Assembly: GCF_024124545.1 (NCBI RefSeq)
Contig: NZ_JAMXSF010000012.1
Coordinates: 1 to 64,000 of the forward strand
Direction of reading: 5' to 3'
Length of the DNA stretch: 64,000 bases
Source of the DNA: Pseudoalteromonas sp. XMcav2-N
GTDB lineage: Bacteria; Pseudomonadota; Gammaproteobacteria; Enterobacterales; Alteromonadaceae
Numbering within the stretch: position 1 is the first letter of the stretch; each line of letters starts with the position of its first letter. Below are positions 1 to 64,000 of the stretch, one piece after another. Position numbers and translations under genes: made by a program. A model generated the notes under the pieces. It was not told the origin of the DNA and searched no databases. It was given only the letters and a program-made list of their open reading frames with translations.

Positions 1-178
<178 letters not shown>

Positions 179-184
179 CTAAAA

Positions 185-2299
185 TTACTTAACAGCGCGA
201 GCTGCAATAATTGCGTCAGCAACGTTTTTCGCCGCTTCTGCGTACTTGGAAAATTCCATTGAGTACGAAGCTCGACCTTGTGTTGCAGAACGAAGATCGG
301 TTGCATAACCAAACATTTCAGACAGCGGTACCTGAGCATTAACTTGCTTCAGACCACCAAATGAGTCTTCCATACCTTCGATTATGCCTCGACGACGGTT
401 GAGGTCGCCAACGACATCACCCATGTTTGCTTCAGGGGTGGTGACTTCTACCTTCATAACAGGCTCAAGAATCACAGGCTGCGCATCTAGCGCGCCTTTC
501 TTGAAGCCCATTGCGCCGGCAATCTTAAACGCCATCTCATTTGAGTCGACATCGTGGAACGAGCCGTCAAACAAGGTAGCTTTCACACCCAGCATAGGAT
601 AGCCCGCAAGAACACCTTGCTTCATCTGCTCCTGGATGCCTTTGTCAACCGCAGGAATGTATTCCTTAGGAACCGTGCCACCTACGATTTCATTTACGAA
701 TTCGTAAATTGGCGCGTCTTCATCAGCAACATCCATAGGCTCGAGCTTCAACCAAACGTGACCATACTGGCCGCGTCCGCCTGACTGACGTACGAATTTA
801 CCTTCGGCTTCAACCGAACCGCGGATCGTTTCACGATAAGCAACTTGTGGCTTACCTACGTTACATTCAACACTGAATTCACGTTTCATACGATCTACGA
901 TGATATCCAGGTGGAGTTCACCCATACCTGAAATAATGGTTTGGCCTGATTCTTCGTCGGTTTCAACTCTGAAAGACGGGTCTTCCGCCGCCAGTTTACC
1001 CAGCGCGATACCCATTTTTTCTTGGTCAGCAACGGTCTTAGGCTCTACTGCCACTGAAATCACAGGCTCTGGGAATTCCATACGCTCTAACGTGATAACA
1101 GCATCATGGGCACAAAGCGTGTCACCGGTAGTAACATCTTTGAGACCAATTGCAGCAGCAATGTCCCCGGCGCGAACTTCTTTGATCTCTTCACGCGAGT
1201 TAGAGTGCATCTGAACGATACGTCCAAAGCGCTCTTTTTTGCCTTTAACTGGGTTATAAACCGAGTCACCCTGACCTACTGTGCCGGAATAAACTCGGAA
1301 GAAGGTAAGCGTACCAACAAATGGGTCGGTGGCGATCTTAAACGCCAGAGCAGAAAACGGTGCGCTGTCGTCCGCAGGACGCGTTGCTTCGCTTTCATCT
1401 TCCAGGATACCCTGGATCTCTTTAACCTCAGTTGGAGATGGCATGTATTCAACAACGGCATCAAGCACTGCCTGAACACCTTTGTTTTTGAACGCACTAC
1501 CACAGGTCATTGGGACAATTTCATTGTTCAATGTACGCTGACGGATCGCGGCCTTAATTTCGGCCTCGTTCAGTTCACCTTCTTCAAGATATTTGTCCAT
1601 TAGCTCTTCAGAAGCTTCTGCGGCAGATTCGAGTAGCTCTGCGCGCCACTCCTCTGCCAGCTCCTGAAGTTCTGCCGGGATCTCTTCGTAGTTGAAAGTC
1701 ATCCCCTGGTCTTCAGCATTCCAGTTGATGGCTTTCATCTTGATGAGATCAATAACACCTTTAAATTCATCTTCAGCACCAATTGGCAGCTGAATTGGCA
1801 CAGGCGTAGCGCCAAGACGCTTTTTCACCTGATCCACAACGGCGAGGAAATCTGCGCCGGTACGGTCCATTTTATTGACGAAAATCATGCGAGGTACTTC
1901 GTACTTGTTCGCCTGACGCCAAACGGTTTCCGTTTGTGGTTGTACACCTGATGAAGCACATAATACGACTACAGCCCCATCTAGTACACGTAATGAACGT
2001 TCTACTTCGATGGTGAAGTCTACGTGTCCGGGAGTATCGATGATGTTTATACGATGCTCATCAAACTGAGCATCCATCCCTTTCCAGAAACACGTGGTCG
2101 CAGCAGAGGTAATGGTAATACCACGCTCCTGCTCCTGCTCCATCCAGTCCATAGTTGCGGCACCGTCATGTACCTCACCAATTTTGTGAGACAGGCCCGT
2201 GTAATAAAGTACACGTTCCGTAGTGGTGGTTTTCCCCGCATCTACGTGAGCACAGATCCCGATATTACGGTAGCGCTCAATAGGAGTTGTACGTGCCAT
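185..2299 (-). CDS. fusA: Elongation factor G
   Basis: EF-G is the translocase GTPase that moves tRNA and mRNA through the ribosome and helps recycle ribosomes with RRF. The 704-residue length equals that of E. coli EF-G. The P-loop AHVDAGKTT is at residues 17-25, the switch II DTPGH motif near 90 and NKMD near 143, followed by the domain II-V segments. An AGAGGA Shine-Dalgarno precedes the ATG. The gene lies between rpsG and tuf in the str operon and is expected to be cotranscribed with them. No second, fusB-like EF-G copy is seen in the window. Confidence 0.98.
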
Positions 2300-2326
2300 A
2301 TTATCCTCTTAAAGGTCTCGGGCAGA

Positions 2327-2815
<489 letters not shown>

Positions 2816-2899
2816 TCAGGTTCGTCTTACTACGACGAATTCCCAAAACAAAATATATAAATTAAAACTTAAGTGCTTGGCCTTACTAACGGAGAACCA

Positions 2900-3274
2900 T
2901 TAGCCCTTAGGACGTTTTGCACCGTACTTAGAACGACCTTGTTTACGGTCATTTACGCCAGCACAGTCAAGCGCGCCACGTACTGTGTGGAAACGCACAC
3001 CTGGTAAGTCTTTAACACGACCACCACGGATTAGGATAACACTGTGCTCTTGCAAGTTGTGGCCTTCACCACCAATGTAAGATGTTACTTCGAAGCCGTT
3101 CGTTAGACGAACACGCGCTACTTTACGTAGTGCAGAGTTTGGCTTCTTAGGTGTAGTTGTATATACACGAGTACATACACCACGCTTTTGAGGACAAGCT
3201 TTAAGAGCAGCTGAGTTGCTCTTAGTAACCTTGCTGCGACGTGGCTTACGTACTAGCTGGTTAATAGTTGCCAT
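2900..3274 (-). CDS. rpsL: 30S ribosomal protein S12
   Basis: S12 sits at the decoding centre and controls decoding accuracy. The 124-residue protein carries [12 protein letters not shown], with the lysine equivalent to E. coli Lys42 (residue 43 counting Met), and [11 protein letters not shown], with the Lys87 equivalent and the Asp88 equivalent that RimO methylthiolates. Both lysines are the streptomycin-sensitive form. It is the first gene of the str operon. The 191 bp upstream hold the operon promoter region and the rpoC terminator. Confidence 0.98.
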
Positions 3275-3410
3275 TAAATAGCTCCTGAATTAATAAAAAT
3301 TACTACTGAAAAAATCAAATTTAGCCAATTTAAACGTTCTGTTATTCGAACGAATAAATGGGTGGCGGAATTTTAATGAGCAAAGTTTAACCTGTCAACC
3401 AAAACAACTA

Positions 3411-3440
3411 AAAAGGCAGCGTTAAAGCTGCCTTTTTATT
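3411..3440 (-). terminator. Rho-independent terminator after rpoBC
   Basis: A perfect 9-bp inverted repeat, AAAGGCAGC / GCTGCCTTT with a GTTAAA loop, is followed on the minus strand by a T run (CTTTTTAG). It lies 26 bp after the rpoC stop codon and before rpsL, so it should end the rpoBC transcript and separate it from the str operon. The flanking A and T runs make it look bidirectional, but both neighbours run on the minus strand. Confidence 0.85.
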
Positions 3441-3465
3441 GTAATTGACGTGTTTTTCGTCAATT

Positions 3466-6400
3466 TTAGTCTTGGCCGCCAAGCAAGTCTGCGTTTAGTG
3501 CGTCAGTCAGTGCCTGAGATGCTTCTTCAGCACTTACTGTTTGCTCTTCAACTGCAGCTTCATTTTGCTTACGACGGTTGATGCGATCTAGGTGGTAAGA
3601 GAAACCGGTACCCGCTGGGATCAGACGACCCACGATAACGTTTTCTTTCAGACCACGTAGCTCATCACTCTTACCATTTACTGCGGCTTCAGTCAGGACA
3701 CGAGTTGTTTCCTGGAACGAGGCTGCAGAGATGAAAGATTCTGTTGCCAGTGAGGCTTTAGTAATACCCATCAGCTGAATTTCGAACTTAGCCGGGATCT
3801 TACCTTGTTTCTCTAGCTCGCGGTTTGCGATGTTAACGCGTGCCACTTCGGCTTGCTCGCCCGCCAGAAACTCACTGTCACCACCATCGATGATGATACA
3901 TTTACGTAGCATCTGGCGAATGATGGTTTCGATGTGCTTATCGTTAATCTTTACACCCTGTAGACGATATACTTCTTGTACTTCGTTTACGATGTAGTTA
4001 GATACGTCAGTCACACCACGTAGACGTAAGATGTCGTGCGGAGACTCAGGACCATCGGCGATAACTTCACCTTTAGATACCTGCTCACCCTCGAACACGT
4101 TCAACTGACGCCATTTCGGGATCATTTCTTCGTATGCATCACCCTCTGCCGGCGTGATCACCAGGCGCTTCTTACCTTTGGTTTCTTTACCAAAGCTAAC
4201 GGTACCTGTGATTTCTGCCAGGATTGCTGGATCTTTCGGCTTACGTGCTTCGAATAGGTCAGCAACTCGAGGTAGACCACCCGTGATATCACGCGTCTTC
4301 GAACCTTCCTGAGGAATACGCGCCAATACGTCACCCGGCTGAGCCTTAGCACCATCTGTGATTTCGATGGTGGTGAACGAAGGCAGACGAATTTCCTGCA
4401 GGCCACGCTCTTCATTTTCAATGATAAGCTTAGGCTCTTTCGCATTCACCTTAGCAAGGTCTTTAACTACCACACGCGTCAGACCAGTCAGTTCGTCTGT
4501 CTGTGCTTCTGTGTTAGAATCGTCGATGTCGCTGAACGATACTTTAGACTCATGCTCGATGATGATTGGGTGACTGTGCGGGTCCCAGGTCGCGACAATG
4601 TCGTTACCTTTCACTTCAGCACCGTCATTCACTGACAATACGGCACCGTAAGGCACTTTATAGCGCTCTTTCTCACGGCCCTGCTCGTCAATAACCGTAA
4701 TTTCGGTTGAACGTGAGGTGATCACTATCTTACCGTCGGTATTGATTACGAACTTCGCATTGTGCAGCTTCATGCTACCGTTGTTCTTCACCTGAACACT
4801 GTTCTCTGCAGACGCTCGAGATGCCGCACCACCGATGTGGAAGGTACGCATCGTCAGCTGGGTACCCGGCTCACCGATTGATTGTGCCGCGATAACACCC
4901 ACAGACTCACCAGCATTGATGATATGGCCACGCGCAAGGTCACGACCGTAACACTTAGCACATACACCAAAGTCGTTTTCACAGGTGATAACCGAGCGTA
5001 CTTTTACTTCGTCCACTGAGTGCTCTTCTAACAGGTCACACAGTTTTTCATCAAGCATTACGTTACGCTCAACCAGCACTTCTTCAGTGCCAGGGATAAC
5101 CACGTCTTCTGCTACAACACGACCCAATACGCGCTCGCGTAGTGGTTCTACAACGTCACCACCTTCAATCAGCGGCTTCATCACAGTACCTTCAAGAGTA
5201 CCACAATCAGTTTCGTTGATGACCAAGTCTTGTGCCACGTCTACCAGACGACGGGTCAGATAACCCGAGTTCGCTGTCTTAAGTGCCGTATCGGCTAGAC
5301 CTTTACGCGCACCGTGCGTCGAGATGAAGTACTGTAGTACGTTCAGACCTTCACGGAAGTTCGCTGTGATAGGTGTCTCGATGATTGAACCATCCGGACG
5401 TGCCATCAGACCACGCATACCGGCTAGCTGACGGATCTGAGCGGCACTACCACGTGCGCCCGAGTCGGCCATCATGAATACTGAGTTGAAAGAGTCTTGC
5501 TCTTCTTCTTCACCTTTTGCATTCACAACCGTGTCTTTGGACAAGTTCGCCATCATCTCACGTGACAAGTTTTCATTAACACGTGACCAGATATCGATAA
5601 CTTTGTTGTATTTCTCACCCGCAGTTACAAGACCAGACTGGAATTGCTGGTTGATTTCTGTAACTTCGGCTTCTGCCGCTTCGATGATACCAACTTTCGT
5701 AGGTGGGATTTCCATATCGTTGATACCGATAGAAACACCCGACTTCATCGCGTAGTGGAAACCGGTGTACATCACCTGGTCAGCAAAGATAACGGTATCT
5801 TTCAGACCCAGACGACGGTAACACTCGTTCAACAAACCAGAGATCTGCTTTTTGCCCAGCGTGCGGTTGATCAACTCAAACGGCAGGCCAGTTGGCATGA
5901 TCAAAGACAGGATGGCACGACCAACTGTGGTTTCAACCACTTCAGTTACGTCTTTACGCTCACCTGTTTCCCCATCAATGTGGACTTCTGCGATACGTAC
6001 TTTCACGCGTGCATGTAGTTCAGCAGCGCCAGTACGGTAAGCTTTTTCAGCTTCTTTCGCATCTTTGAAAGCAATGCCTTCACCTTTTGCGTTGATGCGG
6101 TCGCGAGTCATATAGTACAGACCCAATACAACGTCCTGTGATGGTACGATGATTGGCTCACCGTTCGCAGGAGACAGGATGTTGTTTGTCGACATCATCA
6201 GGGCGCGTGCTTCAAGCTGTGCTTCCAGTGTCAACGGTACGTGTACCGCCATTTGGTCACCATCGAAGTCAGCGTTATACGCCGCACACACTAGCGGGTG
6301 CAGGTGGATTGCTTTACCTTCGATCAGAACCGGTTCAAACGCCTGGATACCTAGTCTGTGAAGTGTCGGTGCACGGTTCAGCAGAACCGGGTGTTCACGG

Positions 6401-7647
6401 ATAACTTCATCTAGTACGTCCCAAACCTCTGGTACTTCGCGCTCAACCATCTTCTTCGCAGCTTTGATGGTTGTCGCCATGCCGCGACGCTCTAGTTTGC
6501 CGTAGATAAATGGCTTGAATAGCTCAAGTGCCATCTTCTTAGGCAGACCACATTGGTGTAATTTCAGTGTTGGACCTACTGTGATTACAGAACGGCCTGA
6601 GTAGTCTACACGCTTACCTAGCAGGTTTTGACGGAAACGACCTTGCTTACCTTTGATCATGTCTGCAAGCGACTTCAGAGGACGCTTATTAGAACCTGTG
6701 ATCGCACGGCCACGACGACCGTTATCGAGTAGTGCATCTACCGCTTCTTGCAACATACGCTTTTCGTTGCGTACGATGATGTCCGGTGCCGCCAGGTCAA
6801 GTAGACGCTTAAGACGGTTGTTACGGTTGATAACACGACGATATAAGTCATTCAGATCAGATGTCGCAAAACGACCACCATCAAGTGGTACCAGTGGACG
6901 TAGATCAGGTGGCAGTACAGGTAGTACGCTCATTACCATCCACTCAGGGTTGTTACCTGACTGGTGGAACGCTTCCATCAACTTAAGACGCTTAGTAATC
7001 TTCTTACGCTTGGTCTCAGAGTTGATAGTAGGCAGCTCTTCACGCATTTCAGCGATCAGCTGGCCCAGATCCAGGTCACGTAGCAGATCAAGTACCGCTT
7101 CGGCACCCATCTTAGCTTCGAACTCGTCACCGTGCTCTTCCAGAGCATCCAGGTACTCTTCTTCACCTAACAGCTGGCCACGCTCAAGCGTCGTCATGCC
7201 AGGTTCAGTTACAACGAATGACTCGAAGTAAAGTACACGCTCGATATCACGAAGCGTCATGTCCAGCATCAGGCCGATACGAGACGGCAGTGATTTTAGG
7301 AACCAAATGTGTGCAACTGGGCTGGCCAGCTCAATGTGACCCATGCGGTCACGGCGTACTTTAGTCAGTGTAACTTCAACGCCACACTTTTCACAGATCA
7401 CACCACGGTGCTTCAAGCGCTTGTACTTACCACACAAACACTCATAATCTTTTACTGGGCCGAAGATACGGGCACAGAATAAGCCGTCACGCTCAGGCTT
7501 GAAAGTACGGTAGTTAATTGTCTCAGGTTTCTTTACCTCACCGTAGGACCATGAACGCACCATGTCCGGCGAAGCAAGACCAATGCGAATTGCATCGAAT
7601 TCTTCGGTCTTATTTTGTTGCTTCAGAAACTTAAGTAAGTCTTTCAC
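3466..7647 (-). CDS. rpoC: RNA polymerase subunit beta'
   Basis: RpoC is the largest RNA polymerase subunit and holds the catalytic magnesium. The chosen start is the GTG at 7645-7647, giving 1393 residues beginning [18 protein letters not shown], which aligns with E. coli [18 protein letters not shown]. An AGGAGA Shine-Dalgarno lies about 8 nt upstream. A longer frame reaching an ATG at 7701 adds 18 residues with no family support. Visible motifs are the N-terminal zinc site (CLCG...CEKCG), the [10 protein letters not shown] catalytic loop and the second zinc cluster [14 protein letters not shown]. It follows rpoB after a spacer with two hairpins. Confidence 0.97.
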
Positions 7648-7676
7648 CTTAGCTCTCCTGTCGGAGTTAATCTTGA

Positions 7677-7736
7677 GGGCAAGCCGGGCTTGCCCCTTCA
7701 TTCTTTTCAGTCCGGTCTGGGCCGCTTAGGCGGCCC
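7677..7736 (-). promoter_or_regulatory. Two intercistronic hairpins between rpoB and rpoC
   Basis: Two strong inverted repeats lie in the 95-nt rpoB-rpoC spacer. The first follows the rpoB stop closely: GGGCCGC/GCGGCCC with a 4-nt loop (7719-7736). The second is GGGCAAG/CTTGCCC with a 5-nt loop (7677-7695). Neither is followed by a T run, so they are more likely mRNA stabilising or processing structures than terminators. They lie upstream of the rpoC Shine-Dalgarno (about 7653-7659). Their function is inferred. Confidence 0.6.
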
Positions 7737-7742
7737 GGCGGA

Positions 7743-11768
<4,026 letters not shown>

Positions 11769-11961
11769 GGGGTTCCTCAGCTTGCTGATCTTTGACCCAA
11801 CCTGTTCATGGAGAACAGACTTCATTGGCATCTAAGCCATGATAACAACATCTAATTGTCGTCCTATGAGTCACTCACTTTCAAAATACTACTAACAGAT
11901 TGAAAAATAAGAAAAAACATAGGAATTTATTGCGCAACAGGAAAGCGTCGCTCTATAGCGC

Positions 11962-11998
11962 AAAAGGGCCGGTGATTAAATAATCACCAGCCCTTGCC
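11962..11998 (-). terminator. rplL-rpoB attenuator-type hairpin
   Basis: On the minus strand, just after rplL, AAGGGCTGGTGATTA pairs with TAATCACCGGCCCTT (one internal mismatch) and is followed by TTGCGC. The 265-bp rplL-rpoB gap and the weak T run resemble the partial terminator known in E. coli at this place, which lets only part of the transcripts enter rpoBC. The identification rests on position and structure only. Confidence 0.65.
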
Positions 11999-12033
11999 TG
12001 ATTGCTCAGGCAGCGAACCTAGCAAATGCCAGA

Positions 12034-12396
12034 TTACTTGATCTCAACTTCAGCACCAGCTTCTTCAAGATCTTTCTTAAGTGCTTCAGCTTCTTCTTTA
12101 GAAACAGCTTCTTTGATTGGCGCAGGAGCAGACTCAACAAGAGCTTTTGCTTCTTTAAGGCCAAGACCAGTTGCACCACGTACAGCTTTGATAGCAGCAA
12201 CTTTGTTACCGCCAGCGCCAGCTAGGATTACGTCGAACTCAGTCTTTTCTTCAGCAGCTTCAGCAGGACCAGCAGCAACAACAGCAGCAGCTGCAGTTAC
12301 GCCGAATTTTTCTTCCATTGCTTCAACTAGTTCAACAACTTCCATTACTGACATTTCAGCAATCGCGTCAAGGATTTGGTCTTTAGTTACAGACAT
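12034..12396 (-). CDS. rplL: 50S ribosomal protein L7/L12
   Basis: L7/L12 forms the mobile ribosomal stalk that recruits translation GTPases; several dimers bind L10. The 120-residue acidic protein has the N-terminal dimerisation region ([20 protein letters not shown]), an alanine-rich flexible hinge around residues 37-50, and the C-terminal domain with [12 protein letters not shown]. It directly follows rplJ (70-bp spacer), as usual, so that L10 and L12 are made together. Confidence 0.98.
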
Positions 12397-12466
12397 TTTA
12401 AGTTTCCTAATTAATCACGAACCATGGGGTTCTAAAAATTTATTTGTGAAAGTAAGAAGCGTGCTA

Positions 12467-12961
12467 TTAAGCAGCTGCTTCAGCTTTCTGAACACGTACA
12501 GCTTCAATTGTTTTACACAATTTACCAGCTGACGCTTCTTTCATAGCGCTCATTAGGCGTGCAACAGCTTCGTCGTAAGTAGGCAGCTTAGCTAGCATGT
12601 CTACGTCAACAACATTGCCTTCAAATGCAGCCGCTTTCAGTTCGAACAACTCGTTCTTCTTCGCGAAATCAGCGAAGATACGAGCTGCAGCACCTGGATG
12701 CTCTGAAGAGAAAGCGATTAGGCTTGGGCCCACTAGCGATTCGTTAAGGCACTCATAGTCAGTACCTTCGACAGCGCGCTTAGCTAGGGTGTTACGGACA
12801 ACTTTCATCCATACGCCTGCTTCACGAGCTTCTTTACGAAGTGCAGTGATCGCATCTACTGTTACACCACGAGAATCTGCAACAACTGCAGACAGAGCAC
12901 CTTTGGCAGCTTCGTTGACTTCAGCAACAATTGCTTTTTTGTCTTGAAGATTTAAAGCCAT
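12467..12961 (-). CDS. rplJ: 50S ribosomal protein L10
   Basis: L10 anchors the L7/L12 dimers to 23S rRNA and, in complex with L12, represses its own operon by binding the mRNA leader. The 164-residue protein starts [20 protein letters not shown] and carries the conserved [18 protein letters not shown] and [12 protein letters not shown] segments. A 332-bp leader separates it from rplA, consistent with autogenous control. A CCAGGAGT Shine-Dalgarno precedes the ATG, as in E. coli. Confidence 0.98.
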
Positions 12962-13293
12962 GGGTGTTACTCCTGGTTATGATGGGAACGTGTCCCAGTT
13001 CTACTTTACTCATCGTCTTGCGACTGTGAGCTGCTTTTTACGGCGAGAACCAGAAGATTAGGAAAATCTAGCTGGGATTCACACCGTCTACGTAGGGAAT
13101 TAAGTAACTAAGTTACACCTACGGTCTTGGACGGAAACGCAATTTATCGGATCATTGTAGACTATAAAGTCTGCAAAGTGCCGAAATTATGCGCTTCAAC
13201 CCGAATTCTTTGCTTCGTTTTGAGCTCAGCTCTCAACGAAATGGCGCAAAATTATAGTCTAATTTTTACGCCATGTAAACGCTTATCTCTAAA
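12962..13293 (-). promoter_or_regulatory. rplJ leader with probable L10 leader structure
   Basis: This 332-bp gap holds no gene. On the minus strand its second half contains a conserved-looking block, GACGGTGTGAATCCCAGCTA, followed by CTGGTTCTCGCCG and a CCAGGAGT ribosome binding site. E. coli has CAGACGGTGATTCCCAGTTT at the equivalent place in the L10(L12)4-binding rplJ leader. A promoter for rplJL-rpoBC is expected in the upstream half, near 13200-13290. The leader call comes from this shared motif and position; I did not fold it fully. Confidence 0.6.
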
Positions 13294-13998
13294 TTAAGCC
13301 ACTTGCGTGTTTAGAGTAGCTTGGTCTACAGCAACACCCGCGCCCATAGTCGTTGAGATGCTTACTTTCTTCACGTAAGTACCTTTAGCTTGTGAAGGCT
13401 TAGCCTTCTTAAGCGCAACGATAAGTGCTTCCAGGTTTTCCTGAAGCTGGTTAGCGTCGAAATCAACCTTACCGATAGTGGTGTGGATGATGCCGTTTTT
13501 GTCGTTACGGTAGCGAACCTGACCCGCTTTCGCGTTTTTAACTGCTTCTGCAACGTTAGGCGTTACAGTACCAGTCTTAGGGTTAGGCATAAGGCCACGT
13601 GGACCTAGGATTTGACCTAGTTGACCAACTACGCGCATTGCATCCGGAGAAGCAACAACTACGTCGAAGTTCATTTCGCCTTTCTTAACCTGTTCAGCAA
13701 GGTCTTCCATGCCTACCAGATCAGCACCAGCTTCTTTTGCTGCGTCAGCGTTTGCACCTTGAGTGAATACTGCTACGCGTACTTCACGACCAGTACCGTG
13801 AGGTAGTACAGTTGCACCACGTACGTTTTGGTCAGATTTACGAGCATCGATACCCAGGTTTACAGCAACGTCTACGCTTTCAACGAACTTAGCAGTAGCC
13901 AGTTCTTTAAGAAGAGCAACAGCTTCGTTGATTTCGTATTCTTTAGTAACATCCACTTTTTCGCGGATAGTACGCATACGCTTAGTTAATTTAGCCAT
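13294..13998 (-). CDS. rplA: 50S ribosomal protein L1
   Basis: L1 forms the L1 stalk that guides deacylated tRNA out of the E site, and in E. coli it represses the L11 operon. The ATG at 13996-13998 gives 234 residues, the E. coli length, starting [24 protein letters not shown] two codons upstream is possible but adds only MR. The conserved [18 protein letters not shown] and [14 protein letters not shown] segments are present. The start lies 6 bp after the rplK stop, so the two genes are probably translationally coupled. Confidence 0.97.
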
Positions 13999-14004
13999 TC
14001 TCAA

Positions 14005-14433
14005 TTACCCCTCTACGTTCAAGCCCATTGCACGTGCAGAACCTGCGATCGTGCGTACAGCTGCGTCCATATCAGCAGCAGTAAGATCCGGACGTTTAGT
14101 CTCAACGATCTCTTCAAGCTGAGCGCGAGTAACAGTACCCACTTTCTCAGTGTTAGGACGGCCAGAACCAGACTTGATACCAGCTGCTTTCTTAAGAAGG
14201 TAAGAAGCAGGCGGAGTTTTCATGTCGAAAGTGAAAGAACGGTCGTTGTAAACAGAAATGATTACAGGAACCGGTGCACCTTTCTCGATAGACTCTGTAC
14301 GTGCGTTGAACGCTTTACAGAATTCCATGATGTTTACACCGTGTTGACCTAGTGCAGGACCTACTGGAGGACTAGGGTTAGCCATACCAGCAGCAACTTG
14401 TAGCTTGATTAAAGCTTCAACTTTTTTAGCCAT
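14005..14433 (-). CDS. rplK: 50S ribosomal protein L11
   Basis: L11 binds the GTPase-associated region of 23S rRNA and takes part in factor binding and RelA-dependent stringent signalling. The 142-residue protein has [20 protein letters not shown] near the N-terminus, which contains the flexible proline-rich switch, and the C-terminal RNA-binding domain. It is the first gene of the rplK-rplA operon, with a terminator-like hairpin upstream separating it from nusG. Confidence 0.98.
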
Positions 14434-14541
14434 GATAATACCTCGTTATGTGGGTCTTAGCCTTGTGCGCGCGAGGACGCGTACTCAGACGGCTTCCCAA
14501 TTAAAAAATCTGTCTTTTTGTGCGTCATCGTAATGACATAC

Positions 14542-14579
14542 AAAAAGGCCGCTGATTATAGATTAACCAGCGGCCTTTG
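14542..14579 (-). terminator. Terminator after nusG
   Basis: On the minus strand AAAGGCCGCTGGTTAAT pairs with ATTATCAGCGGCCTTT and is followed by TTGTATG. The 9-bp GC-rich core GGCCGCTGG/TCAGCGGCC plus flanking A/T pairs makes a typical Rho-independent terminator. It lies about 30 bp after the nusG stop and closes the secE-nusG transcript before rplK. Confidence 0.85.
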
Positions 14580-14610
14580 GCAATAACTTTTGCTGTATTA
14601 AACAACAAAA

Positions 14611-15168
14611 TTACTTATCTTGTTCAACCTGTCCAAATTCCAAGTCAACCGGCGTAGAACGACCGAAGATCAGTACCGATACTTTCAGACGACTCTTCTC
14701 GTAATCGACCTCTTCCACAACGCCATTAAAGTCAGCAAACGGACCATCGATAACGCGTACCACTTCACCTGGCTCAAATAATGTTGCCGGCTTAGGTGCT
14801 TCTGCATTTTCCTGCAGACGGTTAAGGATACGGTCAGCTTCTTTTTTGCTGATTGGTGCTGGGCGATCTGACGTGCCGCCCACAAAGCCCATCACGCGTG
14901 GTGTACTGTTAACCAGGTGCCAGGACGCATCATCCATTACCATCTCAACCAGTACATAGCCTGGGAAGAATTTACGTTCAGACTTACGCTTTTGTCCGGC
15001 ACGCATTTCCACAACTTCTTCAGTTGGGACTAGTACTTCACCGAAGTAGTCTTCCAGACCTTCGATTTTAATGTGCTCAAGAATAGTTTGAGCGACGCGC
15101 TTTTCAAAACCTGAAAACGCCTGAATTACGTACCAACGTAATTTCTTTTCTTTGTTCTCATCCGACAT
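14611..15168 (-). CDS. nusG: Transcription termination/antitermination factor NusG
   Basis: NusG binds RNA polymerase, suppresses pausing, assists Rho and couples transcription to translation through S10. The 185-residue protein has the NGN domain from the N-terminus ([34 protein letters not shown]) and the C-terminal KOW domain ([20 protein letters not shown]). It follows secE after 37 bp, the conserved secE-nusG pair. Confidence 0.98.
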
Positions 15169-15205
15169 GGGATCAGATCTCCAATCCAGTTAAAACGCTA
15201 ACCTG

Positions 15206-15583
15206 TTACAAGGCCAAACCGGTTAAATAGCCAACTGCACGAAACAGAATGCCATCCAATCCCCACAGGATCAGTGCCATTACTACTGTTGCAGCCATTA
15301 CGATAAAGGTCGTGTGTGTTGTTTCCTGACGCGTTGGCCAAACTACCTTGCGAACCTCAATTCTAGACTCTTTGGCGAAAGCGATAAAGGTGCGCCCTTT
15401 TTCTGTTGTCGCAGCAATACCCAATGCTGCACCAATCGCAACTACCACACCAATCGCGCGCGTTAGCACTGAAATATCAGCGTACATGTAGTTACCAACA
15501 ACTGCGCCAGCCAATAAAACGACTGCCAACAACCACTTTACCGTGTCCATCGAGCTAGACGGGTTTTCAACATTAGTGCTCAT
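15206..15583 (-). CDS. secE: Preprotein translocase subunit SecE
   Basis: SecE clamps the SecY channel of the general protein export machinery in the inner membrane. The 125-residue product has three hydrophobic helices (about residues 14-34, 40-58 and 92-115), as in the E. coli three-helix form. Between the last two lies the conserved amphipathic cytoplasmic segment AKESRIEVRKVVWPTRQETT. It is cotranscribed with nusG. Confidence 0.97.
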   Translation of the reverse strand: MSTNVENPSSSMDTVKWLLAVVLLAGAVVGNYMYADISVLTRAIGVVVAIGAALGIAATTEKGRTFIAFAKESRIEVRKVVWPTRQETTHTTFIVMAATVVMALILWGLDGILFRAVGYLTGLAL

Positions 15584-15714
15584 AATTTATTTTTACCTTA
15601 AATACAGACACAACAACCCTACATAGGAGCAGGGTTAATCCATTTCAATCCAAATTTACAAATAAGCGGTGATGGTAAAACCCATTATTTTAGATTTGGA
15701 CTGATTATTAAGAG

Positions 15715-15791
15715 TGGCAGGGGCGGCAGGACTCGAACCCGCAACCATCGGTTTTGGAGACCGCTGTTCTACCAATTGGAACTACGCCCCT
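15715..15791 (-). tRNA. tRNA-Trp (anticodon CCA)
   Basis: The minus strand reads AGGGGCGTAGTTCCAATTGG at its start, has the anticodon loop CTCCAAA (anticodon CCA) and ends CCGCCCCTGCCA, so CCA is encoded. The acceptor stem AGGGGCG/CGCCCCT is perfect. The outermost anticodon-stem pair is G27-A43, a mismatch where E. coli has C-G. It lies 131 bp upstream of secE on the same strand and is probably expressed with it or from the same promoter region. Confidence 0.95.
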
Positions 15792-15919
15792 GCAAAGTGG
15801 ATGCCCATTATACTGACGAACAAACTGAAAACAAGAGTAAAAGATGCGCAAAGCGGTATTTGTGCTAATTTCAGCCAGGTTCTGCTTCCACCCAGCGATA
15901 CAAACCAGAAATTTCCCAA

Positions 15920-16438
15920 CTAATATAAGCGCAGTGGATCACCATAGAAGAAATCACACAGCAGCCATATTTGTTCAAAAGGATGTGTTTGGGGCACAGA
16001 TAAATGTGGTAACTCTCTTTCGAAGTCGGCCCGATGCCACATTGGGCTGGCATTTCGGATCAACAGCCAGACGCGCTGAGAATGGTAGTGCTTCCCCGCT
16101 TTTTGCTTGAGTAAGCGACCCAGGCCCGTGTTCAGCCGCTGTGTGCCCGGCGCCTGCGCCATCACAGCCAGTTCACGTTGCATGGTCAGTGACAGCGGGC
16201 GACCGAGTACAGCCATCGCTTCCGTTTCGCTGGCGTAAAGGTGCGCCACTTCAATGTCGAGCTGTGACTCACCCAGATAACAGCTGACATCGGGCTTGGC
16301 AGGTTGATTATGCCAGATGTGACGCATCGGCGTGTGCATGAGCCGCTCATAGCTGCGCATAAACAGCTTGGCTGCACCATGTTCCAGCTGTTGCTTTTCT
16401 CGCTCACTATCGCGTATCACTGCCTGGTCACGCTTCAC
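15920..16438 (-). CDS. Uncharacterised protein downstream of deoC
   Basis: The 172-residue product is not one I recognise. It is soluble, with no signal peptide or membrane segment, and is rich in His, Trp and Arg. The segment KPDVSCYLGESQLDIEVAHL (residues 48-67) loosely recalls the PD...(D/E) core of restriction-endonuclease-fold proteins, but the expected lysine is not seen, so this is a weak guess. A basic stretch (GRLLKQKAGKHYHSQRVWLL) follows. It begins 11 bp after the deoC stop on the same strand, so the two are probably cotranscribed. Confidence 0.7.
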   Translation of the reverse strand: MKRDQAVIRDSEREKQQLEHGAAKLFMRSYERLMHTPMRHIWHNQPAKPDVSCYLGESQLDIEVAHLYASETEAMAVLGRPLSLTMQRELAVMAQAPGTQRLNTGLGRLLKQKAGKHYHSQRVWLLIRNASPMWHRADFERELPHLSVPQTHPFEQIWLLCDFFYGDPLRLY

Positions 16439-16449
16439 CTTATTCTCCG

Positions 16450-17196
16450 TTAGTCTGAGTCGTCCAGCAGGCGGTGAACATCTTGTAGCAAACTCGATGC
16501 ACCAAATCGGAAATGCTCTGCTCGCACCCAGTCATCACCCATTATTTGGCGAGCGACTTGTAAGTAATCACTTGCTTGCTCAACACTTTTGACACCGCCG
16601 GCGGCTTTGAAGCCAACAGCCTTGCCCGAAACACGGATGCGCTCAAGCATGATTTTTGTTGCTTCTAACGTCGCATTCACCGGCACTTTACCGGTACTGG
16701 TTTTAATAAAATCAGCCCCAGCCAGAATAGCAACATCACTGGCCTGAACGATTTCCTGCGCATTTTCCAGCACCCCAGATTCAATGATCACTTTAAGTTT
16801 TGCCTGAGCGCCACAGAGTTGCTTGCTTGAGCGTACATACTGCCAGGGCGTATCCGGGTCGCCTGCCTGGAGCTGCTGATAAGGCATGACCAGATCAATT
16901 TCATCGGCCCCAGCCTGCAAAGCCTCTTTCGTTTGTGCCAGCACCTGTTGCAGCGACTGCTTACCGCCGGGAAAATTCGTGACAGTGGCTACCTTCACCT
17001 GTGACCAGCCTCGATGTGCCAGCTCACTTTTACATAACGCCACAAATTGCGGATACACGCACACAGCAGCGGGCAATCCCAATTCTGGTTTAATGCTGTC
17101 TAACAAACCAATGATACTGGCTTCGTTATCCTGTTCGTTTAACGACGTCAGATCCATTAATCCAAGCACCTCGCGTGCGACGGCTTGCATTTTCAT
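16450..17196 (-). CDS. deoC: Deoxyribose-phosphate aldolase
   Basis: DeoC cleaves 2-deoxyribose 5-phosphate to glyceraldehyde 3-phosphate and acetaldehyde in deoxynucleoside breakdown. With the ATG at 17194-17196 (AAGGAA Shine-Dalgarno upstream) it has 248 residues. Catalytic residues are visible: Asp101 in ADEIDLVMPY, the Schiff-base Lys165 in GADFIKTSTGK and Lys197 in VGFKAAGGV, matching E. coli Asp102, Lys167 and Lys201. Unlike E. coli it is not in a deoCABD operon; the only same-strand partner is the unknown gene after it. Confidence 0.96.
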   Translation of the reverse strand: MKMQAVAREVLGLMDLTSLNEQDNEASIIGLLDSIKPELGLPAAVCVYPQFVALCKSELAHRGWSQVKVATVTNFPGGKQSLQQVLAQTKEALQAGADEIDLVMPYQQLQAGDPDTPWQYVRSSKQLCGAQAKLKVIIESGVLENAQEIVQASDVAILAGADFIKTSTGKVPVNATLEATKIMLERIRVSGKAVGFKAAGGVKSVEQASDYLQVARQIMGDDWVRAEHFRFGASSLLQDVHRLLDDSD

Positions 17197-17642
17197 ATTC
17201 GTTTCCTTTTTACTGCCCCTGTCCCACGGACATGGCTGCATCATATGAGTCGGATCTCAACGTTAGCTGCTTGCCCCACTCGACCACAGGACATTTGTCC
17301 GCACCATTCTCGAACAAGCTCACTTGGCCACACCCGCTGCTTCAGTCAGCCTCCAGGGCGCTAAATTTACGTCATTGTTCAGTGCTAACAAGCACGCTTT
17401 GGGATAAATTGTCGGAATTATAACTCATAACCAATAGCTATAACTGTAATCAGACACATGTAACCACGCAAAACCCCTTGATATATATGAGGTAAGCCTG
17501 TTTCCAAGTCTTTATATAACTTTTAGTTATAAAAACTGGGTTTAAGTTATTTTTTCCCTGCCAGTACGCGGGATATTCTGCCACTCTAGAAAAAGCCAGA
17601 GTTGGCTTATATCAAGTTTTACGATGTTTAAGGGGCAACAGC
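17197..17642. promoter_or_regulatory. Divergent deoC / cysG intergenic region
   Basis: This 446-bp stretch between divergent deoC and cysG holds no convincing gene. The cysG side is AT rich and contains, at about 17511-17555, two GTTAT elements (TTTTAGTTAT and TTTAAGTTAT) 20 bp apart. Such repeated AT-rich half sites upstream of a sulfate assimilation operon could be CysB activator sites, but the CysB consensus is loose and this is inference. The deoC side (17245-17420) shows nothing I can name. Confidence 0.35.
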
Positions 17643-19064
17643 GTGCAGTACTTACCTATCTTTACCAAGTTGGACAACAAACCCGTGCTGGTCGTCGGCG
17701 GCGGTGAAGTTGCACTGAGAAAGATCCGCGCGCTGCTCAAAGCCCGCGCCGACGTAACCGTCCTGGCCCCCGAATTCTGTGACGAGCTCAAACAGTTAGC
17801 CGTAGAAGGCGAGCTGCACCTGAAGACAGCTTACTTTAGTGCCGACGCCGTTGACAGCATGGCGCTGGTTATTGCTGCCACCGACAACGATGACGTCAAC
17901 GCACAAGTGCGCGATGCAGCAGATGCACGCAATATTTTCGTCAATGTGGTTGATGACCAGCCAAAGTGTAGCTTTATTTTCCCGTCTATCGTTGATCGTA
18001 ATCCAATCACGATTGCGATTTCCAGTGCCGGTACAGCACCTGTATTGGCGCGCCGTTTGAGAGAAAAGCTCGAAACCCTGATCCCACAACATATCGGCCC
18101 ACTGGCTGAACTGGTTGGCGGATTCAGAGACAAGGTCAAAGGCCGTTTTAAGCATTTTGCGGATCGCCGCCAATTCTGGGAGCGGGTATTCGACTCACAC
18201 GTCGTCAGTAAAGTACAAAGCGGGGACACACAAGGTGCACAACAGCAGCTACATGACATGCTGAACGACACCGCAGAGCCACAAGGCGAAGTCTATGTCG
18301 TAGGCGCAGGACCGGGCGATCCGGAACTACTGACGCTCAAAGCGCTGCAATTGATGCAACAAGCTGATGTTGTGGTGTATGACTACCTGGTGTCCGATGA
18401 AATTATGGAACTGGTCAGACGCGATGCCGACCTTATCTGCGTCGGAAAACGCGCCGGACACCACAGTGTCAAACAAGAAGACACCAATCAGATGTTGGTT
18501 GAGCTGGCCCAGCAAGGTAAAAAGGTATGTCGTATTAAAGGCGGCGACCCCTTTATTTATGGCCGTGGTGGCGAAGAAGTGCAGGTCCTGGCTGCGGCCA
18601 ACATCCGCTACCAGATAGTCCCTGGTATTACCGCCGCCGCGGGGTGCAGTGCCTATGCAGGTATACCACTCACGCACCGTGACCACGCGCAGGCTATTCA
18701 GTTTGTGACGGGGCACTGTAAAAAAGAAGGGCAGGAACTGGACTGGCAGTCGCTGGCCAAGCCCAACCAGACTTTGGCCATTTATATGGGGGTTATTAAA
18801 TCTCCGCATATACAGGCCCAACTACTGGCCCATGGCCGCAGTGAACGCACGCCAGTGGCCATCGTTGAAAATGGTACCCGCAAATCACAGCGTGTTGTTA
18901 CCACTGAGCTTGGTCAGCTGGCAGCGCAAATCGAAGCCAACAATATCCAGTCCCCGGCGCTGCTGATCATTGGCGAAGTAGCCGCTTTGCATCAGGAGCT
19001 GGCCTGGTTTGGTAAAACAGAACAAATTGCAAGTTACGCTCAGCCGCTCGCTAAGATCGCCTGA
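17643..19064 (+). CDS. cysG: Siroheme synthase CysG
   Basis: CysG makes siroheme, the cofactor of sulfite reductase, from uroporphyrinogen III. The N-terminal half is the NAD-dependent precorrin-2 dehydrogenase/ferrochelatase with the Rossmann motif VGGGEVA at about residues 18-24. The C-terminal half is the SAM-dependent uroporphyrinogen methyltransferase (VGAGPGDPELLTLKAL; RIKGGDPFIYGRGGEE; PGITAAAGCSAYAGIPLTHR). The 473-residue length fits the full fusion enzyme (E. coli 457). The start is GTG with an AAGGGG Shine-Dalgarno. It opens the sulfate assimilation cluster, 44 bp before cysD. Confidence 0.96.
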   Translation: MQYLPIFTKLDNKPVLVVGGGEVALRKIRALLKARADVTVLAPEFCDELKQLAVEGELHLKTAYFSADAVDSMALVIAATDNDDVNAQVRDAADARNIFVNVVDDQPKCSFIFPSIVDRNPITIAISSAGTAPVLARRLREKLETLIPQHIGPLAELVGGFRDKVKGRFKHFADRRQFWERVFDSHVVSKVQSGDTQGAQQQLHDMLNDTAEPQGEVYVVGAGPGDPELLTLKALQLMQQADVVVYDYLVSDEIMELVRRDADLICVGKRAGHHSVKQEDTNQMLVELAQQGKKVCRIKGGDPFIYGRGGEEVQVLAAANIRYQIVPGITAAAGCSAYAGIPLTHRDHAQAIQFVTGHCKKEGQELDWQSLAKPNQTLAIYMGVIKSPHIQAQLLAHGRSERTPVAIVENGTRKSQRVVTTELGQLAAQIEANNIQSPALLIIGEVAALHQELAWFGKTEQIASYAQPLAKIA

Positions 19065-19108
19065 CACATGAACCACTTTATTTTTAGTATTTAAGTAGGA
19101 CGACGACA

Positions 19109-20008
19109 ATGGCTTTAACTCACCTTCAGCAACTTGAGGCTGAAAGTATAAAGATTATTCGCGAAGTCGCTGCTGAGTTTGAAAACCCAGTGATGCTTTA
19201 CTCCATCGGTAAAGACTCATCGGTACTCCTTCACTTAGCACGTAAAGCGTTTTTTCCGGCAAAGATCCCTTTCCCTCTGCTGCATGTAGACACGGACTGG
19301 AAATTCCGCGAGATGATTGAGTTTCGTGATCGTCTGGCCAAAGAGTACAACTTTGACCTGATTGTGCATAAAAACCCGGAGGGACTGGCAATGGGCGTAG
19401 GTCCATTCACCCACGGCTCAGCCAAGCACACCGACATCATGAAGACCCAGGGCCTTAAGCAGGCATTAAACAAGTACGGCTTCGACGCCGCATTCGGTGG
19501 TGCCCGCCGTGATGAAGAGAAGTCTCGTGCCAAAGAGCGTGTGTATTCATTCCGTGATAAACACCACCGCTGGGATCCGAAAAATCAGCGTCCAGAGCTG
19601 TGGAATACCTACAATGGTCAGGTCAACCCGGGCGAAAGTATTCGTGTATTCCCGCTGTCGAACTGGACTGAGCTGGATATCTGGCAATACATCTATCAGG
19701 AAAACATTGAGATAGTACCGCTTTACCTGGCTGAAAAGCGCCCGGTCGTTGAGCGTGATGGTACGTTAATCATGGTTGACGACGAGCGTATGCCACTGGC
19801 GGAAGGGGAAGTGCCTGAGATGAAATCTGTACGTTTCCGCACGCTGGGCTGCTACCCGCTGACCGGTGCAGTTGAGTCAGAAGCAAACACCCTGACCGGG
19901 ATCATCGAAGAAATGTTGTTATCGACCTCTTCCGAGCGTGAAGGCCGGGTCATCGACCATGACTCATCCGGGTCAATGGAGAAGAAAAAACGTGAGGGGT
20001 ATTTCTAA
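19109..20008 (+). CDS. cysD: Sulfate adenylyltransferase subunit 2
   Basis: CysD is the catalytic subunit of ATP sulfurylase, which forms adenosine 5'-phosphosulfate (APS) from sulfate and ATP. The 299-residue protein has the PP-loop-like motif [13 protein letters not shown] near residue 31 and the conserved [18 protein letters not shown] segment. Its stop overlaps the cysN start by one base (TAATG), indicating translational coupling of the two subunits. Confidence 0.97.
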
Positions 20009-21423
20009 TGTCTACCGCAAATGAAGTAAAAGAACTGGGGATTGAAACCTACTTATCACGCCAGCAGGATAAAAGCCTGTTGCGCATGATGACCTGCGGC
20101 AGTGTAGACGATGGTAAATCCACTCTGATCGGCCGCTTGCTGCACGACAGCCACCAGATCTATGAAGATCAACTGGCAGCGTTGCATAAAGATAACGAAA
20201 AAGTCGGTAATGCTGGTGAAGAGCTGGATCTTGCCTTGCTGGTTGACGGTTTGCAGGCAGAGCGTGAACAAGGTATCACCATCGACGTCGCATACCGTTA
20301 CTTCTCAACAGCCAAGCGTAAGTTCATAATCGCGGACACCCCAGGACACGAGCAGTATACTCGTAACATGGTTACCGGCGCTTCAACCAGCGATCTGGCG
20401 ATTATTCTGGTAGATGCCCGCTATGGTGTGCAGATTCAAACCAAGCGCCACAGTTTTATCTGTGACTCGCTGGGTATCAAGCAATTTGTTGTGGCCATCA
20501 ACAAAATGGACATCGTTGACTTTGATGAAGCCGTGTTCGAAAAAATCAAAGCCGATTATCTGAAGTTTGCTGAGCAACTGGACGTCAATGACATCAAGTT
20601 TGTGCCAATTTCAGCTCTGAAAGGTGACAATGTTGTGACTCGCTCTGAGCACACACCTTACTACACAGATCAGCCACTGATGGCGCTGCTGGAAGACTCT
20701 CCGGCTGCTGAACCAAACAGTGCATTTGAAGCCCGCTTCCCGGTGCAGTATGTCGTACGTCCTAACCTGGATTTTCGTGGCTTCCAGGGCACGTTGACGT
20801 CAGGTGCACTGAGTGTGGGTCAGGCGGTGAAGATTTTACCCTCGGGTAAAACCAGTACCATCAAAGAACTGGTCACCTTCGACGGCAACCTGGAACAAGC
20901 AGAAACCGGTCAGGCACTGACTATCACTTTGAATGACGAAGTGGATGTCAGTCGTGGTGATGTGATTGTCCCGGCAGACTCATCGACTAAGGCAACCAAC
21001 CTGATCCAGGCCAAGCTGGTATGGATGCACGAAGCACCTCTGGTGCTGGGCAAAACGTACAACTTCAAGCTGGGCGCAAAGAGTACGGCAGCCATCGTGA
21101 AGCAGATTGACCACACCATTGACGTAAATACGCTGGAACATGGCGAAGCCGAAAGCCTGCAGCTGAACGAGATTGCCATTGTGACGCTGGAACTGACCGA
21201 AACCATTGCGGCCGACGTATATCGTGATAACCACGAAACCGGCGCCTTCATCCTGATTGACCGTCTGAGCAACCTGACCGTAGGTGCGGGTATGATTGAT
21301 GCGATTCTGGATGAGCAAGTCAGTGAAAAGCAGCAGTTCAGCGAGTTTGAGCTGGAGCTCAATGCCCTGGTTCGCAAGCACTTCCCGCACTGGCAAGCGC
21401 TTGATTTAAGCAAGCTGAAGTAA
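20008..21423 (+). CDS. cysN: Sulfate adenylyltransferase subunit 1 (GTPase)
   Basis: CysN is the regulatory GTPase subunit of ATP sulfurylase; GTP hydrolysis drives APS formation. The 471-residue protein has the EF-Tu-type P-loop GSVDDGKSTLIGRLL near residue 31, DTPGHEQYTRNMV and the NKMD motif. It ends after the two beta-barrel domains without a fused APS kinase, in agreement with the separate cysC downstream. It follows cysD with a one-base overlap. Confidence 0.97.
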   Translation: MSTANEVKELGIETYLSRQQDKSLLRMMTCGSVDDGKSTLIGRLLHDSHQIYEDQLAALHKDNEKVGNAGEELDLALLVDGLQAEREQGITIDVAYRYFSTAKRKFIIADTPGHEQYTRNMVTGASTSDLAIILVDARYGVQIQTKRHSFICDSLGIKQFVVAINKMDIVDFDEAVFEKIKADYLKFAEQLDVNDIKFVPISALKGDNVVTRSEHTPYYTDQPLMALLEDSPAAEPNSAFEARFPVQYVVRPNLDFRGFQGTLTSGALSVGQAVKILPSGKTSTIKELVTFDGNLEQAETGQALTITLNDEVDVSRGDVIVPADSSTKATNLIQAKLVWMHEAPLVLGKTYNFKLGAKSTAAIVKQIDHTIDVNTLEHGEAESLQLNEIAIVTLELTETIAADVYRDNHETGAFILIDRLSNLTVGAGMIDAILDEQVSEKQQFSEFELELNALVRKHFPHWQALDLSKLK

Positions 21424-21452
21424 CGGCCTTTGCCTGTTAACGGGAGTTATCT

Positions 21453-23180
21453 ATGCTGCTAGAGCAGATCATCTTAACAGGCATCATGCTCGTGCTGGTC
21501 GCGTGTCTTTTTGGCACGCGGCTTAATCCGGCCTGGTTATTTGTCGGCGCTATCAGCAGCGCCTATTTGGCCGGATTGATCGACCTTGAAACCATGCTGG
21601 TCAATTACGCAAACCCGTCGCTGATCACCCTGGTTTTACTGGTTCTGGTGTCTATCGCCATCGAAAAAACCACTCTGGTGCAATACCTTGCCCGCTCGCT
21701 GGCCAATGGTTCGCTGGCGCGCTCGGTGATGAAGCTGGGGTTATCCACGGCCTTTTTGTCGTCTTTTACCAACAATACCGCCGTGGTCGCGTCTTTGATC
21801 AGTACCATTAAGGAAAGTAAAACCCACTCGCCTTCTAAGTTATTACTGCCGCTGTCGTACACTGCGATTCTGGGCGGTACCCTGACCCTGATCGGCACCT
21901 CGACCAATTTAATAGTCAATGGCTTTGCGATTGAGGCTGGTATGGCACCGCTGGGCTTTTTTGATTTTACTCTGGTTGGTATTGGCGCACTGAGTGTGGG
22001 CCTGATCACCATTATCCTATTACTGAAGTTTTTGCCGGACCATGGCCGTAAAGAAGAGGAAGTAGTGCCTTTCTATCTGGAAGGGAAAGTCACAGCGGGC
22101 TCTAAACTGATTGGCCGTACGGTTGAAGAAAATGGCCTGCGCGATCTGCGTGATTTATTCCTGGCAGAAATCATTCGCGGCGAGCGCCGCATTTGCGCCG
22201 TGACCCCGCAACAGGAAATCCAGCAGGGTGATGTGCTGTTGTTTGTCGGCGATATCAAGTCTGTGCCCCTATTACGTCGTTTCGACGGATTACAGGTAGT
22301 GCATGATAAACACGAAAAAGACGCCGAGCATTTGGTCGAAGTCGTGATCAGTCAGTCATCCAAGTTTTTGGGCAAAACACTCAAAGAGATCCGCTTTCGC
22401 GAACAATTTCATGCCGCGGTGATTGCCATTCGCAGAGGTCACGACCGTCTGCCTGGCGGCCTGGGTCAGGTCAAGCTGCAGGCGGGAGATTCTTTGATCC
22501 TCGCCCCTGGCGGTGACTTTTACCAGCTACCCGATCTGAAACGCGAATTTGTTTATATCTCTGGCCTGGACCTGCAAACCCATTTAACGCAGCCACAGTC
22601 TAATAAGGTGATGGCCGCCTTTGTCGCCGTGCTCGGCCTGGGTATCTTCGATGTTGTGCCTTTAGTCAAAGGTCTGATGGTGTTATTGCTTGGACTAGTG
22701 CTATTTGGCTCCGTCAAAGTCAGTGAAATGAAGCGTCGTTTTCCCATAGAACTACTCGCCATTGTGGGCAGTGCCATTGGCTTAGCTAAGCTGATGATAG
22801 ACACAGGGTTAGCCGGGCAGATTTCCGATGCGCTGTTTTATGTATTGGGCGACTTTGGTCCGTACGGCGCCTTTATTGCTATCTTTGTGATGACGGTGGT
22901 GTTCACTGAATTAATCACCAATAATGCGGCAGCCGCGCTGTCATTCCCTGTCGCGTATGCATTGGCCATTGGCTTTGGCGTGAATCCGCTGCCATTCGTA
23001 ATGGCGGTGGCCTTTGGTGCATCGGCCAGTTTTATTTCACCTTTTGGCTATCAGACTAACCTGATGGTGTACAGTGCAGGCAATTACCGGATCAAAGACT
23101 ATGTGACCGTGGGCCTGCCGCTTTCAATTATTTACTCGATCACTGTGCTGACGCTGATCCCCTTGGTTTTCCCGTTTTAG
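21453..23180 (+). CDS. SLC13-family permease with two TrkA-C domains, probable sulfate transporter
   Basis: This 575-residue integral membrane protein belongs to the SLC13/DASS anion symporter group. Hydrophobic helices occupy about residues 1-195 and 385-575. Between them lie two TrkA-C (RCK_C) regulatory domains at about 205-285 and 290-370. The helical halves carry the family-type motifs SSFTNNTAVVA and TLIGTSTNLIVNG, and FTELITNNAAAALS and FGASASFISPFGYQTNLMV. It sits between cysN and cysC with short spacers, so sulfate uptake is the likely role. Other oxyanions or dicarboxylates cannot be excluded. Confidence 0.88.
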   Translation: MLLEQIILTGIMLVLVACLFGTRLNPAWLFVGAISSAYLAGLIDLETMLVNYANPSLITLVLLVLVSIAIEKTTLVQYLARSLANGSLARSVMKLGLSTAFLSSFTNNTAVVASLISTIKESKTHSPSKLLLPLSYTAILGGTLTLIGTSTNLIVNGFAIEAGMAPLGFFDFTLVGIGALSVGLITIILLLKFLPDHGRKEEEVVPFYLEGKVTAGSKLIGRTVEENGLRDLRDLFLAEIIRGERRICAVTPQQEIQQGDVLLFVGDIKSVPLLRRFDGLQVVHDKHEKDAEHLVEVVISQSSKFLGKTLKEIRFREQFHAAVIAIRRGHDRLPGGLGQVKLQAGDSLILAPGGDFYQLPDLKREFVYISGLDLQTHLTQPQSNKVMAAFVAVLGLGIFDVVPLVKGLMVLLLGLVLFGSVKVSEMKRRFPIELLAIVGSAIGLAKLMIDTGLAGQISDALFYVLGDFGPYGAFIAIFVMTVVFTELITNNAAAALSFPVAYALAIGFGVNPLPFVMAVAFGASASFISPFGYQTNLMVYSAGNYRIKDYVTVGLPLSIIYSITVLTLIPLVFPF

Positions 23181-23192
23181 TGGATAGGAATT

Positions 23193-23792
23193 ATGGATAC
23201 GAATATTGTCTGGCATAACTATGCCGTGAATAAAACACATCGCAGCGAACAAAAGGGCCATCGTCCGGTTATTCTTTGGTTTACTGGCTATTCTGGCTCG
23301 GGCAAAAGCACCGTGGCCAATGCATTGGAAAGTGCCCTGCAACAGCTCGGCGCGCACACTTACCTGCTTGATGGCGACAATGTGCGTCATGGTCTGTGTA
23401 AAGACCTCGGATTCAGCGACGAAGATAGAGTCGAGAACATTCGTCGTGTGGGTGAACTGAGCAAACTCATGGTCGATGCTGGCCTGATAGTACTCACCGC
23501 TTTTATCTCCCCATTCCAGGCTGAGCGCGATATGGTTCGCGGCCTGGTTGAAGATGCCGAGTTTATTGAAGTTTACCTGGATACACCGCTGGCGGTGTGC
23601 GAACAACGAGACCCGAAAGGCCTGTATAAAAAGGCCCGCGCCGGCGAGATAAAACACTTTACCGGTATAGACTCAGACTATGAACCGCCTCAAAACCCGG
23701 AGATCCGCATTAATACCGGTGAAAATAGTCTGGACCAATCGGTGCACCAGCTGGTAGCGTATCTACAGCAGCGCGAGATAATTCATCTGTAG
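23193..23792 (+). CDS. cysC: Adenylylsulfate kinase
   Basis: CysC phosphorylates APS to PAPS, the substrate for PAPS reductase and sulfotransferases. The 199-residue protein has the Walker A motif GYSGSGKST near residue 32, [17 protein letters not shown], and the APS-binding [10 protein letters not shown] segment. It is a standalone kinase of normal length. It lies 12 bp after the permease gene and 15 bp before cysQ. Confidence 0.97.
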
Positions 23793-23807
23793 TACCAAGG
23801 AAATACC

Positions 23808-24575
23808 ATGAACGACACCGACTTACTGGAGGAAATTGTTAATCTGGCCCGACGCGCCGGAGACAAGATCCTCACCATTTATGCCAAGGACTTTAACGTT
23901 GAATATAAAGACGATAAAAGTCCGGTTACCGACGCCGACTTAGCCGCCAATGAGGTGATCACAGCCGGTCTGCAAACGCTTACTCCGGATTTACCTATCC
24001 TCAGTGAGGAAAGCGCCGAGATCAGCTGGCAGGAGCGCCAAACCTGGCAGCGCTACTGGCTGGTTGACCCCATCGACGGAACCAAAGAGTTTATTAAGAA
24101 AAACGGTGAGTTCACGGTCAACATTGCTCTGATTGAAAATGGTGAGCCAGTGATGGGCGTGGTCCATGCGCCCGCACTGAACGTCAGTTACTTCGCCGCC
24201 AACAGCATCGGCGCTTTCAAAGAATGTGGCGAGGCCCGTATTGAGCTGAAAGTCACCCGCAAAGATAATCAAGGCACTATCCAGGTGGTGGGCTCACGCT
24301 CACACCCTTCACCTGACTTGGCTGACTATCTCAAACAATTTGATGATGTGAACATGGTGCCAAAAGGCAGTTCACTGAAACTTTGTCTGGTAGCGGAAAG
24401 TACTGCCGATGTGTATCCGCGCCTGGGCCCCACCAGTGAATGGGATACCGGTGCCGGGCATGCTGTGGCGAAAATCGCCGGTGCAACCGTCACTCAGCTG
24501 GACGGCAGCCCACTGCTGTACAACCAAAAAGAGTCTTATCTGAACCCTTACTTTGTGGTTTCACGACTCAACTGA
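23808..24575 (+). CDS. cysQ: 3'(2'),5'-bisphosphate nucleotidase CysQ
   Basis: CysQ hydrolyses adenosine 3',5'-bisphosphate (PAP), the toxic by-product of PAPS use, to AMP. The 255-residue protein has the lithium-sensitive phosphatase metal sites: SEES near residue 66, DPIDGTKEF near 85 and WDTGAGHAV near 210. It follows cysC after 15 bp and ends at a terminator-like hairpin, so it is the last core gene of the sulfate operon. Confidence 0.95.
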   Translation: MNDTDLLEEIVNLARRAGDKILTIYAKDFNVEYKDDKSPVTDADLAANEVITAGLQTLTPDLPILSEESAEISWQERQTWQRYWLVDPIDGTKEFIKKNGEFTVNIALIENGEPVMGVVHAPALNVSYFAANSIGAFKECGEARIELKVTRKDNQGTIQVVGSRSHPSPDLADYLKQFDDVNMVPKGSSLKLCLVAESTADVYPRLGPTSEWDTGAGHAVAKIAGATVTQLDGSPLLYNQKESYLNPYFVVSRLN

Positions 24576-24581
24576 TCCTTG

Positions 24582-24605
24582 AGCCTTATCCGGTCGGGTA
24601 AGGCT
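24582..24605 (+). terminator. Probable terminator after cysQ
   Basis: AGCCTTA pairs with TAAGGCT around an inner CC/GG, followed by TCTCTCTTAT. The T-rich tail is interrupted by C residues, so termination may be partial and the downstream cupin gene may be read through from the cys operon. Confidence 0.55.
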
Positions 24606-24638
24606 TCTCTCTTATGTCCGTCACCATAAGGAAATGTT

Positions 24639-25004
24639 ATGTCACATGCACCCATTAATTTTGCCGAAAAATTGACCCTGTTTTCAGAGCACTGGAGCCC
24701 AAAAGTCATAGCTGAAATGAACGACTATCAGTTCAAACTGGTAAAACTTCAGGGGGAATTTGTCTGGCACGATCACCCCGGCACCGACGAAGTATTTATC
24801 GTGCTTTCAGGAGAGATGTACATTGCCTTTCGAGACCGTACAGAATATCTGAAAGAGGGTGACATGCTGGTCGTCCCCAAAGGTGCAGAACACAAACCCT
24901 ATGCAGAGCATGAGTGCCAGGTACTTATTATCGAACCCAAAGGGGTCGTCAATACCGGAGAGGCCGACAGCTCCCTCACCGCACAAAACGATGTCTGGAT
25001 CTAA
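24639..25004 (+). CDS. Small cupin-domain protein
   Basis: The 121-residue product is a single cupin barrel. The first metal motif is WHDHPGTDEVFIVLSG (His-X-His...Glu) and the second is KGAEHKPYAEHEC with the fourth histidine, so all four ligands appear present. Family members include small-molecule dioxygenases, isomerases and sensors, and the substrate cannot be deduced here. It follows the sulfate operon by 63 bp, with an AAGGAA Shine-Dalgarno, and may be co-expressed with it. Confidence 0.85.
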   Translation: MSHAPINFAEKLTLFSEHWSPKVIAEMNDYQFKLVKLQGEFVWHDHPGTDEVFIVLSGEMYIAFRDRTEYLKEGDMLVVPKGAEHKPYAEHECQVLIIEPKGVVNTGEADSSLTAQNDVWI

Positions 25005-25181
25005 CGCACAGATGTAAGGCGAACGAACCTAATAAAGAAACAGGCTTAGCGAATTAGTTTGGCTTTTTATTAAGCAATTGAATCAGATATGTGCGACTTT
25101 TTCCTCTTTAGCTAGTGACAAGCCTGTTAAAAATTTTTATACTGCCAGCGCTTTTTAGGTCTGTGCTAAAAGCGCGCTCAA
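25005..25181 (+). promoter_or_regulatory. Promoter and 5' hairpin of the CAU tRNA transcript
   Basis: No gene lies here. A strong sigma-70-type promoter is visible: -35 GTGACA (25115-25120), a 17-bp spacer and -10 TATACT (25138-25143), followed by the GC-rich discriminator GCCAGCGC typical of stable RNA genes. A hairpin at 25148-25175 (GCGCTTTT/AAAAGCGC plus two more pairs) starts at about the expected transcription start. The next annotated object downstream is the tandem repeat and then the tRNA, with no other promoter of equal quality in between. Confidence 0.65.
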
Positions 25182-25431
25182 TTTATCGAGCACTACAATT
25201 TGAAAATGGCCCTATAGCTCAGTTGGGCGAAACAAGACCGAAGCACCGCTTCGCAGCTTGTTGAGGTGGAGGCAGGACGCCGACAGGACCTCGCTTCATG
25301 GATGAATTTATTGAGCACTACAATTTGGAAATGGCCCTATAGCTCAGTTGGGCGAAACAAGACCGAAGCGCCGCTTCGCAGCTTGTTGAGGTGGAGGCAG
25401 GACGCCGACAGGACCTCGCTTCATGGACGAA
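25182..25431 (+). repeat. Two 125-bp tandem repeats, each with a truncated tRNA 5' end and two hairpins
   Basis: The copies at 25182-25306 and 25307-25431 differ at only 4 of 125 positions, all transitions. Each holds a 26-nt flank, then GGCCCTATAGCTCAGTTGG, the first 19 nt of the adjacent tRNA. Instead of the rest of the tRNA comes a nested hairpin (25231-25262: AACAAG/CTTGTT outside, GAAGC/GCTTC inside) and a second one (25263-25292: GAGGT/ACCTC outside, GGC/GCC inside). A third partial copy of the flank runs into the genuine tRNA at 25458. No tRNA anticodon or T arm exists in the two units. Confidence 0.95.
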
Positions 25432-25457
25432 TTTATTGAGCACTACAATTTGAAAAT

Positions 25458-25534
25458 GGCCCTATAGCTCAGTTGGTTAGAGCACCCGACTCATAATCGG
25501 TAGGTCCCTGGTTCAAGTCCAGGTGGGGCCACCA
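25458..25534 (+). tRNA. tRNA with CAU anticodon, probably tRNA-Ile2 (lysidine type)
   Basis: A complete 77-nt cloverleaf starting GGCCCTATAGCTCAGTTGG, anticodon loop CTCATAA (anticodon CAU), T arm CCTGG/CCAGG, ending GGGGCCACCA with encoded CCA. The GGCCC/GGGCC acceptor stem and GGTTCAAGTCCAG T arm look more like E. coli tRNA-Ile2 (ileX), whose C34 TilS modifies to lysidine, than elongator tRNA-Met, and it is not the initiator. The Ile2/Met decision needs an identity-element model. Confidence 0.93.
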
Positions 25535-25689
25535 TTTTCACCTCCTTTAGTACTTTTATGTATCAATTCTCGTCATTAAACCTGATGACTTTTATTATTC
25601 TCAACTAGTCTACCTTAGAACCAAAAACCTTAGCGCCCCACTCCGGTTCCAAGTATCCTAACACTTCCGCATATCAAAGGATTTATTTC

Positions 25690-26265
25690 ATGCCCAATCA
25701 AATGTTTACCGATGTCGAGCTTCGCATTATGTCAATTCATGTTAAATCGCAGGGCTTCGTCGACAAGTTACTCAGCGAAAGTAAGTTTGAAATTAAGGTA
25801 TTTAGTGCCGTAAGTGACGGGGTAGCAGACCATGCATTTAATATGGAGCTGAACGTGATGCCGGTCAGCGAAGGCGGTACCATTAGCTTTGGCCCTGCGG
25901 GTTACACGATTTACCGTAATCGTGCCGGACAGATCCCGCGTTTTCTTGATGCCCATATTGCCGTCTTAGAAGATGACAGTGATATTCGCAGCACGGCCAA
26001 GCTGATGGCCCAGGTCCGAAAAACCGCAGCATTTGGCGAGCTCACCCGCACCGTCGTGGCTGCGGCGGCCAATCCTTTGTTTGCAGTCGGTATGAATGTG
26101 GCTGAAAGCCTGATGGATATTTCCATCGATGTGCTAAAGGACAATAAAGACGACCTGTGGCTGCGCCGTTTCTTCAGTTTTAACTACAATATTGAAGGTT
26201 ATGAGGGTGTTGCAGAGTTTGAGTCTGACGAAGTGAAAATAACGCTGCAACTCTTTACCGGATAG
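25690..26265 (+). CDS. Uncharacterised conserved-looking protein
   Basis: The 191-residue protein is not one I recognise. It has an AAAGGA Shine-Dalgarno, neither signal peptide nor clear membrane helix, and an alternating hydrophobic pattern suggesting a beta-rich first half (SEGGTISFGPAGYTIYRNRAGQ) and a more helical middle (LTRTVVAAAANPLFAVGMNVAESLMD, quoted as two pieces: LTRTVVAAAANPLFAV and GMNVAESLMD). It stands alone between the tRNA and a convergent deacylase gene whose stop is 8 bp away. Codon use looks like its neighbours, so it is probably a real gene. Confidence 0.7.
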   Translation: MPNQMFTDVELRIMSIHVKSQGFVDKLLSESKFEIKVFSAVSDGVADHAFNMELNVMPVSEGGTISFGPAGYTIYRNRAGQIPRFLDAHIAVLEDDSDIRSTAKLMAQVRKTAAFGELTRTVVAAAANPLFAVGMNVAESLMDISIDVLKDNKDDLWLRRFFSFNYNIEGYEGVAEFESDEVKITLQLFTG

Positions 26266-26273
26266 CGCCGCAA

Positions 26274-26768
26274 TCAGCTTTTCACGGCTATCACGACTCC
26301 CTGAGTCAGTGACACCAGCTTGGCTGCTGGCAGCGAGAATACCGCATTGGGTGTACCTGCCGCAGCCCACAGCGTCTCATATTGCAGTAAATCCTCATCA
26401 ATATAAGTGACAGGCTGGGTAAGGTGTCCGATAGGAGGTATGCCACCAATGGCAAATCCGGTGACCTCCCGGGTAAACTCTGCGTCGGCTTTTACCAGCT
26501 TCTCTCCCAGATGTTTGGCCACGACTTTTTCTTTTACTCGATTGCTGCCACTGACCAATAACAACACCGGCTTACCGCTTTCTTTGCCTTTAAATATCAG
26601 TGATTTTACAATTTGTCCGAGTTCACACCCTAAGGTGTGCGCAGAGTCTTCTGCAGTGCGGGTGCTGCCGGGTAACTCGACAACAGTAAACGCCCCGCCT
26701 GCCGCCGTAATGGCATCCTGAACCCGTTGAGCACTTCTGCTTAGTTTATCCGCTTCATGTCTGCTCAT
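26274..26768 (-). CDS. YbaK/EbsC-family aminoacyl-tRNA deacylase
   Basis: Proteins of this family hydrolyse mischarged tRNAs in trans (for example Cys-tRNA-Pro by E. coli YbaK) and resemble the editing domain of ProRS. The ATG at 26766-26768 has an AAGGAGC Shine-Dalgarno and gives 164 residues (E. coli YbaK 159); an open frame extends 47 codons upstream without family similarity. Visible are LGCELGQIVKSLIFK, the conserved lysine region KVVAKHLGEKLVKA, and the GGIPPIGH loop typical of the active site. The substrate tRNA is not known. Confidence 0.85.
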   Translation of the reverse strand: MSRHEADKLSRSAQRVQDAITAAGGAFTVVELPGSTRTAEDSAHTLGCELGQIVKSLIFKGKESGKPVLLLVSGSNRVKEKVVAKHLGEKLVKADAEFTREVTGFAIGGIPPIGHLTQPVTYIDEDLLQYETLWAAAGTPNAVFSLPAAKLVSLTQGVVIAVKS

Positions 26769-27048
26769 AGCCGCTCCTTGTTTTGACTTTGTTAGCTTCT
26801 TACCTACCCTAGCCAAAAATCGCAGCCAGGCCAAATACATTCCGTAATTAGTTATTGATTGTTTTTCACCTGACTGGTGTAACTTCTTTTTCCTATAATC
26901 CAAGATCACAACGAGTAATCAGTACTTTTCAACTACACTTACCTGTAGAAAGCTTCTAAAACGGGGTCCGAGTCTTGACAAGGGACAGCCCAGAGTCTCG
27001 ACTGCTCAGTCACAGGGCCAGGTGATAACACGAAAGAGAGATAGCCGC

Positions 27049-29547
27049 GTGACCAAACTGTACTCCATTGACCTCAAGCTATGGCTTACACTCAGTGCTT
27101 TTTTATTTGCCGCCCTGTTGGCGGTAGGCTTAGTGCAGGTCCATCATGATACCCAGCAAGAAAGTCTGCTGGCGATCACAGAGGCAAGGTTAAAACGCGA
27201 TCTCTCCGCGCTAAACCTAACGATGCAACATCAACTCTCCGGGTACGATCAAAATGAAATACGTAACACCTTGGTTGCGTATCAGCAGGGCCAGCAATAT
27301 GTCAACCTGGCATTGGTCGATGCAAAAGGCATGGTGCTATTTAGCAGTACAACCAGCCATGAAGGTCGGCACCACAACGATACCCCATTAGAACTTAAAC
27401 CAGAGGCCATCAGTCAACGGCTCAGTCCGCCATACATTATGGTTGAATACATTAAACATAAGCACCTGTATCAGGCCTATAGTACGTATGAACAACAAGG
27501 CGCATTGGCGGCTAATACCCCCCTTCCAGCACTCATTTATGCCGAATACTCCATTGCTGACCAGGCACAACAACTACTTGAATATACGCGAATGAAAACC
27601 CTGTCTATTCTGGCGATTGCGGCACTGCTCACTGCTTTGGTGCTGTATTTCACTCGGCTCTTCATTCATCGCCCGGTATCACAGCTAGTTGCGCTCAGTG
27701 AGCGACTGAGTAGTTTTGACTTCAGCGACACACTCGAGACACATGGCGCTGGCGAGTTTAAGCATCTGGCGGACAACCTCAACCACATGGCAAACAGTCT
27801 GCAAGTCGGCTGGCAGAAAACGCAACAAGCTGAGGCTGATGCCAGCCGCAAAACAGCGATCCTGGAGGGCATTTTCTCAGCCCTGCCTGACTTGTTTTTT
27901 ATCATTGATAAACAGGGCACTATTTTAGAGTATCACAGCGGACAGACAGACGACTTATACGTACCTGAAGCCCAATTTTTGGGACGTAAAATTGAGGAAT
28001 TTCTACCTGCCCAAACCTCGCGCCACTTTACTCGCGCAATTCAAAGTATTGAACAGCCTGGCCAGTTAACGCAACTTGAATATTCGCTGCCCTTTGAGGA
28101 CGGTAACCGTCACTTTGAAGCTCGCCTCAGTGCACTACCAGAGAGCGAGTCTTTGGTTATTGCAGTGCGCAACATCACAGACAAAAAACGCCAGGAAGAA
28201 ATCATCCTGCACCACGCTTTTTACGATACCCTGACTGACTTGCCTAATCGCTTTTTGGTGCTTGATCGCCTGCAGCAACTGATCCATGACGCCAAACGAG
28301 ACAAGTCACTGGTTGGTGTTGGTTTTATCGATCTGGATGACTTTAAAAAAGTGAATGACTCCATGGGACATGAAGTCGGTGACAAAGTCTTGATCCATTC
28401 GGCAAAGCGACTGCAGTCGGCTTTGCGAGAAAAAGACACCGTGGCGCGCCTCGGTGGCGATGAGTTCATCATCTTGCTGGGCGACTTGAAAAGCAACGCC
28501 GATATTCATCCCATCGCCAGTAAACTGGTTAAACTCTTTCACGCACCGTTTGATATCGACGGCCGTGCCTTCAATATTTCTCTGAGTCTGGGCATAGCCC
28601 TTTTTCCTCAGGATGCCGATACGCCCAACGATTTGCTGAGAAAGGCCGACTCTGCGATGTACAATGCTAAGCAACAGGGCCGCAATACCTATTGTTTATT
28701 CACTGAAAGCATGAGCAATACGCTGCAACGACGCCTGATGCTGGAAGAAAGCATGCAAGGTGCACTTGAGCGTGGAGAATTCGAGGTCTATTATCAGCCA
28801 CAGCTGGATCTCCAGGCGCGCAAAGTCGTTGGGGCTGAAGCGCTGCTTCGCTGGCACAGTGATAAGCTCGGCCCTATCTCTCCGGCTGAATTTATCCCCC
28901 TGGCGGAACAAAATGGGTTTATTATCGACTTGGGTAAGTTTGTTCTTAATTCAGCAGCCAAAGCCTTACAGCGAATACATACGCAATTTAATGCGTCATT
29001 GCGACTCGCGGTTAATCTGTCACCCCGCCAGTTTAATGACCCTGAACTACTCAGCCATGTTGAGCACTTAATAGAACGTTGTGCTTTACAACCTGGTACG
29101 CTTGAATTGGAGATCACAGAAGGTCTGCTATTAAACGGTGACAGCACGATCAGAGCCACACTGGATAAACTTCAGCAAATGGGGATTTTGATCTCAATGG
29201 ATGACTTCGGCACAGGCTACTCATCGTTGAACTATTTGCGTCAGTATCCGTTTGATGTGTTAAAAATTGACCAAAGCTTCATTGCCGACATGCACACGGG
29301 GAATGAATCGGCCTATCTGGTAAAAAATATCATCACTATGGCACATGGCATGGGCCTTAAAGTGATTGCCGAAGGGATTGAAGACCATGAACAGCTCACT
29401 CGACTGGTGGAGTTTAAGTGTAACATAGGTCAGGGCTACCTGATTGGACAGCCAATGCCTGAAGCCGCATTCCAGAACTGGCTTGAACACAACTTTACTC
29501 GACCGGAGAATATAATGAATAAATCCCTGTCGATACAAGACTATTAA
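27049..29547 (+). CDS. Membrane GGDEF-EAL protein with HAMP and PAS domains
   Basis: This predicted cyclic-di-GMP enzyme has a short N-terminus, a transmembrane helix at about residues 10-30, a periplasmic sensor of about 150 residues, a second helix near 185-200, a HAMP linker and a PAS domain (about 275-375). GGDEF (about 385-550) and EAL (about 565-815) domains follow. The cyclase motif GGDEF is intact, with an I-site REKD five residues before it. The EAL domain keeps EALLRW, NLSPRQF, EITEG, DDFGTGYSS, KIDQSF and AEGIED, so both activities look possible. The start is either GTG 27049 (chosen, GAGAG upstream) or GTG 27022. Confidence 0.92.
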   Translation: MTKLYSIDLKLWLTLSAFLFAALLAVGLVQVHHDTQQESLLAITEARLKRDLSALNLTMQHQLSGYDQNEIRNTLVAYQQGQQYVNLALVDAKGMVLFSSTTSHEGRHHNDTPLELKPEAISQRLSPPYIMVEYIKHKHLYQAYSTYEQQGALAANTPLPALIYAEYSIADQAQQLLEYTRMKTLSILAIAALLTALVLYFTRLFIHRPVSQLVALSERLSSFDFSDTLETHGAGEFKHLADNLNHMANSLQVGWQKTQQAEADASRKTAILEGIFSALPDLFFIIDKQGTILEYHSGQTDDLYVPEAQFLGRKIEEFLPAQTSRHFTRAIQSIEQPGQLTQLEYSLPFEDGNRHFEARLSALPESESLVIAVRNITDKKRQEEIILHHAFYDTLTDLPNRFLVLDRLQQLIHDAKRDKSLVGVGFIDLDDFKKVNDSMGHEVGDKVLIHSAKRLQSALREKDTVARLGGDEFIILLGDLKSNADIHPIASKLVKLFHAPFDIDGRAFNISLSLGIALFPQDADTPNDLLRKADSAMYNAKQQGRNTYCLFTESMSNTLQRRLMLEESMQGALERGEFEVYYQPQLDLQARKVVGAEALLRWHSDKLGPISPAEFIPLAEQNGFIIDLGKFVLNSAAKALQRIHTQFNASLRLAVNLSPRQFNDPELLSHVEHLIERCALQPGTLELEITEGLLLNGDSTIRATLDKLQQMGILISMDDFGTGYSSLNYLRQYPFDVLKIDQSFIADMHTGNESAYLVKNIITMAHGMGLKVIAEGIEDHEQLTRLVEFKCNIGQGYLIGQPMPEAAFQNWLEHNFTRPENIMNKSLSIQDY

Positions 29548-29590
29548 AAAGAATATGTTAGTATTGCATGGCAGTGTAAGGATTTAGAAC

Positions 29591-30025
29591 ATGAATATAG
29601 AACAACTGGTAAGTAAAGCTAAGCAAGTTTGTGATAATCGAGGGGCTCGATTTACCCCTATCCGAGAAAAAGTTTTCCGCTTACTCGCTGCTAAACAAGG
29701 CGGTGTAGGCGCCTATGATCTGCTAGAAGAGCTCAAGCTCACCGAGTCTGGAGCAAAGCCGGCAACGGTATACCGTGCTTTGGATTTTCTGTCAGAATTA
29801 GGATTTATTCATAAGATTGAAAGCACAAATGCATTTATGCTGTGCCATCACTTTGACTGTATTCACCCAGTGCAGTTATTGATCTGTGACTCCTGTGGTC
29901 ACGTACAAGAGCTGCATTCCAATGCCATTTCGCACGAGCTGAATAACCTGGCTGCAGAGCACGGCTTTCTTGTTAAAGCACAAACGATTGAAGCACACGG
30001 CCGTTGTGGAAAGTGTAATGAGTAG
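29591..30025 (+). CDS. zur: Zinc uptake regulator Zur (Fur family)
   Basis: Zur represses zinc uptake genes when zinc is plentiful. The 144-residue protein matches E. coli Zur closely in AYDLLEELK, KPATVYRALDFLSELGFIHK (winged helix recognition region), IESTNAFMLCHHFD and the structural zinc cysteines CDSCG and CGKC. It ends earlier than E. coli Zur (171 aa), lacking the His/Cys-rich tail, which is common outside the enterics. No znu genes are in the window. Confidence 0.9.
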   Translation: MNIEQLVSKAKQVCDNRGARFTPIREKVFRLLAAKQGGVGAYDLLEELKLTESGAKPATVYRALDFLSELGFIHKIESTNAFMLCHHFDCIHPVQLLICDSCGHVQELHSNAISHELNNLAAEHGFLVKAQTIEAHGRCGKCNE

Positions 30026-30097
30026 TGCAGCATAGTAAAAAGCCCACTACACTTAAACCAGCGTCCGTTACAACGTAGGAACCTAGGGAAGAAGCAT

Positions 30098-30565
30098 ATG
30101 AATGTAGAATTCATCAACCCTTTTTTATCGTCACTAATGAATGTACTGGCGACCATGGCACAAACAGAATTAACGCCAGGCAAACCAAAGATTAAAAAAG
30201 ATGAGGTGGCACGCGGTGATGTGTCTGGGTTGATTGGCATGGTAGGCCCACAAACCAAAGGCTCCTTTTCTATCAGTTTTGATGAAGGCCTGGCACTGAC
30301 TATCATGGAAAGAATGTTGGGTGAGCGCCCGGACAAAATCAATGAAGAAGTCACCGACATGGTCGGTGAAATCACCAACATGGTTACCGGTGGCGCAAAG
30401 AACCTGCTTGGCGAGAAGGGCTACGAGTTTGATATGGCCACGCCAATTGTGGTCTCCGGACCCGGACACACCATTACTCATAAATGCGAAGGCCCTAAAA
30501 TCATTATGCCCTTCACCTCAGCTGACGGGAATGCCAACATAGAGGTGAGCTTCGATAAGCTATGA
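30098..30565 (+). CDS. CheX-family chemotaxis phosphatase
   Basis: The 155-residue protein is a CheC/CheX-type domain, whose members dephosphorylate CheY or related response regulators. The diagnostic E-X-X-N motif occurs in [18 protein letters not shown] (near residue 90). It has one such motif, as CheX does, whereas CheC has two. No receptor, CheA or CheY gene is near, so the partner is unknown. Its stop overlaps the start of yjbQ by four bases (ATGA), implying translational coupling. Confidence 0.85.
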
Positions 30566-30993
30566 GCTGGCATCAAACACATATCACACTCAGGCCGCGT
30601 CAACGCGGCTTTCATTTAATTGATGATGAGGTACTTACACAGTTACCACAGCTAGGCTATTACAAAGTGGGATTGCTCCATTTGTTTATTCAGCACACTT
30701 CAGCCAGTCTCACCATCAATGAAAATGCCGATCCTACCGTTCGTATGGATATGGAAAGTCACTTCAACCACTTTGTACCCGAGCGACAAAGTTACTATCG
30801 TCATGATTATGAAGGAGACGACGACATGCCAGCCCATATCAAATCCAGTACACTGGGCTGTGAAGTGACGATCCCGGTTAGTCATGGGCGCTTACAATTA
30901 GGTACCTGGCAGGGGATTTACCTGGGGGAGCACAGAGACCATGCAAGTAGTCGCTCAATTGTCGCAACCTTACATGGCCAGCTTCTGGAATAA
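30562..30993 (+). CDS. yjbQ: YjbQ/UPF0047 family protein
   Basis: The 143-residue protein is a UPF0047 member. E. coli YjbQ has weak thiamin phosphate synthase activity in published work, though its true role is unsettled. Visible family features are [20 protein letters not shown], the Asp/Glu/His-rich [15 protein letters not shown] segment and the C-terminal [14 protein letters not shown]. It overlaps cheX by 4 bp. Its stop codon touches the stop codon of convergent alr with no base between them. Confidence 0.9.
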
Positions 30994-32091
30994 CTAGCGT
31001 GATGAGTCTAACGGGGTGATGTAGTCATAGCTCACCCTGGGTGTGACATTGCAGAGTAATTCATAGGGGATAGTACCCGCACACGCCGCAACTTCTTCAA
31101 CCGGTAGAGCAGGCCCCCACATTTCAACCTGATCACCGACAGCCACCCCCTCCGGGTTAGTGCCTATGTCCACAGTGATCATGTCCATAGATACCGCACC
31201 AACAATGCCATAACGTTTCTTCCTGATCACCACAGGGGTGCCATTGCGCGCATTACGTGGGTAACCATCACCGTACCCCATCGCCACGACGGCCAGCTGA
31301 GTTTGTTTATTACTCTGCCAGCGACCGCCATACCCCACTTTTTCGCCCTCAGCGATGGTCTTGATGGCGATCACCCGGGTTGTTAGCCGCATCACAGGCT
31401 TGAGGCCATGCTCAGTGCCAACCTGGTTAAGCATGGGAGAAACCCCATACATCATTAGACCGGGGCGGATCCAGTCACCATGTGACTGAGGCCAGCCGAG
31501 TACCCCGGCGGAGTTGGCAAGACACTTCGCTTCAGGTTTACCCTCTATCAGACGCTCGAATGCTTTAATCTGGCGTTGCGTTTGCGTGCTATTTACATCA
31601 TCAGCGCAGGAAAAGTGCGTCATTAGTTTGATATTCGGGTCAACATTGTCACAGGCTTTTAGCCGCTGATAAAAGGTTTCGAACTGTTCAGGCTCGATGC
31701 CCAGCCTGTGCATGCCTGTATCGACTTTCAGCCACACAGACAGACGAGCACCCAACTGACTGGTTTCGATGGCCCTTAGCTGATTTTTATCATGAACAAT
31801 GGTTTCAAAGTTATTGGCAATCAGAATAGGCAAATCAGCACAATGAAAAAAGCCTTCCAGTAAAACGATCGGCTTGGTTAAACCACCGGCGCGCAGCGCC
31901 AATGCTTCATCAATACGAGCCACTGCAAAGGCATCTGCGTCATTGAGCTGCTGGGCAATTTTGACCAGACCATGGCCATAGGCGTTGGCCTTAAGCACAG
32001 CCATCACGCGGGCACCAGGCGCAAGTGCCTTGATCCGTTTTAAATTATAACTTAATGCCGCGAGGTTAATTTCGGCGGTTGCCAGGCGCAT
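30994..32091 (-). CDS. alr: Alanine racemase
   Basis: Alr is the PLP enzyme converting L-alanine to D-alanine for peptidoglycan. The 365-residue protein has the PLP lysine Lys34 in VLKANAYGHG and the catalytic tyrosine in VGYGGRW (about residue 255), with SMDMITVDIG further on. It lies 49 bp downstream of dnaB on the same strand, the usual dnaB-alr arrangement of gammaproteobacteria, and abuts convergent yjbQ without a visible terminator. Confidence 0.96.
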   Translation of the reverse strand: MRLATAEINLAALSYNLKRIKALAPGARVMAVLKANAYGHGLVKIAQQLNDADAFAVARIDEALALRAGGLTKPIVLLEGFFHCADLPILIANNFETIVHDKNQLRAIETSQLGARLSVWLKVDTGMHRLGIEPEQFETFYQRLKACDNVDPNIKLMTHFSCADDVNSTQTQRQIKAFERLIEGKPEAKCLANSAGVLGWPQSHGDWIRPGLMMYGVSPMLNQVGTEHGLKPVMRLTTRVIAIKTIAEGEKVGYGGRWQSNKQTQLAVVAMGYGDGYPRNARNGTPVVIRKKRYGIVGAVSMDMITVDIGTNPEGVAVGDQVEMWGPALPVEEVAACAGTIPYELLCNVTPRVSYDYITPLDSSR

Positions 32092-32140
32092 ACTTACTCC
32101 TAATTCAGGCTGCCGACTCAGTTAGAAAACAACAAATACT

Positions 32141-33520
32141 CTAATATTCGTCATCGACTGCAGGACCGGCATAATTGTCGAACCGAGAGAATTGCCCCTG
32201 GAAGGTTAACCTAACCTTACCAATCGGACCATTACGCTGTTTACCAATAATAATTTCCGCGACTCCCTTATCCGGACTGTCGTCGTTGTACACCTCATCA
32301 CGGTAAATAAACATGATCAAGTCGGCATCCTGCTCGATAGACCCCGATTCACGTAAGTCTGAGTTAACCGGGCGTTTATCAGCCCGTTGTTCCAGTGTCC
32401 GGTTAAGCTGTGATAAGGCTATCACCGGGCACTGAAGCTCTTTTGCCAGTGCCTTAAGTGAACGAGATATCTCTGCGATTTCTAAGGTCCGGTTGTCCGA
32501 TAAACTGGGCACTCGCATCAACTGCAAATAATCCACCATGATCATGCTAATACCACCATGATCCCGCGCGATCCGTCTAGCCCGTGAACGCACATCTGTC
32601 GGCGTCAGGCCTGAAGCATCATCAATGTACATCTGACCCTTTTCCATCAACAAACCCATGGTTGAGGATAACCGTGCCCAATCATCATCATCCAGCTGAC
32701 CAGTTCGCACTTTGGTCTGGTTAATACGCCCCAGTGAAGCCAACATCCTCATCATGATCTGTTCTGAGGGCATCTCCAGTGAATAGATAAGCACAGGCTT
32801 ATCCTGCGTCATCGCAGCATGCTCAGCAAGGTTCATTGCGAAAGTGGTTTTACCCATCGACGGACGTGCAGCGACTATGATCAGGTCTGAGGGTTGCAAG
32901 CCTGCGGTCATCTGGTCAAGATCAGAGTAACCCGTGCTCACCCCGGTTACACCATCTTGCGGCGACTGGTAAAGCTCTTCAATTTTATCGACGGTTTTTT
33001 CGAGAATGCTGTGAATGCTCTGTGGACCTTCGGTACTCTTGGTGCGCTGCTCGGCGATTTTGAATACTTTACTTTCTGCCAGATCCAATAATTCGTGACT
33101 ATCACGGCCTTCCGGATTAAACCCTGCCTCGGCAATTTCATTGGCGACCGAGATCATCTCACGGACCACTGCCCGTTCGCGAACGATACTGGCATAGGCA
33201 TCTATGTTCGCCGCACTGGGCGTATTTTTAGCAATTTCAGCCAGATAAGCAAAACCACCGACTGTGTCCAGTTGGTTGTTCTTTTCGAGGTTTTCCGAGA
33301 TAGTGATCAGGTCAATAGGCTGACTGGCCTCAACCAGCTTGCTCATTGCCTCGAATATCAGCTTGTGGGTGCGGGTGTAAAAGTCCTGCGCGACAACCAG
33401 TTCTGCAACCCTATCAAACGCCTGATTATCAAGCATGAGTCCACCTAACACAGACTGCTCTGCCTCGATAGAATGGGGGGGAACTTTCAGGGTATCGACT
33501 TGTTGATCAGGTTTCGCCAT
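32141..33520 (-). CDS. dnaB: Replicative DNA helicase DnaB
   Basis: DnaB is the hexameric 5'-3' helicase of the replication fork. The 459-residue protein has the N-terminal DnaG-interacting domain (VPPHSIEAEQSVLGGLMLDN), the linker, and the RecA-like domain with Walker A AARPSMGKTTFAM, Walker B ISMIMVDYLQLM and the arginine-finger region. No intein is present and the length is close to E. coli (471). Confidence 0.97.
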   Translation of the reverse strand: MAKPDQQVDTLKVPPHSIEAEQSVLGGLMLDNQAFDRVAELVVAQDFYTRTHKLIFEAMSKLVEASQPIDLITISENLEKNNQLDTVGGFAYLAEIAKNTPSAANIDAYASIVRERAVVREMISVANEIAEAGFNPEGRDSHELLDLAESKVFKIAEQRTKSTEGPQSIHSILEKTVDKIEELYQSPQDGVTGVSTGYSDLDQMTAGLQPSDLIIVAARPSMGKTTFAMNLAEHAAMTQDKPVLIYSLEMPSEQIMMRMLASLGRINQTKVRTGQLDDDDWARLSSTMGLLMEKGQMYIDDASGLTPTDVRSRARRIARDHGGISMIMVDYLQLMRVPSLSDNRTLEIAEISRSLKALAKELQCPVIALSQLNRTLEQRADKRPVNSDLRESGSIEQDADLIMFIYRDEVYNDDSPDKGVAEIIIGKQRNGPIGKVRLTFQGQFSRFDNYAGPAVDDEY

Positions 33521-33604
33521 ATCACTACAAACACTAAGGGACGGACCTGTTATTGTATACGCAATTGGGGTGGAAATGAATCTAGATTATCAGGCTAATA
33601 TTGA

Positions 33605-33639
33605 CTCAGGGACGCCCTCGCCGGGCGCCCCTCCTGAGT
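33605..33639 (-). terminator. Imperfect terminator-like inverted repeat after the DUF4097 gene
   Basis: On the minus strand CTCAGG pairs with CCTGAG, and inside it CGCCC pairs with GGGCG, giving a GC-rich hairpin directly after the stop codon of the DUF4097 gene. A T run is lacking, so termination is not assured. Confidence 0.45.
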
Positions 33640-33640
33640 A

Positions 33641-34582
33641 TTACAATTTCTTCAACGCAATACGTCCACTGACAGTATCGATTTCTACATCCACATCACC
33701 GTCGTTAATCACGAACTCCAGTTCACGCGATGGCCCATATTTCGCCTTTTTCTCTTTGTCTGCTGACAGTTCATTGATGATCCGTCCGCCGGCATGCGCA
33801 TCGATATCAAAACGCGCCGACAGATTGGTGGGAAAATAAAAGTCGACATCACCGCTGACTGATTCAAAGCGAATATTGGCTCTCTTTTCCAGTGCTCTCA
33901 ATTTAACATTAATCTCGCCATTGACGGTGCTCATTCTCAAGTCCTTCAGGCTGGCAATATCGAAATCAACTTCGCCGTTGACGTTTTCAACCCGAATATC
34001 ACTCGCCTGAGTCATACTCTCAATGCCACCATTGACCGCATTAAACCTTAGCTTGCCGCTGGACGCCATATCTTCAATATCGCCATTGACTGTTTCATAG
34101 CGGATGTTACCGGATAGCTCTTTCCCCTCGATGTCACCATTGACGGTTTCCAGCTCAATTTTCCCGTTTACCTGATTTACCTCAATATCGCCATTGACGG
34201 TAGTGACTGCTACGCCCGCACTGAAGTTGCTGACATCCACATCGACATTCACGCCTTCAAAGTCCAGTTCACTCTGTTTCGGCATATAAATGGTCAACCG
34301 AGATCCATCTCGCTTGTTATTCCACCCTTTATTGCGACGTGGCATTTTGACAATAAACTCTGTTACATTGCCCTGAGTTTCTAATGTATAGCCATCGGCC
34401 AGTTCATCTAGCTCGCCACTGACTTTAAAGCTTGGCTTGTCCCACGACTTGATAGTGACTTTACCACGCTGGTTTTCGATAACCACTTTGCCATCCAGCG
34501 GCACTTCAATCTGCTCGTCAATCTTGTCACCCGCCAGGGCAAACAGCGGCAGCGTGGCCAGTCCTAAAATGATTGCTTTCAT
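33641..34582 (-). CDS. Exported DUF4097-family beta-helix protein
   Basis: The 313-residue product has a short signal peptide (MKAIILGLATLPLFALAG) and then a DUF4097-type repeat domain. A motif close to VNGDIE recurs about eight times at roughly 20-residue spacing (TVNGDIE, QVNGKIE, TVNGDIE, TVNGDIE, AVNGGIE, NVNGEVD, TVNGEIN, SVSGDVD), which would stack as a right-handed beta-helix ladder. It is the third gene of the sigma/anti-sigma operon, 9 bp after the second. Function of such proteins is not established; a periplasmic or envelope-associated role is likely from the signal peptide. Confidence 0.85.
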   Translation of the reverse strand: MKAIILGLATLPLFALAGDKIDEQIEVPLDGKVVIENQRGKVTIKSWDKPSFKVSGELDELADGYTLETQGNVTEFIVKMPRRNKGWNNKRDGSRLTIYMPKQSELDFEGVNVDVDVSNFSAGVAVTTVNGDIEVNQVNGKIELETVNGDIEGKELSGNIRYETVNGDIEDMASSGKLRFNAVNGGIESMTQASDIRVENVNGEVDFDIASLKDLRMSTVNGEINVKLRALEKRANIRFESVSGDVDFYFPTNLSARFDIDAHAGGRIINELSADKEKKAKYGPSRELEFVINDGDVDVEIDTVSGRIALKKL

Positions 34583-34591
34583 GCTTCTCTC

Positions 34592-35083
34592 CTAAATCTG
34601 TTGCCACTGGGGCTGATGTACCTTAGTGATTAAATCCAATTGCTGCTGGTATACCTGAGCCAGCATTTTAAGCAGAGCTGCATTGTCGGGATCTTTTGTC
34701 AGAGCCAGTTTGATGGCCTGCTCTGCTTCTTCCAGTTCCTGTAATGGCTGCTGCCAATCCTGTGTGAGTGCGGGTTGTGTCTCATACTGAACCAATAGCG
34801 TTTGTTTTCTCTGCTCGAAGAAGGCACTCATATTCGCCATAGTATCTTGCTGAGGCTGCGTCATGATGACCTGCCAGCTCAGCAGGCCAGCTGATACACA
34901 GGCCGCAACACCAGCCAGCTTAACCCAGGGACTGGCAGAGCGAGGCTCCGCTGTGGGCAAATTGATTGCCTTTTCAATGCCCTGCCATAAGTCTTTTCGC
35001 GGTTCAGGTAGCTGATCCTGATCTTGTTGTCGTGGCAGCTGTTGTTTCAGAAACTGCTCAAACGTTGGTTTACTCATTGTCAT
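34592..35083 (-). CDS. Single-span membrane protein, probable anti-sigma factor
   Basis: The 163-residue protein has a cytoplasmic N-terminal part of about 50 residues, one membrane helix (about 53-71, VKLAGVAACVSAGLLSWQVI) and a periplasmic part rich in Gln and Glu with probable coiled coil. It overlaps the sigma factor gene by 14 bp, an arrangement typical of cognate anti-sigma factors. The classical zinc anti-sigma motif (H-X3-C-X2-C) is absent, so the assignment depends on context. The ATG at 35083 has a CAGGAG Shine-Dalgarno; an ATG two codons later is also possible. Confidence 0.75.
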   Translation of the reverse strand: MTMSKPTFEQFLKQQLPRQQDQDQLPEPRKDLWQGIEKAINLPTAEPRSASPWVKLAGVAACVSAGLLSWQVIMTQPQQDTMANMSAFFEQRKQTLLVQYETQPALTQDWQQPLQELEEAEQAIKLALTKDPDNAALLKMLAQVYQQQLDLITKVHQPQWQQI

Positions 35084-35621
35084 ACCACTCCTGTAACAAT
35101 TTCCTGGCCCGGTGAAACTGGGATTTACTTGAGCCCACCGCCATATTCAACATGCCCGCCACCTCTTCATGGCGGTACCCTTCTACCGCGTGTAAAACAA
35201 ACACCAAACGGGCACGCTCAGGTAAACGCAGGACCAGCTTATCTAGCCCGTTGAGCGATTCACATTGCGCGATTTCAGTTTGTTCCATCCCACTGTCTTC
35301 CAGGCTGACGACTTTTTGCAACCAGTTTTTTTGCTTACGCAAATAGCTGATTGCAACATTCGACGTGACGCTGTGAAGCCAGGTCGTGAACTTCGATTGC
35401 CCCTGAAACTGAGCGATTTTATGCCACAGTTGAACAAACACTTCCTGCGTCGCATCTTCCGCGTGTGCCTGATCGGCAAGCAAACGTAAACACAGCCCAT
35501 ACACCCTGCGATAACACTGCTGATAAAGCTGTTCAAATGCAACCTGCTCGCCCTGCTGGGCACGCTGCACTAACGCCTCAATAGTATCTTGGTTAAATGC
35601 CTCTTTGGCATTGATTATCAT
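35070..35621 (-). CDS. ECF-type sigma-70 family sigma factor
   Basis: The 183-residue protein has sigma region 2 (FEQLYQQCYRRVYGLCLRLL; AEDATQEVFVQLWHKI) and region 4 (RLPERARLVFVLHAVEGYRH; EEVAGMLNMAVGSSKSQFHR) and no region 1 or 3, as in extracytoplasmic function sigma factors. The ATG at 35619-35621 with a GAGGGA Shine-Dalgarno was chosen over a frame extending 35 codons upstream. It heads a three-gene operon with the probable anti-sigma and DUF4097 genes. Its regulon and signal are unknown, and autoregulation is likely but not shown. Confidence 0.92.
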   Translation of the reverse strand: MIINAKEAFNQDTIEALVQRAQQGEQVAFEQLYQQCYRRVYGLCLRLLADQAHAEDATQEVFVQLWHKIAQFQGQSKFTTWLHSVTSNVAISYLRKQKNWLQKVVSLEDSGMEQTEIAQCESLNGLDKLVLRLPERARLVFVLHAVEGYRHEEVAGMLNMAVGSSKSQFHRARKLLQEWYDNE

Positions 35622-35784
35622 AGAGTATTCCCTCGTTACCGAGCCATCATCGTGACACATCAGATGTAATAAAGAAAGTGACCCAATGTGCGATGTTTGA
35701 GGAGTAAGACGCGGGGGGAAGAGCAAAAGGTTTAAACAAAGAGGAAAAATTTTTCTGAGCGGTGGAAGCGACTAGTTCACTGTG

Positions 35785-37536
35785 TTATTCGTCTTCCTCC
35801 TCTGGAGTCTGATAGTCTTCGCCAGACTCAAAACGCCAGCCCATAAATTCCAGCTTAGCCGGCGTAACCACACCACCGTTGCCGAGGTTAAAGTTTTTCA
35901 GTGCTTCATCAAAATGTACACCACTGCCGCCGGTGGCATCTATGGTTGCGCCACGGATAGTGCCGTAAAACTGACCACTCCCTCGCATTGCGATACTGGT
36001 AACGGGTGCATAAATTACGGCATACACGGAACTGGCACCTCTCAGAGTAATGCCATTTTGGCCTGAATAAGAAGAGAAGATACTCAAACTTGGAAAGCCG
36101 CTATCAGTCATGCCTTCACGTTCAGTGATCACGACGCCACTGGCACCAAAATCAACTTTACCGGTAACAAAAATCGCCAGACTGCTGCCTGCTTTTATAG
36201 TAATGCTGGTGTGACCCGTCATCTTGAAGTCACCATCGACCAGCCAGATCACATCTCCTCCCTCAATGGTAATGGTACCATCGCTGGTCAGCTTCATGTT
36301 TTTCATCCCAAACACATACTCATTGCCGGTATTACCCTGACCATGGTTTTGTGTAAGGTGCTGAAACAAATAGATGTCTGCGGGGCTCGATGACCAGGTA
36401 CCACTGCCTCCACGTATATAACGGCCCTCGCTCGGGGTAAACACATAGTCCGTCTGTGCACCGACAGTAAAATCAGCATAGTTGTTATTGCTGTCGATCA
36501 CTGAGGGCATATTCAAAGGTAACGCCAGTGGATCACATTCTTTATCCGGGTCGTTGGGATCATAATCCGGCGAGCTGGGATCGTATACCCGTACCGCTTC
36601 CACTTCTGGGTTAACATTGAAGCGATCAGCTGAATAATGCAACCCACCTTGCATATGGCTGCTCTGGAAGACACCCGTGCCACCATACATAATATCTAAC
36701 TCAGCCTGGTTTTGATTGAGAATTTCGGCGCCCCACTTCATCGTCACGTCACCATTCGCACGTAGCACGCCGGTGATCTGTCCGCCATTGTGCTTTACGA
36801 ATCCCTGAGTGAGCACATCGCCATCAACCCGCACGCCACTGCCCGCGGAAATATCGATACCAGTATTAGACTGAACAGTACCGATAACAGGTGAAGACCC
36901 CTTTAGATACAGGATACCCGATGCTTTAACATCTCCCATGATAGGAGAGTGACCATTTAGCACCACATCGGCATCGCCAATCACAGTATTCACATCACCA
37001 TTGCTGGTTTTAGTGTCTTCATAGCTACCCTGAGTGGAATCATAACTGTCGACTAAACCACTGCCCGCAAGATTTACGCCTTTACACCCGGTAACGGCGT
37101 TTTGGAACACTGAGCTACGCTCGGGGGGGGTGTATTTAAAGTAAGAGATCATACGCGCCTGGGCCTGCTCATCATAACGCTGTCCCAGGCTGGCAATCGC
37201 CACTTCATCACCATTGACTGACAACTGGGCGTCAAAACTCGTACCGTCAAGTTCGCCGCTCCCCAGACCCGCGCCAATCTGCTGAACCGCCTGCTCCAGT
37301 GTCAGATTTGGGTTATTGATAAGTGCAGCTTTGAGTGCCTGCCCCCGCTCGATCACGCCCTTTTCAGCCAATAAACGAGCATTCAGGTCTTTTTGATAAT
37401 TACCACTGAGACGCTCCTGCACCAGGGTATCTTTAAATGCAGCAAATACGACGACACTAGCCACCGAGCTGAGTAGCATCACTTTTATCAGGGTAAACCC
37501 ACGTTGTCGTAGTGTTTGTATTGCCATGATAGTCAC
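35785..37536 (-). CDS. Large PilX-like minor pilin with extended C-terminal domain
   Basis: The 583-residue protein starts with a class III pilin leader, RQRG cut before FTLIKVMLLSSVASVVVF, so it should be matured by PilD. Position +5 is Lys instead of Glu, in line with PilX/GspK-type tip pilins that lack Glu5. After a PilX-like N-terminal region (to about 150) comes a long repetitive beta-rich part (IGDADVVLNGHSPIMGDV; VQSNTGIDISAGSGVRVDGD) similar to DUF7305-type domains, ending in an acidic tail. The size is about three times a normal PilX. It overlaps pilW by 4 bp. GTG 37536 or ATG 37527 may be the start. Confidence 0.85.
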   Translation of the reverse strand: MTIMAIQTLRQRGFTLIKVMLLSSVASVVVFAAFKDTLVQERLSGNYQKDLNARLLAEKGVIERGQALKAALINNPNLTLEQAVQQIGAGLGSGELDGTSFDAQLSVNGDEVAIASLGQRYDEQAQARMISYFKYTPPERSSVFQNAVTGCKGVNLAGSGLVDSYDSTQGSYEDTKTSNGDVNTVIGDADVVLNGHSPIMGDVKASGILYLKGSSPVIGTVQSNTGIDISAGSGVRVDGDVLTQGFVKHNGGQITGVLRANGDVTMKWGAEILNQNQAELDIMYGGTGVFQSSHMQGGLHYSADRFNVNPEVEAVRVYDPSSPDYDPNDPDKECDPLALPLNMPSVIDSNNNYADFTVGAQTDYVFTPSEGRYIRGGSGTWSSSPADIYLFQHLTQNHGQGNTGNEYVFGMKNMKLTSDGTITIEGGDVIWLVDGDFKMTGHTSITIKAGSSLAIFVTGKVDFGASGVVITEREGMTDSGFPSLSIFSSYSGQNGITLRGASSVYAVIYAPVTSIAMRGSGQFYGTIRGATIDATGGSGVHFDEALKNFNLGNGGVVTPAKLEFMGWRFESGEDYQTPEEEDE

Positions 37537-38063
37537 CAGTTCGCCGTCGCCAGCACCTGCTGACTTGCTGCAATATCTATCTGGATCCCCGCGGCATACT
37601 GTGCGGGCACACCCACGGGTGTCACTGTAATGGACGTGATCAGGCCGTTGACCGAAAAGCTTAGTCCATTGACCCCTCTTAACAAGCGCTGGGCAGGTAA
37701 GTTATCTGAGCTGATATCGCATAATAAGTAGCCATCAAGTAACGAAAAGGTCTCGGTGTAATTCACCACAGGCACGCTGCCATCGCAGGCCGGCGTATTG
37801 GCAACCTGACTGACTTCTAATGCCTCACCGTTAAGCATGACCTGAGGTGTGGACGCTGTTTGCTTAATGCTACGAGTCATTAGCTGACTGGTATAGCGGA
37901 TCACTTCCTGTGCCTGTGCCAGCTCCTGATTTACCGCAATAGTGCTGCGAATGGTCGAATAGGCCACGGCAATACCTCCGAGCATAAACAAGCCTATCGC
38001 CAGTGCGATCAGTAGCTCAAGTAAAGTAAATCCGCGGCAATTCATCAATCGACTCACAAACAT
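37533..38063 (-). CDS. pilW: PilW-like minor pilin
   Basis: The 176-residue protein has the prepilin site NCRG before FTLLELLIALAIGLFMLGGI, with Glu at +5, and the PilW-type length and C-terminal layout. Minor pilins PilV, PilW, PilX, FimU and PilE form the complex that primes type IV pilus assembly at the inner membrane. It overlaps pilV by 10 bp and the PilX-like gene by 4 bp, indicating a tightly coupled operon. Confidence 0.88.
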   Translation of the reverse strand: MFVSRLMNCRGFTLLELLIALAIGLFMLGGIAVAYSTIRSTIAVNQELAQAQEVIRYTSQLMTRSIKQTASTPQVMLNGEALEVSQVANTPACDGSVPVVNYTETFSLLDGYLLCDISSDNLPAQRLLRGVNGLSFSVNGLITSITVTPVGVPAQYAAGIQIDIAASQQVLATANW

Positions 38064-38449
38064 TCATTGACAAAACTGGCGTGCAAAGAGATTTGGTCCA
38101 CGCCTATATTGGTCATTCGTTCATCGTGCCAGCTAACCGTCAGGCTCATATCGAGACTAAAAGTGTCGGGCAGCGTTAGCGTGAAGCGAGGATCATTCGG
38201 GTATAGCCAGGCAGCTGTCGGGTTGGCACCCGGGTTCAGGCTGGTATTGACACTCTGATAGTGGCAAATGTCGGGCCAAATACGCTCTATCGCATTCTGA
38301 CCGTGGATCAAAGCCACGGTATAATTAAAACTGTTCTGTGCAAACTGCATGGCCTTGATCTGGGCTGCAGCAAGGCCGAGCAATGCAATGGCTGCGATTA
38401 CCATAGACACCATAACTTCCAGCAATGAAAACCCCGAAACTACGCGCAA
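38054..38449 (-). CDS. pilV: PilV-like minor pilin
   Basis: The 131-residue protein starts MRVVSG before FSLLEVMVSMVIAAIALLGL, with Glu at +5 and a very short leader. LLGLAAAQIKAMQFAQNS is typical of PilV (type IV pilus modification protein). Overlaps of 10 bp with both neighbouring genes show operon coupling. Confidence 0.88.
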   Translation of the reverse strand: MRVVSGFSLLEVMVSMVIAAIALLGLAAAQIKAMQFAQNSFNYTVALIHGQNAIERIWPDICHYQSVNTSLNPGANPTAAWLYPNDPRFTLTLPDTFSLDMSLTVSWHDERMTNIGVDQISLHASFVNECL

Positions 38450-38901
38450 TTGTCTGTCGCCTTACCCAACCAGCTTTGCCCACTGTGTAAGATGCATAAA
38501 CGAACATCATCCGTTGTTGCATCATTATCCGATATCAGTATATTACTGAATGCACTGAGCTCACCGCTTGAGCGCAGTGTTCTGTCAACCAGGTTCACGG
38601 CTACTGCCGAGTGGTCAATCGTAAACCGTTTTAACGTGATTTCCTGACCCTGCTCGACCACCTTCATCACCCAGTCATTGTTTTCAAGTTCCAGTTTTAC
38701 CGGCACTTCGCGTTTTACCGCTTCACTGCGGGCAAAGCGATAAAAGCTGCTTAGCTGATTTGCGGTGGTATTAACTCTGTCCTGTTTAATCTGGCCGATT
38801 AAAGACGGCGCAGCCGTAACAGCCAGGATGGCAATGATGGCCAGGACCATCAACAGCTCAATCAGTGTTACACCGTGCTGGGCATGCTTACCAACAGTCA
38901 T
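38440..38901 (-). CDS. FimT/FimU (GspH-like) minor pilin
   Basis: The 153-residue protein carries a prepilin leader ending QHG before VTLIELLMVLAIIAILAVTA and the FFRSEAVKR-like helix region (RFARSEAVKREVPVKLE) diagnostic of GspH/FimT proteins. In other bacteria FimT-type pilins have been linked to DNA uptake and FimU to pilus priming; which role applies here is not clear. Two cysteines near the C-terminus (LCILHSGQSWLGKATDNCA) may form a disulfide. It overlaps the pilE-like gene by 14 bp. Confidence 0.88.
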   Translation of the reverse strand: MTVGKHAQHGVTLIELLMVLAIIAILAVTAAPSLIGQIKQDRVNTTANQLSSFYRFARSEAVKREVPVKLELENNDWVMKVVEQGQEITLKRFTIDHSAVAVNLVDRTLRSSGELSAFSNILISDNDATTDDVRLCILHSGQSWLGKATDNCA

Positions 38902-39307
38902 TCAGGTTGCCTCCCTGATTGCCTAAATGGTCCAGCGTGAGCACTCCGCAAATGTCGCCATTTTGACCACCTGCAGCCAGTGGCGTCGCCTTTAAAATAT
39001 AGCCCATATTGCGAAAATCACCGTTGGCACCTTGTGGCTTATTACGCGCTTCGTAGCTGAACGTGTAGTGTTCAGCAGCTGGCAGACTTTGAAACGTTTG
39101 ATCATTAGGGTAACCACCATTGCGGGAATAGATGCGCTCCAACGTAGCACTGGTTTGTAACAGCAAGTGCTGTGCATCCAGTCGTCTGCTTTCACGTACA
39201 TACTGACCATAGTTTGGCAATGCCACACTGGCCAGAATGGCGACGATCGCAATGGCGATCAGCAGCTCAATTAAAGTAAATCCACGCATTCTGGAGGTTT
39301 TAAGCAT
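38888..39307 (-). CDS. pilE: PilE-like minor pilin, first gene of the operon
   Basis: The 139-residue protein has the leader MLKTSRMRG before FTLIELLIAIAIVAILASVA and the PilE segment LPNYGQYVRESRRLDAQ. A cysteine pair (CGVLTLDHLGNQGGNLNDCW) closes the C-terminal D-region. In Pseudomonas pilE is the last gene of the minor pilin cluster, whereas here it is first and no pilY1 is present. Confidence 0.88.
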   Translation of the reverse strand: MLKTSRMRGFTLIELLIAIAIVAILASVALPNYGQYVRESRRLDAQHLLLQTSATLERIYSRNGGYPNDQTFQSLPAAEHYTFSYEARNKPQGANGDFRNMGYILKATPLAAGGQNGDICGVLTLDHLGNQGGNLNDCW

Positions 39308-39680
39308 ATTGGGTTTCCCACCTAAATGATAACGCTGTCATTAGTACCTGAGTATGACTGTATGACATTTGACCAATAAAAAAAAGTGCCTGTAATAAAA
39401 ACAGTTAACTAAAATATCACAAAACAGAATTATCTAAAACAGGAACGCGCTTACACGGGATAACAGCCGACGATGTGCCTCAAGGTTACACGGTGGTCAG
39501 ACCATTAAATACCAGCGTCATTTGTTCCCATAAAGACTATAAGCCGTTTACGAGCGCTGTTGTTTTGATTTGGATTAAATTTCCGACTTGTGTTGTAAAC
39601 CTTCCATGATGATCCCGATAATCATCAGATCCACACACTGAAAATTGGAGTTGTTATTGTCTTTCAGAGATTGGGAATAC
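39308..39680. other. Intergenic region upstream of the minor pilin operon
   Basis: This stretch between rplI (its 3' end) and pilE holds no open frame that looks like a gene. It should contain the pilin operon promoter on the minus strand, but I could not pick a convincing -35/-10 pair. No tRNA or repeat is seen. Confidence 0.5.
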
Positions 39681-39704
39681 AACCGCGTGCAGATACACGC
39701 GGTT
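39681..39704 (-). terminator. Terminator-like hairpin after rplI
   Basis: On the minus strand AACCGCGTG pairs perfectly with CACGCGGTT (6-nt loop) and is followed by GTATTCCC, 14 bp after the rplI stop. The stem is strong but the T run is short. It should end the rpsF-priB-rpsR-rplI transcript. Confidence 0.65.
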
Positions 39705-39718
39705 GGTGCTTAATACTA

Positions 39719-40171
39719 TTAAGCTTCAGCGATCACGATTACTTTGATAGCTGTTGTCACGTCAGTGTGAAGCTGGATTGATACGTCGAACTCACCTGTT
39801 TCGCGGATAGTACCGGTAGGCAGACGAACTTCTGACTTAGCAACTTCAAGACCTACTGCAGTGATAGCGTCGGCAATATCGCGAGTACCGATAGAACCAA
39901 ACAGCTTACCTTCGTCACCCGCTTTAGAAACCAGAGTCACTTCAGCAAGTGCTTCTAGTTTTTCAGCGCGCGCTTGTGCAGCAACTAGCTCTTCAGCGAT
40001 TTTCGCTTCAAGCTCAGCACGACGTGCTTCGAAAGTTTCGATGTTAGCTTTAGTTGCAGGAACTGCCTTACCCTTAGGGAAAAGGAAGTTACGTGCGAAA
40101 CCAGATTTAACAGAAACCTGGTCACCTAGGCCACCTAGGTTTGCGATCTTGTCTAGTAGAATAACTTGCAT
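39719..40171 (-). CDS. rplI: 50S ribosomal protein L9
   Basis: L9 bridges the base of the L1 stalk and reaches the neighbouring ribosome in polysomes. The 150-residue protein has the N-terminal domain [20 protein letters not shown] with [12 protein letters not shown], a long connecting helix and the C-terminal domain. It is the last gene of the rpsF operon. Confidence 0.98.
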
Positions 40172-40206
40172 GTCTCTACACCTTTTAAAAACTGTTAATC
40201 AGCTGC

Positions 40207-40434
40207 TTACTTATGTAAGTCAGTGTACGGAAGAAGGGCTAGGTAGCGAGCACGCTTGATAGCAGTTGCTAGCTGACGCTGGTATTTAGCGCTAGTACCT
40301 GTGATACGGCTAGGTACGATTTTGCCACTTTCAGTTACATAGTTTTTAAGAGTAGCCAGATCTTTGTAATCGATTTGTTGTACGCCTTCCGCTTTGAAAC
40401 GGCAGAACTTACGACGTCTGAAATAACGTGCCAT
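40207..40434 (-). CDS. rpsR: 30S ribosomal protein S18
   Basis: S18 pairs with S6 on the platform of the 30S subunit. The 75-residue protein matches E. coli S18 throughout ([40 protein letters not shown]). It lies 12 bp after priB. Confidence 0.98.
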
Positions 40435-40446
40435 GAGTAAATTTCC

Positions 40447-40776
40447 TCAATTAATTCTTTCAATATGTTGTGCATGTAATACAAGTTGACTCAAGCCACT
40501 GCGACTCTCGTGCCGGTTTAAAAAACCGCGTACTTGTATGGTTTGCCCAACGTATAAATGCTCTAGTTGAGTCCGGAACTGCTGTCCGCTGGCAACCACC
40601 TGAATACGCACATAACTGTTACGATTTAGGTCGGCTTCTACTTGCATCGATTTATGTTCTAAAACAAAAATACAATGCGCGATACCGGCGGGGCTTTGAC
40701 TGTACTTAGGTGGCTTACAGACCGTGCCAGATAATACCAGCTGGTTTGTATACAGATCAGACTGAGTGCTCACCAA
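40447..40776 (-). CDS. priB: Primosomal replication protein N
   Basis: PriB is a dimeric OB-fold single-strand DNA-binding protein that helps PriA reload DnaB at stalled forks. The 109-residue protein starts with a short tail and then NQLVLSGTVCKPPKYSQSPA, and contains GIAHCIFVLEHKSMQVEADL and GQTIQVRGFL, as in gammaproteobacterial PriB. Its place between rpsF and rpsR is the conserved one. Confidence 0.95.
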   Translation of the reverse strand: MVSTQSDLYTNQLVLSGTVCKPPKYSQSPAGIAHCIFVLEHKSMQVEADLNRNSYVRIQVVASGQQFRTQLEHLYVGQTIQVRGFLNRHESRSGLSQLVLHAQHIERIN

Positions 40777-40806
40777 ACTACCAGATCAATTCCGAATCAA
40801 AAACGA

Positions 40807-41148
40807 TTAAGCAGTTGCTGCTTCTTTTTTCTCTTCTTTAGCAAGAGGAGATGCTTCAGTTACAGCGTTCTTAGTACGCATAACCAGGTTACGAAGCACT
40901 GCATCGTTGTAGCGGAAAGAAGTTTCAAGCTCGCTGATTACTTCAGTAGGTGCTTCAACGTTCAACAGAACATAGTGTGCTTTGTGAAGCTTTTCGATTG
41001 GGTAAGCCAGTTGACGACGACCCCAGTCTTCTAGACGGTGGATTTTACCGCCAGCTTCTGTGATGGCACCAGTATAACGCTCGATCATACCAGGTACTTG
41101 CTCACTTTGGTCTGGGTGAACCATGAATACGATTTCGTAATGACGCAT
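40807..41148 (-). CDS. rpsF: 30S ribosomal protein S6
   Basis: S6 binds 16S rRNA together with S18. The 113-residue protein starts [20 protein letters not shown] and contains [20 protein letters not shown]; the C-terminus carries the acidic/lysine tail EEKKEA where RimK adds glutamates in E. coli. It is the first gene of the rpsF-priB-rpsR-rplI operon. Confidence 0.98.
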
Positions 41149-41154
41149 GGATAT

Positions 41155-41240
41155 TCCTTACGGTTAATATAGCCTTGTCCCGTTTCGGCCAGTCGGGGTA
41201 AGGCAAGGAACTAAAGTTAGTTAGGCCGAAAGAGCGCGTA
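41155..41240 (-). promoter_or_regulatory. Probable S6:S18 autoregulatory leader of rpsF
   Basis: On the minus strand just before rpsF, CCTTG and CAAGG can close a stem around CCTTACCCCGACTGGCCGAA and ACGGGA, with CCCG/CGGG pairing inside. A CCGA element in a hairpin near the rpsF start is the feature of the described S6:S18 leader motif that mimics the 16S binding site. The match was judged by eye. Confidence 0.45.
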
Positions 41241-41359
41241 TTTTACGTGTCGAACTAAAAATAAGCAATCAGTTTATCGATGAAAATTGGTGGAATAAGA
41301 TTTAAAGTTGAGCAAGTAAGTCAGAGTGAGAAAATATGGATATAAAGAGAGGGAGGAGT

Positions 41360-41435
41360 TGGAGCGGCACACGAGGTTCGAACTCGTGACCTCGACCTTG
41401 GCAAGGTCGCGCTCTACCAGCTGAGCTAGTGCCGC
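41360..41435 (-). tRNA. tRNA-Gly (GCC), copy 1
   Basis: A complete 76-nt tRNA on the minus strand: GCGGCACTAGCTCAGCTGG start, anticodon loop TTGCCAA (GCC), T arm ACGAG/CTCGT, CCA encoded. It is the last unit transcribed in the array, nearest to rpsF. Confidence 0.96.
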
Positions 41436-41460
41436 TTCATAATTTGCTCAATTGTTTTAA

Positions 41461-41514
41461 ACGCTGGTTCGCGACGGGTCGCGTCTAACGTTTTAGCAGC
41501 TGAGCTAGTGCTGC
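41461..41514 (-). pseudogene. Half-tRNA-Gly plus hairpin unit, P1
   Basis: This 54-nt element begins on the minus strand with GCAGCACTAGCTCAGCTG, the first 18 nt of tRNA-Gly with one change (G3 to A). It then runs into the arm CTAAAACGTTAGACGCGAC, which folds back on GTCGCGAACCAGCGT. No anticodon or T arm is present. It occupies the place that copy 3 has in the duplicated upstream half of the array. Confidence 0.85.
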
Positions 41515-41584
41515 ATCACAGGGTATGGAAATATAATCCAATACAAACTCGTTATTTAGTCAGTCGAGTAAACTGATTGTAGAT

Positions 41585-41660
41585 TGGAGCGGCACACGAG
41601 GTTCGAACTCGTGACCTCGACCTTGGCAAGGTCGCGCTCTACCAGCTGAGCTAGTGCCGC
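41585..41660 (-). tRNA. tRNA-Gly (GCC), copy 2
   Basis: Sequence identical to the other three glycine tRNA copies: 76 nt, anticodon GCC, CCA encoded. It lies inside a 153-bp exact duplicate of the region holding copy 4. Confidence 0.96.
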
Positions 41661-41683
41661 TTCATAAGTTATGGAATATTAAA

Positions 41684-41737
41684 ACGCTGGTGCGCGACGG
41701 GTCGCGTCTAACATTTTAGCAGCAGAGCCAGTGCCGC
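41684..41737 (-). pseudogene. Half-tRNA-Gly plus hairpin unit, P2
   Basis: This unit has the same 54-nt layout as P3 with three substitutions, two of them in the tRNA-derived part (GCGGCACTGGCTCTGCTG), so the D stem is more decayed. The hairpin core CGCGAC/GTCGCG is intact. It adjoins P3 in tandem, 23 bp away. Confidence 0.85.
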
Positions 41738-41760
41738 ATTCCTGATTACTCATATTTTAA

Positions 41761-41814
41761 ACGCTGGTGCGCGACGGGTCGCGTCTAACGTTTTAGCAGC
41801 TGAGCTAGTGCCGC
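41761..41814 (-). pseudogene. Half-tRNA-Gly plus hairpin unit, P3
   Basis: The first 18 nt, GCGGCACTAGCTCAGCTG, are identical to tRNA-Gly. The sequence then switches to a hairpin: AAACG/CGTTT outside and CGCGAC/GTCGCG inside, about 15 pairs with small bulges around a CC turn. It lies between tRNA copies 2 and 3 and is read in the same direction. Confidence 0.87.
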
Positions 41815-41853
41815 TTTATAAAAGATATCTAGTTTATACACCTGAAGAAGTGT

Positions 41854-41929
41854 TGGAGCGGCACACGAGGTTCGAACTCGTGACCTCGACCTTGGCAAGG
41901 TCGCGCTCTACCAGCTGAGCTAGTGCCGC
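41854..41929 (-). tRNA. tRNA-Gly (GCC), copy 3
   Basis: A 76-nt tRNA-Gly identical to the other copies, with CCA encoded. It is separated from copy 4 by a 70-bp spacer that recurs exactly between P1 and copy 2. Confidence 0.96.
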
Positions 41930-41999
41930 ATCACAGGGTATGGAAATATAATCCAATACAAACTCGTTATTTAGTCAGTCGAGTAAACTGATTGTAGAT

Positions 42000-42075
42000 T
42001 GGAGCGGCACACGAGGTTCGAACTCGTGACCTCGACCTTGGCAAGGTCGCGCTCTACCAGCTGAGCTAGTGCCGC
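42000..42075 (-). tRNA. tRNA-Gly (GCC), copy 4 (first transcribed)
   Basis: A 76-nt tRNA-Gly identical to the other copies, with CCA encoded. It is the promoter-proximal member of the array, about 45 nt downstream of the expected transcription start. Confidence 0.96.
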
Positions 42076-42126
42076 TTCATAAATACCCCAGAGACAAAGA
42101 AGCTTTGCCGTCTTGAGCGGGGCAGG

Positions 42127-42154
42127 ATTCTACAAGATAGAAAAAGCATTGCAA
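42127..42154 (-). promoter_or_regulatory. Promoter of the tRNA-Gly array
   Basis: On the minus strand -35 TTGCAA (42149-42154), a 16-bp spacer and -10 TAGAAT (42127-42132) are followed by the GC-rich discriminator CCTGCCCCGC, typical of stringently controlled stable RNA promoters. It would drive all four tRNA genes and the three half-tRNA units. Confidence 0.7.
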
Positions 42155-42172
42155 GTACTTTTTCTAAATTTT

Positions 42173-42718
42173 TTAAAGATTGAAGAATTTTTGCTGGTAA
42201 ACCTTCAACTCCATAATGGAGTCTTTGATGTCGTCCAGAGCCAGGTGAGAGCTCTTTTTGTGGATCCCATTTAACAGCTCAGGCTTCCAACGACGTGCCA
42301 GCTCTTTAATCGTGCTGACGTCCAGGTTGCGGTAGTGGAAATATTCTTCCAGCTCAGGCATGTATTTGTTGAGGAAGCGACGGTCCTGCCCAATCGAATT
42401 ACCACACATCGGCGATTTGCCCGGCGGTACCCATTGTTTCAGGAAGTCCAATGTTTGTTTGATTGCATCAGATTCAGAGTGAGTGCTGGCCTTACAACGT
42501 GCAGTCAGACCGGAGCGGCCATGCTGGTTTGTACACCACTCATCCATATTATCAAGTAAATCATCACTTTGATGGATAGCAATTACAGGTCCCTCGGCCA
42601 GTACATTCAGATCACAGTCGGTGATCACAGTGGCAATTTCGAGGATCCTATCTGTTTTAGGTTCCAGACCCGTCATTTCTAAGTCGAGCCAGATCAGGTT
42701 TGATTCATGAAAAGACAT
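42173..42718 (-). CDS. orn: Oligoribonuclease
   Basis: Orn is the essential 3'-5' exoribonuclease that degrades diribonucleotides, including pGpG from cyclic-di-GMP breakdown. The 181-residue protein has the DEDDh motifs: [13 protein letters not shown] (Asp, Glu), the middle Asp in [13 protein letters not shown], and the C-terminal [11 protein letters not shown] with His and Asp. It is divergent from rsgA across 173 bp, a conserved neighbourhood. Confidence 0.97.
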
Positions 42719-42891
42719 ACACTACCTAACGGTACTTTCCTTTAGATCCAATGCAATTAGATATATCATATTAGCTTCATCACTCGACCAAAAGCTTTTT
42801 TTTACAAAGCGGGGCAATTTATTGAGTTATAGTCCATGATTGGCCTGTATACCACTCGATAGCAATAAATCGTGTCGCGAGTTTATAAGAT

Positions 42892-43944
42892 ATGGCAAAA
42901 CGCAAAAAACTCAGTAAGGGCCAGTCCAGACGGATCAGTGCCAACCATCAAAAACGCTTGCATAAAGCGAAACAACAATCCGACACTCAGGTAACTTGGC
43001 AAACCGATAACCTGGGCCCCACAGAACCCGCAGTGGTGATCAGTCGCTTTGGCCAGCACGCCGATGTCGAGTGCGAAAATGGCGACGTCCTGCGCTGTAA
43101 TATTCGCCGTACTGTCACCAGCATAGTATGTGGCGATGAAGTGATTTTTCGTCGCGCCAAAGTCAGCGAAGGCGATCTGGCCGGCGTGATAGAAGCCGTT
43201 GAGCCTCGCCGCTCTCAGCTCACCCGTCCGGATTTTTACGACGGCGTAAAAGTGGTGGCAGCCAATATTGACCAAATTTTAATGGTATCCGCTGTAGTGC
43301 CTGAATTCACCCCACAGATCATTGACCGCTATCTGGTCGCCTGTGAGGACATGGGCATTGAGCCTATTCTGTTACTCAACAAGATCGATCTGCTCGATGA
43401 CGAAGGCCTCGACTATGTCGATGAAGTGCTGGATATCTATCGTGAGCTAGGTTACCGCGTCCTGCTGGTGAGTAACAAAACAGGCCAGGGGATTGATGAA
43501 CTCAAAGCCCTGCTGACAGACAAGAACAACATCTTTGTTGGCCAATCCGGGGTGGGTAAATCCACTTTAGTGAATACCGTCCTGCCCGATGCCGCCATTC
43601 TGACGCAGGAAGTCTCTGAGAACAGTGGCCTGGGTCAGCACACCACCACGGTTTCTAAGCTACATCACCTGCCCAGTGGCGGTAACCTGATAGACAGTCC
43701 GGGGATCCGTGAATTCGGCCTGTGGCACCTCGAAGTAGAGCGGGTAACCTGGTGTTTTAAAGAGTTTCGTGAATTTATCGGCGGTTGCCGTTTTCGTGAC
43801 TGCAAACACCTGAATGATCCGGGTTGTCTGATCCTGGAAGCGGTTGATGAGGGCAAGATCAGCGAGCTGCGCTTTGACAGCTATCATCGTATTCTGGAGT
43901 CAATGGCGGATGGCCGTGCAGGTGCACGCGCGCCAAGAGTTTGA
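42892..43944 (+). CDS. rsgA: Ribosome small-subunit biogenesis GTPase RsgA
   Basis: RsgA is a circularly permuted GTPase that checks late 30S assembly. In the 350-residue protein the order G4 ([11 protein letters not shown]), G1 ([13 protein letters not shown]), G3 ([10 protein letters not shown]) shows the permutation. An OB-fold precedes the GTPase domain and a zinc knuckle [14 protein letters not shown] follows it. The basic N-terminus ([20 protein letters not shown]) is typical. psd starts 34 bp downstream. Confidence 0.97.
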
Positions 43945-43978
43945 TACTATCTTCAAAATTTTTTCAGGAATAATAAAA

Positions 43979-44845
43979 GTGAACTTGGATAAACTAAAGA
44001 TTGCCCTGCAATATGCTTTACCCAAACATGCCGTATCACGTTTAGTGGGAAAACTGGCCGCAGCCGAAGCGGGTGCACTGACCACCACCTTAATTAAACT
44101 GTTTATCAAACAATACAAGATAGACATGAGTGAAGCCCTGCATGAAGATCCAGCTCACTATAAAACCTTTAATGAATTCTTTACCCGTCCGCTGAAGCCG
44201 GGGATCCGCCCGCTTGCAGAAGATGCCGGCATCCTGGCCCACCCGGTCGATGGTGCCATCAGCCAGTTAGGCGATGTGGTCGATGGCCAGATCATTCAGG
44301 CTAAAGGCCATGATTACAGCCTGCAAACTCTGCTGGGTGGCAAAGAATCCGACGTAGCACCGTACCTTGGCGGTAAGTTTGCCACTATTTATTTAGCACC
44401 CAAAGACTATCACCGTATTCATATGCCCCTTGATGGAACGCTGAAAAAGATGATTTACGTGCCTGGTGATCTCTTCTCAGTAAACCCGCTTACGGCGCAA
44501 AATGTCCCCAATCTGTTTGCACGTAACGAACGAGTTGTCGCTATCTTTGACACTGAGATAGGTCCACTTGCTATGGTACTGGTGGGCGCCACCATAGTGG
44601 CCAGTATCGAAACTATCTGGGCCGGCACTGTCACGCCACCAGCCGGTAAAGACGTCTTCAGCTGGGATTACCCGGCAGAGGGCGACAACGCCGTTAAACT
44701 GAAAAAAGGTGACGAGATGGGCCGCTTTAAGCTGGGCTCGACGGTTATTTTGGCCTGGGGAGAAGACAAGGCCGACTTCCTGGCCAATCAATTGCCAGAA
44801 ACCGTTACCCGTATGGGCACCCCTTTTGCGACCATCCGCGACTAA
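43979..44845 (+). CDS. psd: Phosphatidylserine decarboxylase proenzyme
   Basis: Psd makes phosphatidylethanolamine from phosphatidylserine at the inner membrane and uses a pyruvoyl group formed by self-cleavage. The GTG at 43979, 8 nt after an AGGAA Shine-Dalgarno, gives 288 residues; a longer open frame overlapping rsgA has no family support. The cleavage motif LGST is in [12 protein letters not shown] near the C-terminus, and HPVDGAI and YHRIHMP carry the catalytic Asp/His residues. It ends at a strong terminator shared with thiF. Confidence 0.95.
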
Positions 44846-44860
44846 GTCGGGTAATTCGCT

Positions 44861-44891
44861 CAAAAAAGCCCGCAGAAGCGGGCTTTTTTAA
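44861..44891. terminator. Bidirectional terminator between psd and thiF
   Basis: AAAAAAGCCCGC pairs with GCGGGCTTTTTT around an AGAA loop, with T runs on both strands. It lies between the convergent psd and thiF genes and can serve both. Confidence 0.92.
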
Positions 44892-44903
44892 TCGTCTGTG
44901 GCA

Positions 44904-45656
44904 TTAGCCACACACATCACATGCTGTATCTCTTTCCAGCGTAAACTGCCTTTGCTTAAGGCTTAGCGCATCAACCACTATCATTTCACTGTGTTTATCA
45001 GGTACATCAGAGATAATTAAACTGACTGCTTTCATCGCCTGCATAGAGCCGATTATGCCAAGTAACGGACTCACCACACCTGCGTTCTGACAATTCAATA
45101 TCGGTTGCGCCGAAGACTGTGGAAAAATGCAGTGATAACAGGGGGAAGGTTTCCTGAAATCAAAGGTCATAAACTGGCCCTGAGTGCCCAGCGCGGCACC
45201 CGAGATTAGTACCTTACGTTGTTGTACGCAATACTGATTGAGCAAATAGCGCGTGGCGAAGTTGTCGCTGCAATCCAGGATCCAGTCACTGTCTTGCAAT
45301 ATGCTGTCTATATTGCTGCTATTAAGCTTCACAGGCTGAGGGATCAGTGAGATTTGGTTATTCAGGCTAGCTAAAACCTTACCCGCTGCCTTCGCTTTTG
45401 GCTGCCCGATATGGCTGATCTTATACAAAATTTGCCTTTGCAAATTAGACAGCTCAACCGCATCATCATCACAAAAAGTCAGCTGCCCGACTCCGCTTGC
45501 CGCCAGATAAAACAGCGCAGGGCTACCCAGGCCACCACAACCCACCACAGCCACCCGCGCTTGTTTAAGACGGAGCTGACCGGCTTCAGACACTTCATTG
45601 AGCAGTAAATGGCGGCTGTACCTCAGCCGCTCTTTGTCACTGAGTTCTGTACTCAT
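44904..45656 (-). CDS. thiF: ThiF/MoeB-family adenylyltransferase, ThiS activator
   Basis: ThiF adenylates the C-terminal glycine of ThiS, the first step of sulfur loading for the thiazole ring. The 250-residue protein has the nucleotide-binding motif VAVVGCGGLGSPALFYLAAS, DDDAVELSNLQRQI, the catalytic-loop region LNCQNAGVVSPLLGIIG and two zinc CxxC pairs (CYHC and CDVC). Sequence alone cannot separate ThiF from MoeB. The thi operon position, overlapping thiDE by 4 bp, decides for ThiF. Confidence 0.9.
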   Translation of the reverse strand: MSTELSDKERLRYSRHLLLNEVSEAGQLRLKQARVAVVGCGGLGSPALFYLAASGVGQLTFCDDDAVELSNLQRQILYKISHIGQPKAKAAGKVLASLNNQISLIPQPVKLNSSNIDSILQDSDWILDCSDNFATRYLLNQYCVQQRKVLISGAALGTQGQFMTFDFRKPSPCYHCIFPQSSAQPILNCQNAGVVSPLLGIIGSMQAMKAVSLIISDVPDKHSEMIVVDALSLKQRQFTLERDTACDVCG

Positions 45657-47173
45657 GACTCGCCAGTGGCCCGTTTCAGGTCAATAATGGCCTGTTTAGG
45701 GTCCGCCGCCTCGGTGATGGCACGCACCACCGCCACACTGCCAACCCCGGTTGCTGCAACCTGAGGAGCCCGTGTCAGGTCAATGCCCCCAATAGCCACT
45801 GTAGGATAGGTTTCACACATCAGAGGCACAAAGTGTCTGAGCTTTTCGATCCCCTGGATCTGTCCGGTCATGTCCTTGGTGGTCGTCGGGTAAATCGCCC
45901 CAAATGCCAGATAACTGGGCCGGTAGTTATGGGCTCGCAGCATTTCATAAAACCCATGTGTGGACACCCCCAGGCGTAATCCTGCCTGCTGAATGGCAAC
46001 CAGATTCGCCGAATCCAGATCTTCCTGACCAAGATGCACCCCATAGGCGCCATGGCGAATGGCCAGCTCCCAGTGGTCGTTAATAAAGACCCGGCCCTGA
46101 TACTTTTCCCCCAGTGTGATAGCACACTGTATGTCTTCTTCCAGGGTCACATGATCAGCCTGTTTAATTCTGAGTTGCACTGTTTTTACGCCCTCAGCCA
46201 GACACTTTTCAACCCAGTCTACCGAGTCTACGACGGCATAAAGCCCCAGCTCTTCTCCGATGGGCGCAAACCCGGCGGCAAAGTTAAACTCTTCACTGAC
46301 GGCAAATTCCAGTTCATCACCCAACCAGCTCCCTGGCTCTATCACCTGAGGAAAGTCTGAGATATTCTCTGGGAACCCGGCATGTGCCAGTGGCCCTCGC
46401 CCCTCACCAAAGCGCTGCGCTAATTTCAGCCCCTGATTAATATAGGCTTTGGCCAGAATAAAGGCATCTTTGATCGGGTAGCCTTTGGCCAGGCAAGCCG
46501 CAACAGAAGAGGCGAAGCTACATCCGGTACCATGACTGTGCGGCGTTTGTATCGCTTCATTGCCAAGCCAATACTCTTCATCCTCACTCCAGCAATAATC
46601 AATGCAATAGCCACTGGGATAATCCCAGTGACCCCCTTTAATGATCACCGATTTGACGCCAAATTCGCGCAGCTTACGGGCAGCGTCCCTGACGGCATCC
46701 GGACCAATCAGGTATACGCCAGTGAGCACTTGCGTCTCCTGTGTATTGGGCGTGATCACATCGACCAGAGGTAACAGGTACTTTTTCAGGGCATCCAGGG
46801 TATCTTCTTCGGTCAGCGCATCACCACTGGATGCAATGGCAACAGGATCAAAGACCACCACAGGTGGTGTCTCCCAGCGGCTCTTGTACTGTGCTAAATG
46901 CTCTGCCACCAGCTGTATCTGTGTGCTATTGGCCAGCATCCCAATCTTAATCACGGTCGCTTTTAAATCGGCTTCGAGTGCCAGTAGCTGAGATTCCAAC
47001 ACTTCACTCGACACCGCATTGATCTCTTCAACCGCAAGGCTATTTTGCGCCGTCAGCGCAGTCACGGCTGTGCAGGTTTGCACACCAAAGCTGTGCATCG
47101 CTTTGACATCCGCCTGGATCCCTGCGCCGCCGCCCGAATCCGACCCGGCAATGGTCCATACCAGTTCAGCCAC
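45653..47173 (-). CDS. ThiD-ThiE fusion: HMP-P kinase and thiamin phosphate synthase
   Basis: The 506-residue protein joins two thiamin enzymes. Residues 1-270 are ThiD (WTIAGSDSGGGAGIQADVKA; TPHSHGTGCSFASSVAACLA), which phosphorylates HMP and HMP-P. Residues 310-506 are ThiE (LYAVVDSVDWVEKCL; GVKTVQLRIKQ; FINDHWELAIRHGAYGVHLG; YLAFGAIYPTTTKDM), which couples HMP-PP with the thiazole phosphate. A linker of about 40 residues separates them. It overlaps thiF by 4 bp. Such ThiDE fusions occur elsewhere, with varying domain order. Confidence 0.94.
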   Translation of the reverse strand: MAELVWTIAGSDSGGGAGIQADVKAMHSFGVQTCTAVTALTAQNSLAVEEINAVSSEVLESQLLALEADLKATVIKIGMLANSTQIQLVAEHLAQYKSRWETPPVVVFDPVAIASSGDALTEEDTLDALKKYLLPLVDVITPNTQETQVLTGVYLIGPDAVRDAARKLREFGVKSVIIKGGHWDYPSGYCIDYCWSEDEEYWLGNEAIQTPHSHGTGCSFASSVAACLAKGYPIKDAFILAKAYINQGLKLAQRFGEGRGPLAHAGFPENISDFPQVIEPGSWLGDELEFAVSEEFNFAAGFAPIGEELGLYAVVDSVDWVEKCLAEGVKTVQLRIKQADHVTLEEDIQCAITLGEKYQGRVFINDHWELAIRHGAYGVHLGQEDLDSANLVAIQQAGLRLGVSTHGFYEMLRAHNYRPSYLAFGAIYPTTTKDMTGQIQGIEKLRHFVPLMCETYPTVAIGGIDLTRAPQVAATGVGSVAVVRAITEAADPKQAIIDLKRATGES

Positions 47174-47257
47174 AATTACTCCTACTTACTCTGTTTAACA
47201 TGGGCGCATGAATAAGTGCTATGCGCCACAAAGGCTTAGCGTCACTATAGCGCGTGT

Positions 47258-48052
47258 TTAATTCTGATGCCAAAAGGGCATCCCCATCGTCGGGGTGGAA
47301 GGCGCTGCGACTTCTTTCTCCGGCATGGCCTGCGCTACATAGGCGGCACGCCCGGCAACCACCGCATGATTAAAAGCACTGGCCATGGTCACCGGACAAC
47401 CAGCACCAGCAATGGCAGAGTTCAGCAACACGGCATCATACCCAAGCTCCAGGGCCTGTACGGCATGTGATGGTAAGCCGAGTCCCGCGTCAACAATCAG
47501 GGTATGATCAGGCAAACGCTCACGAATGGTTTTCAGGTTATAGGGGTTGAGTAGCCCTTTCCCGGTGCCAATGGGGGCCCCCCAGGGCATCAGTACTTCG
47601 CAGCCCAGATCCGCCAGGCGCTGACACACCACTAAATCATCGGTGCAATATGGCAAGACTTTAAACCCCTGCTTTATCAGGATTTCGGTGGCTTCCAGCA
47701 GGGCAATCGGATCGGGCTGTAAATTGTATTCGTCGCCAATCAGTTCCAGCTTGATCCAGTCAGTTGCAAACACTTCCCGACACATTTGTGCCAGTGTCAC
47801 CACTTCTTTGACACTGTGACACCCGGCGGTATTAGGCAGTACTCGCAATCCGGTGTCTTTGATCAATTGCCAGAAGTCGTCTCCAGCCGACACGGAGTTT
47901 TGTCGTCGCAGTGAGACAGTGACGATTTGTGCCTGCGAAGCCACCAGGCTTTGCTGCATAATCTCCGGAGAGGGGTAAAGTGCCGAGCCTATCAGCAAGC
48001 GGCTGTCGAACTGCTCACCGTAAATGGTTAACGGTTTATCACTGTGCATCAT
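47258..48052 (-). CDS. thiG: Thiazole synthase
   Basis: ThiG forms the thiazole phosphate ring from deoxyxylulose 5-phosphate, dehydroglycine and ThiS thiocarboxylate. The 264-residue barrel protein has the Schiff-base lysine in [11 protein letters not shown] and the phosphate-binding [16 protein letters not shown] and [20 protein letters not shown] segments (quoted separately as [10 protein letters not shown] and QALELGYDA). It starts at the thiS stop (one-base overlap). Confidence 0.95.
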
Positions 48053-48249
48053 TAGCCTCCCTGAATAGGCGATAGCAACTCGATGCTGTCACCCTCTTGC
48101 AGTCGATGCTCCGCCAACGTGCTGCGCGGCACAAATTGCCCGTTCAGTGCCACGGCAAAAGGCGCCTTTGCCCCTTGCGCCTCAATCACCTCCAGCAAAG
48201 ACAGTGGCTGTGACAGCGTGAGCGCCTGACCATTGTAACTAATATTCAT
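48052..48249 (-). CDS. thiS: Sulfur carrier protein ThiS
   Basis: ThiS is the ubiquitin-like carrier of sulfur for thiazole synthesis. The 65-residue protein ends LLSPIQGG, with the required C-terminal Gly-Gly that ThiF adenylates. It overlaps thiO by 4 bp and thiG by 1 bp, showing tight translational coupling. Confidence 0.95.
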
Positions 48250-49265
48250 AATACCCCTTGTTGTAACGCTTGCTGCACCACCGCCGGTGCCAGCAAAAAA
48301 CCATGCCGATACAGACCGTTAATGCGAATCACATTATCAGTGACACTAATATGCGGGCGATTGTCTTTATATGCCGGGCGCAAGCCTGCGCGCAGCGACA
48401 TCACCCGCCCCTCAGCAAAGCCACTGTGTACCGTATATGCAGCCGACAGTAACTCCAGTGTTGAGCGTACCGTGATATCACCCCGATCCTGAGATTCAAT
48501 TTCGGTCGCACCGATGACAAACTCGTGATTTGGTTTAGGCGCAATATAGAGTGGATAACGTGGATGCATCAGACGCACCGGGCGCTGCAGACTCACCTCG
48601 GGCGCATAGATGCGAGCAACTTCGCCACGTACCCCTCGCAGCCCGGGGCTGTCGTCTTTGGCATCCAGTCCACGGCAGTCAATGATCCAGTCAAACGCGT
48701 CACCATTGACCCGCCCTTGTGCGATGTGTGCCTCTGCCCCTTCATTAAAGCGCACCCCCCTGTTTTTTAAGGTGCTAAGGCTGGCAGCAAAGAATGCCAG
48801 ATTATCGAGCTGACCCTCACAGGGTAAATACAACCCCTGGTGAAAGCGGCCAGCCAGATCAGGTTCCAGCGCACCAATGCCGTGACCATTCAGGCTTTGC
48901 ACCTGATGGCCAGCCAGTGGCTTAAGGCGACGTTGGAAACTCAACAAGTCGCCCCTGTCTTGCTGGTGCGCGACGATCACAGTGCCCTGCTGCTGAAAGA
49001 ACACCGGCGCGTCGAGTTTGGCCAGTAACTCGGGCCATAAGGTCATGGCATGTAAGCCCTGCTCAGCCAGATCTTGTTCACAGATCACGGATTCGGCCAT
49101 GGGCGCAAGCATCGCTGCGGCCAAAGTGCCTACACTGGCAGGCTCCGCGACCAGATCACGCTCAAATACACTCAGCTGATAATGCTCAGCCAGCATCAGC
49201 GCCGCAACCCGGCCTGTCAGACCAAAGCCGACAATGGCAACGCGTGGTTTGTTTGTCTGGGACAT
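48246..49265 (-). CDS. thiO: Glycine oxidase ThiO
   Basis: ThiO is the FAD enzyme that oxidises glycine to dehydroglycine for ThiG; it replaces the anaerobic tyrosine lyase ThiH and suits an aerobic marine lifestyle. The 339-residue protein has the FAD Rossmann motif VAIVGFGLTGRVAALMLAEH and the C-terminal INGLYRHGFLLAPAV segment. The second glycine-rich position, GFGLTG, fits GxGxxG. A GGAGG Shine-Dalgarno follows an intercistronic hairpin after thiC. Confidence 0.93.
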   Translation of the reverse strand: MSQTNKPRVAIVGFGLTGRVAALMLAEHYQLSVFERDLVAEPASVGTLAAAMLAPMAESVICEQDLAEQGLHAMTLWPELLAKLDAPVFFQQQGTVIVAHQQDRGDLLSFQRRLKPLAGHQVQSLNGHGIGALEPDLAGRFHQGLYLPCEGQLDNLAFFAASLSTLKNRGVRFNEGAEAHIAQGRVNGDAFDWIIDCRGLDAKDDSPGLRGVRGEVARIYAPEVSLQRPVRLMHPRYPLYIAPKPNHEFVIGATEIESQDRGDITVRSTLELLSAAYTVHSGFAEGRVMSLRAGLRPAYKDNRPHISVTDNVIRINGLYRHGFLLAPAVVQQALQQGVL

Positions 49266-49277
49266 CTTGCCTCCATA

Positions 49278-49295
49278 CGGGCCCGAGGGGGCCCG
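49278..49295 (-). promoter_or_regulatory. Intercistronic hairpin between thiC and thiO
   Basis: A perfect 7-bp GC-only stem CGGGCCC/GGGCCCG with a 4-nt loop lies in the 40-nt thiC-thiO gap, just before the thiO GGAGG site. There is no T run, so mRNA processing, 3' protection of the thiC message or translational tuning of thiO are more likely than termination. Confidence 0.6.
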
Positions 49296-49305
49296 CTACC
49301 CTAAA

Positions 49306-51433
<2,128 letters not shown>

Positions 51434-51520
51434 GCTTGTTCCCTACGCAGGCATTAACCTGATCAGGTCCACGGATCCCGCAATACTGCGATCTCAGCCC
51501 AGATGGGCACTCCGACAAGT
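51434..51520 (-). promoter_or_regulatory. TPP riboswitch (THI element)
   Basis: On the minus strand the aptamer shows all core blocks: CGGAGTGCC, GGGCTGAGA, the GGGATCCGTGGACCTGATCA pocket region (the usual GAACCTGAUC-type box), GTTAATGCC-TGCGTAGGGAA, and a closing P1 stem CTTGT/ACAAG. It lies upstream of thiC and senses thiamin pyrophosphate, so it should turn the whole thi operon down when TPP is plentiful. Confidence 0.95.
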
Positions 51521-51535
51521 AACGAACTGTGAAAA

Positions 51536-51564
51536 AGTTTACTGAATCGCGCCTAGTTAGTCAA
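51536..51564 (-). promoter_or_regulatory. Probable thiC operon promoter
   Basis: On the minus strand -35 TTGACT (51559-51564), a 17-bp spacer and -10 TAAACT (51536-51541) lie just before the TPP aptamer. The -35 box is inside the last codons of the META lipoprotein gene and its stop codon (51553-51555) falls in the spacer. Confidence 0.6.
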
Positions 51565-51972
51565 AGACTCTGCGTCCAGCGCTTTAAACCGCCAGGTTTG
51601 CTCGCCTTTCAGCTGTAGCTTGCTATTCACAAAGGTAACACTGGCGCCTTGTTGCAGCATCTCTAGAAACTGTACTTCCTGATTGTCTAAGGTACTGCCG
51701 CAAGACTTGCGAGTCATCCCCAGCTTACTCAGTGTGAGCACCTCTGAATCCATGTTGCCCTCGGCAAAAAACCGATTACAACCTGCGAAGCCAACCACCT
51801 GTAGAGCGTCCAGAAATTCAATTTCTATCGGTGAGGCATCTTTGACAAGATGACCATCAACCTGAATTAACTGCCAGTGAGAGTGCTTAAGCTGTTCCCT
51901 GGTTACCTTCCCTGTACTGGAACATGCCATTAATAATACGCACATCAGGCATAAAAGAATGGAAATTTTCAT
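51553..51972 (-). CDS. META-domain lipoprotein (HslJ-like)
   Basis: The 139-residue product has a lipoprotein signal (MKISILLCLMCVLLMACSS) with lipobox LMAC and the lipidated Cys17, no Asp at +2, so outer membrane sorting is expected. A META/DUF306 domain follows (HWQLIQVDGHLV; VGFAGCNRFFAEG; LGMTRKSC). HslJ of E. coli is linked to novobiocin resistance and heat shock, but the role here is unknown. Its 3' end overlaps the promoter of the thi operon. Confidence 0.87.
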   Translation of the reverse strand: MKISILLCLMCVLLMACSSTGKVTREQLKHSHWQLIQVDGHLVKDASPIEIEFLDALQVVGFAGCNRFFAEGNMDSEVLTLSKLGMTRKSCGSTLDNQEVQFLEMLQQGASVTFVNSKLQLKGEQTWRFKALDAESLTN

Positions 51973-52024
51973 GGTAAACCAACCGCTTAAAATATGATTA
52001 ATATTATAACGTCAGGCGGCATGG

Positions 52025-52061
52025 AAAAGGCAGTAAAAATCTGTAATTTTCTGCCTTTTTA
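52025..52061 (-). terminator. Terminator after the thioesterase gene
   Basis: On the minus strand AAAAGGCAG pairs with CTGCCTTTT, and the inner AAAAT/ATTTT extends the stem, with A/T runs outside. It lies 10 bp after the thioesterase stop and before the META lipoprotein gene. Confidence 0.75.
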
Positions 52062-52070
52062 GTCAAAAAA

Positions 52071-52460
52071 TCAGCCAAAAAGCTGATCAATCTTCTCTGG
52101 AAGGAACGGACGTCCTCGTTCATTCACGGAAGTGCCTGTCACAACGGCATCCAGCATCAGTTTATTATCCTCTGCACGGATAATACGCTGGATAAACGCA
52201 AACTTCAGTTTGCTGACCCGCAATGTGTCAACCTCAACATAAAAAGCGTCGCCTGGTTTAAGTGAATCCTTGTAATTCATTTCTGAGCGGATCACTACCA
52301 GGTTGATTTTTTGTTCCGCAAGTGCAGCAAAATCGACACCATTGGCAATCAAAAATTCATGCCTCGCATGTTCCAGATAATTAAAATAGACACTGTTATT
52401 CACTATACCCTGTAGATCACATTCGTAATCCCTGACTTTGAAATCAAGCTTAAATGTCAT
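52071..52460 (-). CDS. Hotdog-fold acyl-CoA thioesterase (YbgC/4HBT type)
   Basis: The 129-residue protein is a single hotdog domain. RDYECDLQGIVNNSVYFNYL contains the YbgC-like catalytic Asp and Asn/Tyr region, followed by EHARHEFL. Family members hydrolyse short acyl- or hydroxybenzoyl-CoA thioesters; the substrate here is not known. It is not next to tol-pal genes, so it is not the classic ybgC. Confidence 0.88.
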   Translation of the reverse strand: MTFKLDFKVRDYECDLQGIVNNSVYFNYLEHARHEFLIANGVDFAALAEQKINLVVIRSEMNYKDSLKPGDAFYVEVDTLRVSKLKFAFIQRIIRAEDNKLMLDAVVTGTSVNERGRPFLPEKIDQLFG

Positions 52461-52565
52461 GGCCTTTCCTCTTGACTAAGTTGCCGAATTTATAACACAT
52501 ATTAACTGTTAACTGGTCGGGCTTTTGCTACACTGTGCGCAATCAAAAATGGAACAAGATAAGAC

Positions 52566-54659
52566 ATGAAGCTTAAACTTTCTTCGCTTAGCATCAGCCT
52601 GTTGGCTGCCCTGTCATACCAAGCCGCAGCTGATGAATCACGCACCGCAGTGCCCCTTGAAACCATTGAGGTCACCGGTGACTTTCAAAGAGAATCTCTG
52701 CAAACACTGAGCGCCAGTGCCAGTGTCATGGATGAAGTTGAAATGACCCATCGCGGCGCCAGTTACCTGGACGAATTACTGAACAGCACCGCCAATGTGA
52801 ACTTTACCGCAGGTGCCTCGCGAGGTCGCTTCGTGCAGATACGTGGTGTGGGCCTGCGCTCTCAGTTTGTAGATCCTATCACCCCGAGTGTAGGCATGCT
52901 AGTCGATGGCATTAACTACTCAGGCCTGGGTGGCAGTGCATTGCTGTTCGATATTGATCAGGTCACCTTGTATCGCGGTCCTCAGGGAACACGTTTTGGT
53001 GCCGATGCAATGGGCGGAATAGTCGATCTGCAGTCTCATGCTCCAACTCAGGACACGAACCTGAAACTACGCATAGGCGCCGGCAACTACAACAGCTATG
53101 AAGCGGGTCTGGCCGCAGGTACGGGATTGACCGATAACACCGCCGCCCGGGTCAGTGTATATCAACGCGGCTCGGATGGTTACGTTGATAACCTTTACCT
53201 GAATAAACCCACTCAGGATCAGGAAGAGAGTCTGGCCCGTTTTAAACTGAGCAGCCAGCTGACAGACGCATTGACTGTCAATCTGGCAGTGCATCATATC
53301 AATATTGATAATGGCTATGATGGCTTTACACTGGATAATACACGTAACAGTGTGGCCAATCAGCCAGGTAAAGACACACAAAAAAGCGACGCCTTTGCAC
53401 TCAGTGCGTTGTATACCGGTCTGAGCGCCTTTGATGTCGAGCTTCAGGGCACAGGGTTGCAGGCTGATACTGAGTATAGCTACGACGAAGACTGGACCTG
53501 TCATGATGCGACTCAGGCACAGCTTTGCGCCGCCGGGTTACACCCGGATCACTATGTTGGCTTTGATAACTATCTACGTGATCACGAACGTGGTACGCTG
53601 GAAGTTAAACTACTGGACAAGCAGGGCGACTGGGTGATTGGTGCCTACGCACAGCGTCGTGATGTCGACCTGACCCGTCAGTACACCTGGCTGAGCAATG
53701 ATTTTCGCTCCAGCTATGATGTCACCAGTCAGGCGCTATTCGGTCAAAAAGTCACGCATCTGAATGAACAGACCCGACTGATCACGGGATTGCGAGTTGA
53801 ACGCTATGATAGTGAATATCTGGATACCAATGGCTTTAGCATAGATCAGGATGACACTATGGTCGGTGGTAAGCTGGCGCTGGAATATCAGGTTGTGCCT
53901 CGCACCATGATCTATACCAGCCTAAGCCGGGGTTATAAGGTCGGTGGCGCCAATGGTGAAGCGTTGGCCAAAGCCAAAGATGAAGGCTTCAGCATCCCGG
54001 CCTCAGCATTTTCGTTTGAGCCAGAGTATCTGTGGAATGCAGAATTTGGTGTAAAGGGCCAGTCTGAAGATAAAAAACACACCCTGTCTGTTACCGCATT
54101 CTATATGGAACGCGAGGACATGCAGCTTAAGCAATGGCAAATTGATGGTGTGCAATTTGCGGGCTTCATCAGTAATGCAGGTAAAGGTGAGAACTACGGT
54201 CTGGAAATCGAAGGCCAACGTCTGATCACAGATCGGCTGACGCTCAACTATAGCCTGGGCTATCTCGATACTAAAATTGAAGACTTTGTGACTACATCAG
54301 GTGAAAACTTCGATGGTCGCGAGCAGGCGCAGGCACCTAAGTACCAATATGCTTTCTCAGCAGACTACAGTGTACTGGAAAACCTGGTTGTCACTTTAGG
54401 GCTCGAAGGTAAAGACGATTACTTCTTCTCTGACAGTCACAATGAACAAGCACCGAGTCAGAACCTGATCAATGCCAGCGTAAGTTATTATGGTGAACAA
54501 TGGTCACTGACTGCCTGGGGTCGTAACCTGGCCGACCGTGATGTCCCGGTCAGAGGGTTTTACTTTGGTAATGATCCACGCGATGGCTACACGGCGCGAA
54601 ACTACGTTCAGTATGGTGAGCCGCGAGTCTTTGGCCTGACCTTCAGTTACGATTTGTAA
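52566..54659 (+). CDS. TonB-dependent outer membrane receptor
   Basis: The 697-residue protein has a signal peptide (MKLKLSSLSISLLAALSYQA, cut near AAADE), a TonB box (LETIEVTGD), a plug domain to about residue 160 (VQIRGVGLRSQFVDPITPSV; VTLYRGPQGTRFGADAMGGI) and a 22-strand-type barrel ending in the aromatic-rich FGLTFSYDL. Such receptors import siderophores, vitamin B12, oligosaccharides or other large solutes. No substrate gene is adjacent, so the ligand is unknown. A strong terminator follows. Confidence 0.93.
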   Translation: MKLKLSSLSISLLAALSYQAAADESRTAVPLETIEVTGDFQRESLQTLSASASVMDEVEMTHRGASYLDELLNSTANVNFTAGASRGRFVQIRGVGLRSQFVDPITPSVGMLVDGINYSGLGGSALLFDIDQVTLYRGPQGTRFGADAMGGIVDLQSHAPTQDTNLKLRIGAGNYNSYEAGLAAGTGLTDNTAARVSVYQRGSDGYVDNLYLNKPTQDQEESLARFKLSSQLTDALTVNLAVHHINIDNGYDGFTLDNTRNSVANQPGKDTQKSDAFALSALYTGLSAFDVELQGTGLQADTEYSYDEDWTCHDATQAQLCAAGLHPDHYVGFDNYLRDHERGTLEVKLLDKQGDWVIGAYAQRRDVDLTRQYTWLSNDFRSSYDVTSQALFGQKVTHLNEQTRLITGLRVERYDSEYLDTNGFSIDQDDTMVGGKLALEYQVVPRTMIYTSLSRGYKVGGANGEALAKAKDEGFSIPASAFSFEPEYLWNAEFGVKGQSEDKKHTLSVTAFYMEREDMQLKQWQIDGVQFAGFISNAGKGENYGLEIEGQRLITDRLTLNYSLGYLDTKIEDFVTTSGENFDGREQAQAPKYQYAFSADYSVLENLVVTLGLEGKDDYFFSDSHNEQAPSQNLINASVSYYGEQWSLTAWGRNLADRDVPVRGFYFGNDPRDGYTARNYVQYGEPRVFGLTFSYDL

Positions 54660-54678
54660 TACCAATCCATATCGATAT

Positions 54679-54708
54679 AAAAAAGGCGCTCAGTGAGCGC
54701 CTTTTTTA
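54679..54708. terminator. Bidirectional terminator between the TonB receptor gene and speD
   Basis: AAAAAAGGCGCTCA and TGAGCGCCTTTTTT form a long GC-rich stem with A/T runs on both sides, between two convergent genes, so both are likely to use it. Confidence 0.92.
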
Positions 54709-54735
54709 CCATTCCAAACGGATAGTACCAGCTGG

Positions 54736-55539
54736 TTATTCCGGCAGGTTGCGACCGTAGAACACTTCCTGGATCTCGCGGTTCAGACGCTCGCGGATCT
54801 GCTCTTCTTCATCTGCATCCAGATCATCTGTTGTGATGCCGAACAAATAGGTGTTCAGATCGGTTTCTTTAAGCATCATCTTAGTATGGAACAGATTTTC
54901 CTGATACACATTCACATCCACCATGTGATACGCCTCTTTGGTATCTTCGGTCATGTAATTCTGGATAGAGTGGATAGCATGGTCGATGTAGTGCTTTACG
55001 CCATTCACATCGCGAGTGAAACCACGTACTCGATAGTCAATAGTCACCACGTCTGACTCTAACTTATGGATCAGGAAATTCAGCGCCTTCAGTGGTGAAA
55101 TAATGCCACAGGTAGAGACTTCAATATCAGCACGGAATGTACAAATACCATCATGCGGATGCGCTTCAGGGTAGGTGTGCACACAAATATGGCTTTTATC
55201 CAGGTGCGCAACCACAGAATCAGGTAATGGACCTGGTGTTTCATTGCTGTCGAACGTCTGCTGCTCAACCGGCTCTTCCGAGACCAGAATGGTGACACTG
55301 GCGCCTTGTGGGTCGTAATCCTGGCGGGCAATATTCAGTACATTGGCACCAATGATATCGACAACATCGCGCAGAATGTCAGTAAGACGGTCAGCACTAT
55401 ACTGTTCATCGATGTATTCCAGATATTCTTTGCGCTGCTGCTCGGTCTTGGCATAGCAAATATCATAGATACTAAAGCTTAAACTCTTAGTTAAGTTGTT
55501 AAAGCCGTGGAGTTTAATTTTATCAAAGGGCTTGTTCAC
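54736..55539 (-). CDS. speD: S-adenosylmethionine decarboxylase proenzyme
   Basis: SpeD supplies decarboxylated SAM for spermidine synthesis. The 267-residue protein is of the E. coli proenzyme type: it has the self-cleavage site [20 protein letters not shown], where Ser in KSH becomes the pyruvoyl group, and the conserved [20 protein letters not shown]. It starts with GTG after an AAGGTGGG Shine-Dalgarno. No speE gene is adjacent in this window. Confidence 0.96.
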
Positions 55540-55625
55540 GATAGACCCACCTTAAAACGTGAAAATCTGCGCTGCAGAAATAAAAGTTCGCGGATTTTAT
55601 ACGAAAATAGCGTCTCGAAAAAGCA

Positions 55626-56039
55626 CTATTTTGCGCTGTTTTCAACCACCTCATGGCTGTGGGTAATTTCTACTGCTTTTTCAAGCATTAAGGCCACAGA
55701 ACAGTACTTCTCAGCAGACAATTGTACGGCCCGTGCCAGATGTTTTTCAGACACATTATCGCCAGTCACCACAAAGTGTAGATTGATCTTGGTAAATACT
55801 CTAGGCGCACTCTCAGCGCGCTCTGCAGTCAGCTCCACAGTGACATCACTGACGTCCTGCTTAGCTTTTTTTAGAATACTGACAACATCCACAGATGAAC
55901 AGCAGCCTGCCGACATCAACACCATTTCCATCGGACTTGGCGCCGCACTGTCAGCGCCTGCGTCGAATACCACGTTATGACCAGAATGAGAGCGACCAAT
56001 AAAGGTGTCTCCGTCAACCCACTTCACACTTGCTTGCAT
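55626..56039 (-). CDS. yhfA: OsmC-family protein YhfA
   Basis: The ATG at 56037-56039 (GAGGAA Shine-Dalgarno) gives 137 residues aligning with E. coli YhfA from MQASVKWVDGDTFIG onward. The redox cysteines of the OsmC/Ohr fold are in MSAGCCSSVDVVSIL and SAEKYCSVALMLEKA. Ohr and OsmC are peroxidases, but the YhfA branch has no settled function. It is on the same strand as speD, 86 bp upstream of it. Confidence 0.92.
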   Translation of the reverse strand: MQASVKWVDGDTFIGRSHSGHNVVFDAGADSAAPSPMEMVLMSAGCCSSVDVVSILKKAKQDVSDVTVELTAERAESAPRVFTKINLHFVVTGDNVSEKHLARAVQLSAEKYCSVALMLEKAVEITHSHEVVENSAK

Positions 56040-56121
56040 GTTTATTATTCCTCGAGTTCCTAAAACTAATAACACCGCCAATAGGCGGTGTTATATTTGA
56101 TACATAGCAGCCACAACTGCA

Positions 56122-56460
56122 TTAGTTTATTGCATTGTCGAACAGGTTTTTAACCAGTCCGGCGAATTCCTCAATAAACTCTCTTTGTTCTTCAGTGACG
56201 CGCTGCTCTGTTACGCTGGAGAGTACTTCCTGCAAATCATACACAATGCCGTCAACTTCTCTGACTATCAGGCTACGTTGTTCGGTCGTCAATCCGGTAT
56301 GTTGCTCACAGAGGCGGATCACATGCTCAGCAATCACATCTTCTATTAACTCCAACACCTTAGGTGCATTGGCTTTCACCACACCCGGCTTCTCAAACAA
56401 GGCTAAGTGTTGCGTTAGGTACATGACTAACTCATCGTATCCTTGTTTATCTAAAACCAT
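56122..56460 (-). CDS. Small acidic protein, DUF3802-like
   Basis: The product has 112 residues from the ATG at 56460 (AGGTGG 7 nt upstream); an ATG ten codons earlier stands directly on an AGGAG and is less likely, though a TTG two codons after it is well spaced from that AGGAG. The protein is acidic, all-helical in pattern (GYDELVMYLTQHLALFEKPG; EEQREFIEEFAGLVKNLFDN) and lacks membrane segments. It resembles the DUF3802 family of marine gammaproteobacteria from memory. Function unknown. Confidence 0.7.
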   Translation of the reverse strand: MVLDKQGYDELVMYLTQHLALFEKPGVVKANAPKVLELIEDVIAEHVIRLCEQHTGLTTEQRSLIVREVDGIVYDLQEVLSSVTEQRVTEEQREFIEEFAGLVKNLFDNAIN

Positions 56461-56550
56461 ATATTGCCCACCTGAATGTATCAATGACATCTCCTATTGA
56501 TTTAAGCAGAAACTAGTTTTGATTGCTACTTTTGATATTTGCAGACCAAC

Positions 56551-56586
56551 AAAAAAGCAGCCGAGTTGAAACTTGGCTGCTTTTTT
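56551..56586 (-). terminator. Terminator after astD
   Basis: AAAAAAGCAGCCGAGTT pairs with AACTTGGCTGCTTTTTT almost perfectly, with T runs on either strand. It lies 50 bp after the astD stop and ends the ast operon. Confidence 0.9.
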
Positions 56587-56635
56587 CAATACTAAAGGGT
56601 GAGAAAATAAGCGTTTATTCTCTCTGAGTAAGATT

Positions 56636-59150
<2,515 letters not shown>

Positions 59151-59224
59151 GAGCCCGCTTACTCCTCAAAAAATGTAGATAGATGAGTCGCACACAGGTG
59201 CGACCCACATGTCACCGACTGGTA

Positions 59225-60758
<1,534 letters not shown>

Positions 60759-61937
60759 TTAAAGAATTGTCAATTGCAGGCTTTGTAGTGCAGTTTTTGA
60801 CAGCAGTTCCTGCTCTTCAGTATTGAGCTGATTAAAAGCGAGCCAGTCTTTTGCTTCATCAGGCTCGAGTAAATGAGTATCCTTCAGTACCTGATATTGG
60901 GCATAGCAATAGGCCTTGCGCACCACTTGGGTCAGTGGTAATTGCTCAGCAGCATGATTATGCGACTTTGGCAGATAGCTTTGCGCAAACTCCTCCATCG
61001 CCGCATTAAACGGCAAGTAACGAAACTCCATGCGCTCAATCAAATACTGTGACACCGTTGCAGAGTGCTCCAGTAACAAATTACGCAAAAATAAAGGGTC
61101 GGGTTCCAGACCAACTAAGGCAGTGTGCAGATCTTTTTGCTTTTTATCCCGGGCAATTTTAACTTTACCCTGCCAGACCCGTTCAAAGGTGCGCAAATAC
61201 AGGCGTGTCAGGGCAATTTTCCCGACATCCAGTAGCATCCCTAATGTAAAAGCATGCTGCTCTTTCACACCATACAAAGGCGCCAATGTCTTAGCTGCAA
61301 TAGCTGTGGCCATACTCATATCGCGTAATTTGCGTTTTAACAGCGGAAATGGCTCAGTGGAATGGGGCATCCAGTGACGCACGGCAAAAGTCGGGATCAC
61401 CATCTGCAAATTTTCCAGGCCCAGATAACGTAATGCCAGCGCCGGAGTGTCTACTTTGACCGCCGTCCCTTTGGCATTGACTTTGCGGTATTGGGGCAAA
61501 TTCACCAAAGAGACCAAATCTCGCCCCATCCATGACAAGTCGTTGACTAGTGGCTCCAATCGACCTACTGACGCCGACTTCACAGCCAGAATGTCCAACA
61601 CTGTTGGCACGGCTTCCTGGATCCCCACTACTTCGTGGTAAATCGTGTCTAAATCTTCCAGCTGGGTGTTGATAGCCGACTCGATAACCTGGTGCAAGTG
61701 TGTGCTGGCCTTAGCAATATACTTGTGATGACTGGTGCTACGCTCCTGACGCTTTGTGGCCGCAGCAAGTTCTACCTCCAGCATAGTGCGTTGAGGTATA
61801 CGCTCACCGAAATTCATATCAAAAGTATGAATGTAGCCTATCTGCTGCTGCGCAAAGTTATGGCTAATTAGTACATCATGGGCACGCTCTGCCAGAGCTT
61901 GCGCGATCCGAGATTGCCTAATGTCTTCAGTCATCAA
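60759..61937 (-). CDS. HDOD-domain protein
   Basis: The 392-residue protein has an N-terminal part of unknown type (residues 1-110) and an HDOD domain (about 115-330), with EAVPTVLDILAVKSASVGRL, LVSLVNLPQYRK, LALRYLGLENLQMVIPTFAV and FTLGMLLDVGKIALTRL. HDOD proteins are signalling or scaffold proteins related to HD phosphohydrolases but without the metal site. It lies between pabA and astC on the same strand. Confidence 0.88.
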   Translation of the reverse strand: MMTEDIRQSRIAQALAERAHDVLISHNFAQQQIGYIHTFDMNFGERIPQRTMLEVELAAATKRQERSTSHHKYIAKASTHLHQVIESAINTQLEDLDTIYHEVVGIQEAVPTVLDILAVKSASVGRLEPLVNDLSWMGRDLVSLVNLPQYRKVNAKGTAVKVDTPALALRYLGLENLQMVIPTFAVRHWMPHSTEPFPLLKRKLRDMSMATAIAAKTLAPLYGVKEQHAFTLGMLLDVGKIALTRLYLRTFERVWQGKVKIARDKKQKDLHTALVGLEPDPLFLRNLLLEHSATVSQYLIERMEFRYLPFNAAMEEFAQSYLPKSHNHAAEQLPLTQVVRKAYCYAQYQVLKDTHLLEPDEAKDWLAFNQLNTEEQELLSKTALQSLQLTIL

Positions 61938-61978
61938 TTATGTTCTTTTTTGGTATTGTCTGGATTACTTTTTTAAGG

Positions 61979-62560
61979 TTAGAAGCGACTTATAAAGTTA
62001 TCAAGTAGCTGCAGACCATGCTCGGTAAGAATGGCTTCCGGGTGAAACTGAACACCTTCCAACGCTCGCTCAGTATGGCATAAGCCCATGATTTCATCTA
62101 GTTCACCCGCGGTATTTTGCGTCCAGGCAGTCACTTCGAGCGAGTCAGGCAAACCACTTTGCTGCACCACCAGTGAATGATATCGGCATACCTCAAATCG
62201 CTCAGGTAACCCATTAAAGGATCCCCCGTCGTTATGCATCAGAGTTGAGGTTTTGCCATGCATCACTTGCTTTGCCCGAACGACTTTCGCGCCCAATGCC
62301 TGCGCAATGGTTTGATGGCCCAGACAAATTCCCAGGATAGGGATTTGACCCTGAAACGCGTCAACCACGGAGAGGGAAATACCCGCTTCATTCGGTGAGC
62401 AGGGGCCTGGTGAAATCACAATGTGCTCCGGATTAAGTGCGCGAATCTCTGCCACCGACAGAGCATCGTTACGATGCACGACAACTTCCTGGTCAAGGCG
62501 TTGAAAATATTGCACTAAATTGAACGTAAATGAATCATAATTGTCTATCATAAGTAGCAT
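61979..62560 (-). CDS. pabA: Aminodeoxychorismate synthase glutamine amidotransferase (PabA/TrpG type)
   Basis: PabA supplies ammonia from glutamine to PabB for p-aminobenzoate and folate. The 193-residue class I amidotransferase has the nucleophile Cys in [17 protein letters not shown] and the His-Glu pair in [13 protein letters not shown]. The closeness to astC/argD is the conserved place of pabA. It is not in a trp operon, so the PabA name is preferred over TrpG. Confidence 0.93.
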
Positions 62561-62637
62561 ACTGCGCTATCCTTGTGATTTCATAGTCAAACTTGGTTGG
62601 CTGCCTTTTATCATGTCAAAAAGCGGAGGGGCAGCTA

Positions 62638-63279
62638 CTAACCAGCCACCTTTGGCGCAGTCTGAGACTGACTCTCTTTTTGGTAACCCGACGCCCCTTT
62701 AACGATATATCTGAGCTGCCAGATCAATCGCTCAGTCAATTCTGCGCGCTGCTGAGCATCCTGATCCAAAGCTTCTGCCCCAGAACTGAATACCAATGTC
62801 ACCATGGCTTCTGCCTGCATATAAGCATGATTGGCATCACAGGGGGTTTCGGTTTCCAGATAATGAGACAACTCCATAATAAAATGTTTGATCTCTCTTG
62901 CGACAGCAGCGCGAAATGCGGGCGAGGTGCCTGAACGTTCGCGCAGCAGCAAGCGAAACTGGTTACTGGATGTCTCGATGAACTCCATAAAGGTCAGGAC
63001 AGACGTGTGGATCACGCTTCCCCCTCCTTTGGCAATTCTGCGCCGTGCCTGGCGCATTAGCTGACGCAAAGTCAGGCCAGCCTCATCGACCATGGTCAAT
63101 CCCAACTCATTCATATCTTTGAAGTGACGATAGAAGGAGGTAGGTGCAATACCGGCTTCCCGGGCGACTTCCCGCAAACTGAGGTTGGTAAAGCTGTGCT
63201 CTGCACTGAGCTGATTAAACGCCGCCTCAATCAGCGCCTGGCGCGTTTTTTGTTTTTGCTGGGCACGAACACCTGACAT
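62638..63279 (-). CDS. fabR: TetR-family repressor FabR
   Basis: FabR represses unsaturated fatty acid genes in response to the acyl-ACP pool. The 213-residue protein starts [20 protein letters not shown] and has the Tet[24 protein letters not shown] and the ligand-domain sequence of FabR ([19 protein letters not shown]). It is divergent from a desaturase with a matching operator between them. Confidence 0.93.
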
Positions 63280-63334
63280 GGTCGCAGTTCCTATAATTTA
63301 TTAGCTCAGATCAACAATAGGGGCAGTCTAATAC

Positions 63335-63381
63335 TTGACGGCGCAACTTTGAAATACTATTTTAGCGTACAAGTGTACGCT
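63335..63381 (+). promoter_or_regulatory. Desaturase promoter with FabR operator
   Basis: A -35 TTGACG (63335-63340), 17-bp spacer and -10 TATTTT (63358-63363) face the desaturase gene. Directly after the -10 box lies AGCGTACAAGTGTACGCT (63364-63381), a near-perfect palindrome equal to the FabR sites known before E. coli fabA/fabB. Bound FabR would cover the transcription start. A second role for fabR autoregulation is possible. Confidence 0.8.
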
Positions 63382-63394
63382 GAGATTTTTAAAA

Positions 63395-64000
63395 ATGAAA
63401 AAACCCCCTTTATTGTGGACTAATGTCTTATTTTTTAGTCTGTCCTTTCTTGCTGCGATTACTTTAGTGCCTTGGTATGGCTTTGAGTATGGTTATACGA
63501 CCACCCACTGGATTGCGTTTGTGGGCTGTATGTTTTACGCCGGGATGTCTATTACCGCCGGCTACCACCGTCTTTGGGCCCACAAAGCCTACGATGCGCA
63601 CCCTGCTATCCAGGTCTTCTTTGCACTTGGCGGAGCCTTTGCATTGCAAAACAGTGCGCTACACTGGAGCAGTGATCACAGGGTTCACCATGGCCAGGTA
63701 GATGACCCGGTGAAAGACCCCTATGCCGCGACACGTGGATTCTGGTATAGCCATATTGGCTGGATGCTCAGAGATTATCAGGGCGATAGCTACGGCGATT
63801 ACAGTAACGCCCGAGACTTACAACGCAATAAAATTGTGATGTGGCAACACAAGCACTACCTGAAGCTGGTCCTGTTAACGAATATTGGTATCCCTTTGAT
63901 GCTGGGCCTGGCATTGGGAGACGTATTTGGCATGCTGCTGTTGGCCGGCGTATTACGTCTGGTGCTTAGCCAGCACTTTACTTTTTTCATCAACTCACTG
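63395..64000 (+). CDS. Membrane fatty-acid (acyl-CoA) desaturase, N-terminal part
   Basis: The first 202 codons of an acyl-lipid/acyl-CoA delta-9-type desaturase lie before the window edge. Histidine boxes HRLWAH (HX4H) and HRVHHGQVDDP (HXXHH), which bind the di-iron centre, are present, and membrane helices occur at about residues 8-27, 35-55 and 160-195. The third box would be beyond the edge. The ATG at 63395 has only a weak GAGA before it. Regulation by FabR is likely. Confidence 0.93.
   Translation, partial: MKKPPLLWTNVLFFSLSFLAAITLVPWYGFEYGYTTTHWIAFVGCMFYAGMSITAGYHRLWAHKAYDAHPAIQVFFALGGAFALQNSALHWSSDHRVHHGQVDDPVKDPYAATRGFWYSHIGWMLRDYQGDSYGDYSNARDLQRNKIVMWQHKHYLKLVLLTNIGIPLMLGLALGDVFGMLLLAGVLRLVLSQHFTFFINSL

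What the first reader, a model, noticed from the sequence alone, without database searches (positions are those of the whole stretch)
25182..25534. Tandem 125-bp repeats that start with the 5' end of the adjacent tRNA and continue into nested hairpins
The sequence shows two 125-bp copies (121/125 identical, all differences transitions). Each carries the first 19 nt of the CAU tRNA and then two hairpins in place of the rest of the tRNA. A promoter with a GC-rich discriminator at 25115-25143 lies before both copies, and the tRNA follows, so the repeats probably form a leader of about 300 nt on the tRNA precursor. The E. coli tyrT locus has repeats carrying a tRNA 3' end (rtT RNA), which is a precedent, but a 5'-end version with nested hairpins is unfamiliar to me. 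Possible roles: RNase P or RNase E decoy, small RNA, or a mobile palindromic element that entered a tRNA gene at the D loop and was then amplified.
Basis: partly seen in the sequence, partly recalled or inferred. Interest (0 to 1): 0.78.

Follow-up and report, generated by a model that had tools for sequence, protein, structure and literature searches.

The report
Hairpin repeats grown from a tRNA
In front of a tRNA gene sit two copies of a small hairpin module joined to the first 19 letters of that tRNA; similar modules are joined to the front ends of many other tRNA genes in related bacteria, and they look like the mirror image of a little-understood E. coli repeat that is joined to the rear ends of tRNAs.

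Summary
25180-25304 and 25305-25429 are 125-bp copies (121/125, four transitions): 28-nt leader, tRNA nt 1-19 ending at D-loop G18G19, and a 78-nt hairpin module. A third leader copy runs into the intact CAU tRNA. A sigma-70-like promoter lies upstream.

It is not a local oddity. Modules beginning GYGA-stem-GAR are joined to nt 1-19 of many tRNAs in Gammaproteobacteria. The junction pattern occurs in 55 of 369 genomes (reversed-pattern control: 9), and 58 of 83 distinct places have a second copy downstream, 48 of them identical at 19/19. Stems covary strongly.

The closest known kind is the E. coli tRNA-linked repeats (TLRs, including rtT/rttR), which carry the 3' 18-19 nt of the upstream tRNA or rRNA. 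The GYGA-stem-GAR module is in 20 of 30 rtT-type stretches (1.8 shuffled); one rtT-type element lies in this genome.

Best reading: a 5', D-loop counterpart of TLRs, made by insertion with target duplication, amplified in tandem, then constrained. Enzyme and function are unknown; GGA loops suggest CsrA binding. New variant of a known kind.

The parts
25115..25143 (+). sigma-70-like promoter (GTGACA-17-TATACT) of the tRNA transcript
   Evidence: consensus scan, 10 of 12; a like box before the Ile2 tRNA in other species printed
25180..25207 (+). leader copy 1 (28 nt)
   Evidence: direct repeat family D2; coordinates
25208..25226 (+). 5' tRNA fragment, copy 1 (tRNA nt 1-19, ends at D-loop GG)
   Evidence: identical to 25458-25476
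25227..25304 (+). hairpin module, copy 1 (GCGA; stem A 25231-25236 with 25257-25262 around hairpin B; hairpin C; hairpin D)
   Evidence: alignment A1 and pair counts; four GGA at 25268, 25275, 25286, 25300
25305..25332 (+). leader copy 2 (28 nt)
25333..25351 (+). 5' tRNA fragment, copy 2 (tRNA nt 1-19)
25352..25429 (+). hairpin module, copy 2
25430..25457 (+). leader copy 3, directly before the intact tRNA
25458..25534 (+). intact tRNA with anticodon CAU (called Met; Ile2 by recalled similarity)
   Evidence: ARAGORN; Rfam tRNA 70.9 bits; one match at E<=1e-20 in this genome

Best explanation
The repeats are a 5' counterpart of the E. coli tRNA-linked repeats (TLRs, including rtT/rttR). A small non-autonomous hairpin module was inserted in the D loop directly after G18G19, and the insertion duplicated the target to its left (here 28 nt of leader plus tRNA nt 1-19, 47 nt). 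This left an intact tRNA gene downstream and a harmless 5' fragment upstream [inferred from anatomy and from one empty site, for a related module type]. The 125-bp unit was then copied in tandem [shown: 1 to 3 copies in related species]. It lies between the tRNA promoter and the tRNA, so it should be transcribed as a leader of about 300 nt and cut off when RNase P makes the tRNA 5' end [inferred]. Fragment and module are then kept under constraint: they vary less than the neighbouring spacer, and their stems change in compensating pairs [shown]. Rear-end TLRs would arise in the same way, by insertion at the T loop with duplication to the right [anatomy shown, process inferred]. The mobilising enzyme and the function of the RNA are unknown. 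The most plausible role is a small RNA made in step with tRNA transcription, with GGA loops that could bind CsrA.
For: Same junction after G19 at Ile2, Lys, Phe and Val in Pseudoalteromonas and at ten tRNA isotypes in the class sample; 58 of 83 places with a second copy, 48 of 58 identical at 19/19; duplications that run past the tRNA start into the leader: 10 of 58 by 26-51 nt; empty versus filled Ile2 site, 152-nt insert of another type; tandem copy number 1 to 3; a Phe-linked module in G051 identical over 87 nt to the window's; 8 of 10 modules found by a tRNA-free pattern are joined to tRNA 5' fragments; covariation; lower variation of fragment and module than spacer; shared module and mirrored anatomy in rtT-type elements.
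Against: No enzyme found. No Y1 transposase in this genome or in G062, G106, G508 and G660, though 12 of the 16 other genomes tested have one. In 34 of 58 places the identity runs only 19-25 nt, i.e. stops at or near the mature tRNA start, with 48 of 58 fragments still perfect; a plain insertion that ages should erode fragment and leader alike, so the fragment may be functional, recently renewed, or the duplication may truly begin at +1. The empty site could also be a precise deletion between repeats. Rfam's RtT model does not match the window.
Confidence: 0.58

Rival explanations
1. Primarily a functional regulatory leader: the modules are CsrA/RsmA-binding (GGA hairpin) RNAs released from tRNA precursors and selected for that role; they spread by duplication and recombination between tRNA genes rather than by insertion of a mobile element.
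For: GGA is the commonest triplet in predicted hairpin loops of 55 units (68 versus 23.2 shuffled; 1.24 versus 0.36 per unit); GGA lies in the loop of hairpin C in 26 of 39 distinct units where one was found (13% shuffled) and is invariant in 44 Pseudoalteromonas modules; CsrA is encoded in 12 of 13 genomes tested; fragment and module vary less than spacer; three E. coli TLRs bind CsrA in vitro (passages of PMC8144298).
Against: Total GGA per unit is only slightly above shuffles (3.60 versus 3.14); the copies beside 5S lie antisense to the rRNA; presence is patchy between species; the 19 E. coli TLRs of tRNA operons score below 0.01 as CsrB/C-like RNAs; RsmY hits are far below cut-off.
Confidence: 0.2
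2. Passive fossils: modules that landed in duplicated tRNA genes long ago and now decay without function.
For: Partial copies do pick up substitutions (G007, G062, G034, G073, G055); some units are shortened (L082); presence is patchy.
Against: No remainder of tRNA nt 20-76 follows the modules that I printed; the tRNA fragment varies about four-fold less than the spacer (0.036-0.043 versus 0.17) and stems are kept by paired changes.
Confidence: 0.09
3. A maturation switch: the extra acceptor 5' strand in the leader competes for the 3' strand of the tRNA and so tunes its processing, or acts as a decoy for RNase P or RNase E.
For: Fragments match their own tRNA: 48 of 58 at 19/19. Complementarity between tRNA nt 1-7 and the module is slightly above units with exchanged tRNAs (5.44 versus 5.19; 1 of 100 reach it).
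Against: The complementarity signal is small and relatedness is not removed; modules also occur away from tRNA genes; no processing data.
Confidence: 0.08
4. A REP/BIME-type element mobilised by a RAYT (Y1) transposase.
For: Palindromic, intergenic, tandem; passages of PMC2965389 report that attenuator elements with similarity to rtT belong to BIMEs in Enterobacteria; 12 of 16 module-bearing genomes tested have a Y1_Tnp match.
Against: No Y1_Tnp in this genome or in G062, G106, G508, G660; 14 copies by exact pattern in this genome where REPs usually exceed 100 (abstract of PMC2817692 in the listing); duplicated target.
Confidence: 0.04

Closest known systems
tRNA-linked repeats (TLRs) of E. 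coli, including rtT/rttR (Rfam RF00391 RtT) and rrA/rrB/rrF
   Same: In tRNA or rRNA operons; 18-19 nt identical to the mature end of the neighbouring RNA; hairpin body; tandem copies; target flank duplicated (42 nt at E. coli tyrV/rttR, 39 nt at tRNA-Ser(GCT) of this genome); GYGA-stem-GAR next to the tRNA piece.
   Different: TLRs carry the 3' end of the gene upstream and break at the T loop; the window repeats carry the 5' end of the gene downstream and break at the D loop. Rfam's RtT model does not match the window.
CsrB/CsrC/RsmX/RsmY/RsmZ sRNAs
   Same: Repeated hairpins with GGA in the loop.
   Different: Lie in a tRNA leader, carry a tRNA fragment; binding untested; weak RsmY matches in two class loci only, far below cut-off.
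REP/BIME elements and RAYTs; Rickettsia palindromic elements (the latter recalled)
   Same: Short palindromic repeats; Rickettsia elements may also enter genes (recalled).
   Different: No Y1 transposase in this genome, low copy number, fixed D-loop junction, long target duplication, intact tRNA kept.

Membership tests
E. coli tRNA-linked repeats (TLR/rtT) | located in a tRNA or rRNA operon | tested here: met
   between promoter and tRNA
E. coli tRNA-linked repeats (TLR/rtT) | 18-19 nt at its 3' end identical to the 3' end of the RNA gene immediately upstream | tested here: not met
   the shared 19 nt are the 5' end of the tRNA downstream
E. coli tRNA-linked repeats (TLR/rtT) | match to Rfam RF00391 (RtT) | tested here: not met
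   not among matches up to E 5 in 25000-25650; a separate element at C14 of this genome scores 43.5 bits, cut-off 45
E. coli tRNA-linked repeats (TLR/rtT) | transcribed and released from the tRNA/rRNA precursor | not testable with these tools
   no RNA data; promoter upstream only
REP/BIME (RAYT-mobilised) | cognate Y1 transposase in the genome | tested here: not met
   PF01797: 0 matches in G000
REP/BIME (RAYT-mobilised) | high copy number, usually over 100 per genome | tested here: not met
   14 by exact pattern; 26 BLAST places at E<=10, many of them chance
CsrB/RsmY-type CsrA-binding sRNAs | several GGA motifs, some in hairpin loops | tested here: met
   four GGA per unit in the window; two invariant GGA in loops across 44 modules
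CsrB/RsmY-type CsrA-binding sRNAs | binds and antagonises CsrA | not testable with these tools
   CsrA gene present in this genome; no binding data

The most novel reading that the evidence does not exclude
A class-wide family of mobile RNA modules specialises in stable-RNA genes: it enters the D loop or the T loop (the two halves of the tRNA elbow), duplicates the rest of the target so that an intact tRNA survives, and thereby plants GGA-hairpin small RNAs at the front or rear of tRNA transcripts, tying CsrA activity to tRNA synthesis. The E. coli TLRs would be only the rear-end half of it.
Probability: 0.3. Interest if true: 0.85.

Novelty: new variant of a known kind. Interest (0 to 1): 0.68.

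Why it matters
TLRs were first described in 1978 and, according to the passages of the 2021 paper that I saw, had no known function when that study began; they are described there for E. coli, with 3'-end identity as the feature common to all (PMC8144298). A front-end class joined at the D loop, in many genera and on many tRNA types, with the same module, turns a local curiosity into a general phenomenon. It makes origin and role testable: empty sites, target duplications, tandem copy number, CsrA binding. It also warns annotators that 5' tRNA fragments in front of tRNA genes are a recurrent structure and not assembly noise.

Tried and rejected
RAYT/REP origin: Y1_Tnp is absent from this genome and from G062, G106, G508 and G660, but present in 12 of the 16 other module-bearing genomes tested, so it is not needed but not excluded elsewhere. 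Known Rfam family: at the window only tRNA passed its cut-off; in 12 Pseudoalteromonas loci only tRNA and rRNA did; in 20 class loci everything other than tRNA was below cut-off, one of these being RtT in L273, which led to the TLR link. Phage or plasmid cargo: no phage match for the module at E<=0.01; two viral-contig pattern matches, not followed; the 8 plasmid records shown of 833 match the tRNA end of the query only. Self-cleaving ribozyme or k-turn readings were considered by eye and not tested. A partner for the tRNA acceptor strand in the module: weak signal. Fold stability of one unit: not significant, though 35 of 55 class units fold below all 20 of their shuffles. GGA-loop hairpins are not generally common in the window. 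The exact type-1 chimera outside the genus: 2 of 394 order genomes match, both of this genus, but only 4 of the 394 were of this genus; more general patterns found other genera.

Limits: the class count uses a pattern that itself demands the D-loop junction. The tRNA-free pattern in 12 chosen genomes gave 17 places (4 reversed-control matches); I judge 10 to be modules, 8 of them joined to a tRNA 5' fragment, and 7 protein-coding or unclear. In one search, 25 of 83 places had no second copy: five are real units at contig ends or last in a row (L246, L253, L268, L269, L273), the other 20 look like chance matches, judged by eye; 6 of the 58 had no tRNA called, and the isotype is that of the first tRNA called downstream. 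In one search the 60 arm pairs come from the 136 of 156 units in which a stem was found, so they are preselected. In one search, 3 of 58 units longer than 205 nt were dropped. In one search, 11 of 30 RtT loci had no exact 19-nt repeat. One search covers 29 of those 30 loci plus E. coli (L335, with N, left out). Shuffled and exchanged controls do not remove relatedness. The rimK name (L318) is by eye. The literature claim rests in an open-access library.

Best-explanation confidence set at 0.58. The first attempt at filing had scrambled fields.

Full report
What is there. Two 125-bp tandem copies (25180-25304, 25305-25429) differ by four transitions. Each is 28 nt of leader, the first 19 nt of the CAU tRNA and a 78-nt hairpin module; a third leader copy runs into the intact tRNA at 25458-25534. 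The promoter box at 25115-25143 is found by consensus scan, and a box of this kind precedes the Ile2 tRNA in the other species whose leaders I printed, with or without repeats, so the repeats should lie inside the tRNA transcript. One unit alone does not fold better than its shuffles (z -1.19).

In this genome. Beside the three window stretches, BLAST found ten other places at E <= 6e-4, and an exact hairpin pattern found 14 places in all. Two are in a tRNA-Lys array with the same junction after AGCTCAGTTGG. Others lie beside 5S rRNA 3' ends, on the strand opposite to the 5S and in one case with a 5S fragment duplicated, and at a protein-gene end where the module's GGGTGA supplies the stop codon (a rimK-like gene in another genome).

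In the genus. 44 of 108 genomes match the 125-bp unit at E <= 1e-5. The same architecture is seen at tRNA-Ile2, Lys, Phe and Val. At Ile2, 17 genomes carry the window's type in 1 to 3 tandem copies, and other species carry two further module types at the same D-loop spot. One species (G080) has an empty site where two relatives (G078, G079) have an insert, 152 nt in G078, of another type. A Phe-linked module in G051 is identical over 87 nt to the window's Ile2 module, so modules move, or are copied, between tRNA loci.

Across the class. A pattern search of named genomes gave 57 stretches; besides Pseudoalteromonas and chance hits in protein genes the architecture is in Microbulbifer, Marinimicrobium, Pseudohongiella, Aestuariibacter, Sedimenticola and several MAGs. 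Of 369 genomes drawn from the class, 55 (50 of 272 genera) have the junction pattern, against 9 with the reversed pattern. I fetched the places and read them. Of 83 distinct places (this genome left out), 58 have a second copy of the same D-loop stretch 120 to 290 nt downstream; 48 of these are identical over all 19 nt. Leftward identity ends below 19 nt in 7, at 19-25 nt in 34, at 26-51 nt in 10 and runs on to the 80-nt limit in 7, the last as expected for tandem units. First tRNA called downstream: Arg 16, Met(cat) 8, Thr 8, Phe 5, Lys 5, His 3, Val 3, Gly 2, Ile 1, Asn 1, none 6. With a pattern that does not mention tRNA, 12 genomes gave 17 places; I judge 10 to be modules, 8 of them joined to a tRNA 5' fragment.

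Structure and constraint. Stem A begins right after GYGA and ends right before GAR. Of 156 distinct units collected from the loci, 136 have it at three pairs or more; over the 60 distinct arm pairs among these it reaches five pairs in 67%, against 9.4% (maximum 18% in 200 rounds) when arms are exchanged. In 44 Pseudoalteromonas modules (42 of the 69 listed plus the two of the window by window coordinates), 96.3% of cells pair, ten pairs change on both sides and the covariation score is 0.342 versus 0.103 (0 of 500). At Ile2 the tRNA fragment differs by 0.036-0.043 per site between 17 genomes, hairpin D by 0.010, the B and C stretches by 0.051-0.056, the arms of stem A by 0.11-0.14 (largely paired changes) and the spacer by 0.17. 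Paired changes could also come from template switching within palindromes, without selection; the low variation of the fragment could not. GGA is the commonest triplet in predicted hairpin loops (68 versus 23.2; 1.24 versus 0.36 per unit), although total GGA is only slightly raised (3.60 versus 3.14). CsrA is encoded in 12 of 13 genomes tested.

The link to TLRs. In G508 Rfam's RtT model matched, below its cut-off, a stretch just after tRNA-Ser that carries a copy of that tRNA's 3' end and lies directly upstream of D-loop units. RtT matches occur in 53 of 229 class genomes at E <= 0.01, in 15 above cut-off; this genome has one at C14:14012-14146 (43.5 bits, cut-off 45). Of the 30 RtT loci returned, 19 hold an exact copy of the linked tRNA's 3' 19 nt (Ser, Gln, Tyr) and 11 do not. 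The copy in this genome duplicates 39 nt, the end of tRNA-Ser(GCT) and its 3' flank. E. coli rttR has the same anatomy, with 42 nt duplicated. The GYGA-stem-GAR module is present in 20 of 30 RtT stretches (29 of those loci plus E. coli) against 1.8 in shuffles. Passages of PMC8144298 describe 22 E. coli TLRs at ten loci in tRNA and rRNA operons, with 18-19 bp identical to the 3' end of the gene upstream, an early functional claim that was retracted, and three 5S-linked TLRs that bind Hfq and CsrA in vitro. Passages of PMC4986893 describe RtT RNAs as released from tRNA operon transcripts, and passages of PMC2965389 report attenuator elements similar to rtT that belong to BIMEs.

Interpretation. 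The shared module, the mirrored anatomy and the 19-nt minimum on either side are explained most simply by insertion at one of the two elbow loops with duplication of the target; only events that leave an intact tRNA survive. For the window this means insertion after G18G19, a 47-nt duplication, then a tandem duplication of 125 bp. Shown: anatomy, spread, covariation, lower variation, copy-number differences. Inferred: insertion (one empty site, for a related type), transcription, release by RNase P. Unknown: the enzyme and the role of the RNA. The perfect left fragment beside a diverged leader is the main point that plain insertion does not explain; it suggests that the fragment itself is useful, recently renewed, or that the duplication begins at the mature tRNA start.

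Verdict. Not a member of the TLR family as it is defined, since the 3'-end identity was tested and not met, but built like one and sharing its module: a 5', D-loop variant. Ten searches of an open-access paper library showed me no description of it; of the papers I saw listings, and passages of three.

Noticed in passing
L350 (G000 C14:14012-14146): rtT-like element after tRNA-Ser(GCT) in the same genome, with 39 nt of tRNA 3' end and 3' flank duplicated.
   Followed up: partly
L004 (G000 C33), L006 (G000 C44), L087 (G106): The module lies beside 5S rRNA 3' ends on the opposite strand, with 5S 3' fragments and terminators duplicated in a row.
   Followed up: partly
L305 (G000 C40), L318 (G705): Modules directly at protein-gene ends, where GGGTGA of the module start supplies the stop codon.
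   Followed up: partly
L036, L141, L134; L030, L137, L139: Two other module types at the same Ile2 D-loop spot in other Pseudoalteromonas; type 2 differs in its first stem between species with pairing kept.
   Followed up: no
L039, L044, L045, L106: Phe-linked fragments carry GTTGG where the intact tRNA-Phe has GTCGG, as if the end of the fragment came from another tRNA or from the module.
   Followed up: no
L070 (G046): tRNA-Lys array of eight genes, each followed or preceded by a module unit at 230-bp spacing in most of the array.
   Followed up: no
L304/L146 (G044): Two Ile2-like genes, the first cut short in its 3' half.
   Followed up: no
window 41360-42075: Four tRNA-Gly(GCC) genes in a row on the minus strand.
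   Followed up: no
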